Below, piece by piece: positions 1 through 41,222 of a stretch of 41,222 nucleotides of DNA (positions are counted from its first letter, which is position 1; the number at the start of each line of letters is the position of its first letter). The stretch spans positions 1-41,222 of the forward strand of contig JAFUTK010000012.1 in assembly GCA_017471405.1 (NCBI GenBank), given 5' to 3'. The stretch is from Ruminococcus sp. (GTDB taxonomy: Bacteria > Bacillota > Clostridia > Oscillospirales > Ruminococcaceae). The notes under the pieces are model-generated. The model was not told the origin of the DNA. It saw nothing but the letters and a program-made list of their open reading frames with translations, and made no database searches. Both the position numbers and the translations under genes were made by a program.

Positions 1-336
1 CGCTATATCCGCATCGAACTTTCCGGAGTTGAGTGCGGAGAGCAGCTCGGTGGAGGTTTGTCCGTCCACCGCCACGTTTTTCAGGTTAAAGCCGCAGTCG
101 GCGGGGAGCTCGGCTTCGTAGCGCTTCTTTAATATATTTGCATAGCTTTCGCAGTTTTCCTTGCTCTGATCGTAGCCCTCCAGCGCAAAGCCGGTAGCGA
201 TGGAATCTCCCATCACCAGCATACTAGGGGGAACGCCTACCTCCTCCTCCACATAAGCGGTCTCGGCAAAGGCGGTCACCGAAATGCCCAGCATCAGGGC
301 AGCCGCGGCGACGGCGGATATCAGCCGTTTAAGCAT
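1..336 (-). CDS. Secreted SGNH/GDSL-type hydrolase, C-terminus cut off by window edge
   Basis: The visible 112 residues start with a signal peptide (positive MLKR, a hydrophobic Ala/Leu stretch to about residue 24, then AFA before the mature chain). At about residues 43-48 is a GDSIATGF block. This matches block I of SGNH/GDSL hydrolases, in which the Ser is the nucleophile. A later stretch, NVAVDGQTSTELL, resembles block II with its conserved Gly. The Asn and Asp-His blocks would lie outside the window, so the catalytic set cannot be checked. The start ATG (336-334) has GGAGGTG a few bases upstream. A promoter on the same strand lies at 709-737, and between it and the gene sits the inverted-repeat element at 391-683, so the leader may be long and folded. 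The likely role is an exported esterase or lipase-like enzyme; the substrate is unknown. Confidence 0.75.
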   Translation of the reverse strand, partial: MLKRLISAVAAAALMLGISVTAFAETAYVEEEVGVPPSMLVMGDSIATGFALEGYDQSKENCESYANILKKRYEAELPADCGFNLKNVAVDGQTSTELLSALNSGKFDADIA

Positions 337-390
337 AGCAGCACCTCCGTTTAATAGATATCACTGTTTTACTTGCAAGAAGTGTTTCAC

Positions 391-683
391 GATAAATCAG
401 AATTTGCGGGGCACGCCCCCGCGGGCGAATTCGCGTTACGCTCCTTCGTCGCTTTCAATTGAGCGGGCGACGTACTTTGGCACCCGCGATTGTGACCTTT
501 GTTAGTGTGAAGAACTGAAAATGCGCCGCACATCACACCTTGTGGAATGCGAGCACCTGCGGCCACAGCACGAACAAACTCCGGTCGCGGTGCGCAGACT
601 ACACTCCCGTACACACCCAAGCGACCAACGGGAGCGTAGCGTGAATTCGCCGCGGGGGCGTGCCCCGCAAATTCTGATTTATC
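391..683. repeat. 293-bp MITE-like element with long terminal inverted repeats
   Basis: The ends are inverted copies: 391-413 and 661-683 are perfect 23-bp complements. The similarity runs on to about 53 bp (391-443 against 631-683) with two mismatches and one single-base gap. There is no open frame with a ribosome site inside, so it cannot move itself. A second copy begins at 41086 and runs to the window end, matching 135 of 137 bases. I see no clear target-site duplication. If transcribed, the ends would form a very stable long hairpin. Could be a miniature transposon or another dispersed palindromic element. Confidence 0.85.
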
Positions 684-708
684 ATACCGGCAAAAAAGGA
701 CCTGTTAT

Positions 709-737
709 ATTATAGCACACCCCGCTGCGTTTTACAA
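709..737 (-). promoter_or_regulatory. Sigma-A promoter reading toward the SGNH hydrolase gene
   Basis: On the minus strand the -35 is TTGTAA (737-732) and the -10 is TATAAT (714-709), with a 17-bp spacer. It lies just downstream of comF and points to the SGNH gene at 336. Predicted start is near 702, so the transcript leader would contain the entire 391-683 repeat. Confidence 0.6.
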
Positions 738-758
738 CACCGCAGCTGAAAATATTTG

Positions 759-1415
759 TCATTTTTCCTTCACAGTCCTGCAAAGGGTCACAGCGATGAT
801 GTCTGAGGCTCCCATCGAGAGCAGCCTCCCGGCACATTCCGATAGGGTGGCGCCGGTGGTGTGGATATCGTCTGCCAGCAGGAGCTTTTTGCCGGTGATG
901 TCAGAGTGACCGTCGGCAATGCCGTAAAGGGTCTTTGCAAACTCCGCCCGCTCGGAGGCGGTCTCCAGATCGTGCTGCGCCATACTGGTGGTGCGCCTTG
1001 TCAGCAGTCCGCCGTCATATGGTATCCCCATAAGCTTTGAGAGCTCCTTGGCAATTACCTCCGCCTGATTGTAGCCCCGCTCGTTTGCCTTGCGCTTAGC
1101 CATAGGAACGCAGGTGATGAGGTCCGCTCCGCAGCCCTTCAGCTTTTCCGCCAGCAGGGGAGCGGTGTAGACAGCAAAGCTTATCCCCCAGCCGTCCTTG
1201 AGGGCATAAATGCCCTGCTTTGCGGCACCGTCATATTTAAAGGCACTCACCGCCGCGGAGCAGCCCGCCGGCGGCACCTCATTGGAGTTGTCCACCGGCT
1301 CAAGAGCCCTTTCACATTCCTCGCAGAGCAGCTTGTCCCATTTTATGAAGCCCTCGCAGCAGGGGCAGCGGGTGGGCATAAATATATCAAGGATAAAGTC
1401 CCGGGCCTTGCTCAA
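759..1415 (-). CDS. comF: ComF family phosphoribosyltransferase-like protein
   Basis: The protein is about 218 residues, a usual length for ComF/ComFC. An N-terminal four-cysteine zinc ribbon (CPCC then CEEC) is followed by a PRTase-like domain. This carries the CVPMAKRKANERGYNQAE stretch and the PRPP loop LLLADDIHTTGAT, both typical of the family. ComF proteins are linked to DNA uptake in competent Firmicutes, but their biochemical reaction is not settled. I chose the TTG at 1415 because GAGGTGA lies 5 nt before it. A GTG three codons earlier (1424) is one base after the uvrC stop but has no good ribosome site. The gene is therefore probably translated by coupling to uvrC, from the same promoter at 3306-3334. 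A hairpin lies just after the stop, without a clear U-run. Confidence 0.85.
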   Translation of the reverse strand: MSKARDFILDIFMPTRCPCCEGFIKWDKLLCEECERALEPVDNSNEVPPAGCSAAVSAFKYDGAAKQGIYALKDGWGISFAVYTAPLLAEKLKGCGADLITCVPMAKRKANERGYNQAEVIAKELSKLMGIPYDGGLLTRRTTSMAQHDLETASERAEFAKTLYGIADGHSDITGKKLLLADDIHTTGATLSECAGRLLSMGASDIIAVTLCRTVKEK

Positions 1416-1425
1416 AGGGCTCACC

Positions 1426-3267
1426 TCACATTGAATGTATCATCTCATAAAGCTGCTGCGCCGTTTCGAGGCTGACCCCTGCAACGGACGCCAGCTCCGC
1501 CGCGGTCGCCTCCCGCAGCTTGTCCTTGGTCTTGTACTCGGTCATTAGCTTGACTGCCTTCTTGGGGCCGATGCCCTTAATCTTGGTCAGCTCAAGCTGA
1601 TAGGAGCTCTTCTTGTGCTTTTTCGCTTGATAGGTTATGGCGTAGCGGTGCACCTCGTCCTGTATCTGTGTCACAAGGTTAAATGCCGCCCGGGAGCGGG
1701 TGAGGCTTATCTCTCCGCCGCCGGTGGCGACGGCGCGGGTGCGGTGCTTGGAGTCCTTCACCAGACCGTATATCGGCACATCTATCCCCATAGCCCTCAC
1801 CAGTGGAGTGATGACGTTGACGTGTCCCTGTCCGCCGTCCAGAAAGATAAGGTCGGGCAGGGTGGAGAAGCCCTCGTCGGTCTTTTCAAAGTAGTTGCGG
1901 AAGCGCCTTTCCAAAACCTCCGCCATGCAGGCGTAGTCGTTTTGGTCGGCAACGGTCTTTATGGAGAAACGCTTGTAGAACTTCCGGCAGGGGCGTCCGT
2001 TCTCATATACCACCATTCCCGCCACCATATCGCTAGAGGCCAGGTTCGATATATCGTAGCACTCGATGAACCGGGGAGGCTTGGGAAGTCCCAGCGCCTT
2101 TGTCAGCTCCTCTAAGGCAACTATCTCCTTTCCGGTGCGCCCCACCTTTATGGAAAGATACTCGGAGGCGTTGCTCTTGGCAAGGGTCGTCAGCCGCAGC
2201 AGATGGCCCCGCTGGGGGGTGGAGATGTGAACGGCGTGGCCGCTCTTGTCCCGCAGCCACTGCTCCAGCAGCTCGCGGTTCTCTATCTCTTCATCAAGCA
2301 GTATCTCCTTGGGGACGAATTCCCGGACGGAGTAGAACCCTGTGAGGAAGCTCTCCCGCATCTCCGACTGATCCTCCTTCTCTCCAAGGAAGAAATCCGC
2401 CTTGTCGAACAGCCGCCCGCCCCGGTACATAATGACGCTGGCGCAGGCCTTCTCGCTGTTCTGGGAGATGGCGATGATGTCCGAATCCTTCATGGAGTCG
2501 TCGATTATCTTCTGGTCGTCGGCGGCCTTTTTGATGGCGGCAATGCGATCCCGCAGACGGGCAGCCAGCTCGAAATCCAGCTCCTCGGCGGCGGCATTCA
2601 TCTGCTCGGTGAGCCGCTCCACGGAGAGCTGCGAGCCCCCTTTGATATAGTCCACCGCCTGACGGACGGTCTCGTTGTATTCCTCCTGCGAGAACTGCCC
2701 GGTGCAGACGCCCATGCATTTCTTGATGTGGTGATTGAGGCAGGGACGCTCCTTGCGGAAATCCTGAGGAAAGCGGCGCTGGCAGGTGGGCAGCTGGAAC
2801 ACCCGGTTAGCCTCCTCCACCGCCTGCTTCACTGCGTAGGAGCTGGTGTAGGGGCCGATGTACTGCGCCCCGTCGTCTTCTTTTTGGAGCACCGCCTGCA
2901 AGCGGGGATAGGGCTCCTTTGTCACGCGGATATAGCTGTAGCCCTTGTCGTCCTTCAGCAGGATATTGTATTTCGGGGTGTACTGCTTTATCAGCGAACA
3001 TTCCAGCACCAGCGCCTCGAACTCGCTGTCGGTGACGATGAAATCGTAGTCGTAAACGTGGGAGACCATTCTCCACACCTTTGGCAGATGGTCCTGCCAG
3101 GGGCGGAAATAGGAGCTGACGCGGTTGCGAAGGTTCTTTGCCTTGCCGATGTAGATTATCTTCTTTGAGGCGTCCTTCATTATATAGCATCCCGGGGAAG
3201 TGGTCAGCTTGCCGGTCTTGTCCCGCAGGTAGGGCAGGCGGGGGTTTTCCTTTTCGGTTATGGTCAC
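1426..3267 (-). CDS. uvrC: Excinuclease ABC subunit C
   Basis: UvrC makes both incisions in nucleotide excision repair after UvrAB loads at damaged DNA. Its 613 residues are typical. The GIY-YIG nuclease domain is near residues 25-100 (PGCYIM, IYIGKAKNLRNRV, then ECSLIKQYTPKYNILLKDDKGY). A UVR motif for UvrB contact is near 210-245. The RNase H-like second nuclease core begins at FIECYDISN, and paired helix-hairpin-helix motifs (KIKGIGPKKA, AGVSLETA) form the C-terminus. The GTG start has GAGGTGAG four to five bases upstream. It is the first gene of a uvrC-comF unit. I see no obvious SOS box in its promoter, although lexA is present at 14493. Confidence 0.97.
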   Translation of the reverse strand: MTITEKENPRLPYLRDKTGKLTTSPGCYIMKDASKKIIYIGKAKNLRNRVSSYFRPWQDHLPKVWRMVSHVYDYDFIVTDSEFEALVLECSLIKQYTPKYNILLKDDKGYSYIRVTKEPYPRLQAVLQKEDDGAQYIGPYTSSYAVKQAVEEANRVFQLPTCQRRFPQDFRKERPCLNHHIKKCMGVCTGQFSQEEYNETVRQAVDYIKGGSQLSVERLTEQMNAAAEELDFELAARLRDRIAAIKKAADDQKIIDDSMKDSDIIAISQNSEKACASVIMYRGGRLFDKADFFLGEKEDQSEMRESFLTGFYSVREFVPKEILLDEEIENRELLEQWLRDKSGHAVHISTPQRGHLLRLTTLAKSNASEYLSIKVGRTGKEIVALEELTKALGLPKPPRFIECYDISNLASSDMVAGMVVYENGRPCRKFYKRFSIKTVADQNDYACMAEVLERRFRNYFEKTDEGFSTLPDLIFLDGGQGHVNVITPLVRAMGIDVPIYGLVKDSKHRTRAVATGGGEISLTRSRAAFNLVTQIQDEVHRYAITYQAKKHKKSSYQLELTKIKGIGPKKAVKLMTEYKTKDKLREATAAELASVAGVSLETAQQLYEMIHSM

Positions 3268-3305
3268 AGTCTCACCTCGTTTAAACGGACAGTCGTACTC
3301 TTATC

Positions 3306-3334
3306 ATTATAGCATAAATGCGGAGCAATGTCAA
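3306..3334 (-). promoter_or_regulatory. Sigma-A promoter of uvrC-comF
   Basis: Consensus TTGACA (3334-3329), 17-bp spacer, TATAAT (3311-3306) on the minus strand. The leader to the uvrC GTG is about 30 nt. Confidence 0.85.
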
Positions 3335-3404
3335 TTTAAGGCTATCTGCAAACACGGAAATCATTTTTTTAAATATTCTAGTTTTGATTACAGCGCTTAT
3401 CAGG

Positions 3405-3454
3405 CCGAAAGAGGGTATTCCCCCGCCGGCGGCGGGGGGAATACCCTCTTTCGG
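3405..3454. other. Long near-perfect hairpin between divergent promoters
   Basis: Arms of about 23 bp around a GC-rich tip, with one bulged G. It resembles the GGGTATTCC-type terminators elsewhere in the window (23803-23843), but it lies upstream of both flanking genes and has only a three-T tail. Together with the next hairpin it fills the 200 bp between the uvrC and citrate synthase promoters, where I see no gene. Confidence 0.7.
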
Positions 3455-3459
3455 CACTC

Positions 3460-3488
3460 GCAATTTTGCCGCAACGCGGCAAAATTGC
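3460..3488. other. Perfect 13-bp hairpin with AAC triloop
   Basis: GCAATTTTGCCGC (3460-3472) pairs exactly with 3476-3488. It starts six bases after the preceding hairpin, with no T-run on either strand. Function unknown; it could insulate the divergent promoters or be a remnant of a mobile palindrome. Confidence 0.65.
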
Positions 3489-3536
3489 ACAAACAAATGA
3501 TGGAAATTGATTTACCTGATCTGTAATGCAAAAAGC

Positions 3537-3565
3537 TTGACATACCTCCCCGAATGTGATATAAT
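3537..3565 (+). promoter_or_regulatory. Sigma-A promoter of citrate synthase
   Basis: Perfect TTGACA (3537-3542), 17-bp spacer, TATAAT (3560-3565). The leader to the ATG at 3645 is about 70 nt and can form a small hairpin around 3605-3625. Confidence 0.9.
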
Positions 3566-3644
3566 ATAATTTGATATTTTAACGGCAGTGAAGATATTAT
3601 TACTGCGCCGAAGGCTCCGGCGCGACCGAAAGGAAAGATGTGAA

Positions 3645-4991
3645 ATGAATACCTCGGCAAGAGATATGCTCTACAAACAGTTTGTCGAGAACAACTCCAT
3701 AGACCCCAAGCTCTATGACAAGTATGTCGTAAAGAGAGGCCTGCGAAACTCCGACGGAACGGGTGTTATCGCAGGGCTCACCAATATATGCAACGTTCAC
3801 GGCTACGTTATCAGCGAGGGTGAAAAGGCCCCTATCGAGGGCCAGCTCATCTACCGCGGCTATAACATAAACGACATCGTCGCCAGCGCCAAGGCGGAGA
3901 ACCGTTTCGGCTATGAGGAGACGGTCTATCTGCTGCTGCTGGGCGAGCTGCCCACAAGAAGCGAGCTGGCTGCCTTTTCCGAGATAATGGCGGAGAACCG
4001 CGAGCTGCCCCAGAACTTCTTTGAGGATATGATACTTAAGGCTCCCTCGCCGGACATTATGAACGAGATGGCACGTTCTGTGCTGGCGCTCTATTCCTAT
4101 GACGACACCCCCGAGGACCGCTCTCCCGCCAAGGAGATGGCAACGGCGATATCCATAATCTCACGGCTGCCAAACATAATGGTCTCGGCCTATCAGGTGA
4201 AGCAGAGGGTCTATAACAACAAGTCGATGATAATGCACCCCCTCATTCCCTCACACTCCACCGCGGAGATGATACTCTCCGCACTGCGCCCCGACCGCTC
4301 CTTTACCGATGCGGAGGCAAAGCTCTTAGACCTTATGCTGATACTCCACGCAGAGCATGGCGGCGGTAATAACTCCACCTTCTCATGCAGGGTGCTGACC
4401 TCCTCGGGCACAGACCCCTACTCCGCATATTCCGCAGCTATCGGCGCTCTTAAGGGTCCCCGCCACGGCGGCGCCAACGCAAAGGTATCCCAGATGCAGG
4501 AGTGCGTCAAGAGGGGCGTTGCCAACTGGGACGACGAGGAGGAGGTAGCGGAGTTCCTCCGGAAAATTCTCCGCAAGGAGGAGAACGACCACTCCGGCCT
4601 TATCTACGGTATGGGTCACGCGGTATACACCCTCTCCGACCCCAGAGCGGTGCTGCTCAAGGCCAACGCCAAGGAGCTGGCAAAGGGCACCGAGTTCGAG
4701 AAGGAGTTCCGTCTGCTGGAATCCATCGAGAAGCTGACCCCTCAGCTGTTCAAGGAAATAAAGAACGACGACAAGGTAATGTGCGCTAATGTGGATATGT
4801 ATTCCGGTCTCGTTTACCGTATGCTGGGCATACCCTCCGACCTGTTCACCCCGCTGTTCGCCGTATCCCGTATGGCCGGCTGGAGCGCACACCGCTTCGA
4901 GGAGCTTGTCACCGGCAAGCGCATAATCCGTCCCGCTTACAAGGCCATCAAGGGCGACAAGAAATATATCCCCATCGACGAGAGAGGGTAA
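3645..4991 (+). CDS. Citrate synthase
   Basis: It condenses acetyl-CoA with oxaloacetate to citrate. In an anaerobe without a full TCA cycle this usually feeds glutamate synthesis through 2-oxoglutarate. The 448-residue protein has the large-domain HAEHGGGNNS block with the first active-site His, ALKGPRHGGAN, GMGHAVYT with the second catalytic His, and NVDMYSG with the catalytic Asp. The C-terminal FAVSRMAGWSAH block includes the CoA/oxaloacetate-binding Arg. I chose the ATG at 3645. An in-frame GTG at 3588 would add 19 Arg-rich residues, lies very close to the transcription start, and lacks a ribosome site. The gene has its own promoter and is followed by a terminator, so it looks monocistronic. 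Family members include 2-methylcitrate synthases, but no prp genes are nearby. Confidence 0.95.
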   Translation: MNTSARDMLYKQFVENNSIDPKLYDKYVVKRGLRNSDGTGVIAGLTNICNVHGYVISEGEKAPIEGQLIYRGYNINDIVASAKAENRFGYEETVYLLLLGELPTRSELAAFSEIMAENRELPQNFFEDMILKAPSPDIMNEMARSVLALYSYDDTPEDRSPAKEMATAISIISRLPNIMVSAYQVKQRVYNNKSMIMHPLIPSHSTAEMILSALRPDRSFTDAEAKLLDLMLILHAEHGGGNNSTFSCRVLTSSGTDPYSAYSAAIGALKGPRHGGANAKVSQMQECVKRGVANWDDEEEVAEFLRKILRKEENDHSGLIYGMGHAVYTLSDPRAVLLKANAKELAKGTEFEKEFRLLESIEKLTPQLFKEIKNDDKVMCANVDMYSGLVYRMLGIPSDLFTPLFAVSRMAGWSAHRFEELVTGKRIIRPAYKAIKGDKKYIPIDERG

Positions 4992-5022
4992 AAGCGCAGG
5001 CGCTGGCGCGCCTGCTAAAATT

Positions 5023-5080
5023 AGAATGAAAAATGAATAACGAATAATGAATAATTAAGGGATCGGCTTCGTCGATGATT
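5023..5080 (+). repeat. AT-rich leader plus small hairpin, dispersed-repeat style
   Basis: Tandem AATGAATAA-like words run into AATTAAGG and then a hairpin, ATCG(GCTTCG)TCGAT. The layout matches the start of the repeat at 11361-11408, where AATTATGG precedes a hairpin with a different stem. Probably two members of one intergenic repeat family. Confidence 0.4.
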
Positions 5081-5084
5081 TCCT

Positions 5085-5110
5085 GCGCCCCTTTGGGGGC
5101 GCTTTTCTTT
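5085..5110 (+). terminator. Intrinsic terminator after citrate synthase
   Basis: GCGCCCC pairs with GGGGCGC around a short T/G loop (5085-5102), followed by TTTTCTTTTG. Confidence 0.85.
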
Positions 5111-5170
5111 TGATGATGAATTTTTGATTTGGCAAAATTGCATTTTTTGCAAAAAAATCCCGCCGCCCCC

Positions 5171-5199
5171 TTGAAAAATGCAGGAAAAGGTGCTATAAT
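5171..5199 (+). promoter_or_regulatory. Sigma-A promoter of ilvE
   Basis: TTGAAA (5171-5176), 17-bp spacer, TATAAT (5194-5199). The leader is only about 30 nt, so it has no room for a T-box or attenuator. Confidence 0.85.
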
Positions 5200-5235
5200 A
5201 AAACGTGATAATTTTATTTGAAAGAAGGCTCTTCT

Positions 5236-6303
5236 ATGGACATCAGATTAGAACTTACCAAAACTCCCAAGGCAAAGCCTCAGGACGAGACCAAGCTGGG
5301 CTTCGGTCATATCTTCACAGACCATATGTTTGCGATGAATTATGACACCGGCGAGGGCTGGCACGACGCCCGCATCGTTCCCTACGGCGATATCTCCCTT
5401 TCCCCTGCGGCTATGTGCCTGCACTACGGTCAGGAGATCTTCGAGGGTCTTAAGGCCTACAGACGTGCCAACGGCGAGATCCAGCTGTTCAGACCCGACG
5501 AGAACTACAAGCGTCTGAACAACTCCGCAAGAAGAATGGTCATCCCCGAGATCGACGAGGAGTTTATGATCGAGGCTACCAAGAAGCTGGTAGAGATCGA
5601 GAAGGACTGGGTTCCCCATACTGACGGCGCAGCACTCTATATCCGTCCCTTCATCTTCGCTACCGACCCCTATGTAGGCGTTCGTCCTGCCGATCACTAT
5701 CTGTTCCTCATCATTCTCTCTCCCTCCGGCGCTTACTATTCCACCGGTCTCAACCCTGTTAAGATCTACGTTGAGAACAACTATGTAAGAGCAGTAAGAG
5801 GCGGTACAGGCTTTGCAAAGACCGCTGCCAACTACGCTATCTCCCTGAAGGGTCAGGAGGAGGCTCACGAGCAGGATTACGAGCAGGTGCTCTGGCTGGA
5901 CGGCGTTGAGAGAAAGTACATCGAGGAAGTCGGCTCCATGAACATCTTCTTCGTTATCGACGGCGAGGTAATCACTCCCGAGCTCCAGGGCTCCGTACTT
6001 CCCGGCATTACAAGAAAGTCCGCGCTTGAGGTCTGCAAGGCCAAGGGCATCAAGGCCACCGAGCGCCGCATCACCATTCAGGAGGTTGCCGACGCTTACG
6101 ACAACGGCAAGCTGGACGAGGTATTCGGCACTGGTACTGCCGCAGTTATCTCCCCTGTAGGACACCTCAAGTGGGGCGATAAGATCATGACCATCAACAA
6201 CAACGAGATAGGACCCATCTCTCAGATGCTCTACGATACCATGACCGGTATCCAGTGGGGCAAGATTGAGGACACCTTCGGCTGGACGGTGCCTATCAAG
6301 TAA
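5236..6303 (+). CDS. ilvE: Branched-chain amino acid aminotransferase
   Basis: A PLP enzyme of fold type IV that interconverts Leu, Ile and Val with their 2-oxo acids, using glutamate/2-oxoglutarate. The 355 residues and motif order fit the larger BCAT form related to the eukaryotic enzymes. Seen are YGQEIFEGLKAYRR, the GGTGFAKTAANYAIS block with the candidate Schiff-base Lys, QVLWLDG, and EVGSMNIFF, which corresponds to EVGTMN in that subgroup. The ATG at 5236 follows AAAGAAGG at 5221-5228; an upstream in-frame TTG at 5218 has no ribosome site. The gene stands alone between its own promoter and terminator, away from other ilv/leu genes. Codon choice is strongly biased, which suggests high expression. 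Confidence 0.95.
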   Translation: MDIRLELTKTPKAKPQDETKLGFGHIFTDHMFAMNYDTGEGWHDARIVPYGDISLSPAAMCLHYGQEIFEGLKAYRRANGEIQLFRPDENYKRLNNSARRMVIPEIDEEFMIEATKKLVEIEKDWVPHTDGAALYIRPFIFATDPYVGVRPADHYLFLIILSPSGAYYSTGLNPVKIYVENNYVRAVRGGTGFAKTAANYAISLKGQEEAHEQDYEQVLWLDGVERKYIEEVGSMNIFFVIDGEVITPELQGSVLPGITRKSALEVCKAKGIKATERRITIQEVADAYDNGKLDEVFGTGTAAVISPVGHLKWGDKIMTINNNEIGPISQMLYDTMTGIQWGKIEDTFGWTVPIK

Positions 6304-6319
6304 TAAGCTAAAATGTGCG

Positions 6320-6350
6320 ATACCCCTCCCACCCGGAGGGGTATTTTTTT
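6320..6350 (+). terminator. Intrinsic terminator after ilvE
   Basis: A perfect 10-bp stem, ATACCCCTCC with its complement (6320-6344), is followed by a run of T residues. It lies 17 bp past the stop codon. Confidence 0.9.
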
Positions 6351-6351
6351 G

Positions 6352-6380
6352 TTGCAAACGGCCGGAAAGTGTGGTATCAT
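6352..6380 (+). promoter_or_regulatory. Probable promoter of the response regulator-kinase pair
   Basis: TTGCAA (6352-6357), 17-bp spacer, TATCAT (6375-6380). It directly follows the ilvE terminator and gives a leader of about 100 nt. Confidence 0.55.
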
Positions 6381-6433
6381 TACTATATTGCAGATATTAT
6401 TTCGGCGGAAAATGTATCTATACTTTTTCCGCA

Positions 6434-6464
6434 TTTCCCCGAGCCGCCGAAGGCGGCGAGGGCA
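6434..6464 (+). repeat. Short palindromic repeat in the leader of the response regulator gene
   Basis: The unit contains a GCCGCC/GGCGGC hairpin flanked by CCCCGA on one side and CGAGGG on the other. It recurs almost unchanged at 18279-18310. Here it ends 12 bases before the AGGAG ribosome site, so it could affect translation. Confidence 0.65.
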
Positions 6465-6488
6465 TCAAAAGAAATAGGAGTGACCGCA

Positions 6489-7160
6489 TTGTATAAGATA
6501 TTCATAACCGAGGACGACAGGGCGCTGGCGGAGGCACTGTGCCGCACGCTCTCTGCCTGGGGGTATGAGGTGAAGGCCGCGGAGCGGTTTGAAAATATAG
6601 TTCCCGAGTTCAGAGAGTTCGAGCCCCATCTGGTGCTGATGGACGTCTCCCTGCCCTTCTGCGACGGCTTTCACTGGTGCGCCGAGATAAGGAAGATATC
6701 CAAGGTGCCTATTGTGTTCCTCTCCTCCGCGGCGGACGATATGAACATAGTCATGGCTATGAACATGGGCGGCGACGATTTCATCGCCAAGCCGGTGGAC
6801 CCTAAGGTGCTGACCGCGAAGATAGGCGCAGTGCTGCGCCGCTGCTATGATATGGCGGAGGTCACGTCCCTCTCCCATAAGGGGGTCACTCTCGACCTTG
6901 CCGGCACTGCTGTTTCATATCAGGAGAAAACCGCCGAGCTCACCAAAAACGAGCTGAAAATTCTGGAGCTGCTGATGGAGAACAAGGGCAAGACCGTCAG
7001 CCGGGACGCTTTGATGGTAAAGCTCTGGCAGATGGACTGCTACGTTGAGGAGAACACCCTGACGGTGAACATCACCCGCCTGCGCAGAAAGCTTTCTGAG
7101 CTGGGCATTACCGACTTCATAAAGACCCGCGTGGGAATGGGCTACATCATCGAGGAGTGA
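6489..7160 (+). CDS. Response regulator, OmpR/PhoB type, of a Bce-like module
   Basis: Cytoplasmic transcription factor of 223 residues. The receiver domain (1-115) has the acidic pair ED at 8-9, phospho-acceptor Asp52 in LMDVSLPFCDG, and Lys101 in DDFIAKPVDP. A winged-helix domain (about 130-223) ends in NTLTVNITRLRRKL and TRVGMGYII, as in BceR-like regulators. The TTG start at 6489 has AGGAG eight bases upstream. An in-frame GTG at 6480 overlaps the ribosome site and is rejected. The kinase gene follows within 6 bp. The neighbouring ABC transporter genes are the likely targets, through the direct repeat at 8162-8181. I know of Bce-type modules as responding to cell-wall-active peptides; the ligand here is unknown. 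Confidence 0.92.
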   Translation: MYKIFITEDDRALAEALCRTLSAWGYEVKAAERFENIVPEFREFEPHLVLMDVSLPFCDGFHWCAEIRKISKVPIVFLSSAADDMNIVMAMNMGGDDFIAKPVDPKVLTAKIGAVLRRCYDMAEVTSLSHKGVTLDLAGTAVSYQEKTAELTKNELKILELLMENKGKTVSRDALMVKLWQMDCYVEENTLTVNITRLRRKLSELGITDFIKTRVGMGYIIEE

Positions 7161-7165
7161 GGGGA

Positions 7166-8149
7166 ATGAAAGTCACAGGTGCATTTATAAAGCAGCATAT
7201 CCTACAGGCGGTGTCCTTCCTGCTGTTTACGGGAGTATTTACTCTGGTGCTGACACTCTACGGCTGCGAGACCGAGGCTGTCATCTATGCGGCAGTCATC
7301 TGCGGAGCCATAGCCCTTGCAGCGGCGGCAGTGAGCTTTATCCGCTTTCGCCGGAGATATTCGGCGCTCTCGCTCCTGCTTGACGACAGCCTGCTCCTTG
7401 ACGCCCCCTTGCCTGAGGCAGTCACCCCGGAGACGGAGCTTTACAGCGAGCTGGTGACCCGTCTGCGGGACAGGTGCCGGGAGCTCTCCAATGAGACCCT
7501 GCGGGACAGGGAGGAAATGCTGGATTATTTCACCCTTTGGGTGCATCAGATAAAAATACCCATTGCGGTAATGAGAATGACCCTGGACGCCGAGGACAGC
7601 AGCGAGCATCGAGAGCTCTCAGCCGAGCTGTTCCGCATTGAGCAGTACGCCGAGCTGGTGCTCTGCTATTTCCGGCTGGACGGCCAATCGGGAGACCTTG
7701 TGGCAAGGCGCACCGAGCTTGACCCGGTCATCAGAGGGGCGATACGCAAATATGCTCCGATGTTCATTCGCCGCCGCATAAGGCTCTGCTATGAGGGTAC
7801 CGATGAAATGGCTGTGACGGATGAGAAGTGGCTGGGCTTCATCATAGAGCAGCTGCTCTCAAATGCCGTCAAATACACCGAGGGCGGCAGCGTTACCGTA
7901 GCCGTCCGGGACAACATTATTACCGTCAGCGACACCGGCATAGGCATAGCCCCGGAGGATATCCCGAGGCTCTTCGAGCGGGGCTACACCGGCATAAACG
8001 GCAGAGCCGACCGCCGCGCCACCGGGCTGGGGCTCTACCTTGTCAAGAAGGCCTGCGGCAAGCTGGGGATAGAAATAGAGATAAAAAGCGCCCCCGGCAG
8101 GGGAACGGAGGTAACACTGACCCTCCCCCGGGAGCTGGCGGCGGAATGA
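7166..8149 (+). CDS. Sensor histidine kinase, intramembrane-sensing BceS type
   Basis: Membrane kinase of 327 residues. Two N-terminal helices (about 11-31 and 39-60) are joined by only a few residues, so there is no extracellular sensor domain. This is the hallmark of BceS-like kinases, which sense through a partner ABC permease. The H-box is TLWVHQIKIPIAV with phospho-acceptor His127. N-box (LLSNAVKYT), G1 (DTGIGIAPED), F and G2 (TGLGLYLVKK) boxes are all intact. The ATG at 7166 has GGAG eight to nine bases upstream; a GTG at 7157 overlapping the regulator's stop is possible but less well placed. Co-transcribed with the regulator; its transporter partner is at 8264-11042. Confidence 0.92.
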   Translation: MKVTGAFIKQHILQAVSFLLFTGVFTLVLTLYGCETEAVIYAAVICGAIALAAAAVSFIRFRRRYSALSLLLDDSLLLDAPLPEAVTPETELYSELVTRLRDRCRELSNETLRDREEMLDYFTLWVHQIKIPIAVMRMTLDAEDSSEHRELSAELFRIEQYAELVLCYFRLDGQSGDLVARRTELDPVIRGAIRKYAPMFIRRRIRLCYEGTDEMAVTDEKWLGFIIEQLLSNAVKYTEGGSVTVAVRDNIITVSDTGIGIAPEDIPRLFERGYTGINGRADRRATGLGLYLVKKACGKLGIEIEIKSAPGRGTEVTLTLPRELAAE

Positions 8150-8161
8150 CCGCCTTACAAA

Positions 8162-8181
8162 AATGTCACCTCAATGTCACC
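8162..8181 (+). promoter_or_regulatory. Candidate response-regulator operator, direct repeat
   Basis: AATGTCACC occurs at 8162-8170 and again at 8173-8181, an 11-bp period equal to one DNA turn. OmpR/PhoB dimers often bind such tandem sites. It ends eight bases before the weak -35 of the transporter promoter, the right place for an activator. Confidence 0.6.
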
Positions 8182-8189
8182 CGGATAGA

Positions 8190-8218
8190 TTTTCTCCGGG
8201 GGGCGGGTATGCTATAAT
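8190..8218 (+). promoter_or_regulatory. Activator-dependent promoter of the ABC transporter genes
   Basis: A perfect TATAAT (8213-8218) has a poor -35 (TTTTCT, 8190-8195) at 17 bp. A weak -35 behind an operator-like repeat fits induction by the adjacent two-component system. Confidence 0.6.
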
Positions 8219-8263
8219 AAGGCTGTAAGAAAAAAGCATACCGCAAATCGGAGGAGAAGAAAA

Positions 8264-9031
8264 ATGTCCATACTGAAAGTCAGCTCCGTCGGCAAGGTGT
8301 ATACCTCGCGCTTCGGAGGAAATAAGGTTCAGGCGCTTGACAATATCAGCTTTGAGGCCCGGCAGGGGGAGTATCTCGCTATAATGGGAGAGAGCGGCTC
8401 CGGCAAGACGACGCTGCTGAATATCCTCGCCGCCCTCGATAAACCCACCTGCGGAGAGGTCACCCTTGACGGCAGAGAGCTCTCGGCGCTTAAGGAGCGG
8501 GAGATAACCGCCTTCCGGCGGGATAATCTGGGCTTTGTGTTCCAGGACTTCAACCTGCTGGATACCTTTTCCGTCAAGGATAATATCCTGCTGCCGCTGG
8601 TGCTGCTGGGTACCTCCTACAATGAGATGGAGAGCCGCCTGCTCCCGCTGGCGGGGAGGCTTGGTATCAGCGACATACTGGAGAAGTTCCCCTATGAGAT
8701 CTCGGGCGGGCAGAAGCAGCGGGCGGCGGTGGCAAGAGCTGTCATAACAAAGCCAAAGCTGCTGCTGGCGGACGAGCCCACCGGAGCGCTGGATTCCCGC
8801 TCCTCAGATCAGCTGCTGGACATATTCAGAGAGCTGAACGCAGCCGGGCAGACTATCCTTATGGTGACCCATTCGGCGAGAGCCGCCTCCCACGCCGGGA
8901 GGGTGCTGTTCATCAAGGACGGCGCGCTCTTCGACCAGCTCTACCGAGGAAGCTGCTCCAATGAGGAGCTCTACCAGAGGATATCCGACACCCTCACTCT
9001 GCTTATGGCGGGCGGTGAGAGAAATGGGTAA
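8264..9031 (+). CDS. ABC transporter ATP-binding protein, BceA type
   Basis: The 255-residue ATPase has Walker A GESGSGKTT (about 42-50), Q-loop FQDFN, signature SGGQKQR, Walker B LLLADEP with the catalytic Glu, and the switch His in MVTHS. Sequence and context match the MacB/LolD-like BceA group, which power a single large permease in peptide resistance. The ATG follows GGAGGAG. The reading frame overlaps the permease start by 8 bp, which implies coupled translation. No separate terminator lies before the permease. It should act at the cytoplasmic face in a complex with the permease and the kinase. Confidence 0.93.
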   Translation: MSILKVSSVGKVYTSRFGGNKVQALDNISFEARQGEYLAIMGESGSGKTTLLNILAALDKPTCGEVTLDGRELSALKEREITAFRRDNLGFVFQDFNLLDTFSVKDNILLPLVLLGTSYNEMESRLLPLAGRLGISDILEKFPYEISGGQKQRAAVARAVITKPKLLLADEPTGALDSRSSDQLLDIFRELNAAGQTILMVTHSARAASHAGRVLFIKDGALFDQLYRGSCSNEELYQRISDTLTLLMAGGERNG

Positions 9032-11042
9032 GCGCTACTACATCCGCCTTGCAAGAGAGAACATCAGGCGCAACGCAAGGCTCTATATCCCCTATACCGT
9101 CACCAGCGTGCTGACGGCGGCGATGCTTTATATCATCGTCTCGCTGTCAAACAACCCGGACATCAGGCTGATGCCCCGGGGCTCACGCTCCATACCTACC
9201 ATAATGACCTTCGGCACCTATGTCACCATGATATTCGCCTTCATATTTCTGTTCTATACCAACTCCTTCATAATGAAACGCCGCAGAAAGGAGTTCGGCC
9301 TTTTGAACATTCTGGGAATGGAGAAACGCCATATCGCAAGGCTGCTGCTGACCGAGAGCGTCTACACTGTGGTGATAACACTTGTCGGAGGGCTTTTAAT
9401 AGGCGTGCTGCTGGATAAGCTGATGTTCCTGCTGCTGACCAGAATGATAGGCGAGAGCGCTGTGCTGGGCTTTCACTTCTCGGCAGAGGGCGCGCTGATA
9501 TCGGCAGGGTTTATGCTCGGCACCTTTTTTCTCATCTACCTCAATATGCTGCGGCAGATACATCTGGCAAAGCCGGTGGAGCTGCTTTCCGGCACTAACG
9601 CCGGTGAGCGGGAGCCCAAGTCCAAGCTGATACCCGCGCTGCTGGGAGCTGTCCTGCTGGCAGCGGGCTACTTCATCGCCATAGTCACCGAGGAGCCGGT
9701 CAAGGCCATACAGCTGTTCTTCGTGGCGGTGGTATGCGTGATACTGGGCACCTACCTGCTGTTCTATTCCGGCAGCGTGGTATGGCTCAAGGCCCTCAGA
9801 AGGAGGAAGAGCTTTTACTACCGCGCCCACCATTTCACTGCGGTCTCCGGGCTTATCTACAGAATGAAGCGCAACGCCGTGGGGCTTGCCAGCGTGTGCA
9901 TACTCTCGACTATGGTGCTGGTGATGGTGTCCACCACCACTGCGCTGGTCATCGGCGTCAACGAGATAATAGACGTCTCATATCCCCGGGACGTATCGGT
10001 AAGAATGCACAGCATCTCCAAGGCAGACGCCTTTGAGCAGATGGTCCGCCGGGAGATGGAGATAAAGAATGTGGGGCGCTCCACAATGCTTCAGGGCTAC
10101 TTTATGGGCGACCCTGCTGCGCCCCGTATGCTTACCGAGGAAGAATACGACTGGAACGAGGAGTACGAGTACTACTCGATGACCGACGAGGCCTCTGCCA
10201 ACGCTATGAGCGTCACCGTCACCGAGCTTGACCAAATCAACCGCGAACGGGTGCCCGAGGGTCTGGAGGCCATTCCTCCCGCCCCGGAGGGAACAGTCAC
10301 ACTTGTCACTATAAACAGCTCCTTTACTCCGGAGACGGTCACTATGCTTGGCAGGACGTTCAAGGTGGGGAATGTCGTCCCGGTGGGAGACAGCAGCAGC
10401 TATCACCCCGACGGCTTCACGCTGGTATTCAATGAGCGCTCGGAGGAAATGCTCTCCCTCATAAACGACTACCAGAGCAGGGCAGTCACCGAGGGCTATC
10501 TTGTAGAGCAGCTGACCTTTGACTATGCCGCCTCCGACAAGGAGGCGGGCGACGCCGCCTTTGACGAGCTGTTCAGCCGCAATTTCGATGTGGATATCTA
10601 CGGCAACCTCTGGTACGATTTCAGAACGGAGGCCAAGGCCGATGCAATGTCGGTGTTCGGGTCGCTGTTCTTTCTGGGGCTGTTCCTGGGAACGCTTTTC
10701 CTGATGGAGACGGTGCTCATCATCTACTACAAGCAGGTCAGCGAGGGCTATGAGGACGCCGGGCGCTTTGAGATAATGCAGAACGTAGGCATGAGCCGCA
10801 GCGAGGTAAGGCGCTCTATCCGCTCACAAATACTCATAGTGTTCTTCCTGCCGCTGATGACCGCCGGTATGCACATAATGTTCGCCTTCCCGCTGATACG
10901 CCGGCTGCTGTTTCTGCTGGAGCTGAAAAACGCTTCTCTCTATGCTGTCTGCACTGCCGTCAGCTTTGCCGCCTTCGCCCTCTTCTACGGAATTATCTAC
11001 CTGCTGACAGCAAGGACGTATTACAGGATAGTTCGTAAGTAA
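9024..11042 (+). CDS. ABC transporter permease, BceB/FtsX type
   Basis: A 672-residue membrane protein with the BceB layout. One helix lies near 20-40, followed by a first FtsX block of three helices (about 60-200). More helices run at about 205-320, and a large extracytoplasmic domain at about 330-540 is rich in Glu, Asp and Tyr. A last FtsX block of three helices forms the C-terminus. In characterised Bce systems the extracellular domain binds the peptide-lipid target and the permease signals to the kinase. I chose the ATG at 9024, which overlaps the ATPase gene by 8 bp. The longer open frame upstream lies inside the ATPase gene. A strong terminator follows at 11083. The substrate cannot be told from sequence. 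Confidence 0.9.
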   Translation: MGKRYYIRLARENIRRNARLYIPYTVTSVLTAAMLYIIVSLSNNPDIRLMPRGSRSIPTIMTFGTYVTMIFAFIFLFYTNSFIMKRRRKEFGLLNILGMEKRHIARLLLTESVYTVVITLVGGLLIGVLLDKLMFLLLTRMIGESAVLGFHFSAEGALISAGFMLGTFFLIYLNMLRQIHLAKPVELLSGTNAGEREPKSKLIPALLGAVLLAAGYFIAIVTEEPVKAIQLFFVAVVCVILGTYLLFYSGSVVWLKALRRRKSFYYRAHHFTAVSGLIYRMKRNAVGLASVCILSTMVLVMVSTTTALVIGVNEIIDVSYPRDVSVRMHSISKADAFEQMVRREMEIKNVGRSTMLQGYFMGDPAAPRMLTEEEYDWNEEYEYYSMTDEASANAMSVTVTELDQINRERVPEGLEAIPPAPEGTVTLVTINSSFTPETVTMLGRTFKVGNVVPVGDSSSYHPDGFTLVFNERSEEMLSLINDYQSRAVTEGYLVEQLTFDYAASDKEAGDAAFDELFSRNFDVDIYGNLWYDFRTEAKADAMSVFGSLFFLGLFLGTLFLMETVLIIYYKQVSEGYEDAGRFEIMQNVGMSRSEVRRSIRSQILIVFFLPLMTAGMHIMFAFPLIRRLLFLLELKNASLYAVCTAVSFAAFALFYGIIYLLTARTYYRIVRK

Positions 11043-11082
11043 AAACGCGCTTGTTGCAAGGTCCTTTATTTTTCAGAAAATT

Positions 11083-11143
11083 CTCCCTGTTGCACAAAAA
11101 TGAGACGCTGTTTTTGACGTCTCTCGCAACAGGGAGTTTTTTT
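11083..11143 (+). terminator. Terminator of the Bce operon, two-tier stem
   Basis: CTCCCTGTTGC (11083-11093) pairs with 11126-11136. Inside, GAGACG (11102-11107) pairs with CGTCTC (11118-11123). TTTTTTT follows directly. Confidence 0.88.
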
Positions 11144-11150
11144 GTACTCG

Positions 11151-11291
11151 TTTCCGAAACAACCGAAACCGTCGAAACCCTTTTTTTAAAATTAAGCGTA
11201 TGTGAGAAAAAATATTTTATAATTGAAATAATAATAGATCTAAAAATATTATTTATAGGAAAAGGTGTTTCGGCTGTTTCGGAAAGTTTCG
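11151..11291. repeat. Iteron-like CGAAAC arrays in inverted orientation
   Basis: Three CGAAAC words at 11155, 11164 and 11173 (9-bp period) face three GTTTCG words at 11267, 11276 and 11286. The outer 19 bases of the two arrays (11151-11169 and 11267-11285) are complementary with one mismatch. The roughly 95 bp between them is very AT-rich, with no gene or ribosome site. It could be a protein-binding site, a replication or attachment relic, or a cruciform. Confidence 0.6.
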
Positions 11292-11314
11292 GGCCTTGAC
11301 AGCCACTGTGCAAC

Positions 11315-11343
11315 AAAAAACCGCCTGCACCTGATGCAAGCGG
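11315..11343 (-). terminator. Intrinsic terminator for the PP2C gene
   Basis: On the minus strand CCGCTTGCA pairs with TGCAGGCGG (one G-U pair) and a run of T follows. It lies about 210 bp past the PP2C stop, beyond the palindromic repeat. Confidence 0.75.
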
Positions 11344-11360
11344 CGGAAGTTATTCAATTC

Positions 11361-11549
11361 ACAATGCACAATGTACAATGCACAATTATGGAGTCCGCTG
11401 ACGCGGACGGTATCTGAATTTTTAATTCAGATTACCCATCTCGGGCGTTATGCATAGCGCGTAAAAGGCGCAAAAGTGCATTATACTACAAACTACGGTG
11501 TCCGAATGGACATAATATCGCCGCAGGCGATACCCTCATTGTGCATTGT
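11361..11549. repeat. Composite palindromic element with four internal hairpins
   Basis: The outer arms ACAATGCACAATG (11361-11373) and 11537-11549 are perfect 13-bp complements; the left arm is repeated at 11375. Inside are perfect hairpins at 11393-11408, 11414-11430, 11499-11512 and 11517-11531. There is no open frame. It abuts the PP2C stop codon and would lie in that gene's 3' untranslated region. Confidence 0.7.
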
Positions 11550-11551
11550 AG

Positions 11552-12499
11552 TTATTCGTTCCTGAATTTTTCCAGATCTGCGAACAGCTCCGCCAGGCTA
11601 TGCTCTGATTGCTCGGAGAGCTTGGAATTGCTGAACCGCTCCTCGTAGGCGAGACATTCCTGCTGCGCCCTGACTGCCGCCTCGTCCCGGCGGGAGGTCA
11701 GCTCCTGACCGGTGAGCCTGCGGTAATCCTCCGGGGTGTTCCAGGGCTTTATTCCCACAATGGAAACATTGTCGGTGCTGCCGTTGCGCATCGCCAGCTG
11801 GCACAGCGCCTCCAGCTTTTCCGCGAAGGTCATGGAGGTTATCTTCATAGCTATCTCCATCTCGTCCTTGGTGATGAAATCAGAGAGGCCGTCCGAGCAG
11901 ATGAGCACCGTATCGTCCTCCTCCTCGCCGAAGGGAGAGGTAAAGCCGATGTGCTCTATCACCGGGTCCTGAACCACGCTGCCTATGGAGGAGACTATTG
12001 CCTTTTGCAGCTCGGGCGAGAGGTCTGTGGCGGAGGCTATCTCCCCCTTTTCGTAGAGGAACCGCCCGTAGGTCTGGTCTACGGTCAGCTGCCTGATGGT
12101 GCCCCGCACATAGCGGTACATACGGCTGTCGCCGATGTTGCAGCAGGTGGCTCTGCCGTCCTCGTCCACTGCCAGCAGACAGAGGGTGGTCTGCATATTT
12201 ATAGTCTCGTCCCCGGAGACGCCGGTGCGGATTATCTTGTTATGTATCGACATTATCACTTGGTCGAGGTCCACGGCGGAATCATAATGGGTCTGCGCCA
12301 GGGTGGAGGCGCATATCTGTGAGGCCAGCTCTCCGGCCTTTTCACCGCCCACGCCGTCGCAGACGGCGGCAAGAAAGGGGGATATGCAAACAGACCCGAA
12401 GCCGCCCTTGGTGACGGCAACGCGGTTGACGAGCATGGCATCTTCATTTTTCAGGCGGTAGCGCCCCTTGTCGGTATAGCCGTAGATATAATAATTCAT
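11552..12499 (-). CDS. PP2C-family Ser/Thr protein phosphatase
   Basis: A metal-dependent phosphatase of 315 residues, probably cytoplasmic since I see no signal or membrane helix. Metal-site motifs are in order: KNEDAML, VCDGVGGEKAGELAS, GDSRMYRY, CSDGLSDFI and STDNVSIV. The family reverses phosphorylation by Hanks-type kinases (PrkC-like), although no such kinase lies next to it. The ATG at 12499 starts MNYYIYGYTDKG, the usual family beginning, with AAGGA nine bases upstream. A longer frame to 12544 has no ribosome site. The last 50 residues are charged and Glu-rich, beyond the catalytic core. It has its own promoter in the gap after spoVG. Confidence 0.93.
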   Translation of the reverse strand: MNYYIYGYTDKGRYRLKNEDAMLVNRVAVTKGGFGSVCISPFLAAVCDGVGGEKAGELASQICASTLAQTHYDSAVDLDQVIMSIHNKIIRTGVSGDETINMQTTLCLLAVDEDGRATCCNIGDSRMYRYVRGTIRQLTVDQTYGRFLYEKGEIASATDLSPELQKAIVSSIGSVVQDPVIEHIGFTSPFGEEEDDTVLICSDGLSDFITKDEMEIAMKITSMTFAEKLEALCQLAMRNGSTDNVSIVGIKPWNTPEDYRRLTGQELTSRRDEAAVRAQQECLAYEERFSNSKLSEQSEHSLAELFADLEKFRNE

Positions 12500-12547
12500 T
12501 GGCTCTCGTCCTTCACGCAGAGTAGTTTGCACACTTATCCGCATACC

Positions 12548-12576
12548 ATTATACCATACAAGGCGAAAAATGTCAA
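12548..12576 (-). promoter_or_regulatory. Sigma-A promoter of the PP2C gene
   Basis: Perfect TTGACA (12576-12571), 17-bp spacer, TATAAT (12553-12548) on the minus strand. It starts only a few bases after the spoVG stop codon. Confidence 0.85.
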
Positions 12577-12583
12577 TTATAAG

Positions 12584-12877
12584 TTAAATATCGGAGGACT
12601 GCTCCTCTGCGATCCGTCTGTCCCGCTCGGTGCGGTAAGCGGATAGGATTGTCTCCTCAATCTGTAAGCGTGAATCCGGGGATATGGGGTGGACGATATC
12701 CCTGTACATCCCGTGCTCGTCCCGGCGGGAGGGCATAGCGACGAAGAGGCGCTCCTCACCCTGCACCACCTTGATATCGTGCACCGCCAGCACGCCGTCC
12801 AGCGTAATGCTCACTATCCCCCGGAGCTTGCCTGCTCCCTCCATTATGCGTCTGACTTTTATATCTGTGATGTTCAT
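12584..12877 (-). CDS. spoVG: SpoVG, RNA/DNA-binding regulator
   Basis: 97 residues, the usual SpoVG size. The start MNITDIKVRRI, the VSITLDGVLAVHDIKVV strand and the FVAMPSRRDEHGMYRDIVHP block are family signatures. SpoVG binds nucleic acid and influences septation, sporulation and capsule or virulence genes in different Firmicutes. The ATG has AAAGGAG upstream. The tail past residue 80 is variable and charged, as usual. It is transcribed divergently from murC. Its presence does not prove sporulation, since many non-sporing Firmicutes keep it. Confidence 0.96.
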   Translation of the reverse strand: MNITDIKVRRIMEGAGKLRGIVSITLDGVLAVHDIKVVQGEERLFVAMPSRRDEHGMYRDIVHPISPDSRLQIEETILSAYRTERDRRIAEEQSSDI

Positions 12878-12893
12878 AGTCTGGCTCCTTTAT

Positions 12894-12913
12894 TAATTCC
12901 GTATTCCGAATTA
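12894..12913. repeat. Imperfect ATTCCGAATT palindrome upstream of spoVG
   Basis: TAATTCCGTATTCCGAATTA resembles the perfect palindrome at 17232-17249. It lies in the spoVG leader, 17 bases before the start codon, and between divergent genes. Confidence 0.4.
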
Positions 12914-13052
12914 GATTTCCGTCTCTCAATAAAAATATTCCACAAATTGAAAAAAATATTCAAAAAGGGGTTTATTTTTTCAAACAAATGTACTATAATA
13001 TAATTAGGTATATATGACCTTAATTATAATTATCCGAAATGAGGCTGAAACT

Positions 13053-14474
13053 ATGATCTCCAACGAGATTCTTAAAAATGCTAAGCACGTTCATTTTATA
13101 GGCATCGGAGGGTCGGGAATGTACCCGCTGGTGCAGATACTCCACTCAAAGGGCTATTACATCACAGGCTCCGACAACAACGAGACCGAGACTCTGGAGG
13201 CCGTCCGGAAGATGGGCATAAATGTATTTCTCGGACAGAGGGCTGAAAATATCGAGGGCGCTGACCTGATAATCTACACCGCTGCCATTATGGCCGATAA
13301 CCCGGAGCTCATCGCCGCCAAGGCAAGCTCCGCTTATACCGCCGAGAGAGCCGAGCTTTTGGGCCTCGTCACCGGCTGGTACGACAACGCCTACTGTGTC
13401 TGCGGAACTCACGGCAAGACCACCGCCACCTCAATGCTGACACAGATATTTATGGAGGCGGGCAGGGATATCTCCTGCGTTATCGGCGGCAAGCTGCCCC
13501 TCATCGGCGGGTCGGGACGCTCCGGCAGCTCGGATACTATGGTCTGCGAGGCCTGCGAGTATCAGGATCATTTCTTAAAGCTCTATCCCGATGTGGCGGT
13601 GATACTCAACGTTGATGCCGACCATCTGGAATACTTTAAGAGTATCGAGAACATCATCAAGTCCTTCCGCAAATTTGCGGAGATGACCACCAAGGCGCTG
13701 ATAGTCAACGGCGGCGATGCCAACACAATGAAGGCCATCAGCGGGCTTGAAAAGCAGGTCATCACCTTCGGCTTCGGCTGGGACTACGATTACTCCGCAG
13801 TCATCATCTCCAAGAAGGGCTTGCAGACTGATTTCAGGCTCTATTATAAGGGCGAGAGCAGGGGGACCTTCACTATAAACGTCCCCGGCGACCATAATGT
13901 GCTGAACGCTTTAGCGGCTATCGCCGCAGCGGAATACGCCGGCGTGCCGCTGGAGGATATAAAGAAGGGACTGGCGGATTTCAAGGGCGCGGTAAGGCGT
14001 TTCCAGAAGATAGATGAGGTAAAGGGCGTTACCATAGTTGACGACTACGCCCACCACCCGGCGGAGCTGGCCGCAACTCTCACCGCCGCCAAGAGCCTTG
14101 ATTTTAACAGGGTATGGGCGCTGTTCCAGCCCTTCACCTACACCAGAACAAGCCTCCTGCTTGATAACTTTGTCAAGGCCTTGGAGATACCCGACATCGC
14201 CGTTGTCACCGACATTATGGGCAGCAGAGAGAAGAACGAGGTGGGCATCTACACCGAGGATCTTGCCTCAAAGATCGAGGGGGCTGTCTGGTTCGAGACC
14301 GACCACGCCCTTGCGGATAAGCAGACCGCAGAGCAGAAAAACTACAACTTCTCCCAGTGTGTGGACTACATCGCCGCAAACTGTCAGCCGGGTGACCTGG
14401 TCATAACCTTGGGCTGCGGGGACGTTTACAAGGCTGCCAAAATGCTGGCAGCAAAGCTTAAGGAGCAGGAATAA
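13053..14474 (+). CDS. murC: UDP-N-acetylmuramate--L-alanine ligase
   Basis: Adds L-Ala to UDP-MurNAc with ATP, the first peptide step of peptidoglycan precursor synthesis. The 473-residue protein has the Mur three-domain layout: an N-terminal nucleotide-fold GIGGSGM (about 17-23), a central ATPase with GTHGKTT, an Asn/Asp-rich NVDADHLEYF metal site, and a C-terminal domain with DDYAHHP. The ATG at 13053 has GAGG eight bases upstream; the 13-residue upstream extension is Ile-rich and lacks a site. A TATAAT at 12994-12999 marks the likely promoter, though the -35 is poor. murC here is outside the division-cell-wall cluster and leads into lexA after 18 bp. Confidence 0.96.
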   Translation: MISNEILKNAKHVHFIGIGGSGMYPLVQILHSKGYYITGSDNNETETLEAVRKMGINVFLGQRAENIEGADLIIYTAAIMADNPELIAAKASSAYTAERAELLGLVTGWYDNAYCVCGTHGKTTATSMLTQIFMEAGRDISCVIGGKLPLIGGSGRSGSSDTMVCEACEYQDHFLKLYPDVAVILNVDADHLEYFKSIENIIKSFRKFAEMTTKALIVNGGDANTMKAISGLEKQVITFGFGWDYDYSAVIISKKGLQTDFRLYYKGESRGTFTINVPGDHNVLNALAAIAAAEYAGVPLEDIKKGLADFKGAVRRFQKIDEVKGVTIVDDYAHHPAELAATLTAAKSLDFNRVWALFQPFTYTRTSLLLDNFVKALEIPDIAVVTDIMGSREKNEVGIYTEDLASKIEGAVWFETDHALADKQTAEQKNYNFSQCVDYIAANCQPGDLVITLGCGDVYKAAKMLAAKLKEQE

Positions 14475-14492
14475 GGAAAGGCAGGTAATGAA

Positions 14493-15077
14493 ATGAAGAT
14501 CTCGGAAAATGAAAGAAAAGTATACGAATATGTAAAGCAGCGCATCGAGGACGGCTACGCTCCCTCCATACGGGAAATCTGCGCCGAGTTCGGCTTCAGG
14601 TCAACCTCTACCGCTCACAGATATATCAACTCCCTTAAGGATAAGGGCCTCCTTGAAAAGGGAGAAAATCAGAACAGAGCCATTAAGCTGGTGGGAGCAA
14701 GGGGCTCTATGGTGCCGCTGGTGGGTACTGTAACCGCAGGTATGCCCATCACTGCTATCGAGGACATCACCGGCTACATAAGCTTTATGCCAAATAAGAA
14801 TTACGCCTACCCGCTGTTTGCACTTAAAGTCAGGGGCGATTCAATGATAAATGCCGCCATACTGGACGGCGATGTTGTCATCGCAGAGCAGGTACCCGTC
14901 GTTGCCAACGGCGAGATAGCCGTCTGCCTGGTGGACGGCGACAGTGCAACGGTAAAGCGCTTCTACAAGGAAAACGGCGGCTACCGCCTACAGCCCGAGA
15001 ATGACACTATGGAGCCAATCTACTCCGATAACGTGGCGATACTTGGTAAGGTAGTGGCGGTGCTCCGCTACATCTAA
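14493..15077 (+). CDS. lexA: LexA repressor
   Basis: SOS repressor and self-cleaving protease, 194 residues. The winged-helix domain covers 1-65, with SIREICAEFGFRSTSTAHRYINSL as the DNA-reading unit. The cleavage bond is Ala82-Gly83 in TVTAGMPI. The catalytic pair is Ser117 (VRGDSMI) and Lys155 (ATVKRFY). All key residues are intact. It starts 18 bp after murC and is probably transcribed from the murC promoter. I see no palindromic SOS box just upstream, so autoregulation is not evident here. The next gene starts 9 bp after its stop. Confidence 0.96.
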   Translation: MKISENERKVYEYVKQRIEDGYAPSIREICAEFGFRSTSTAHRYINSLKDKGLLEKGENQNRAIKLVGARGSMVPLVGTVTAGMPITAIEDITGYISFMPNKNYAYPLFALKVRGDSMINAAILDGDVVIAEQVPVVANGEIAVCLVDGDSATVKRFYKENGGYRLQPENDTMEPIYSDNVAILGKVVAVLRYI

Positions 15078-15086
15078 GGCGAGCCT

Positions 15087-15671
15087 ATGAACCGCTTTTG
15101 CACCAACTGCGGAATAAAGCTGGAGCAGGGAATGAAGGTCTGCCCTAACTGTGGCAGGCTGCTTAGCTCCATCGGCGATAAGCACGAGTACCAGCCCCGG
15201 CAGCGCAGCGCCTCCGGCAAGGCACCACAAACCCAAAAGCCCCGCCCGGCGCAGTCCTCTCATAGGCAGCAAAGGGCACAGCAGGAGCCTCCTGTCAGGG
15301 AGAAAGCCTCCTCAAAGGGGAGGGCCATAAAGAACCTCATCATCATAGCGCTGCTGCTGACGGTGATATATCTGACTGTGTTCTGGCTCCAAGTGTTTAG
15401 GATAAGGCACACCGGCTATGAGTTTGACACCCCTATGGCCCTGACCGCCGATACCTTCGGCGAGGCCATTGACCAGTCCTTTCAGGAGGGGAGCTGGAGC
15501 TATAATCCCTTTACCTTCACCGCCTCATATAAGGGGCAGCATGGCAGCGAGGAGATAGAGCTGACCTTCTCGGCACTTGTTGATGTTAAGGTCAAGTCAC
15601 TCATCGTTGACGGAGAGGAAAAGGCCGAAGGAAAGCAGACGGATAATTACCTTTTAGGATTGTTTATTTGA
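15087..15671 (+). CDS. Zinc-ribbon single-pass membrane protein, function unknown
   Basis: 194 residues that I cannot name. A four-cysteine zinc ribbon opens the protein (Cys5, Cys8, Cys19, Cys22 in CTNC and CPNC). A Gln/Pro/Arg-rich linker follows (about 35-80), then one membrane helix (83-104) and a roughly 85-residue outer domain (DTFGEAIDQSFQEGSWSY, FTFTASYKGQHGSEEIELTF). Positive charges before the helix place the ribbon inside and the C-terminus outside. Ruminococcaceae encode many such zinc_ribbon_2-type proteins. It sits between lexA and the cardiolipin synthase gene with gaps of 9 and 20 bp, so it is likely co-transcribed. The ribosome site is AAGGCGAG. Confidence 0.85.
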   Translation: MNRFCTNCGIKLEQGMKVCPNCGRLLSSIGDKHEYQPRQRSASGKAPQTQKPRPAQSSHRQQRAQQEPPVREKASSKGRAIKNLIIIALLLTVIYLTVFWLQVFRIRHTGYEFDTPMALTADTFGEAIDQSFQEGSWSYNPFTFTASYKGQHGSEEIELTFSALVDVKVKSLIVDGEEKAEGKQTDNYLLGLFI

Positions 15672-15691
15672 CCCGTTAGAAAGGATCTCCA

Positions 15692-17233
15692 ATGTTTACG
15701 CTTTTGAAAAAGCTGACGAAATTCCTGTTTTCGCAGCGCACCTCCATCATAATACTCCTGCTTTTGCAGATATTCCTAATAGCAGGCTGGGTGGTAGGTC
15801 TTATCAGCTACGGCGCATGGATCTACTATCTTATGACTGTGCTGGGGATGTGCATTGCGATATACATCATCAATAAGGACGAGAACCCCGCCTACAAGCT
15901 GGCGTGGGTGGTGCCGCTGCTGGCGATACCCCTGTTCGCAACGGTGGCATATCTGCTGCTGACCAATCAGTACGGTACCAGAAAGGCCAGAGAGGCTCAC
16001 TTAAAGCGCTGCCAGGAGACTAAGCCCCAGCTGCGGCAGAGCGAGTTCGCCCTGGAGCACCTCAAGGAGCAGAGCGATAATGCCTACCGCCTTGCAAAGT
16101 ACCTCGACCAATACGGCGGCTACCCCACCTGCGAGAACTCCACTGTCAGATATTTCTGCGACGGTATGGAGAAATTTGAGGCTATGGTGGAGGAGCTTAA
16201 GAAGGCGAAGAAATTCATCTTTATGGAGTACTTCATCGTCGATCAGGGCGTAATGTGGGGAGCCATCGAGAAGATACTTTTGGAGAAGGCCGCCGAGGGC
16301 GTTGACGTAAGACTTATGTACGACGGAATGGGATCGCAGTCGCTGCTGCCCTACCGCTACGACAAGAAGCTGCGGGAGCAGGGCGTGAAGTGCCTTGTGT
16401 TCAATCCCTTCCGTCCGCTGCTTTCAAGTATTCAGAACAACCGCGACCACAGAAAAATATGCGTCGTTGACGGCAACGTGGCCTTTACGGGGGGCATCAA
16501 TCTGGCGGACGAGTATATCAACCGCCGCCGCCGCTACGGCTACTGGAAGGACACCGCCGTTATGGTAAGAGGCGACGCGGTGTGGAACTTCACCATAATG
16601 TTTTTGCAGATGTGGGAGACCGTCTCAAACGAGGAGGACGACTACCAGCTCTACCGCCCAACGGACACCCTGCTTGAAGCCGGCGCTCCCGGCTTTGTGG
16701 CACCCTACGGCGACTCTCCGCTGGATCAGGAGAACGTGGGGGAGATGGTCTACCTTGAAATGATAAACCACGCAAAGAGGTATATGTATATCACCACCCC
16801 TTACCTTATCCCCAACAACGAGCTGGTGACGGCGCTGGAATATGCCGCCAAGAGCGGAGTGGACGTGAGGATAATCACCCCGGGTCAGCCGGACAAATGG
16901 TACTGCCGCTCCATAGCCTGGTCCTACTACCGGGACCTGCTGGAGCTGGGTGTGAAGATATACGAATTCAACGGCTTTATCCACGCGAAGAATTTCGTCA
17001 CCGATGACGAGACGGCGGTGGTGGGAACCATAAATCTGGACTACCGAAGCCTGTATCTGCACTTTGAGTGTGCCACCTATATGTTCAGAACGGGCTGTGA
17101 GGAGGTCGTCCGCCGGGACTTTGAGGAGACCTTGAAAAACAGCCGGGAGATAACTCTTGCCGACTGCGATAAGAGGTCGCTGTTCAGCTGCGCCGTATCG
17201 GCGGTACTGCGAATGTTTGCACCGCTTCTTTAA
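15692..17233 (+). CDS. cls: Cardiolipin synthase, phospholipase D type
   Basis: Makes cardiolipin from two phosphatidylglycerols at the membrane. The 513 residues begin with two to three membrane helices (about 17-85, including IILLLLQIFLIAGWVVGLI) and a short PLDc_N-like segment. Two HKD motifs follow: HRKICVVDGNVAFTGG and HAKNFVTDDETAVVGT, the second as HxK with N and D downstream. Both are needed for the phosphatidyl transfer. The ribosome site AAAGGA lies six bases before ATG. The gene continues the murC-lexA series. Paralogues of the family can have other PLD activities, but length and topology fit Cls best. Confidence 0.94.
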   Translation: MFTLLKKLTKFLFSQRTSIIILLLLQIFLIAGWVVGLISYGAWIYYLMTVLGMCIAIYIINKDENPAYKLAWVVPLLAIPLFATVAYLLLTNQYGTRKAREAHLKRCQETKPQLRQSEFALEHLKEQSDNAYRLAKYLDQYGGYPTCENSTVRYFCDGMEKFEAMVEELKKAKKFIFMEYFIVDQGVMWGAIEKILLEKAAEGVDVRLMYDGMGSQSLLPYRYDKKLREQGVKCLVFNPFRPLLSSIQNNRDHRKICVVDGNVAFTGGINLADEYINRRRRYGYWKDTAVMVRGDAVWNFTIMFLQMWETVSNEEDDYQLYRPTDTLLEAGAPGFVAPYGDSPLDQENVGEMVYLEMINHAKRYMYITTPYLIPNNELVTALEYAAKSGVDVRIITPGQPDKWYCRSIAWSYYRDLLELGVKIYEFNGFIHAKNFVTDDETAVVGTINLDYRSLYLHFECATYMFRTGCEEVVRRDFEETLKNSREITLADCDKRSLFSCAVSAVLRMFAPLL

Positions 17234-17249
17234 TTCGGAATTCCGAATT
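17232..17249. repeat. Perfect 18-bp palindrome AATTCGGAATTCCGAATT
   Basis: It overlaps the cls stop codon and ends 17 bases before the TfoX-N start codon. It is related to the sequence at 12894-12913. No T-run follows, so it is not a plain terminator. Confidence 0.5.
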
Positions 17250-17266
17250 TGCAAAGGAGAAGAAAT

Positions 17267-17581
17267 ATGCCCTCATCAAAAGTATACCTCGACTACATCT
17301 TAGACCAGATCTCCCATGCGGAGGGGATAACTGCTCGCCCTATGATGGGGGAGTACTTGCTCTATAGCAGCGGCAGGCTCTTCGGCGGGGTCTATGACGA
17401 CAGATTTCTGATAAAGCCTACCAAGTCCGCCAAGAAGATGCTGCCGGGGGCGCAGTATGAGCTGCCCTACGAGGGCGCAAAGGAAATGCTGCTGGTAGAC
17501 ATTACCGACGACAGAGAGTTTTTAGCAAGACTGGTGGAGGCCGTCAGCGCCGAGGTGCCGGCGCCGAAGAAAAGGAAGTGA
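17267..17581 (+). CDS. TfoX N-terminal domain protein
   Basis: 104 residues matching the TfoX_N fold: SKVYLDYILDQI, ITARPMMGEYLLYSSGRLFGGVYDDRFLIKPT and the PYEGAKEMLLVD segment. In gammaproteobacteria TfoX/Sxy controls competence, but stand-alone N-domain proteins in Firmicutes have no proven role, so I do not infer competence. The ATG at 17267 follows AAAGGAGAAG. A frame starting 18 bases earlier lies before the ribosome site. The C-terminus is Lys/Pro-rich (PAPKKRK). The next gene begins 4 bases after its stop, so the two are co-transcribed. Confidence 0.85.
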   Translation: MPSSKVYLDYILDQISHAEGITARPMMGEYLLYSSGRLFGGVYDDRFLIKPTKSAKKMLPGAQYELPYEGAKEMLLVDITDDREFLARLVEAVSAEVPAPKKRK

Positions 17582-17585
17582 GCCT

Positions 17586-18224
17586 GTGGCATTTGATTTC
17601 AAGAAGGAATATAAGGAATTCTACCTCCCGCCCGCAAAGCCGGAGATAATCACCGTCCCCGCAATGAGCTTTATCGCCGTCCGCGGCAAGGGCGACCCCA
17701 ACGAGGAGGAAGGGGCATACAAGCAGGCAATAGGCCTGCTCTACGGCATCGCCTTTACAATCAAGATGAGCAAAAAGGGCGACCACCGTATCGAGGGCTA
17801 CTATGACTACGTCGTGCCGCCGCTGGAGGGTCTCTGGCAGCAGGAGGGCTCGCAGGGAATGGACTACTCCCGCAAGGATAAGCTCTGCTGGATATCTATG
17901 ATACGCCTTCCGGACTTTGTCACCCGCGCCGACTTCGAGTGGGCAGTGAGCGAGGCGGAGCGCAAGAAAAAACAGGATTTCTCCAAGGTTGAGTTCTTCA
18001 CCTACGACGAGGGGCTGTGCATGCAGTGTATGCATATCGGTCCCTACGACAACGAGCCGGCAACGGTGGCAATGATGGACGAGCTCACCGCCCGTGAGGG
18101 CTATGTGACTGATATAACAGACACCCGCCTCCACCACGAGATATACCTCTCCGACGCCAGAAAGACCGCCCCCGAAAAGCTCCGGACGGTCATACGCCAC
18201 CCAATAAAGCGCAATAGCATATAG
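17586..18224 (+). CDS. GyrI-like small-molecule-binding domain protein
   Basis: 212 residues with no DNA-binding domain. The pattern (KPEIITVPAMSFIAVRGKGDPNE, then YDYVVPPLEGLW and CMHIGPYDNEPATVAMMDEL) is that of the GyrI-like/SOUL fold used as an effector domain in AraC and MerR regulators, and as free proteins. Related stand-alone proteins bind or hydrolyse drug-like ligands; the ligand here is unknown. The GTG start follows AGGA nine bases upstream and lies 4 bp after the TfoX-N stop. It is the last gene of the series from murC, and is followed by two hairpins, the second with a long T-run. Confidence 0.85.
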   Translation: MAFDFKKEYKEFYLPPAKPEIITVPAMSFIAVRGKGDPNEEEGAYKQAIGLLYGIAFTIKMSKKGDHRIEGYYDYVVPPLEGLWQQEGSQGMDYSRKDKLCWISMIRLPDFVTRADFEWAVSEAERKKKQDFSKVEFFTYDEGLCMQCMHIGPYDNEPATVAMMDELTAREGYVTDITDTRLHHEIYLSDARKTAPEKLRTVIRHPIKRNSI

Positions 18225-18230
18225 TTTTCG

Positions 18231-18278
18231 CCGGGAAATGCACTCCCCGCCGTTAGGCGTGGGAGGTGCATTTCCCGG
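18231..18278 (+). terminator. Hairpin after the GyrI-like gene
   Basis: CCGGGAAATGCAC (18231-18243) pairs exactly with 18266-18278 around a GC-rich inner part. Only a short T tract follows, so it may need the next hairpin. Confidence 0.6.
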
Positions 18279-18310
18279 TTTCCCCGAGCCGCCGACAGGC
18301 GGCGAGGGCA
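18279..18310 (+). repeat. Second copy of the GCCGCC/GGCGGC palindromic repeat
   Basis: Matches 6434-6464 except for a slightly longer loop (GACA against GAA). It lies between two terminator hairpins here, but in a gene leader at the other site. Confidence 0.65.
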
Positions 18311-18317
18311 GAAAATA

Positions 18318-18359
18318 CCGCACCTCCGGAATTTGCCGGGAGTGCGGTTTATTTTTTTT
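18318..18359 (+). terminator. Terminator ending the murC-lexA-cls series
   Basis: CCGCACCTCC pairs with GGGAGTGCGG (one imperfection), then TTTATTTTTTTT. It also separates this series from the convergent GGDEF gene. Confidence 0.8.
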
Positions 18360-18382
18360 CGTTGTACGCGCCTGCTTTTCCC

Positions 18383-20347
18383 CTAGACCGCCTGCTGCGA
18401 TTTCTTTATAAGCTCCTTGTTGCGGTACATATTCATATCCGCCTCGTGGATAAGCTCTTCAAGCTTAATGCTTTCGGTGAAGGGGCGCAGAGTGCTGCCT
18501 ATTCCGGCAGATATCCTGTAGGGCTTTCCGCTTTCACGGTTGATGAGGTCGATATCCTGAATCAGCTTCTGCTGCTTGGCTGCGGGCATATCATCATCAA
18601 ACCTTCCGATGCCGATGACGAAGAATTCGTCTCCTCCTGCGCGGACAGCGCAGAAACGCTCATCAGTCACCATTTCGGAGGCACAGCGGGCAAGCTGCAT
18701 TATGGCGTAGTCACCCTCCGGGTGACCGAACTGGTCGTTGATGCGCTTGAGCCAGTTCATATCTATAACGCAGACAAAGCACTTGTCCTCCGAGGTCGCC
18801 TTGCGGCGCATTTCAGAGAAGGCTCTGTCCATTCCGCGGCGGTTGTAGAGCCCCGTCATGCTGTCATAGAGGGAGTAGCTCAGAAGCCTGTTCTGCACCC
18901 TTATCATTTCCAGCGCGTTGTTGACGTTTCTCATCCAGTTGCGGAACACCGCCGTCGGCTTGACCTTTTCCTCCAGAGAGCACCGCAGAATGCAGTAGCC
19001 CAGAGTGTCCTCCTGAAAATGCACAGGGCAGATGTAGAATATGGAGGGCTTTTCCCTGTAGACGTTAAGCTGAGGCAGCAGCTGTGAGGTGGGGAAGTCC
19101 CGGGCAGCGTCGTCATCGTGGTACTGAACGGCGTCCTCAGATGTTTTGCCCTGCGGAACGGCGTGCACCACCGGCCTTACGGTATCAGGGTAGCCCACCC
19201 TAAGGGTCTTGTAGGTGTTGAGCCAGTCGGGACGCAGCATCAGATAGAAGTCCGAGTAGGGCGCTATGAGATAGGTCTGAAGATAGATGTTCTCCAAGCA
19301 TTCGTCGATGGTCTTGGCAGCGGTCATCTTTTCCAGCATATAGCTCTCCACAACGGTGGACATATCCGCCGTATCCGCCCGGAAGCCGTGGGTGTAGTCG
19401 TGGCTGGCCTTGTAGAGGGCAGACTGGAAGTTGTGTCTGATGTAATCTATGTTGGTCTGGCAGCCGCAGCTGGCGCCGATGCAGAGATTGTCCTCGCTGA
19501 CCTCGTCGGCGGGTATCTCCGGAACGTCCGGCTCTATCAGCCTGTGGGCGAGGTTCACCGCCTCCTGCGCCGTACCCGAAACGTTGGGCACGAAGGAGGT
19601 CATAGGTATCTCGTTTACTACCGCGTCCTGGGTGGCGTCAAAGCCGGTGACTATCACCTGCTCAGGGACGGATATCCCGGCCTTTTCAAGGGAGTTTGCC
19701 AGCCCTATTGCCATATGGTCGTTGCCGCAGATAACGGCTCTTGGCATAGGCACCTCACCTTTTATTATCTTCTCGGCCACTGTGTTGCCGCCGGAGTACC
19801 AGAAATCGCCGTAAAATACCCTGTGCCTGTCATAGGGCAGCCCGCGGGATTCCAGCTCCTCCCTAAAGCCCCTTACTCGGTTCTGGGAAATGTCAAGGTC
19901 GTGTCTGCCGGAGAGCATATAAATCTTATCCGCAGGCACCTTGTGCACATCGAGGATATGGGCGGTTATCTTCCGGAAGGCGGGAGCATCGTCGGTGAAG
20001 ACGAGCTCTGCACCCTCCATAGGAAGGTCAATTGAGATGCAGGGCTTAGGACAGTTCTCTTTAAGATACTCCGCCAGCCTTTTTACCTCAGAGTGATCCT
20101 CGTTTCTGGTCATAGAAATGGCAACGACTATCATCGCATCAATGAGGTCGAAGTTTATCAGGTTGAAGATATTCTTTTCGGCATTCAGATATTCCTTCTG
20201 CTGGAACCAGATATCAATAAGGGGCGTGAACGACAGCACGTCATAGTCGTAGCGCTCGCACTGGGTCATAATGCCGTCCAGTATCCTGCTCTGATATATC
20301 TGTTCGGGGTTGACTATTATCAACCCCAGCCTTTTTCTTGTTTTCAC
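18383..20347 (-). CDS. LacI-type ligand-sensor domain fused to GGDEF diguanylate cyclase
   Basis: About 654 residues. The N-terminal 290 resemble the periplasmic-binding-protein-like sensor of LacI regulators (RLGLIIVNPEQIYQSRILDGIMTQ, AVICGNDHMAIGLANSLEKAG, VIVTGFDATQDAV) but without the DNA-binding helix-turn-helix. A Cys-rich link (CIGASCGCQ) and a middle domain of about 160 residues lead to a GGDEF domain with LYDSMTGLYNRRGMD, DMNWLKRINDQFGHPEGD and an intact GGDEF. No inhibitory RxxD site precedes it. There is no signal peptide or membrane helix, so it should sense a cytoplasmic ligand and set c-di-GMP levels. I chose the GTG at 20347, with GGGAG seven bases upstream. An ATG at 20386 overlaps the esterase stop as ATGA but lacks a ribosome site. 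Co-transcribed with the esterase. Confidence 0.88.
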   Translation of the reverse strand: MKTRKRLGLIIVNPEQIYQSRILDGIMTQCERYDYDVLSFTPLIDIWFQQKEYLNAEKNIFNLINFDLIDAMIVVAISMTRNEDHSEVKRLAEYLKENCPKPCISIDLPMEGAELVFTDDAPAFRKITAHILDVHKVPADKIYMLSGRHDLDISQNRVRGFREELESRGLPYDRHRVFYGDFWYSGGNTVAEKIIKGEVPMPRAVICGNDHMAIGLANSLEKAGISVPEQVIVTGFDATQDAVVNEIPMTSFVPNVSGTAQEAVNLAHRLIEPDVPEIPADEVSEDNLCIGASCGCQTNIDYIRHNFQSALYKASHDYTHGFRADTADMSTVVESYMLEKMTAAKTIDECLENIYLQTYLIAPYSDFYLMLRPDWLNTYKTLRVGYPDTVRPVVHAVPQGKTSEDAVQYHDDDAARDFPTSQLLPQLNVYREKPSIFYICPVHFQEDTLGYCILRCSLEEKVKPTAVFRNWMRNVNNALEMIRVQNRLLSYSLYDSMTGLYNRRGMDRAFSEMRRKATSEDKCFVCVIDMNWLKRINDQFGHPEGDYAIMQLARCASEMVTDERFCAVRAGGDEFFVIGIGRFDDDMPAAKQQKLIQDIDLINRESGKPYRISAGIGSTLRPFTESIKLEELIHEADMNMYRNKELIKKSQQAV

Positions 20348-20382
20348 AGTATCACTCCCGGTCAAATCATATACAGGGGGTA

Positions 20383-21891
20383 TCATTCATCGTTCATTGA
20401 GGTGCGGAAGGGTGCCAGAGGAATTCCGTTCCTGCCGAATACCGAGTACTCGGGAAAGTTGCCCCAGGCGTAGCGGGCGTATCTCGGTGCGGGGACATAC
20501 TTTGTGGAGAGGACTATCCTGCTGCCTTCTATACTTGCATTAGCCGGGAAGAATTTCTTATCCTCGCCCGCCAGCTCAAAACCGCTGATGCTATCTGCCT
20601 TTACGGTGAGCTTATCTGCGTAACGCAGGCTAACGGTCAGCTCGCTGCCCTTTACCGTGAAGCCGTCATAAAGGGGGCCGAAGGCGTCGATATCCATTCC
20701 GTAGACCAGCCGCTCCGCCTGCAAGCAGAGCCTCTCGCCTACCGGCTGCTTGTCGGTGGGGTGGATGTTGTCGAACTCACCGCAGTCAATAGCTACGGCA
20801 ATGCCGGTGTTCTTAACGGTCTCGAAGGCTCTCATCTGCGCCTCGCGGATAAGGCACCAGTGCTTGTAATCCGGGTCGGCGGCAAACTTGAAGGCGGGCA
20901 GCTGCACCATTATGAAGGGCAGCCTATCGTCCTCCCAGCGCTCCCGCCAGAGGCGGATAAGTGTGGTGAAGAGAGTGTAGTAATTCTTCGGCTTGTGGTC
21001 GTCCGACTCACCCTGATAGTAGAGAAATCCCGCCAGAGTGTAGGGGCATACCCTCATGAGCATTGAACTGTACATTCTCGCCGGAGAGAAGGGGTTGCAG
21101 CTGTTGCGGGGTCCGGGCCAGATGTTCTTACCAATCTTCTCCTGAAGCTCGTTCCAGCCGATGTTAGGCTCGGTCTTGTAGACCTCCTGTGCCTTCTCGT
21201 TCCACTGCCTGTCGTATTCAACATATTCGTCGTATTCCTTTTTCTGCTGCTCCAAGGTCTTGTCCTTGGTGGCGGCATAGAAATCGTCCATATAGGAGGC
21301 AAGCTCGGAGCTGCCTAAGATATGCTCCTCGTCTATCCAGTTGGTGGCGGAGGTGCCGCCCCAGTTGCAGCCGATGAGACCCACTGTAACGCCCAGCTCC
21401 CGGGAGAGCTTCTTTGCGAACCAGTAGCCCACAGCGCTCCACGCCTTTGAGCCCTCCGGGTCGGCGCAGCCCCAGCCGGCATGCTTCTCGGCTTCAATGG
21501 CGTCCTCTACGGTGCCCACCTTGTTGGTGTAGTAAAATCTTATGGGAATATCGGCGGTGAGGGCTGCAAGCTCCTCCTTACCGTCCTTGGCATTTTGCAG
21601 CTCCAGCTCCATATTGGACTGTCCTCCGCAGAGCCACACCTCGCCTACCATTACATTGTAGTAGTGAGCAAACTCCTTACCGTTCAGTGAAAGGGTCAGC
21701 TCATAGGGGCCGCCGGCATTCATGGGAGGAAGGGTCACTCTCCAGCTGCCGCCGGAAACGGCCGCCTCGGCGCTGACGCCGTTTATCTCCGCCCGGACGG
21801 TGCCGTTATCATCGCTCTCGCCCCAGATGGCAATATTCTTGCCCCGCTGGAGCACCATATTGTTTGAAAAGACCGCTGCTGCTTTTATCAT
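20383..21891 (-). CDS. Sialate O-acetylesterase-like carbohydrate esterase
   Basis: A 502-residue SGNH-type enzyme of the sialate O-acetylesterase (SASA) family. The nucleophile is Ser92 in GEVWLCGGQSNMELE. The oxyanion-region Gln is in YYQGESDDH, and DNIHPTDKQPVGERL supplies the catalytic Asp and His. The N-terminal 80 residues form a beta-rich domain (MVLQRGKNIAIWGES), and a short beta domain ends the protein. There is no signal peptide, so it probably deacetylates imported oligosaccharides in the cytoplasm. Family members act on acetylated sialic acid or on acetylated xylan and mannan, and sequence does not decide between these. AGAGGTG precedes the ATG. The GGDEF gene downstream shares its transcript. 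Confidence 0.9.
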   Translation of the reverse strand: MIKAAAVFSNNMVLQRGKNIAIWGESDDNGTVRAEINGVSAEAAVSGGSWRVTLPPMNAGGPYELTLSLNGKEFAHYYNVMVGEVWLCGGQSNMELELQNAKDGKEELAALTADIPIRFYYTNKVGTVEDAIEAEKHAGWGCADPEGSKAWSAVGYWFAKKLSRELGVTVGLIGCNWGGTSATNWIDEEHILGSSELASYMDDFYAATKDKTLEQQKKEYDEYVEYDRQWNEKAQEVYKTEPNIGWNELQEKIGKNIWPGPRNSCNPFSPARMYSSMLMRVCPYTLAGFLYYQGESDDHKPKNYYTLFTTLIRLWRERWEDDRLPFIMVQLPAFKFAADPDYKHWCLIREAQMRAFETVKNTGIAVAIDCGEFDNIHPTDKQPVGERLCLQAERLVYGMDIDAFGPLYDGFTVKGSELTVSLRYADKLTVKADSISGFELAGEDKKFFPANASIEGSRIVLSTKYVPAPRYARYAWGNFPEYSVFGRNGIPLAPFRTSMNDE

Positions 21892-21931
21892 CAGGAAAAC
21901 ACCTCTGAAATATTAATAATATGTCATCTTA

Positions 21932-21960
21932 ATTTTACCATACTCTTATAAATAAGTCAA
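21932..21960 (-). promoter_or_regulatory. Sigma-A promoter of the esterase-GGDEF operon
   Basis: TTGACT (21960-21955), 17-bp spacer, TAAAAT (21937-21932) on the minus strand. The leader is about 35 nt. Confidence 0.75.
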
Positions 21961-22053
21961 ACACTTTTTTGCGAATTATTAAGATTATTTTATATTTTTA
22001 GACCAATTTAACCATTCATCTACTGAAAATCCTGTAAGTAACAGGGAAAAGCC

Positions 22054-22082
22054 TTGACAAATTTATACCAAAGAAGTATAAT
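22054..22082 (+). promoter_or_regulatory. Sigma-A promoter of the sufC/sufB-like pair with possible operator
   Basis: Perfect TTGACA (22054-22059), 17-bp spacer, TATAAT (22077-22082). An inverted repeat TTATAC-N7-GTATAA (22063-22081) covers the spacer and -10, where a repressor would block polymerase. Rrf2-type Fe-S regulators are a natural candidate, but no regulator gene is adjacent. Confidence 0.8.
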
Positions 22083-22135
22083 AGAAATACCTGCAAACTT
22101 AAGTGTTTTGAAATATTATCAAGGAGGAAGCTGTA

Positions 22136-22876
22136 ATGCTTGAAATAAAGGACCTCTGCTGGAGCCTCGAAACAGGCGAGGAGATACTGAAGGACGTCTC
22201 CCTAAAGGTGCCGGACGGTAAGCTCACCGTAGTCACCGGACCCAACGGCGGAGGAAAGACATCGCTGGCAAAGCTAATCGCCGGACTGGAAAAGCCCCAA
22301 AAGGGAAGCATCTGTCTCGACGGTGAGGACATCACCGGCTGGGACATCACCGAGAGAGCCCAGAGCGGCATCGCCTATGCCTTCCAGCAGCCGGTAAGGT
22401 TCAAGGGACTGAACGTTCGCGACCTGCTGGAGCTGGCAGCCAAGAGAAAGCTCAACGAGGGCGAGATTTGCGAGCTGCTGGGCAGAGTGGGTCTCTGCGC
22501 CAACGAATATATCGACAGAGTGGTGGACGCCTCTCTCTCCGGCGGCGAAGCCAAGAGAATAGAGATAGCCACCGTCCTGGCCAAGACCGACTCCAAGGTT
22601 ATCGTATTTGACGAGCCGGAGGCGGGCATAGACCTATGGAGCTTTTCCTCTCTCATCGAGGCCTTTGAGAAGCTCAAATCGGACGGCAACCGCTCGCTGC
22701 TCATCATCTCCCATCAGGAGAGGATATTGGAGATATCCGACTACATCGCCGTCATCGCGGCGGGCAGGGTCAGCAAGTTCGGCACCCGGGAGGAAATACT
22801 TGGCGGACTTATGAACGAGGAAAAGGCAGTGCGCTGCCCCCTCGGCAAGGATAAGGAGGGCAACCCTAATGGATAA
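22136..22876 (+). CDS. SufC-like ATPase of a minimal Fe-S assembly system
   Basis: 246 residues. Walker A is GPNGGGKTS (about 36-44), the signature is LSGGEAKRIEIA, Walker B is VIVFDEPEAGID and the switch His is IISHQ. The SGGEAKR form and the EPEAGID region mark SufC rather than a transporter ATPase. SufC drives Fe-S cluster assembly together with SufB/SufD scaffold proteins. Here a single SufB-like gene follows, overlapping by 8 bp. That is the layout of the two-gene SUF-like minimal (SmsCB) systems of anaerobes. No sufS, sufU or sufE lies nearby. A strong AAGGAGG site precedes the ATG. Confidence 0.9.
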   Translation: MLEIKDLCWSLETGEEILKDVSLKVPDGKLTVVTGPNGGGKTSLAKLIAGLEKPQKGSICLDGEDITGWDITERAQSGIAYAFQQPVRFKGLNVRDLLELAAKRKLNEGEICELLGRVGLCANEYIDRVVDASLSGGEAKRIEIATVLAKTDSKVIVFDEPEAGIDLWSFSSLIEAFEKLKSDGNRSLLIISHQERILEISDYIAVIAAGRVSKFGTREEILGGLMNEEKAVRCPLGKDKEGNPNG

Positions 22877-23789
22877 GACCACAGAAGAGCTGCTGGGCAT
22901 CGTTTCCGACTGGAGCGGCAAGTTCAACGGAGCCTACAATATCCGTTCCAACGGTCAGTGCGCCGGCAGGCAGTCCTCCGAGAATATCCTCATTGAGAAC
23001 AAGGAGGGCGCCCCCGGGCTGGTAATAAAAATAAAGCCCGGCACCAAGGGTGAGACCGTATATATCCCCGCCTGTGTCACCAAGGGCGGCATCGACGACC
23101 TGGTATACAACGATTTCTATGTAGGCGAGGGCGCAGACGTCATCATCGTTGCCGGATGCGGAGTTCACACCGATGACGGTCACGATGTCCGTCACAACGG
23201 CATACACCGTTTCATTCTGGATAAGGGATCCAAGGTGCTCTACAAGGAAAAGCACATCGGCACAGGTGCCGGCGGTGGAGCCAAGCGCATCGACCCCGTC
23301 ACCGAGATAATACAGGGCGAGGACAGCTACCTTGAGATGGACACCATTCAGATAGGAGGAGTTGACCGCACCTTCCGCAAGACCTCCGGAACTCTGGGCA
23401 AGGGTGCTAAGCTGGTCATCAAGGAGCGTATCCTCACCGACAAGGAGCAGCGCGCCGAGACGGATTTTGCCGTCGAGCTGAACGGCGAGGGCTCTGCTGC
23501 GGATATCGTTTCCCGCTCCGTTGCAAGGGGAAATTCCTATCAGGAGTACCACTCCAAGATAAGCGGCAATGCCAAGTGCAAGGGCCACTCGGAGTGTGAC
23601 GCCATACTGGCGGACAACGGCAAGGTCAATGCTGCTCCCGAGCTTTTCGCGGGAGACCTTGACGCCGAGCTCATTCACGAGGCGGCTATCGGCAAAATTG
23701 CCGGCGAGCAGATAATCAAGCTGCGCACCTTGGGCCTCACCGAGGAGGAGGCCGAGAAGAAGATAATCGACGGGTTCCTTCGCGGATAA
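22869..23789 (+). CDS. SufB/SufD-like scaffold protein, short form
   Basis: 306 residues, much shorter than SufB of full suf operons (about 450-490). It has the core beta-helix and C-terminal signature: AKCKGHSECDAILADNG, then ELIHEAAIGKIAGEQIIKLRTLGL and EEEAEKKIIDGF. These hold Cys, Glu and His residues of the kind that carry clusters in SufB. A GCGVHTDDGHDVRHNGIHRF block adds more possible ligands. With SufC it should form a BC complex that builds Fe-S clusters. It is translationally coupled to sufC and ends at a bidirectional terminator. Confidence 0.9.
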   Translation: MDKTTEELLGIVSDWSGKFNGAYNIRSNGQCAGRQSSENILIENKEGAPGLVIKIKPGTKGETVYIPACVTKGGIDDLVYNDFYVGEGADVIIVAGCGVHTDDGHDVRHNGIHRFILDKGSKVLYKEKHIGTGAGGGAKRIDPVTEIIQGEDSYLEMDTIQIGGVDRTFRKTSGTLGKGAKLVIKERILTDKEQRAETDFAVELNGEGSAADIVSRSVARGNSYQEYHSKISGNAKCKGHSECDAILADNGKVNAAPELFAGDLDAELIHEAAIGKIAGEQIIKLRTLGLTEEEAEKKIIDGFLRG

Positions 23790-23802
23790 TCATAAAACAA
23801 AC

Positions 23803-23843
23803 AAAGGGTATTCCTGCCTGATGGCCGGGAATACCCTTTTTCT
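23803..23843. terminator. Bidirectional terminator between sufB-like and YfhO-like genes
   Basis: AAAGGGTATTCC (23803-23814) pairs with 23828-23839. T-rich tracts follow on both strands. The two genes are convergent, so one element serves both. Confidence 0.9.
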
Positions 23844-26356
23844 TATGCTTTCTTTTTCTTGATGCGCTCCGCGGTCTCATAGGCCGTCACCAGCAGGAAC
23901 AGTGCAAGCCCCGCAAGGCTTGTCAGCTTGCCCTCCTTAAGCAGGGGAGCCTCAAATCTCACCTCAATAACGTGCGTCCCTTGTGACAGAGGGAAGCCGA
24001 TGAAGGCCTTGTCTACACATTCGTAGTCCTGATGAGCGCCGTCAACGGTTATCTCGAAGCCGTCGTCAAATGGTATCGCAAGCTCAAAGATGCCGTTTTG
24101 CGTGCAGGTGATGCTGCCTTTAATTACATCTCCGCCGGAGCCGTCAACGTCCACCGCAAGGCCGTCACACTCGCAGGCGTCATAGGGGTAATCCATTACC
24201 CAAGCCCTGAACCGGCTGACAGAGTAGTCTCCCTTTGAAAAGGTCAGCGTCAGGCTGTCAAGACTGCCGCCGGCAGGCGGAGCAATGACATAGGTGAAGG
24301 TAGTGTTGTGGTTGTAGTACTTCCAGTCGGGGGCGGTCAGCAGATTTCTGACACCGTTCACCGTCAGGGAAATGTCCTTTCTGATGCCCTGCGTGTTGTC
24401 GGCATCGGTCTCGAGGACGAGAAGCTGTCCCTCCGCGAGGGGCTCCGCAAGCGGCAGCCGGAGGGTAAAGCTGTCCCCGCTTACTATGTGATAGCCGCTG
24501 TCTGTGAGGGCTATCTCCTCACATTCGGGGAGAACAGGCTCCGCAGCACTTTTGGCTGTCCCCTCAAAGCTGCCGCCCTGACCCGTTACGGTATAGTAAA
24601 GCAGCGCCTCCATTTTTTCGGCGGTGTTCAGAGAATTAAAAACGTCCTCTCCCAGAGCTGGCTTGCACCGGCCTATAGGGAGTGTATAGGGGTTTTCCAG
24701 CAGGGTGATGCTGCCGCTGCGGGCAGTGGTCCTATAGCCGTAGGGAACGTTCTGCTCTTTGGTCAGCAGATAGCGGTTTGAGATGAACAGCTCGAACAGA
24801 GGGTTTTGCGAGCGGGTGGTCAGTGATGAATTTCGGTACTCGTTCTCGTTGCTGGCTGTGCCAAAGTAGAATTTGTTATAGAGCCGGTTGTGTACCGATG
24901 AATAGATGTAGGGGCTGTACTGGTCGGCGGTGATGACGGCGTTCACGCCGATGCGGTGGTCCTCCGCCAGAGAGGTGCGCCACAGCCCTCCCTTTGAGGA
25001 AACGGCGTCGCAGAGGGCGGCGTAGGCAGGGTCCTCCAAACGCTTGACCTCATCGGCACCTGCAAGGATATCGTCGCTGTTGACAAAGAAGCAGGTGAGC
25101 ATCGGCACCATCGCCGCAGCCGCGATAAACAGCCGTTTGCTGCCCTTGAGATGATATACCGCATAGGCTCCGGCAAGAATTACGAGGTCGATGAAGAGTG
25201 CGGCGAAGTTGGTCTTGTACCACTTGGAAAGGAACACCCCTCCTATAAACAGCAGAGCAGTGATGATAAGCTCTGCAAGGTGAAGTCTGCCGCTCTTTAT
25301 GTCCTCCAGCTCCTCGGCGCAGAGGATAAGCGCCAGCGGGATAAAGGGTATCAGCACCTTGGCATCGGTATACATAGTGCCGTTGAGCAGATAGACCACC
25401 ACCGGGCAGCAGAGCAGCACCGCTATGCATATGCCTAAGAAACGCCTTGCCTTCCCCCCTCTTATGACGGCGCAGACCGTAGCAAACACCGCAAATATCC
25501 CCAGCCCCATAGAATAGCTGGAAAAGCCAAGACTGTCGTACCTGAGCATCGGTATCAGGTTTTTTACCGGGAAGGAGACATTTGATTTGTCACGTCCGGA
25601 GATAAGGATATGAGCGGTAGGCATCAGCAGGGCGCCCGCTATGAGCACAGCGTTTAACAGCCTCAGCGCAAAGGAGCAGCCCTTCTTTGCAAAGTCCGAA
25701 AGGGTGAATTTTTCGGTGACGGAGAGGTATCTGTACACTCCGTAGACAGTTATTGCCGCCAGCGCCGACACGCTGAAGAACCAGCTGGTGAGGATTATCA
25801 TCAGCGTCCAGAGAGTCAGTCTCCATTTTCCCCTACCCTCAAAGAAACTGTCTACAGCCTCGAATGAAAGTATCAGGAAGGGCAGATAATTCACAAACAT
25901 AATGTGCCGGTGAGAGTGCAGGAATATAGGAGATACCAGCAGATAGCAGAGCATCAGAAGAAAGGCTATGCCCCTGCTTTGGCGCTTGCGAATAAAGCGG
26001 TAGAAGAGCGCCGCTCCCGCAAAGCAGAGCACCGCCGATGAGACCTGTATGTAGAGAGACATGCTCACCCCGGGCAGCAGATATGAGAACAGTATCACCG
26101 GGGACAGCAGCCCGTAGTAGGAGAGGTAGTAGATGTTCTCTCCGGCGCCCAGATTGGGCGCAAAGCTAGGGAACAGCTCGCCGGTCTCGTAGAAAAGCTT
26201 TCTGAAATAGTCGGGGATAGCATAGTGCTGGTTCACCCAGTCAAGGTTAGAGCCGAAGGCAAACTCCCCGCGGGTAAAGGCAAACACCGCCGCCGCATAT
26301 ACGGCAACGGATATGAGCAGTATGAGCATATCCCGGCGGTCGAGCCTTCTTTTCAT
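23843..26356 (-). CDS. YfhO-like multi-pass membrane protein, GT-C glycosyltransferase type
   Basis: 837 residues. About a dozen membrane helices fill residues 8-425. An extracytoplasmic beta-rich domain follows (430-800), and one more helix near 812-830 ends in KKKA. The first loop SNLDWVNQHYAIPDYFRKLFYETGELFPSFAPNLGAGENIYYLSYYG is typical of YfhO, with an acidic residue in the loop where GT-C enzymes keep their catalytic Asp. YfhO in Bacillus is linked to glycosylation of teichoic polymers. Here the gene follows galT and a PIG-L deacetylase, which supports a role in surface-glycan decoration using lipid-linked sugars. The AGGAG site is rather far from the ATG (about 13 nt). A small hairpin lies in the 73-bp gap upstream. 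Confidence 0.87.
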   Translation of the reverse strand: MKRRLDRRDMLILLISVAVYAAAVFAFTRGEFAFGSNLDWVNQHYAIPDYFRKLFYETGELFPSFAPNLGAGENIYYLSYYGLLSPVILFSYLLPGVSMSLYIQVSSAVLCFAGAALFYRFIRKRQSRGIAFLLMLCYLLVSPIFLHSHRHIMFVNYLPFLILSFEAVDSFFEGRGKWRLTLWTLMIILTSWFFSVSALAAITVYGVYRYLSVTEKFTLSDFAKKGCSFALRLLNAVLIAGALLMPTAHILISGRDKSNVSFPVKNLIPMLRYDSLGFSSYSMGLGIFAVFATVCAVIRGGKARRFLGICIAVLLCCPVVVYLLNGTMYTDAKVLIPFIPLALILCAEELEDIKSGRLHLAELIITALLFIGGVFLSKWYKTNFAALFIDLVILAGAYAVYHLKGSKRLFIAAAAMVPMLTCFFVNSDDILAGADEVKRLEDPAYAALCDAVSSKGGLWRTSLAEDHRIGVNAVITADQYSPYIYSSVHNRLYNKFYFGTASNENEYRNSSLTTRSQNPLFELFISNRYLLTKEQNVPYGYRTTARSGSITLLENPYTLPIGRCKPALGEDVFNSLNTAEKMEALLYYTVTGQGGSFEGTAKSAAEPVLPECEEIALTDSGYHIVSGDSFTLRLPLAEPLAEGQLLVLETDADNTQGIRKDISLTVNGVRNLLTAPDWKYYNHNTTFTYVIAPPAGGSLDSLTLTFSKGDYSVSRFRAWVMDYPYDACECDGLAVDVDGSGGDVIKGSITCTQNGIFELAIPFDDGFEITVDGAHQDYECVDKAFIGFPLSQGTHVIEVRFEAPLLKEGKLTSLAGLALFLLVTAYETAERIKKKKA

Positions 26357-26429
26357 AGCTTTAGTTCATCTCCTGTGGGCGCAAAAGCTCTCTCCCGCAT
26401 AAGCAGGGGAGAGGAATGTGCTTATTCTG

Positions 26430-27203
26430 TTATTTCCATTCTCCGGCCGGCACCCACATCTCATAGGGCACCATCTGGGAGAATTTGTCCAGCGTCTCGG
26501 TCTGTGAGTGATAGAAGGAGAGCAGATAATTCTTGAAGTCCAGCCGCTCGTCGTCCAGTGGGGTAAGGTACTGCTTATAGTCGCCTATCCTGCCCTTTGA
26601 GAAGTAGCTGCCGAAATACCACAGCTTGTCCATCATTCCCTGCTCGGTGCAGGAATGGGTCACCAGCCCCGAGACCATTCTGTGATGCTCGTGACCGTAC
26701 TCGCCGCTGGGGTTGTCGCAGACTATCTGGCTCCAGCGCTTGTAGCTCACCAGCAGGTCGATATCGTGCTGTATTCCCTCGTGGACCAGCTCCCAGCTGT
26801 CACGCTCGAAGTTTACCTTGTCGGGATATTCCAGCAGCAGGGGAGTGTTGCCGGAGGCCTTCACCGCCTTGATGAATTCCTCGCTGCGCTCCTTGTCTCT
26901 GCCGCCGGTGATGCTTACCACCAGGTATCCCCCGTCCATAAGGTGGCCGCCGCCCCAGAGAGTTTCGTCGTCCGGGTGAGCGACTATCATCAGCTTGTCG
27001 GCGCCGGAGGTGTTCACCTTGATGACCTTCTGTATCGTCAGCGGCTCTACCTCGTGTGCTTTGACGTCGTTTGTGTGCATCACGAAGGTGATGACCGCCA
27101 GTATCACGAATGCCAGCACCGCCACGCAGGCAGCGCCCCATACGGTGAGAGCCTCTTTGCTCTGATGCCAGAAGCCTCTGCGCTTTTTCTTCTTAACGGA
27201 CAT
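26430..27203 (-). CDS. Membrane-anchored PIG-L/LmbE-family deacetylase
   Basis: 257 residues. A Lys/Arg-rich start and one helix (about 20-42) anchor the enzyme with its domain outside the cell. The catalytic zinc site is AHPDDE (75-80), together with GHEHH near 168. The family deacetylates N-acetylglucosamine groups on lipids or small molecules, so the likely substrate here is a GlcNAc-bearing envelope glycan. It begins 3 bp after the galT stop and lies upstream of the YfhO-like gene in the same operon. AAGGGA at the end of galT serves as ribosome site. Confidence 0.9.
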   Translation of the reverse strand: MSVKKKKRRGFWHQSKEALTVWGAACVAVLAFVILAVITFVMHTNDVKAHEVEPLTIQKVIKVNTSGADKLMIVAHPDDETLWGGGHLMDGGYLVVSITGGRDKERSEEFIKAVKASGNTPLLLEYPDKVNFERDSWELVHEGIQHDIDLLVSYKRWSQIVCDNPSGEYGHEHHRMVSGLVTHSCTEQGMMDKLWYFGSYFSKGRIGDYKQYLTPLDDERLDFKNYLLSFYHSQTETLDKFSQMVPYEMWVPAGEWK

Positions 27204-27206
27204 AGC

Positions 27207-28709
27207 TTATTTCCCTTTATTCACATATTCCGCAAAGCGCAGGAAGCCGGCTCTGCCCAGCTCGTCGCGCTTGTAAACTCCTGCATGCTCCAGCACCTTG
27301 GAGAAAACGGTGCCTATCTCATTCCTGATGATGCCGTCGATGTTGTCCTCGGTGATGCTGTCATAGCGGGAGAGGAATTCCTCCGCCCAGTCGGCGTGCT
27401 TGGAGAGAACCTCGTCATCTCTTAAGTTTCTGCCCTCAAGGATAGCCTTTGCCAGCTCGCTCATTTCGTTTTTCAGACGTGCCGGCAGCACCGCCAGTCC
27501 CATTACCTCTATAAGGCCGATGTTCTCCTTCTTTATATGGTGGAGCTCGGCGTGGGGGTGATAAACTCCCAGCGGGTGCTCCTCGGTGGTGATGTTGTTG
27601 CGAAGCACCAGGTCAAGCTCATACTCGCCGTCCCTCATTCGGGCGATGGGAGTTATGGTGTTGTGAGGTTCGCCCTCGGTCTCCGCAAAGATGAAGCATT
27701 CCTCGTCGGAGTAGCCCCGCCATAGGGTCAGTATCTTATCAGCCAGCGAGATGATGCTCTCCCTGTCACCGGAACGCAGCCTGATGACCGACATAGGCCA
27801 TTTGACTATCCCGGCCTTGACGTTCTCAAAGCCCTTGAAGGAGAGCTCCTGCTCTACCGGTGCCTTCGCCATAGCGAACTCGTAGTTGCCGCCCTGGAAG
27901 TGCTCGTGAGCCAGTATGGAGCCGCCTACGATAGGCAGGTCGGCATTGGAGCCGATGAAGTAGTGGGGGAACTGCTCGATGAAATCAAACAGCTTGCCGA
28001 AGGCGCTCCGGTCTATCACCATAGGCGTGTGACGCTTGTTGAAGAGGATACAGTGCTCGTTGTAGTAGACATAAGGGGAGTACTGCAAGCCCCAGTCCTC
28101 GCCGTTGATGGTCAGTGGGATAATGCGGTGGTTCTGCCTTGCAGGGGAGTTCACCCGCCCGGCGTAGCCCACGTTCTCATAGCAGAGCAGACACTTGGGA
28201 TAGCCCGCCTGCTTGGCGTTCTTTGCGGCGGCTATAGCCTTGGGGTCCTTCTCCGGCTTGGAGAGGTTTATGGTGATGTCCAGCTCGCCGTATTCGGTGG
28301 GAGCCAGCCAGCGCATATCCTTCTTTATGCGGTAGCGCCTGATGTAGTCGGTGTCCTGGGAGAGCTTGTAGAACCAGTCGGTAGCCTCCTTGGGGGAAGT
28401 GGAATACTTCTCCTTGAAGCTGCCTATGACCTCCGACGGGCGGGGAGTCAGCAGACCCATCAGCTTGGTATCGAACAGGTCGCGGTAGACGACGCTGTTC
28501 TCGCAGAGGCCCTTTTCGCAGGCGTAGTCCAGCAGCTCCTTTAGGGTGCTTTCCAGATCAACATTGCTGTACTCCTCCGCGGGCTCGTTATACTCGTCCA
28601 GCCCCAGCGCCTCTATGATACGGTTGACCGCCCAGACCTTATCGTCCTCCGTAATGAGACCCGTTTCCTGTCCGTAGGTGATAAGTTTTTTTATGCTCTG
28701 ATCTATCAT
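27207..28709 (-). CDS. galT: UDP-glucose--hexose-1-phosphate uridylyltransferase, class II
   Basis: A Leloir-pathway enzyme that exchanges UMP between UDP-glucose and galactose-1-phosphate. Its 500 residues and sequence match the Firmicute class II form, which is unlike E. coli GalT. The active site is in GGSILAHEHFQGG near residue 270, with the His nucleophile in the HEH segment. CLLCYENVGY supplies another conserved block. galK and galE are not in this window; instead two membrane-glycan genes follow, so its product may supply UDP-galactose for surface polymer. The ATG follows AAGGAGATGAACG. It has its own consensus promoter. Confidence 0.95.
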   Translation of the reverse strand: MIDQSIKKLITYGQETGLITEDDKVWAVNRIIEALGLDEYNEPAEEYSNVDLESTLKELLDYACEKGLCENSVVYRDLFDTKLMGLLTPRPSEVIGSFKEKYSTSPKEATDWFYKLSQDTDYIRRYRIKKDMRWLAPTEYGELDITINLSKPEKDPKAIAAAKNAKQAGYPKCLLCYENVGYAGRVNSPARQNHRIIPLTINGEDWGLQYSPYVYYNEHCILFNKRHTPMVIDRSAFGKLFDFIEQFPHYFIGSNADLPIVGGSILAHEHFQGGNYEFAMAKAPVEQELSFKGFENVKAGIVKWPMSVIRLRSGDRESIISLADKILTLWRGYSDEECFIFAETEGEPHNTITPIARMRDGEYELDLVLRNNITTEEHPLGVYHPHAELHHIKKENIGLIEVMGLAVLPARLKNEMSELAKAILEGRNLRDDEVLSKHADWAEEFLSRYDSITEDNIDGIIRNEIGTVFSKVLEHAGVYKRDELGRAGFLRFAEYVNKGK

Positions 28710-28747
28710 ACGTTCATCTCCTTATATTTGAGTTTACATACATATTC

Positions 28748-28776
28748 ATTATACACGATGGGCAGTGATTTGTCAA
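28748..28776 (-). promoter_or_regulatory. Sigma-A promoter of galT operon
   Basis: Perfect TTGACA (28776-28771), 17-bp spacer, TATAAT (28753-28748) on the minus strand. No sugar-repressor palindrome is evident around it. Confidence 0.88.
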
Positions 28777-28837
28777 TCTGTGAAGGGAGGCAAAACTCTC
28801 CCCGACGCACTTTAAATGTTAATTTTCTTTGCAGGGC

Positions 28838-28866
28838 TTGACAAGTAAAGAAACTTGATATATAAT
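28838..28866 (+). promoter_or_regulatory. Sigma-A promoter of the ylxM-ffh-rpsP-khpA operon
   Basis: Perfect TTGACA (28838-28843), 17-bp spacer, TATAAT (28861-28866). It is back-to-back with the galT promoter. Confidence 0.92.
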
Positions 28867-28934
28867 GAGATAGATGAGTAAAGCCGCAGAGCTTTACACT
28901 AGTCCAAAAAAACAGACACAACGGAGGGACAGAG

Positions 28935-29324
28935 TTGAACAAGAACCTTGCAACGAGCGATCTGCTCGATATTTACGGTGAGCTGCTTACCGACAAGCAG
29001 CGCGATATGCTGGAGCTTTACTATAATGACGACCTCTCCCTCGCAGAGATCGCCGAGCACTATGAGATCTCTCGTCAGGGCGTTCACGATTCCATCAGGC
29101 GCGGCGAGGAGGCACTCGAGGAATATGAGCGGGTGCTGGGTCTGAAGGCACAGCAGGAAAACTACAAGGCGGAGCTGCTCCACTACAAGGAGCTGGCGCT
29201 GGCTGTTTTCGAGGAGTGCAAGAAGGTCTCCTTCGGGCGCAATATCGCCGAGAAGACCATCACCCTGCTGGAGACCCTCGACGAAAAGCTCGAGGCGTTC
29301 GACAACACCAAGTATCTGGAATGA
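28935..29324 (+). CDS. ylxM: YlxM/p13-like HTH protein, SRP-associated
   Basis: 129 residues. A sigma-70 region-4-like helix-turn-helix near 20-65 ([44 protein letters not shown]) is followed by a helical, Lys/Glu-rich tail. YlxM almost always precedes ffh in Firmicutes and has been reported to influence SRP GTPase activity in streptococci. The TTG start at 28935 has GGAGGGA at the right distance, and no ATG is available in frame. ffh begins 27 bp after its stop. Confidence 0.93.
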
Positions 29325-29351
29325 ACCCCGTTAAAATAAAGGAGTCAGGAT

Positions 29352-30725
29352 ATGGCATTTGAAGGTCTTTCCGAAAAGCTGGGAGGCGTATTCAAGAAGC
29401 TCAAGTCCCGCGGTAAGCTCTCCGAGTCCGATGTCAAGGAGGCTATGCGCGAGGTCAAGATGGCGCTGCTTGAAGCCGACGTCAGCTATAAGGTAGTCAA
29501 GGAATTCATCGCAAACGTTACCGAGCGTGCCGTGGGTGAGGAGGTCTTAAAAAGCCTCACCCCCGGTCAGCAGGTGATAAAGATAGTTAATGAAGAGCTC
29601 ATCAAGCTGATGGGCGAGGCCAACTCAAAGATAAACTTCCCCAACAAGCCCCCCTGCATCATTATGATGTGCGGACTTCAGGGCTCCGGTAAGACCACCC
29701 ACGCGGCAAAGCTGGCCAAGCACTTCAAGGCACAGGGCAAGCGGCCTCTGCTGGTAGCCTGCGACGTTTACCGTCCGGCGGCTATAGAGCAGTTGAAGGT
29801 AGTCGGCCAGAGGGCTGAGGTGGCAGTCTTTGAGATGGGCCAGATAGACCCCCGAAAGATAGTTAAAGAGGGAATAAGATACGCTAAGGATTACGGTCAC
29901 GACCTGGTGATACTCGATACAGCCGGACGTCTGCACATCGACGAGGAGCTGATGAACGAGCTCAAGGATATCAAGAAGATAGCCGAGCCCAACGAGATTA
30001 TGCTGGTAGTGGACGCTATGATAGGTCAGGATGCCGTTAAGGTGGCCTCCAGCTTCGACGAGGCTCTGGGCATCGACAGCGTTATCCTCACAAAGCTGGA
30101 TTCAGATACCAGAGGCGGTGCGGCGCTGTCCGTACTCTCTGTAACAGGTAAGCCTATCAAGTTCGTGGGTATGGGCGAGAAGCTGGACGAGTTTGAGGTG
30201 TTCCACCCCGAGCGCATGGCCTCGCGTATACTTGGTATGGGCGATATGCTCACCCTGATAGAAAAGGCTCAGCAGACAGTCGATGAGAAGGAAGCCGAAA
30301 AGCTTGCTAAGAAGGTCAAGGACAAGGGCTTTGACTTAAACGACCTGCTGGACCAGATGAAGCAGATACACAAAATGGGCTCAATGCGCTCTATTATGAA
30401 GCTGATACCCGGCGCCAACAAGATCACCGACGAGCAGCTGGAGCAGGGCGAGGTTCAGCTCAAAAAGACCGAGGCTATCATCAATTCTATGACAAAGCTG
30501 GAGCGCGAGAAGCCCCAGATAATCGACCCCAAGCGCAAGAGGCGCATCGCCGCAGGAAGCGGAACACAGGTCTCCGACATCAATCAGCTGCTCAAGCAGT
30601 TCGCCGATATGCAGAAGATGATGAAGCAGTTCGGCATCGGAGGCAACCTCCATGGCAAGAAGTCCAAGCGCAACCGCGCAGCGCTGCTTAAGGGTCTCGG
30701 CGGCGGGATGCCCCCGCAGGATTAA
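29352..30725 (+). CDS. ffh: Signal recognition particle protein Ffh
   Basis: The SRP GTPase that brings signal-bearing ribosomes to FtsY at the membrane. In its 457 residues the N domain covers 1-90. The G domain has GLQGSGKTTHAAKLA (G1), CDVYRPAAIEQL, DTAGRLHID (G3) and TKLDSDTRGGAALS (G4 and after). The C-terminal M domain is Met-rich (MKQIHKMGSMRSIMKLIPG, MQKMMKQFG) and binds SRP RNA and signal peptides. The tail ends with GGMPPQD after GIGGNLHGKK. AAAGGAG precedes the ATG. I see no SRP RNA gene in the window. Confidence 0.98.
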   Translation: MAFEGLSEKLGGVFKKLKSRGKLSESDVKEAMREVKMALLEADVSYKVVKEFIANVTERAVGEEVLKSLTPGQQVIKIVNEELIKLMGEANSKINFPNKPPCIIMMCGLQGSGKTTHAAKLAKHFKAQGKRPLLVACDVYRPAAIEQLKVVGQRAEVAVFEMGQIDPRKIVKEGIRYAKDYGHDLVILDTAGRLHIDEELMNELKDIKKIAEPNEIMLVVDAMIGQDAVKVASSFDEALGIDSVILTKLDSDTRGGAALSVLSVTGKPIKFVGMGEKLDEFEVFHPERMASRILGMGDMLTLIEKAQQTVDEKEAEKLAKKVKDKGFDLNDLLDQMKQIHKMGSMRSIMKLIPGANKITDEQLEQGEVQLKKTEAIINSMTKLEREKPQIIDPKRKRRIAAGSGTQVSDINQLLKQFADMQKMMKQFGIGGNLHGKKSKRNRAALLKGLGGGMPPQD

Positions 30726-30788
30726 CGATATCACGGGCGCAAGCCCCTGATCATACAACAAATGCTTTATAAGTGAGGTGAAAGTAAA

Positions 30789-31031
30789 ATGGCAGTAAAG
30801 ATCAGACTCAGAAGAATGGGCGCTAAGAAGGCTCCCTTCTACAGAGTAGTCGTTGCGGATTCCAGATATCCCAGAGACGGCCGCTTCATCGAGGAGCTGG
30901 GCTACTACGATCCTACCAAGGAGCCCGTAGTTCTCAAGGTCGATGATGAGAAGGTCAAGAGCTGGATCGCTAAGGGCGCACAGCCTACCGATTCCGTAAA
31001 GGCTCTTCTCAAGAAGAACGGCACACTCTAA
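30789..31031 (+). CDS. rpsP: 30S ribosomal protein S16
   Basis: 80 residues, standard for S16. [42 protein letters not shown] is the family's core sequence. It binds 16S rRNA in the body of the 30S subunit and helps assembly. GAGGTGAAAG precedes the ATG. It lies 63 bp after ffh, in the usual Firmicute order. The 111-bp gap after it has a hairpin (CGGCAGAAC at 31046 pairing with 31070-31078) but no T-run, so the transcript probably continues into khpA at a lower or processed level. Confidence 0.98.
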
Positions 31032-31142
31032 TGTGACGTAAGGCTCGGCAGAACACCTATCCCACCGCCGTTCTGCCGATGGTCAGGTGGGGGAATGTCC
31101 CCGCCGGTTTCCGTGGGAAAACTTTTTTAGGAGGATAAGAGC

Positions 31143-31376
31143 TTGGAACAGCTTTTGAAAACTATAGTCAGTGAGCTGGTCGAGGACCCCTCTGCTGTTG
31201 AGGTAGTTGTGGACGAGCCCAACGAGGAAGGCGAGGTAGTTTACCACCTCCACGTTGCTCCCGACGATATGGGAAGAGTTATCGGCAAGCAGGGCAGGAT
31301 AGCCAAGGCTATCCGCACCGTAATGAGAGCCGGCTGCTCCCGCATCGGTCAGAAGATCAGAGTCGAGATAGACTGA
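31143..31376 (+). CDS. khpA: KH-domain RNA-binding protein KhpA
   Basis: 77 residues, one type-II KH domain. The RNA-binding GxxG loop is VIGKQGRIAKAIRTVMRAG. KhpA partners with KhpB/Jag to bind many RNAs and affects cell elongation in streptococci. The TTG start at 31143 has AGGAGG nine bases upstream. In many Firmicutes rimM, trmD and rplS follow, but here a terminator comes four bases after the stop, so the cluster is cut short at this point. Confidence 0.96.
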   Translation: MEQLLKTIVSELVEDPSAVEVVVDEPNEEGEVVYHLHVAPDDMGRVIGKQGRIAKAIRTVMRAGCSRIGQKIRVEID

Positions 31377-31379
31377 TAA

Positions 31380-31414
31380 ATAAGACCTCCGTTTTGAGCG
31401 GAGGTCTTATTTTT
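31380..31414 (+). terminator. Terminator of the ffh-rpsP-khpA operon
   Basis: A perfect 12-bp stem (31380-31391 with 31399-31410), TTTTGAG loop and TTTT tail. It begins directly after the khpA stop. Confidence 0.92.
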
Positions 31415-31479
31415 ATGTCGCGCTGCGTTTTTTGACGTCGCGCTGCGCTCCGTTCCGTCGCTGCCATTCGCAGAAGCTT

Positions 31480-31560
31480 GTGACCCTTGTGCCGCGACCG
31501 CGGCCCGTTTGCACTGTGACCATAGGTACTCGCATTCCACAGGGTAAGTTTCGTCTGTGT
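31480..31560 (-). repeat. Diverged fragment of the MITE-like element
   Basis: Read against the minus strand of 391-683, shared words include the CCGCGACCG block and CTCGCATTCCACA, in the same order and spacing. The ends of the element are not recognisable. It lies in the spacer between the khpA terminator and the 6S RNA promoter. Confidence 0.55.
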
Positions 31561-31639
31561 GAAAGGAACAAGGGGGCTCTCATTTGTCAATAGGTAAAAC
31601 TGTACAATTTTTTGGGCAGAAATTACACCAAAATAACTA

Positions 31640-31668
31640 TTGATAAAAGTCTTCATATGTGATATAAT
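31640..31668 (+). promoter_or_regulatory. Sigma-A promoter of the 6S-like RNA
   Basis: TTGATA (31640-31645), 17-bp spacer, TATAAT (31663-31668). Predicted start is near 31675, just before the closing stem of the RNA. Confidence 0.8.
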
Positions 31669-31674
31669 ATAGAA

Positions 31675-31890
31675 AAGAAAAATAACTGCCTTGTGCGAGC
31701 AAGTATGGTTTATATGATCCAACACATTAATTAAGGGAGTCCTGTCTCCGGAAGCGGACTGCAGACCTCCCGACCCGGACCGCCTCGGCTGCTTCGGGCA
31801 ACGGACGAAGGGAGCGAGAACCCATGGGGGGACACCCACCTGCTTTGAAGCGGGTTTTATTCACCATACGACGGCAAGGCGGTATTTTTG
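31675..31890 (+). ncRNA. ssrS: Probable 6S RNA
   Basis: 6S RNA binds sigma-A polymerase by imitating an open promoter. This stretch of about 215 nt lacks a gene but has a promoter. The ends pair: ACTGCCTTG near 31684 with CAAGGCGGT near 31875, and GTATGG (31703-31708) with CCATAC (31864-31869), giving a long rod. The 3' part (CACCCACCTGCTTTGAAG, then ACGACGGCAAGGCGG and a T tract) is of the kind I remember from Firmicute 6S RNAs. The middle is GC-rich with opposed complementary tracts, which could frame the central bubble. I could not run a covariance search. The 3' end is taken at the T-rich stretch after GGCGG. Confidence 0.7.
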
Positions 31891-31910
31891 TATTTTTGAA
31901 GTCAACTGAA

Positions 31911-31945
31911 AAAGCCCGGAGTCAGCCTCCGGGCTTTGTTTTTTA
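31911..31945. terminator. Bidirectional terminator between the 6S-like RNA and the DUF1292 gene
   Basis: AAAGCCCGGA pairs with TCCGGGCTTT around GTCAGCC. T-runs follow on the plus strand (GTTTTTT) and on the minus strand. Confidence 0.9.
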
Positions 31946-31952
31946 TAATATA

Positions 31953-32279
31953 TCAGGAGAAGACACCGTCTTCATCGTCTTCTTCATCATCGTCGAAGTC
32001 GAACATTTCCTCGATGCGCTTCATAAAGATTTCACCGACACGCTCTTCCTCTTCCTCGTCCTCGATGGAGACCATCATTTCCTCGTCACCCTCAAACTCG
32101 CTCTTGAGGATAACTACCTCGCCGGAATCCTCCAGCTGCTCATTGGGGTCCTCATAGTAAGGAGTCAGAGCAAAATACTTTTCTCCTTCAAACTCCATTA
32201 CGTCAAGCAGCTCAAAGGTCTGCTCGTTGCCTTCCTCGTCTTCAATGGTGTAAAGATCGGGTGCGTATTCCTGGCTCAT
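31953..32279 (-). CDS. DUF1292 family acidic protein
   Basis: 108 residues, extremely acidic. The N-terminal part (LYTIEDEEGNEQTFELLDVMEFEGEKYFALTPYYED) is the DUF1292 signature, known from YrzB-like proteins of Firmicutes. The function is unknown. A C-terminal run of Asp and Glu (DFDDDEEDDEDG) follows a short helix. There is no signal peptide or membrane helix. It is usually found near yrrK/ruvX and alaS, but here it stands alone with its own promoter and terminator. AAGGAGG lies upstream of the ATG, and a small hairpin sits in the roughly 55-nt leader. Confidence 0.9.
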   Translation of the reverse strand: MSQEYAPDLYTIEDEEGNEQTFELLDVMEFEGEKYFALTPYYEDPNEQLEDSGEVVILKSEFEGDEEMMVSIEDEEEEERVGEIFMKRIEEMFDFDDDEEDDEDGVFS

Positions 32280-32339
32280 AGTATTTTACCTCCTTACAGA
32301 CAAAAACCAGCGGCCCTTCAAGACCGCCGCAACACTATT

Positions 32340-32368
32340 ATTATATCACTACCAGAATGAAAAGTCAA
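32340..32368 (-). promoter_or_regulatory. Sigma-A promoter of the DUF1292 gene
   Basis: TTGACT (32368-32363), 17-bp spacer, TATAAT (32345-32340) on the minus strand. It is divergent from the promoter of the large RNA 60 bp away. Confidence 0.8.
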
Positions 32369-32427
32369 GGGGGAAAGTTTTAAACAAATGTTAAATAAAA
32401 AATATCCAAAAAAGTTGAAAAAACCTA

Positions 32428-32456
32428 TTGACAATTCACAAAAAGTGTGATATAGT
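32428..32456 (+). promoter_or_regulatory. Sigma-A promoter of the large candidate RNA
   Basis: Perfect TTGACA (32428-32433), 17-bp spacer, TATAGT (32451-32456). There is no gene downstream on this strand until well after the terminator at 33416. Confidence 0.85.
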
Positions 32457-32462
32457 ATATTC

Positions 32463-33443
32463 AAGGAAACAGAAAGAGCAGCCGAACGTATCAGAGATCC
32501 GGCAGACGGAGGGATCGGCAGCAACCGGGAGTATGGTCAACTGGCGCTTGGGTTCCCTTAATATATAAGGTCAGGAACGGGTTGCGGGAGGTTCCCGCAG
32601 GAGATGTTCAATCAGACATGAAAGGAGTCGAGTCCCATGGGCGCAATAGAGATCACACAGTTCGGCCGAGAGGCTCGAGAGATCTTCTGAATGATGAGAA
32701 ACAACTCAGGTGTATAGACTGATAATCTCAAACCGATAGGGTTAAAATATAATAAGACTTTCGAGCTTCGAGGCAAGCGGACACGCAAATGACAATTCAA
32801 TCGTATGATAAGGATGTGATTCTTATGAGGATCTTTATCAGTGGACTGAATATCATTTAGAATGGAGTGTTTCCAATGCACAGTCGGAGCTTTTTTGATT
32901 AGCATAATTTTCAGAGAGAGTGAGTCCGATGAGAAGTTAAATTGACTGCTTATACCAAAAGATATCTTTCCTGTAGGAGTGATGCGTTATGAAAATGTGC
33001 ATCATCAGACGGCTTAAAATGTAAGTGACAGGGGTGAGTCCAAAGGTTTATTCAGCTTGAACCCTCTGGGTTCGTTTAAATGGATCTGATAAAGCAATTT
33101 TCTAAGGAGTGGTGCAATATGATTATGTTGAATTGCACGAAGCGCTTGATCATTTAACAGATTGGGGTGAGTCCAAAGGTTACTTTAGCTTGATCCGGAA
33201 TTTGGGCGCGTGAGGCGCTAATAATCTGAAAGGTAATAAGTCCAATGGCTTGATATGATTTTTACCGGCTTAATTCTATAGAGTTTGGAGTGAGTCCACC
33301 CGAAAGTTAAGTCTTAGCTGCGACAGAGATGTTATTCCGGCAGCACACCTAAATATCATTATTGGAGTGAAAACCGATGTACTGAGCAGTTAGTACAATT
33401 GAATATCGTTTACAGGGAGCAGACGGTTTGCCTGCTCCTTTTT
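32463..33443 (+). ncRNA. Candidate large structured RNA (~980 nt) built from repeated modules, class unknown
   Basis: No plausible protein gene exists here on either strand; the longest frames lack ribosome sites. The stretch has a strong promoter and an intrinsic terminator. Perfect hairpins include TGCGGGA/TCCCGCA (32583-32599), GTTCC..GGAAC with an inner CTTA/TAAG (32552-32578), GCAACC/GGTTGC enclosing it (32521-32526 with 32580-32585), GATAAGGAT with 32831-32839, GAACCC/GGGTTC (33059-33073) and GTACT/AGTAC (33379-33396). A module with GGRGTGAGTCC recurs near 32918, 33031, 33164 and 33287. A second module, GGAGT plus a hairpin with an ATGAnnATGT loop, occurs at 32976-33004 and 33106-33138 with different stems. 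Size suggests comparison with OLE, GOLLD, HEARO and ROOL RNAs, but I cannot match it to any of them. Confidence 0.65.
33416..33443 (+). terminator. Terminator of the large candidate RNA
   Basis: GGAGCAG (33416-33422) pairs with CTGCTCC (33432-33438) and TTTTTA follows. Confidence 0.88.
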
Positions 33444-33453
33444 AGTTGTGTAA

Positions 33454-33488
33454 AATAAACAGCGGGAGTAAGGCTCCCGCTGTTTATT
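33454..33488. terminator. Terminator of the feo operon, possibly bidirectional
   Basis: A perfect 15-bp stem (33454-33468 with 33474-33488) around a five-base loop. On the minus strand it begins at the stop codon of the small Cys-rich gene and ends in a T-rich tail. Confidence 0.85.
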
Positions 33489-33646
33489 CATTTCTTCTCT
33501 GCCTTTTTGGCGGCAGGGCAGACCCCGCAGCCGTTACATTCGCCGCAGGAGCAGCCGCCCTTCTTGGAGCGCCGCACCGTCTTTATTAAAGCAGCGGCAA
33601 CTATAACAACCAGTATTACTATCAGGATAATATCAACAGTATTCAC
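33488..33646 (-). CDS. FeoB-associated Cys-rich membrane peptide
   Basis: 52 residues. One membrane helix (about 5-22, IILIVILVVIVAAALI) is followed by a basic stretch and a Cys-rich tail, CSCGECNGCGVC, then Lys-rich residues. This is the layout of the small FeoB-associated Cys-rich proteins found after feoB in many anaerobes. They may bind iron or an Fe-S cluster next to the transporter, but their role is unproven. The GTG start at 33646 lies 3 bp after the feoB stop, with GGGGGTG overlapping the end of feoB as ribosome site, so translation is coupled. Confidence 0.87.
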   Translation of the reverse strand: MNTVDIILIVILVVIVAAALIKTVRRSKKGGCSCGECNGCGVCPAAKKAEKK

Positions 33647-33649
33647 AGT

Positions 33650-35998
33650 CTACACCCCCGCAAGTGTGCCGATAAGATGCATCAGCAGCGTACATATCCA
33701 CGCCACACCGCACTGCCACAGCACAACAGCCGTCGCCCATTTGCCGCCCAGCTCACGCTTAACAGCTGCCACCGCTGCCACACAGGGAGTGTACAGCAGT
33801 GAGAATACCAGCAGGCAGGCCGCCGAAAGGGAGGTCATCGCTGCGGCTACGCCGCCGGCGTAAAGTATCTCCAGGGTGGAGACCACGCTCTCCTTTGCCA
33901 TAAAGCCGCTGACCAGCGCCACCAGTACTTTCCAGTCGCCCAGACCGATGGGCTTCATTATAGGAGCGAATATCCCCGCAACTGAGGCGAGGATGCTGTC
34001 CTCGGCGTCCTCTACGAGGTTTAAGTGAAGGTCAAAGCTTTGCAGGAACCATACCGCCACCGTTGCTATCAGGATAACTGAGAATGCTCTTTGCAGGAAG
34101 TCCTTGGCCTTTTCCCACAGCAGCTGGCCTACGTTCCCAGCCGTCGGCATACGGTAGTTTGGCAGCTCCATTACAAAGGGGACCGCCTCGCCGCGGAACA
34201 TTGTGCCCTTGTAGAGCACCGCCGCCAGTATTCCGACTATTATTCCTAGCAGGTAAAGCCCTACCATTATCAGCCCGCCACGCTTGGGGAAGAAGGCGTT
34301 TACGAAGAAAGCGTAGATAGGCAGCTTGGCTGTGCAGCTCATAAAGGGCGTCAGCAGGATAGTCATTTTTCTGTCCCGCTCGCTGGGGAGGGTGCGGGTA
34401 GCCATAACAGCCGGAACCGAGCAGCCGAAGCCGATGAGCAGCGGAACAATGCTGCGGCCCGAAAGTCCCAGCTTGCGCAGCAGCTTATCCATAAAGAAGG
34501 CCACTCTGGCGATGTAGCCGCTGTCCTCCAGCATTGAGAGGAAGAAGAACAGCGTAACAATTATCGGCAGAAAGCTCAGCACACTTCCCACGCCGGCGAA
34601 TATGCCGTCGATTATCAGTCCGTGGATAACGTCGTTGACCTTGGCCTTGTCAAGGGCTGTGTCAACTATCTCCGTCAGCTTGTCAACGCCCGTCTCGCAC
34701 AGCTCCTGAAGCCACGCACCAATGACATTGAAGGTCAGGAAGAATACCGCCGCCATTATGAGGATGAACATGGGCAGGGCAGTGTACTTGCCGGTGAGGA
34801 TGCGGTCTATCTTCCGGCTGCGAATGCTCTCCTTGCTCTCGGCGGGCTTGGTAACGGTGTCCCGGCAGAGCTTCTGTATAAAGGTAAAGCGCATGTCCGC
34901 GATGGCGGCGCTGCGGTCGAGGGAGCGCTCCTTCTCCATCTGGGAGACGATGTGCTCCATAGTTTCAATCTCGTTCTGATCGAGGGAGAGCTTCCCGATG
35001 ACCAGCGGGTCGTCCTCGATGACCTTGCTGGCAGCGAAGCGCAGAGGCAGTCCCGCAGTCTCGGCGTGGTCCTCAATAAGGTGTGAGATGCCGTGGAGAC
35101 AGCGGTGAACGGCGCCGCCGTTTGCGTCCTTCTCGCAGAAGTCTCTCCGCTCGGGACGCTCCTGAAAGTGGGCGATATGTATGGCGTGCTCGATGAGCTC
35201 CTCGATGCCCTCGTTCTTAGCCGCAGAGATAGGCACCACCGGAACTCCCAGCTGCTGCTCCATCTCGTTTACATCTATGCTGCCGCCGTTGGAGGTCAGC
35301 TCGTCCATCATATTCAAAGCTACTACTGTGGGAATGTTCATTTCCAGCAGCTGCATGGTGAGGTATAGGTTTCGCTCGATGTTGGTGACATCAACTATAT
35401 TGATAATGGCGTGGGGCTTCTCGTCCAGCACGAAGCTGCGGGAAACTATCTCCTCACTGGAATAGGGCGACATAGAGTAGATGCCCGGAAGATCGGTGAT
35501 TACTGTATTGGGGTGCCCCTTCACAGCGCCGTCCTTGCGGTCTACGGTAACGCCCGGGAAGTTACCCACGTGCTGCTTGGAGCCGGTGAGCCTGTTGAAC
35601 AGGGTGGTCTTGCCGCTGTTCTGATTTCCCACCAACGCGAATTTAAGTACCGTGTCGTCGGGGAGAGGGTCGCCGTCGTCCTTCAGGTGGAACCTTCCGC
35701 CCTCGCCGAGGCCGGGGTGAGCGGTCTTTTTCTTCCTGACTGAGGCACCTTCGTCTGAGCTTTTCTTATCGGTGACGGGGCTTACCTCTATCTGGTCGGC
35801 GTCGTCAAGGCGAAGGGTCAGCTCATAGCCGTGGAGCCGCAGCTCCATAGGGTCGCCCATAGGCGCCAGCTTTATCAGCGTTACCTCCGTCCCGGGAATA
35901 AGACCCATATCGAGAAAGTGCTGCCTTAAAGCGCCGTTGCCTCCCAGCTTCTCGACCCTGACGGTCTCGCCGGTCTTTATGTTTTTAAGTGTCTGCAT
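33650..35998 (-). CDS. feoB: Ferrous iron transporter, FeoA-FeoB fusion
   Basis: Imports Fe(II) under anaerobic conditions. In 782 residues a FeoA SH3-like domain (1-75, MQTLKNIKTGETVRVEKLGG, MGLIPGTEVTLIKLAPMGDP) is followed by a charged linker. The G domain comes next, from about 117: GNQNSGKTTLFN (G1), GNFPGVTVD, DLPGIY (G3), NMMD (G4) and a GDI helical region. The membrane part has Gate motifs, with the conserved Cys in GFGCSVPAVMATR and CTAKLPIYAFFV. FeoA is normally a separate small protein; here it is joined in frame. I chose the ATG at 35998; AAAGGAG lies 11 bases upstream. A TTG three codons earlier is only two bases from that site. Confidence 0.95.
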   Translation of the reverse strand: MQTLKNIKTGETVRVEKLGGNGALRQHFLDMGLIPGTEVTLIKLAPMGDPMELRLHGYELTLRLDDADQIEVSPVTDKKSSDEGASVRKKKTAHPGLGEGGRFHLKDDGDPLPDDTVLKFALVGNQNSGKTTLFNRLTGSKQHVGNFPGVTVDRKDGAVKGHPNTVITDLPGIYSMSPYSSEEIVSRSFVLDEKPHAIINIVDVTNIERNLYLTMQLLEMNIPTVVALNMMDELTSNGGSIDVNEMEQQLGVPVVPISAAKNEGIEELIEHAIHIAHFQERPERRDFCEKDANGGAVHRCLHGISHLIEDHAETAGLPLRFAASKVIEDDPLVIGKLSLDQNEIETMEHIVSQMEKERSLDRSAAIADMRFTFIQKLCRDTVTKPAESKESIRSRKIDRILTGKYTALPMFILIMAAVFFLTFNVIGAWLQELCETGVDKLTEIVDTALDKAKVNDVIHGLIIDGIFAGVGSVLSFLPIIVTLFFFLSMLEDSGYIARVAFFMDKLLRKLGLSGRSIVPLLIGFGCSVPAVMATRTLPSERDRKMTILLTPFMSCTAKLPIYAFFVNAFFPKRGGLIMVGLYLLGIIVGILAAVLYKGTMFRGEAVPFVMELPNYRMPTAGNVGQLLWEKAKDFLQRAFSVILIATVAVWFLQSFDLHLNLVEDAEDSILASVAGIFAPIMKPIGLGDWKVLVALVSGFMAKESVVSTLEILYAGGVAAAMTSLSAACLLVFSLLYTPCVAAVAAVKRELGGKWATAVVLWQCGVAWICTLLMHLIGTLAGV

Positions 35999-36051
35999 AA
36001 ATGACAATGCTCCTTTGAATTTATCATTTAGCTCTTGCTAACTGCCTGTCC

Positions 36052-36080
36052 ATTATAGCACAAAAGCTCCAATTTGTAAA
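36052..36080 (-). promoter_or_regulatory. Sigma-A promoter of feoAB
   Basis: TTTACA (36080-36075), 17-bp spacer, TATAAT (36057-36052) on the minus strand. I see no convincing Fur box overlapping it. Confidence 0.8.
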
Positions 36081-36135
36081 GTATACGCTTAAAATGTTCA
36101 TTATATGTCTATAGATTATACAATATGTCGCAGAC

Positions 36136-36166
36136 AAAAAAACACCCGCATCATTTCCGATGCGGG
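36136..36166 (-). terminator. Terminator of the CHAP-like gene
   Basis: On the minus strand CCCGCATCGG pairs with its complement (36145-36166), followed by TGTTTTTTTTG. It begins about 17 bases past the stop codon. Confidence 0.9.
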
Positions 36167-36182
36167 AAGTTTCGGGTTCTTA

Positions 36183-38336
36183 TCAGATGACTGCATCGCG
36201 GCTCCATTCACCGCAGTAGGAAATGCCATCAACAACTGTGAAAGCTCTTACCTTGACGCTCGTGCAATCATTAGCGCCGGTCATAAAGCAGCAGCTTATC
36301 AGCGAGGGAGTATCTGTGGTAACGGTCTTTTCAGAGCCGTCGTTTAAGGTCAGCAGCAGCTCATAGCCGTCGGCTCCTGCTTCTCTGTTCCAGCAGGCGC
36401 TCAGGAAGGTTCCGCAGCGCATAGCTGAGATATCCTCAACCTTTTCAGGAGGTGTGACAGCCTGCACACTCTGCATCTCAGAGGTGTAGGTGTCAGTGCT
36501 GCGGGTCATAAATGCCGCAACGCTGTAGCTGTAGGTGGAGGCGCTGTCAACGTCGATGTCGGTAAAGCTTGTATCGGTAGTCTCACCTATCAAAACGCTT
36601 CTGCCGATTTCGTATCTGTAAATGTAGTAGCCCTCTGCATTATCGGTGCCCTCCCAGCTGAGAGTAACACTGTCAGTAGTAACAGGGGAGACGGTGAGCT
36701 CTGAAACAGCCTCAGGGACTATGTCAAAGCTGACAGTCCTTACACCGGTGTAGCTTCCGAGGCCTGTAACTGTGATTTCGCCCTTGCCAAGCTCGGTGTT
36801 GCTGCTGTAGCTGATAGAATAATCCTTATCCTTCACCAGCTCGCTGCCGTCTGAGATGTTTATCTCGGGGGTCAGCTCTGCGCCGGTATAAATCTGTGCG
36901 GGTATTGCGGCGATGGTTACAAGATTGATGTTCCTAAGAACAGTTAGCTCGCACTCTGCCGACTTTCCTGTTGAAGTTTCTGCTTTGATGACAGCCTTGC
37001 CCATCTTTGCTGCGGTAACTGTGCCGTTCACAACGGAAGCGCTGTCGCTTGAGCTCGACCAGGTGATGCTGTCTGTGAGCTTGTTTTCTGAGGAATTGGT
37101 CATTGCGGCCTTAATTACGGCGGTCTCGCCTTCCTCTAAGGTGATGCTCTGCTTGTCGAGAGTAACTCCGGAGGCAGGATTGATATTCACCTTTACAGAC
37201 TTTGAAGCTGTATTGCCCTTGATATCGCCTGCTGTGACCTTAACTATATAGTCGCCATACTCATTGTTATGTACGGAGGTGTAGACATAGAAGCTGATGC
37301 TGCCGCCCGAAATGGTCACAGGGTTCTGGTATGCGGTGTCGATATTTTCCTTTTCGGAGGCAGCGGCTACCTTGGCGGATGTAACTCCCACATTGTCGGA
37401 GAGCTTGCAGCTGATATAGAAGCCCTTGGCAGTCACATCGGAAACGGAGATGTCCCCGATGACGGGAGCGGTGCGGTCAACGTATGTGTTGACTATTTCC
37501 TGTGTGGAAGCGCCTGTGGAGGAAACTGCTTCAACGACAGTTACGTATGTGTCGGTGATGTCACCGAAATCGGAGGTATTGACGATGCAGCTGGCGGAGG
37601 CTTCCTTGCCGCTGACGTTTACCTGTGTCCACTTGATTGCGGCGTAGCCCTTGCTCTTGGGATAAGTCCCGAAGCGCATATGGGAGAGATCCACCTCACA
37701 GGAGGTGTTGGCGGAAACGGTGTAGCCGTTTCTGGTGATATTTGTGACAATAGGCGTTTCCAATATTGGCTTGTCATAGGGGAGACGCTGCTCAACGCCG
37801 TCGATATACAATCTGTAAATATAGTATTCGTCCAGGCCTATCTTTCTGTTGACGGTGGCGAGCACCTTGCCTTCGTTGTTTGTCCAGCACCAGTTCTGCT
37901 CGATAAGAGTCAGTTGTGTGGGGTCCACCGCCTTGATGATGGCAACGTGTGAGTAGGCCTTGTCCTGGACTATGTCGCCGGGGCGGGGAGCGTCCTTTAT
38001 CTCACGGACCTCAACGTCATGGCCTGCCATATAGCATTTAGGCTTGCCGGGGTATGAGTTTATATTGTACATCAGAAGTCCAGGGAAGTAATCTGAATAC
38101 AGCTCGCCCACAAAGTAAGCACAGGAATACGGTCCTGACCATTGATAGTCGATGATATATTTTGCTTCGTGGCCGAAGAAGGTATCGGTCACCTGGTCGT
38201 CGTGGGTTATCTCGACGTTGTACTCCGGATACTCATCTGCCGCGGCCGTGGGTATTGGTATTATAAGCCCGATAGCCATAACTGCCGACAAGATGAATGA
38301 GATAAGCCTGGAGGCTGATCTGTTCAATGTGAGCAC
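36183..38336 (-). CDS. Secreted CHAP-like cysteine peptidase/amidase with Ig-like and FN3 domains
   Basis: 717 residues. A signal peptide (hydrophobic 11-30, cleavage likely after TAAA at 33) is followed by a CHAP/NlpC-like domain with Cys72 (SCAYFV), GDIV, His130 (SHVAII) and the third residue in EQNW (146-149). Then come Ig-like or Bsp-type repeats (about 195-390), a Big_2 domain (GVTLDKQSITLEEGETAVI), a short beta domain and a fibronectin type III domain (SPVTTDSVTLSWEGTDNAEGYYIYR), and a final partial FN3-like unit. No LPXTG or surface anchor is visible. It probably cuts peptidoglycan or a surface peptide outside the cell. The GTG start has AGGAAAGGA upstream. It is divergent from the clostripain gene. 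Confidence 0.8.
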   Translation of the reverse strand: MLTLNRSASRLISFILSAVMAIGLIIPIPTAAADEYPEYNVEITHDDQVTDTFFGHEAKYIIDYQWSGPYSCAYFVGELYSDYFPGLLMYNINSYPGKPKCYMAGHDVEVREIKDAPRPGDIVQDKAYSHVAIIKAVDPTQLTLIEQNWCWTNNEGKVLATVNRKIGLDEYYIYRLYIDGVEQRLPYDKPILETPIVTNITRNGYTVSANTSCEVDLSHMRFGTYPKSKGYAAIKWTQVNVSGKEASASCIVNTSDFGDITDTYVTVVEAVSSTGASTQEIVNTYVDRTAPVIGDISVSDVTAKGFYISCKLSDNVGVTSAKVAAASEKENIDTAYQNPVTISGGSISFYVYTSVHNNEYGDYIVKVTAGDIKGNTASKSVKVNINPASGVTLDKQSITLEEGETAVIKAAMTNSSENKLTDSITWSSSSDSASVVNGTVTAAKMGKAVIKAETSTGKSAECELTVLRNINLVTIAAIPAQIYTGAELTPEINISDGSELVKDKDYSISYSSNTELGKGEITVTGLGSYTGVRTVSFDIVPEAVSELTVSPVTTDSVTLSWEGTDNAEGYYIYRYEIGRSVLIGETTDTSFTDIDVDSASTYSYSVAAFMTRSTDTYTSEMQSVQAVTPPEKVEDISAMRCGTFLSACWNREAGADGYELLLTLNDGSEKTVTTDTPSLISCCFMTGANDCTSVKVRAFTVVDGISYCGEWSRDAVI

Positions 38337-38379
38337 CGTCCTTTCCTGTAGAATAATGTCAAATAGGGCTAGTGATTAC

Positions 38380-38408
38380 AATATATCACAAAAGTTACAA
38401 AATAGCAA
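38380..38408 (-). promoter_or_regulatory. Probable promoter of the CHAP-like gene
   Basis: TTGCTA (38408-38403), 17-bp spacer, TATATT (38385-38380) on the minus strand. The remaining roughly 150 bp up to the clostripain promoter is AT-rich and shows no gene. Confidence 0.55.
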
Positions 38409-38567
38409 CAGGCAGATGACAAATTCTCCATTTTGCACAAGCGGGATAATCTTTATTTGTACAAAAAATCCCCCTCGAAGCAAAATAAATGTTAAAGATG
38501 CGGAGATGTTTTAAGCTTTGGCAAAATTTTACCCTCTAAACACCGTTTTGTAACCTTTTTGTTTTGC

Positions 38568-38596
38568 TTGACATCAGCCCCTATTTCGTGTAAAAT
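38568..38596 (+). promoter_or_regulatory. Sigma-A promoter of the clostripain gene
   Basis: Perfect TTGACA (38568-38573), 17-bp spacer, TAAAAT (38591-38596). The leader of about 60 nt contains a GC-rich stem-prone stretch (CCGGCGG/CCGGCCGG-like). Confidence 0.85.
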
Positions 38597-38660
38597 TATA
38601 GTCGGGTAAGGATAGTTACATCGCTCCGGCGGCTGTGTCCGGCCGGATAAGGAAAGGAAT

Positions 38661-41027
38661 GTGAGGAATATGGATCCTAACGGAAATAAGCCCCGCGCCA
38701 GACAGAAAAACGTCACCGAGGGCGGCGGGAACGTCCATAAAAGGGGAGACGGACTGGGAACCGGTCCCGTCGGAACTCAGGGAGGCTCCCGCAGAGATGA
38801 CGACGGCGGCTTTACTGTAACGCCTTCCCAGTCGGGAGGTATGAGCCCCAATGTCAGACGCGCAGCCATCGGCGGAGGATTGCTCCTGCCGATAATAATT
38901 ATAGTGGTAGTAATACTGATGTTCAAGTTTTCCGGCTCCTCAGGCGGACTGGGCTCACTGGTGGGCGGCAGCGACCTGCCCGACAACTTCGCCGGTGACA
39001 ACACCTCCGGCTACACCCAGACCGCAGAGCAGACGGCGGACACCTCCGTAGCCTCCGGCTCCCGGACAAAGCGCACCAAGATAGTCGGCGGCGGCAAGGA
39101 CAAGGTCACCATAATGGTCTATATGTGCGGCACCGACCTTGAATCCAAGCACAGCATGGCCTCCAACGACCTTGCGGAAATGGCCTCCGCAGACCTGGGC
39201 AGCAATATCAATATAATAGTATACACCGGCGGCTGCACAGGCTGGAAGACCTCCGGTATAAGCTCCCAGGTGAACCAGATCTATCAGGTGCAGAAGGGAG
39301 GCCTCCAGCAGCTGGTGGCTGACGACGGCAACAAATCTATGGTGGAGCCCTCCACCCTTTCGGGCTTTATCAAGTACTGCAAGGATAACTTCCCCGCAGA
39401 CCGCAACGAGCTTATCCTCTGGGATCACGGCGGCGGCTCTGTTACCGGCTACGGCTACGACGAGAAGAACAAGAGAAGCGGCTCAATGTCCCTAAGCGGC
39501 ATCAGCAAGGCTTTGAAGGACGGCGGCGTTACCTTTGATTTCGTGGGCTTCGACGCCTGCCTGATGGCTACCGCCGAGACAGCCCTGATGCTGGACAGCT
39601 ATGCCGATTATATGATAGCCTCCGAGGAGACCGAGCCGGGCATCGGCTGGTATTACACCAACTGGCTCACCAAGTTCGGCGCCAACACCTCGATGCCTAC
39701 AGTTGAGGTGGGCAAGCTGATAGTTGACGACTTCGTTACCACCTGCGCCTCCAAGTGCCGGGGTCAGCAGACCACTCTTTCGGTCATCGACCTGGCGGAG
39801 TTTGCAAACACCGTTCCCTCCAAGCTCAACGACTTCTCCAAGTCTGTGAGCACCCTCATCACCAACAAAGAATATAAGACAGTCTCCGATGCGAGATACG
39901 CTACCAGAGAGTTCGCCCGCAGCTCCAAGATAGATCAGGTGGACTTCGTAAATCTGGCGGAAAATCTGAACACCCCCGAGGGCAAGGCTCTTGCTGAGGC
40001 TCTGAAGGGTGCAGTCAAGTACAACCGCACCTCATCCAATATGACCAATGCCTATGGCGTTTCCATCTACTTCCCCTATCAGCGGGCTTCTATGGTGGAT
40101 TCGGCAGTCTCCACCTATAACGCCATTGGTATGGACTCTGAGTACTCCAAGTGTATAAGGCAGTTCGCAAGCCTTGAGACCAGCGGACAGATCGCTGCGC
40201 AGGGTACCGCTAACCCGCTGGCATCGCTTTTCGGCGGAATGTCCTCCGGCTCCTCCGGCAGCGGAGATATCATCGGCTCGCTGCTTTCTGGCTTCCTGGG
40301 CGGCTCCAACAAGAGCATCGAGGGCCTCGACAGCAGTAACACCGGCTTTATGTCGGAGCTCGACCAGCAGGCAGCAGTCGACTACCTCTCGGAAAACTAC
40401 TTCGATGTCTCCAATCTGAAATGGAAGACTCAGGACGAGACCTACTATCTGGATATCCCCGCAGAGCAGTGGTCGCTGGTTCACAGGCTTGACCTCAATA
40501 TGTTCATTGACGACGGCGCCGGCTACATCGACCTGGGACTGGACAACGTCTACAGCTTTGATGAGGATAAGCTCATCGCCGACACCTCCAACAACTGGCT
40601 GGCTATCAACGGTCAGACCGTTGCCTACTACCACACCGACACGGTTGACGACGGCAGCCGCTACACTCACACCGGCTATGTTCCCGCAATGCTAAACGGC
40701 GAGCGGGTAAAGCTGCTGCTGGTATTTGACACCGAGCACCCGAACGGCTACATCTCCGGTGCTGTGGCGGACTATCACGACGGCGAGACCGAGGCGGTAG
40801 CCAAGAGCGTGGCAGGTCTTGAGGTGGGCGACAAGCTGGAGTTCATCTGCGACTACTACACCTACGACGGAGCATATCAGGACACCTACTATCTCGGCGA
40901 GCCTACCACCGTCACCGAGGATATGACCATCAGCAACGTTTCCGTCGGAGACAGCAAGCTGAAGCTGACCTACCTCTTCACCGATATTTACGGTCAGGAG
41001 TACTGGACTGAGGCAATAGACAAGTAA
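38661..41027 (+). CDS. Membrane-anchored clostripain-family (C11) cysteine protease
   Basis: 788 residues. A cytoplasmic N-terminus of about 65 residues (with KNVTEGG and GLGTGPVG) precedes one membrane helix (68-90), and a Gly/Ser/Thr-rich stalk leads outside. The C11 peptidase domain (about 140-520) begins with VTIMVYMCGTDLES. The catalytic pair is His256 in LWDHGGG and Cys300 in GFDACLMATAE. Clostripain-type enzymes cut after Arg or Lys and often self-activate. A beta-rich C-terminal region (550-788) is of unknown function. I recall the N-terminal GLGTGPVG motif from several Ruminococcaceae proteins. The GTG at 38661 has AAGGA seven bases upstream; an ATG at 38670 is a close alternative. 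Monocistronic. Confidence 0.92.
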   Translation: MRNMDPNGNKPRARQKNVTEGGGNVHKRGDGLGTGPVGTQGGSRRDDDGGFTVTPSQSGGMSPNVRRAAIGGGLLLPIIIIVVVILMFKFSGSSGGLGSLVGGSDLPDNFAGDNTSGYTQTAEQTADTSVASGSRTKRTKIVGGGKDKVTIMVYMCGTDLESKHSMASNDLAEMASADLGSNINIIVYTGGCTGWKTSGISSQVNQIYQVQKGGLQQLVADDGNKSMVEPSTLSGFIKYCKDNFPADRNELILWDHGGGSVTGYGYDEKNKRSGSMSLSGISKALKDGGVTFDFVGFDACLMATAETALMLDSYADYMIASEETEPGIGWYYTNWLTKFGANTSMPTVEVGKLIVDDFVTTCASKCRGQQTTLSVIDLAEFANTVPSKLNDFSKSVSTLITNKEYKTVSDARYATREFARSSKIDQVDFVNLAENLNTPEGKALAEALKGAVKYNRTSSNMTNAYGVSIYFPYQRASMVDSAVSTYNAIGMDSEYSKCIRQFASLETSGQIAAQGTANPLASLFGGMSSGSSGSGDIIGSLLSGFLGGSNKSIEGLDSSNTGFMSELDQQAAVDYLSENYFDVSNLKWKTQDETYYLDIPAEQWSLVHRLDLNMFIDDGAGYIDLGLDNVYSFDEDKLIADTSNNWLAINGQTVAYYHTDTVDDGSRYTHTGYVPAMLNGERVKLLLVFDTEHPNGYISGAVADYHDGETEAVAKSVAGLEVGDKLEFICDYYTYDGAYQDTYYLGEPTTVTEDMTISNVSVGDSKLKLTYLFTDIYGQEYWTEAIDK

Positions 41028-41040
41028 AATAAATATAAAA

Positions 41041-41078
41041 GGGTGTTCCCCCAGAGCAGGGGGAACACCCTCATTTTG
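41041..41078 (+). terminator. Terminator of the clostripain gene
   Basis: GGGTGTTCCCC pairs with GGGGAACACCC (41041-41070), followed by TCATTTTGTTT. It ends eight bases before the next repeat copy. Confidence 0.88.
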
Positions 41079-41085
41079 TTTCTAA

Positions 41086-41222
41086 GATAAATCAGAATTT
41101 GCGGGGCACGCCCCCGCGGGCGAATTCGCGTTACGCTCCTTCGTCGCTTTCAATTGAGCGGGCGACGTACTTTTGCACCCGCGGTTGTGACCTTTGTTAG
41201 TGTGAAGAACTGAAAATGCGCC
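41086..41222. repeat. Second copy of the MITE-like element, cut by the window end
   Basis: Runs in the same orientation as 391-527 and matches it at 135 of 137 positions; the differences lie near the GTACTTT and CACCCGCG words. The terminal inverted repeat starts at GATAAATCAG as in the first copy. The right half lies outside the window. Confidence 0.85.

Follow-up and report, generated by a model that had tools for sequence, protein, structure and literature searches.

A conserved RNA of Ruminococcus and its relatives that probably carries an array of translated mini-ORFs

6S RNA mimics an open promoter for RNA polymerase, the phage lambda bar minigenes are short ORFs of the AUG-X-stop type, and RNAIII and SgrS each combine one ORF with base-pairing target regions. 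An RNA of about 980 nt, which we describe here from a 41,222-nt stretch of DNA of Ruminococcus sp. (the window), resembles each of them in part. The likeness to 6S RNA is an analogy only: both would be stand-alone RNAs that bind a core expression machine by imitating its template, 6S RNA as a promoter mimic and the mini-ORF RNA through the ribosome start sites that it carries. With the dual-function sRNAs RNAIII and SgrS it has structure and small ORFs in one RNA in common, but it bears a tandem ORF array. OLE, ROOL, GOLLD and HEARO are also long, stand-alone and conserved RNAs with covarying helices; unlike them, the RNA of this locus is without an Rfam match and shows modular start sites, codon conservation and a weak global stability. 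No description of it was found in the literature searched, mostly outside subscription journals, and to our knowledge no RNA class of such construction is known. The minigenes, among them also microcin C mccA, share with it very short ORFs after strong Shine-Dalgarno (SD) sequences, and one study reports that ORFs of 2–8 codons can be translated reiteratively without ribosome release, with in vitro estimates of about 71 rounds for the 7-codon mccA, 30 for A11 and 6 for A15 (PMC6495379). Those minigenes are single ORFs, whereas here 2–15 SD-AUG mini-ORFs (median 8 in 40 RNAs) lie on one dedicated, conserved and partly structured RNA. In S. aureus initiation is shaped by 16S pairing beyond the core anti-SD and near the start codon (PMC13009471), as a property of ordinary mRNAs there and as a repeated building block of one RNA here.

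The transcription unit and its conserved neighbour are arranged as follows:

31953..32279, minus strand: DUF1292 gene, the neighbour, outside the RNA (PF06949, E = 3.2e-16)
32428..32456, plus strand: promoter TTGACA-17-TATAGT with 11/12 consensus matches and an extended -10 (TG preceding the -10 box)
32463..33443, plus strand: the RNA, with a homologue in 14/16 genus genomes (own counted)
33416..33443, plus strand: intrinsic terminator, read in the sequence, with stem 33416-33422/33432-33438 and T-run 33439-33443

Both the consensus promoter and the intrinsic terminator proposed in the initial annotation were thus recovered, and with its own promoter and terminator the RNA is, as had been suggested, a stand-alone transcription unit. 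We infer from the sequence that it is transcribed from this strong promoter. The conserved stretch beyond the promoter extends to CAAGGAA at 32468; the 5' end was placed about 7 nt past the -10 box and the 3' end at the T-run. In 8 genus copies the terminator stem shows compensatory changes. A consensus terminator scan returned no terminator at 33416..33443 (the loop was counted as 9 nt; the scan permits 3–8), and it listed a second strong hairpin at 33454-33488, just past the terminator of the RNA, which is possibly a terminator for convergent genes of the other strand.

The view that the region has no credible gene holds for normal genes, with the longest ORFs being 46 codons on the plus and 97 codons on the minus strand, but it overlooked eight SD-preceded mini-ORFs. 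In six other genus copies the longest minus-strand ORF has 36–92 codons, coming near 97 in L002 only. A hidden long gene was rejected as the longest plus-strand ORF per RNA has only 22–92 codons in 40 RNAs and no long conserved ORF was seen. Unusual stability of the whole RNA was not borne out either: its global fold gives z = -1.73, and 2 of 20 shuffles fold as well or better. A pairing between the start and the end of the RNA (AUAUUCAA with UUGAAUAU) was dropped because the 5' bases differ in other copies.

Searches with the Rfam covariance models, recommended at the outset, gave no gathering-level match for the window RNA or for its counterparts at 18 homologous loci, and at E up to 10 the RNA region yielded only a chance snoRNA match (E = 1.8). 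The suggested divergent membership in OLE, GOLLD, HEARO or ROOL was therefore not upheld, no model of these matching. ARAGORN found no tRNA or tmRNA in the window. The RNA is also not 6S RNA itself, since the RF00013 match (58.2 bits) is a separate gene at 31680-31889, beyond the DUF1292 gene and on the same strand as the RNA, without covariance-model relation to it. A 6S gene lies upstream in 9 of 18 scanned homologous loci, there always on the strand opposite to the mini-ORF RNA; strand and distance of the 6S gene in the window thus differ from those of homologous loci (compared with L003).

To follow the RNA through related genomes we used DNA searches, the promoter and a module model named R1. 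Long DNA matches in the genus have 72–78% identity, and 22 of 297 family genomes contain homologues. The promoter is the best conserved part of the locus, and its exact degenerate pattern was found in 48 stretches of named records, including Ruminococcus albus 8, AR67 and KH2T6, R. bicirculans 80/3 and Ruminococcus sp. FC2018; for R. bicirculans and R. albus a transcript of about 1.3–1.6 kb is predicted. When up to 3 mismatches are allowed, the pattern occurs in 70/297 family genomes and 35/126 genera (reversed-pattern control 0), which is an upper figure because among 30 inspected loci of this kind 23 have a module of class b or c (defined below) within 1.5 kb downstream and 7 have none, the latter being probably chance promoters. 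Among 391 class genomes, the pattern with up to 2 mismatches matched only the own genome and one other (L128), where no b or c module follows within 1.5 kb. The RNA therefore looks confined to the family, with the limit that a diverged promoter would be missed. With no more than 3 base pairs retained, R1 works essentially as a sequence profile; it found one credible locus per genome in the 14 genus genomes with matches, except for G004 (two contigs), and matches outside the locus only at E >= 0.06 in the 16 genus genomes, the first pass scoring 150 of 308–831 candidates per genome. In each of two MAGs a pair of contigs carries the RNA (L058/L070 and L051/L066), the paired copies being identical over the first 300 nt. 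A phage, plasmid or viral origin was rejected, as there was no match in phages, in plasmids or in viral contigs, the last searched by the exact promoter pattern.

After removal of copies with identical first 300 nt, 51 promoter-anchored copies remained, and our counts use the 40 with an assigned terminator; where a script offered several ends, one was picked by eye. Of the 11 excluded copies, eight (several of them at truncated loci) offered no candidate end, L074 and L079 would end far earlier, and L029 did have candidate ends. The 40 still include near-identical copies such as L030/L064 and L033/L091, and the counts are not independent because the copies are related. In L079 (near 6998-7466) and L074 (near 1876-2493) the candidate ends lie near 468 and 617 nt and an ORF1-like ORF is kept; these are possibly much shorter, minimal forms of the RNA. 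The RNA is inherited at one syntenic place: a divergent DUF1292 gene lies directly upstream in 49 of the 51 copies, the other two having just 187 and 204 bp of flank. It is the sole general neighbour found in the 51 loci, and its product is a possible functional partner of the RNA.

Throughout the 40 RNAs three recurring module classes a, b and c can be distinguished, and a typical module combines an extended SD, able to base-pair over much of the 16S 3' tail, with a suitably spaced AUG and a stop one to about 18 codons further on. Class a has a GGAGUG(A/G)UGC-like start, AUG and 8–16 codons, mostly ending in LNI-stop or a close variant; it accounts for 67 ORFs (59 distinct), and its peptides vary between the units of a single RNA. 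Class b has the sequence G(A/G)GUGANUCC without AUG and was counted 91 times by the stricter count (75 distinct). Its GTG follows a class a stop within 25 nt in 62/67 cases, exactly 9 nt behind it in 51/67, and is in frame with the preceding class a ORF in 55/67, as in the window modules at 33031-33041 and 33164-33174, so that stop readthrough or re-initiation could join the two. Class c is (U/A)CC-N-AUG, typically after GAAAGG or GGAGUGAG; a single codon and a stop come next, Met-Ala-stop being the commonest form. The window RNA has eight SD-preceded mini-ORFs of 2–17 codons, which are given here together with the class b modules and hairpins:

32637..32690, plus strand: mini-ORF1 MGAIEITQFGREAREIF-stop, start GAAAGGAGTCGAGTCCC-ATG; 17–18 codons in the 6/7 genus copies matched by script
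32825..32860, plus strand: mini-ORF2 MRIFISGLNII-stop, LNI type, class a-like; start codon and SD inside a predicted hairpin
32876..32902, plus strand: mini-ORF3 MHSRSFFD-stop
32929..32940, plus strand: mini-ORF4 MRS-stop, preceded by GAGTGAGTCCG
32979..33005, plus strand: ORF5 start-codon hairpin; the arm 32979-32987 pairs with 32997-33005, AUG in the loop
32989..33024, plus strand: mini-ORF5 MKMCIIRRLKM-stop, class a
33034..33060, plus strand: class b module GGGGTGAGTCC with a strong complement to the 16S tail and without AUG; the GTG frame reads VSPKVYSA-stop
33112..33138, plus strand: ORF6 start-codon hairpin; GTGCAAT 33112-33118 pairs with ATTGCAC 33132-33138
33119..33157, plus strand: mini-ORF6 MIMLNCTKRLII-stop, class a
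33167..33193, plus strand: class b module, GTG frame VSPKVTLA-stop
33206..33218, plus strand: GCGC hairpin, P3 of the unit; core pairs invariant in the genus, covarying in R. albus-type units
33245..33253, plus strand: mini-ORF7 ATG-GCT-TGA, Met-Ala-stop, class c, start GAAAGGTAATAAGTCCA-ATG
33290..33310, plus strand: class b module, GTG frame VSPPES-stop
33377..33385, plus strand: mini-ORF8 ATG-TAC-TGA, Met-Tyr-stop, class c

The four-copy module noted previously is real as GRGTGAGTCC, which occurs four times in the window and always within the RNA (100 shuffles gave a mean of 0.16 and at most 1), but the longer form GGRGTGAGTCC fits only three of the copies, that at 32918 having A for the first G. 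The longer run described for two copies corresponds to the 45-nt D1 repeat at 33019 and 33152 (80%). In R. albus-type RNAs the a-b-c units, each about 155 nt long, number up to five. In L089 (5107-5486) two nearly identical units lie 223 nt apart; they represent a recent tandem duplication of an a-b-c unit, in agreement with the suggested growth by module duplication.

Strict SD-AUG sites were found 293 times in the 49.7 kb of the 40 RNAs, 3.5x the shuffle mean of 83 (maximum 103 in 20 sets). The ORFs behind them have a median of 3 codons vs 11 in shuffles, and 51% vs 16% have three codons or fewer. Substitutions were found to follow codons in class a only. There, one-base codon differences are synonymous in 2567/4151 cases in frame (62%) vs 441/4018 (11%) and 1007/4089 (25%) in the other frames, and the in-frame value was reached by none of 300 column shuffles (mean 23%, highest 55%). 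At a class a Leu position TTG (18), CTG (16) and CTT (3) interchange, as do AAT (29) and AAC (11) for Asn and ATT (25) and ATC (22) for Ile, and the 59 distinct ORFs end in TGA (38), TAA (14) or TAG (7). For ORF1 the synonymous test gave no support (0.265 vs 0.263 and 0.152). The class b GTG frame is closed within 8 codons in 79% vs 33% and 20% in the other frames, and its synonymous test gave 0.395 vs 0.126 and 0.349.

In class c, 159 of 221 TCC/ACC-N-ATG sites end within 3 codons, and 105 of the 193 such sites having a purine before ATG are AUG-X-stop. Their second codon is Ala in 73/105 cases (GCT 44, GCA 29, other codons 32) and the terminators are TAA (45), TGA (31) and TAG (29). As the second codons vary and all three stops are used, the conserved feature is "start, one codon, stop". 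Ala is enriched at codon 2 of highly expressed genes, with GCU and GCA in E. coli, GCA in B. subtilis and GCU and/or GCA in several bacteria, and GCN codons have been proposed to stabilise dipeptidyl-tRNA (PMC1397820).

The 16S 3' tail GGATCACCTCCTTTC, whose reverse complement is similar to the core motifs, was found in one of the 16 genus genomes (G008); the other 15 gave no exact match, as expected if they are drafts without a complete 16S. Pairing of this tail with the SD of the eight mini-ORF sites has a mean of -13.4 kcal/mol vs -9.2 for 15 window ORF starts, whose true positions are uncertain. In 12 of the 40 RNAs 213 duplex sites with the 16S tail were counted vs 116 expected, a moderate excess, and for L025, one of the 12, a shuffle gave more sites than were observed. 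Class b is a very strong complement without AUG, and its presumed duplex with 16S would contain a bulge at the additional base of GUGANUCC.

The call to look for covariation among homologues was answered by covarying helices. In 19 R. albus-type units the three helices are paired in 100% of 300 cells, and sliding the partner abolishes the pairing. Changes on both sides affect 7/16 pairs, with 37 such cells vs 11.8 in shuffles (0/500 as high), while further pair types, one of five covariation measures, were below shuffles (11 vs 14.5). The covariation sits in P2 (5/6 pairs) and P3 (2/4), and the start-codon hairpin P1 changes on one side only. The class a AUG lies mostly within a hairpin loop, and the start hairpins of 61 distinct sites score 8.89 vs 6.73 with the downstream bases shuffled (maximum 7.33; 200 draws) and vs 8.03 with downstream arms exchanged between sites (maximum 8.39; 200 draws), so that the two arms of a site match each other; a good hairpin is lacking at some sites, e.g. 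in L081 and L082. In the genus alignment compensatory change was seen at 16 of 200 predicted pairs; the ORF6 hairpin has such changes at two pairs (columns 784/810 and 789/805), in one sequence each. The GUGA..CC core of class b is invariant in 33 aligned units, without covariation.

With high probability, the RNA is an array of translated mini-ORFs, and from its evolution we infer that the mini-ORFs are translated. Because of the start modules, the stops and the codon conservation of class a, it is probably not a purely non-coding structured RNA. This departs from the non-coding ornate RNA that had been proposed, the repeats being translation-start modules with very short ORFs, of which one class is conserved at the codon level. 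What the array does is less certain, and we give about even chances to a role in which it would load and hold ribosomes on tiny ORFs, being mRNA-like with a product that hardly matters. Ribosomes would initiate at many mini-ORF sites and terminate almost immediately, the terminated ribosomes would tend to re-engage the same strong SD, and by this repeated re-engagement one RNA would tie up several ribosomes together with initiator tRNAs and initiation factors. Initiation capacity would in this way be held or titrated, or read out via ribosome-controlled folding, and the LNI C-terminus that class a peptides conserve may adjust how ribosomes terminate or pause.

The main rival to ribosome-holding is a polycistronic mRNA for functional micropeptides, in which LNI-ending peptides of about 10–12 residues would be the product (signals, antimicrobials or regulators) and the Met-Ala-stop ORFs coupling devices. 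We consider this rather unlikely, although class a peptides are codon-conserved over many copies and similar peptides occur in more distant loci: most class c mini-ORFs encode 1–3 residues, which is too little information, and the peptides differ from unit to unit within one RNA. Moreover, DUF1292 is the only general neighbour and no downstream gene occurs in more than 9/40 loci, so that no conserved export or processing gene was seen beside the RNA (51 loci upstream, 40 downstream). The same neighbourhood makes an attenuator or leader of a downstream gene very improbable, despite the resemblance of short ORFs before hairpins to leader peptides. The RNA has its own terminator and the conserved neighbour is divergent; a search of the 51 loci with the FeoB protein of the window found it in that locus only, where its gene lies downstream and on the opposite strand; and a co-directional downstream gene common to most copies was not seen, the commonest downstream ORF (9/40 loci) being on the opposite strand, with at least 1 kb of downstream sequence in 27/40.

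A structured RNA that is not translated, in which the GGAGUGANUCC modules are binding sites for an RNA or protein partner and the ORFs are incidental, would account for the covarying P2 and P3, the complete pairing of the aligned cells and the invariant class b core, but not for the synonymous pattern of class a with its three interchanging stop codons or for the excess of SD-AUG sites with short ORFs, and the global fold is unremarkable; we regard it as improbable. Lower still we place a sponge that would act as a start-site decoy for small RNAs or a protein that target mRNA SD sequences: the number of SD-AUG mini-ORFs per RNA would suit it, but a decoy needs neither stop codons nor codon-level conservation. 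A CsrB-like sponge of GGA motifs for CsrA/RsmA has next to no chance. GGA motifs are many in the RNA, but the search for CsrA (PF02599) found it in 3 and did not find it in 7 of 10 RNA-bearing genomes of 93–99% completeness; as a control, the same search was positive in 3/14 named genomes, E. coli and B. subtilis included.

Returning to the ribosome-holding role, we count against it that class b is without AUG, that ORF1 lacks synonymous support, that the excess of 16S duplexes is moderate and that some RNAs have just 2 mini-ORFs. Conservation of the class a peptide means that the product or the nascent chain is of importance, and a pure ribosome trap would have no need of this. We extend only tentatively, at somewhat less than even chances, to a more specific proposal: the RNA may be the first dedicated ribosome-titrating RNA, in which futile initiation on tandem AUG-X-stop and LNI-stop mini-ORFs with 16S-tail-matched starts would set initiation capacity, tuned by start-codon hairpins and nascent LNI peptides. 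It would then serve ribosomes roughly as 6S RNA serves RNA polymerase.

Even with another function, the RNA represents a conserved gene class that normal gene calling, with ORFs of 1–18 codons, and Rfam have missed, and it offers a natural test of whether selection keeps AUG-X-stop ORFs. If the ribosome-holding role is true, translation in gut and rumen Ruminococcus and their relatives would be controlled at a new level, by a dedicated bacterial RNA that engages ribosomes in large numbers through tiny ORFs, in the way that 6S RNA engages RNA polymerase.
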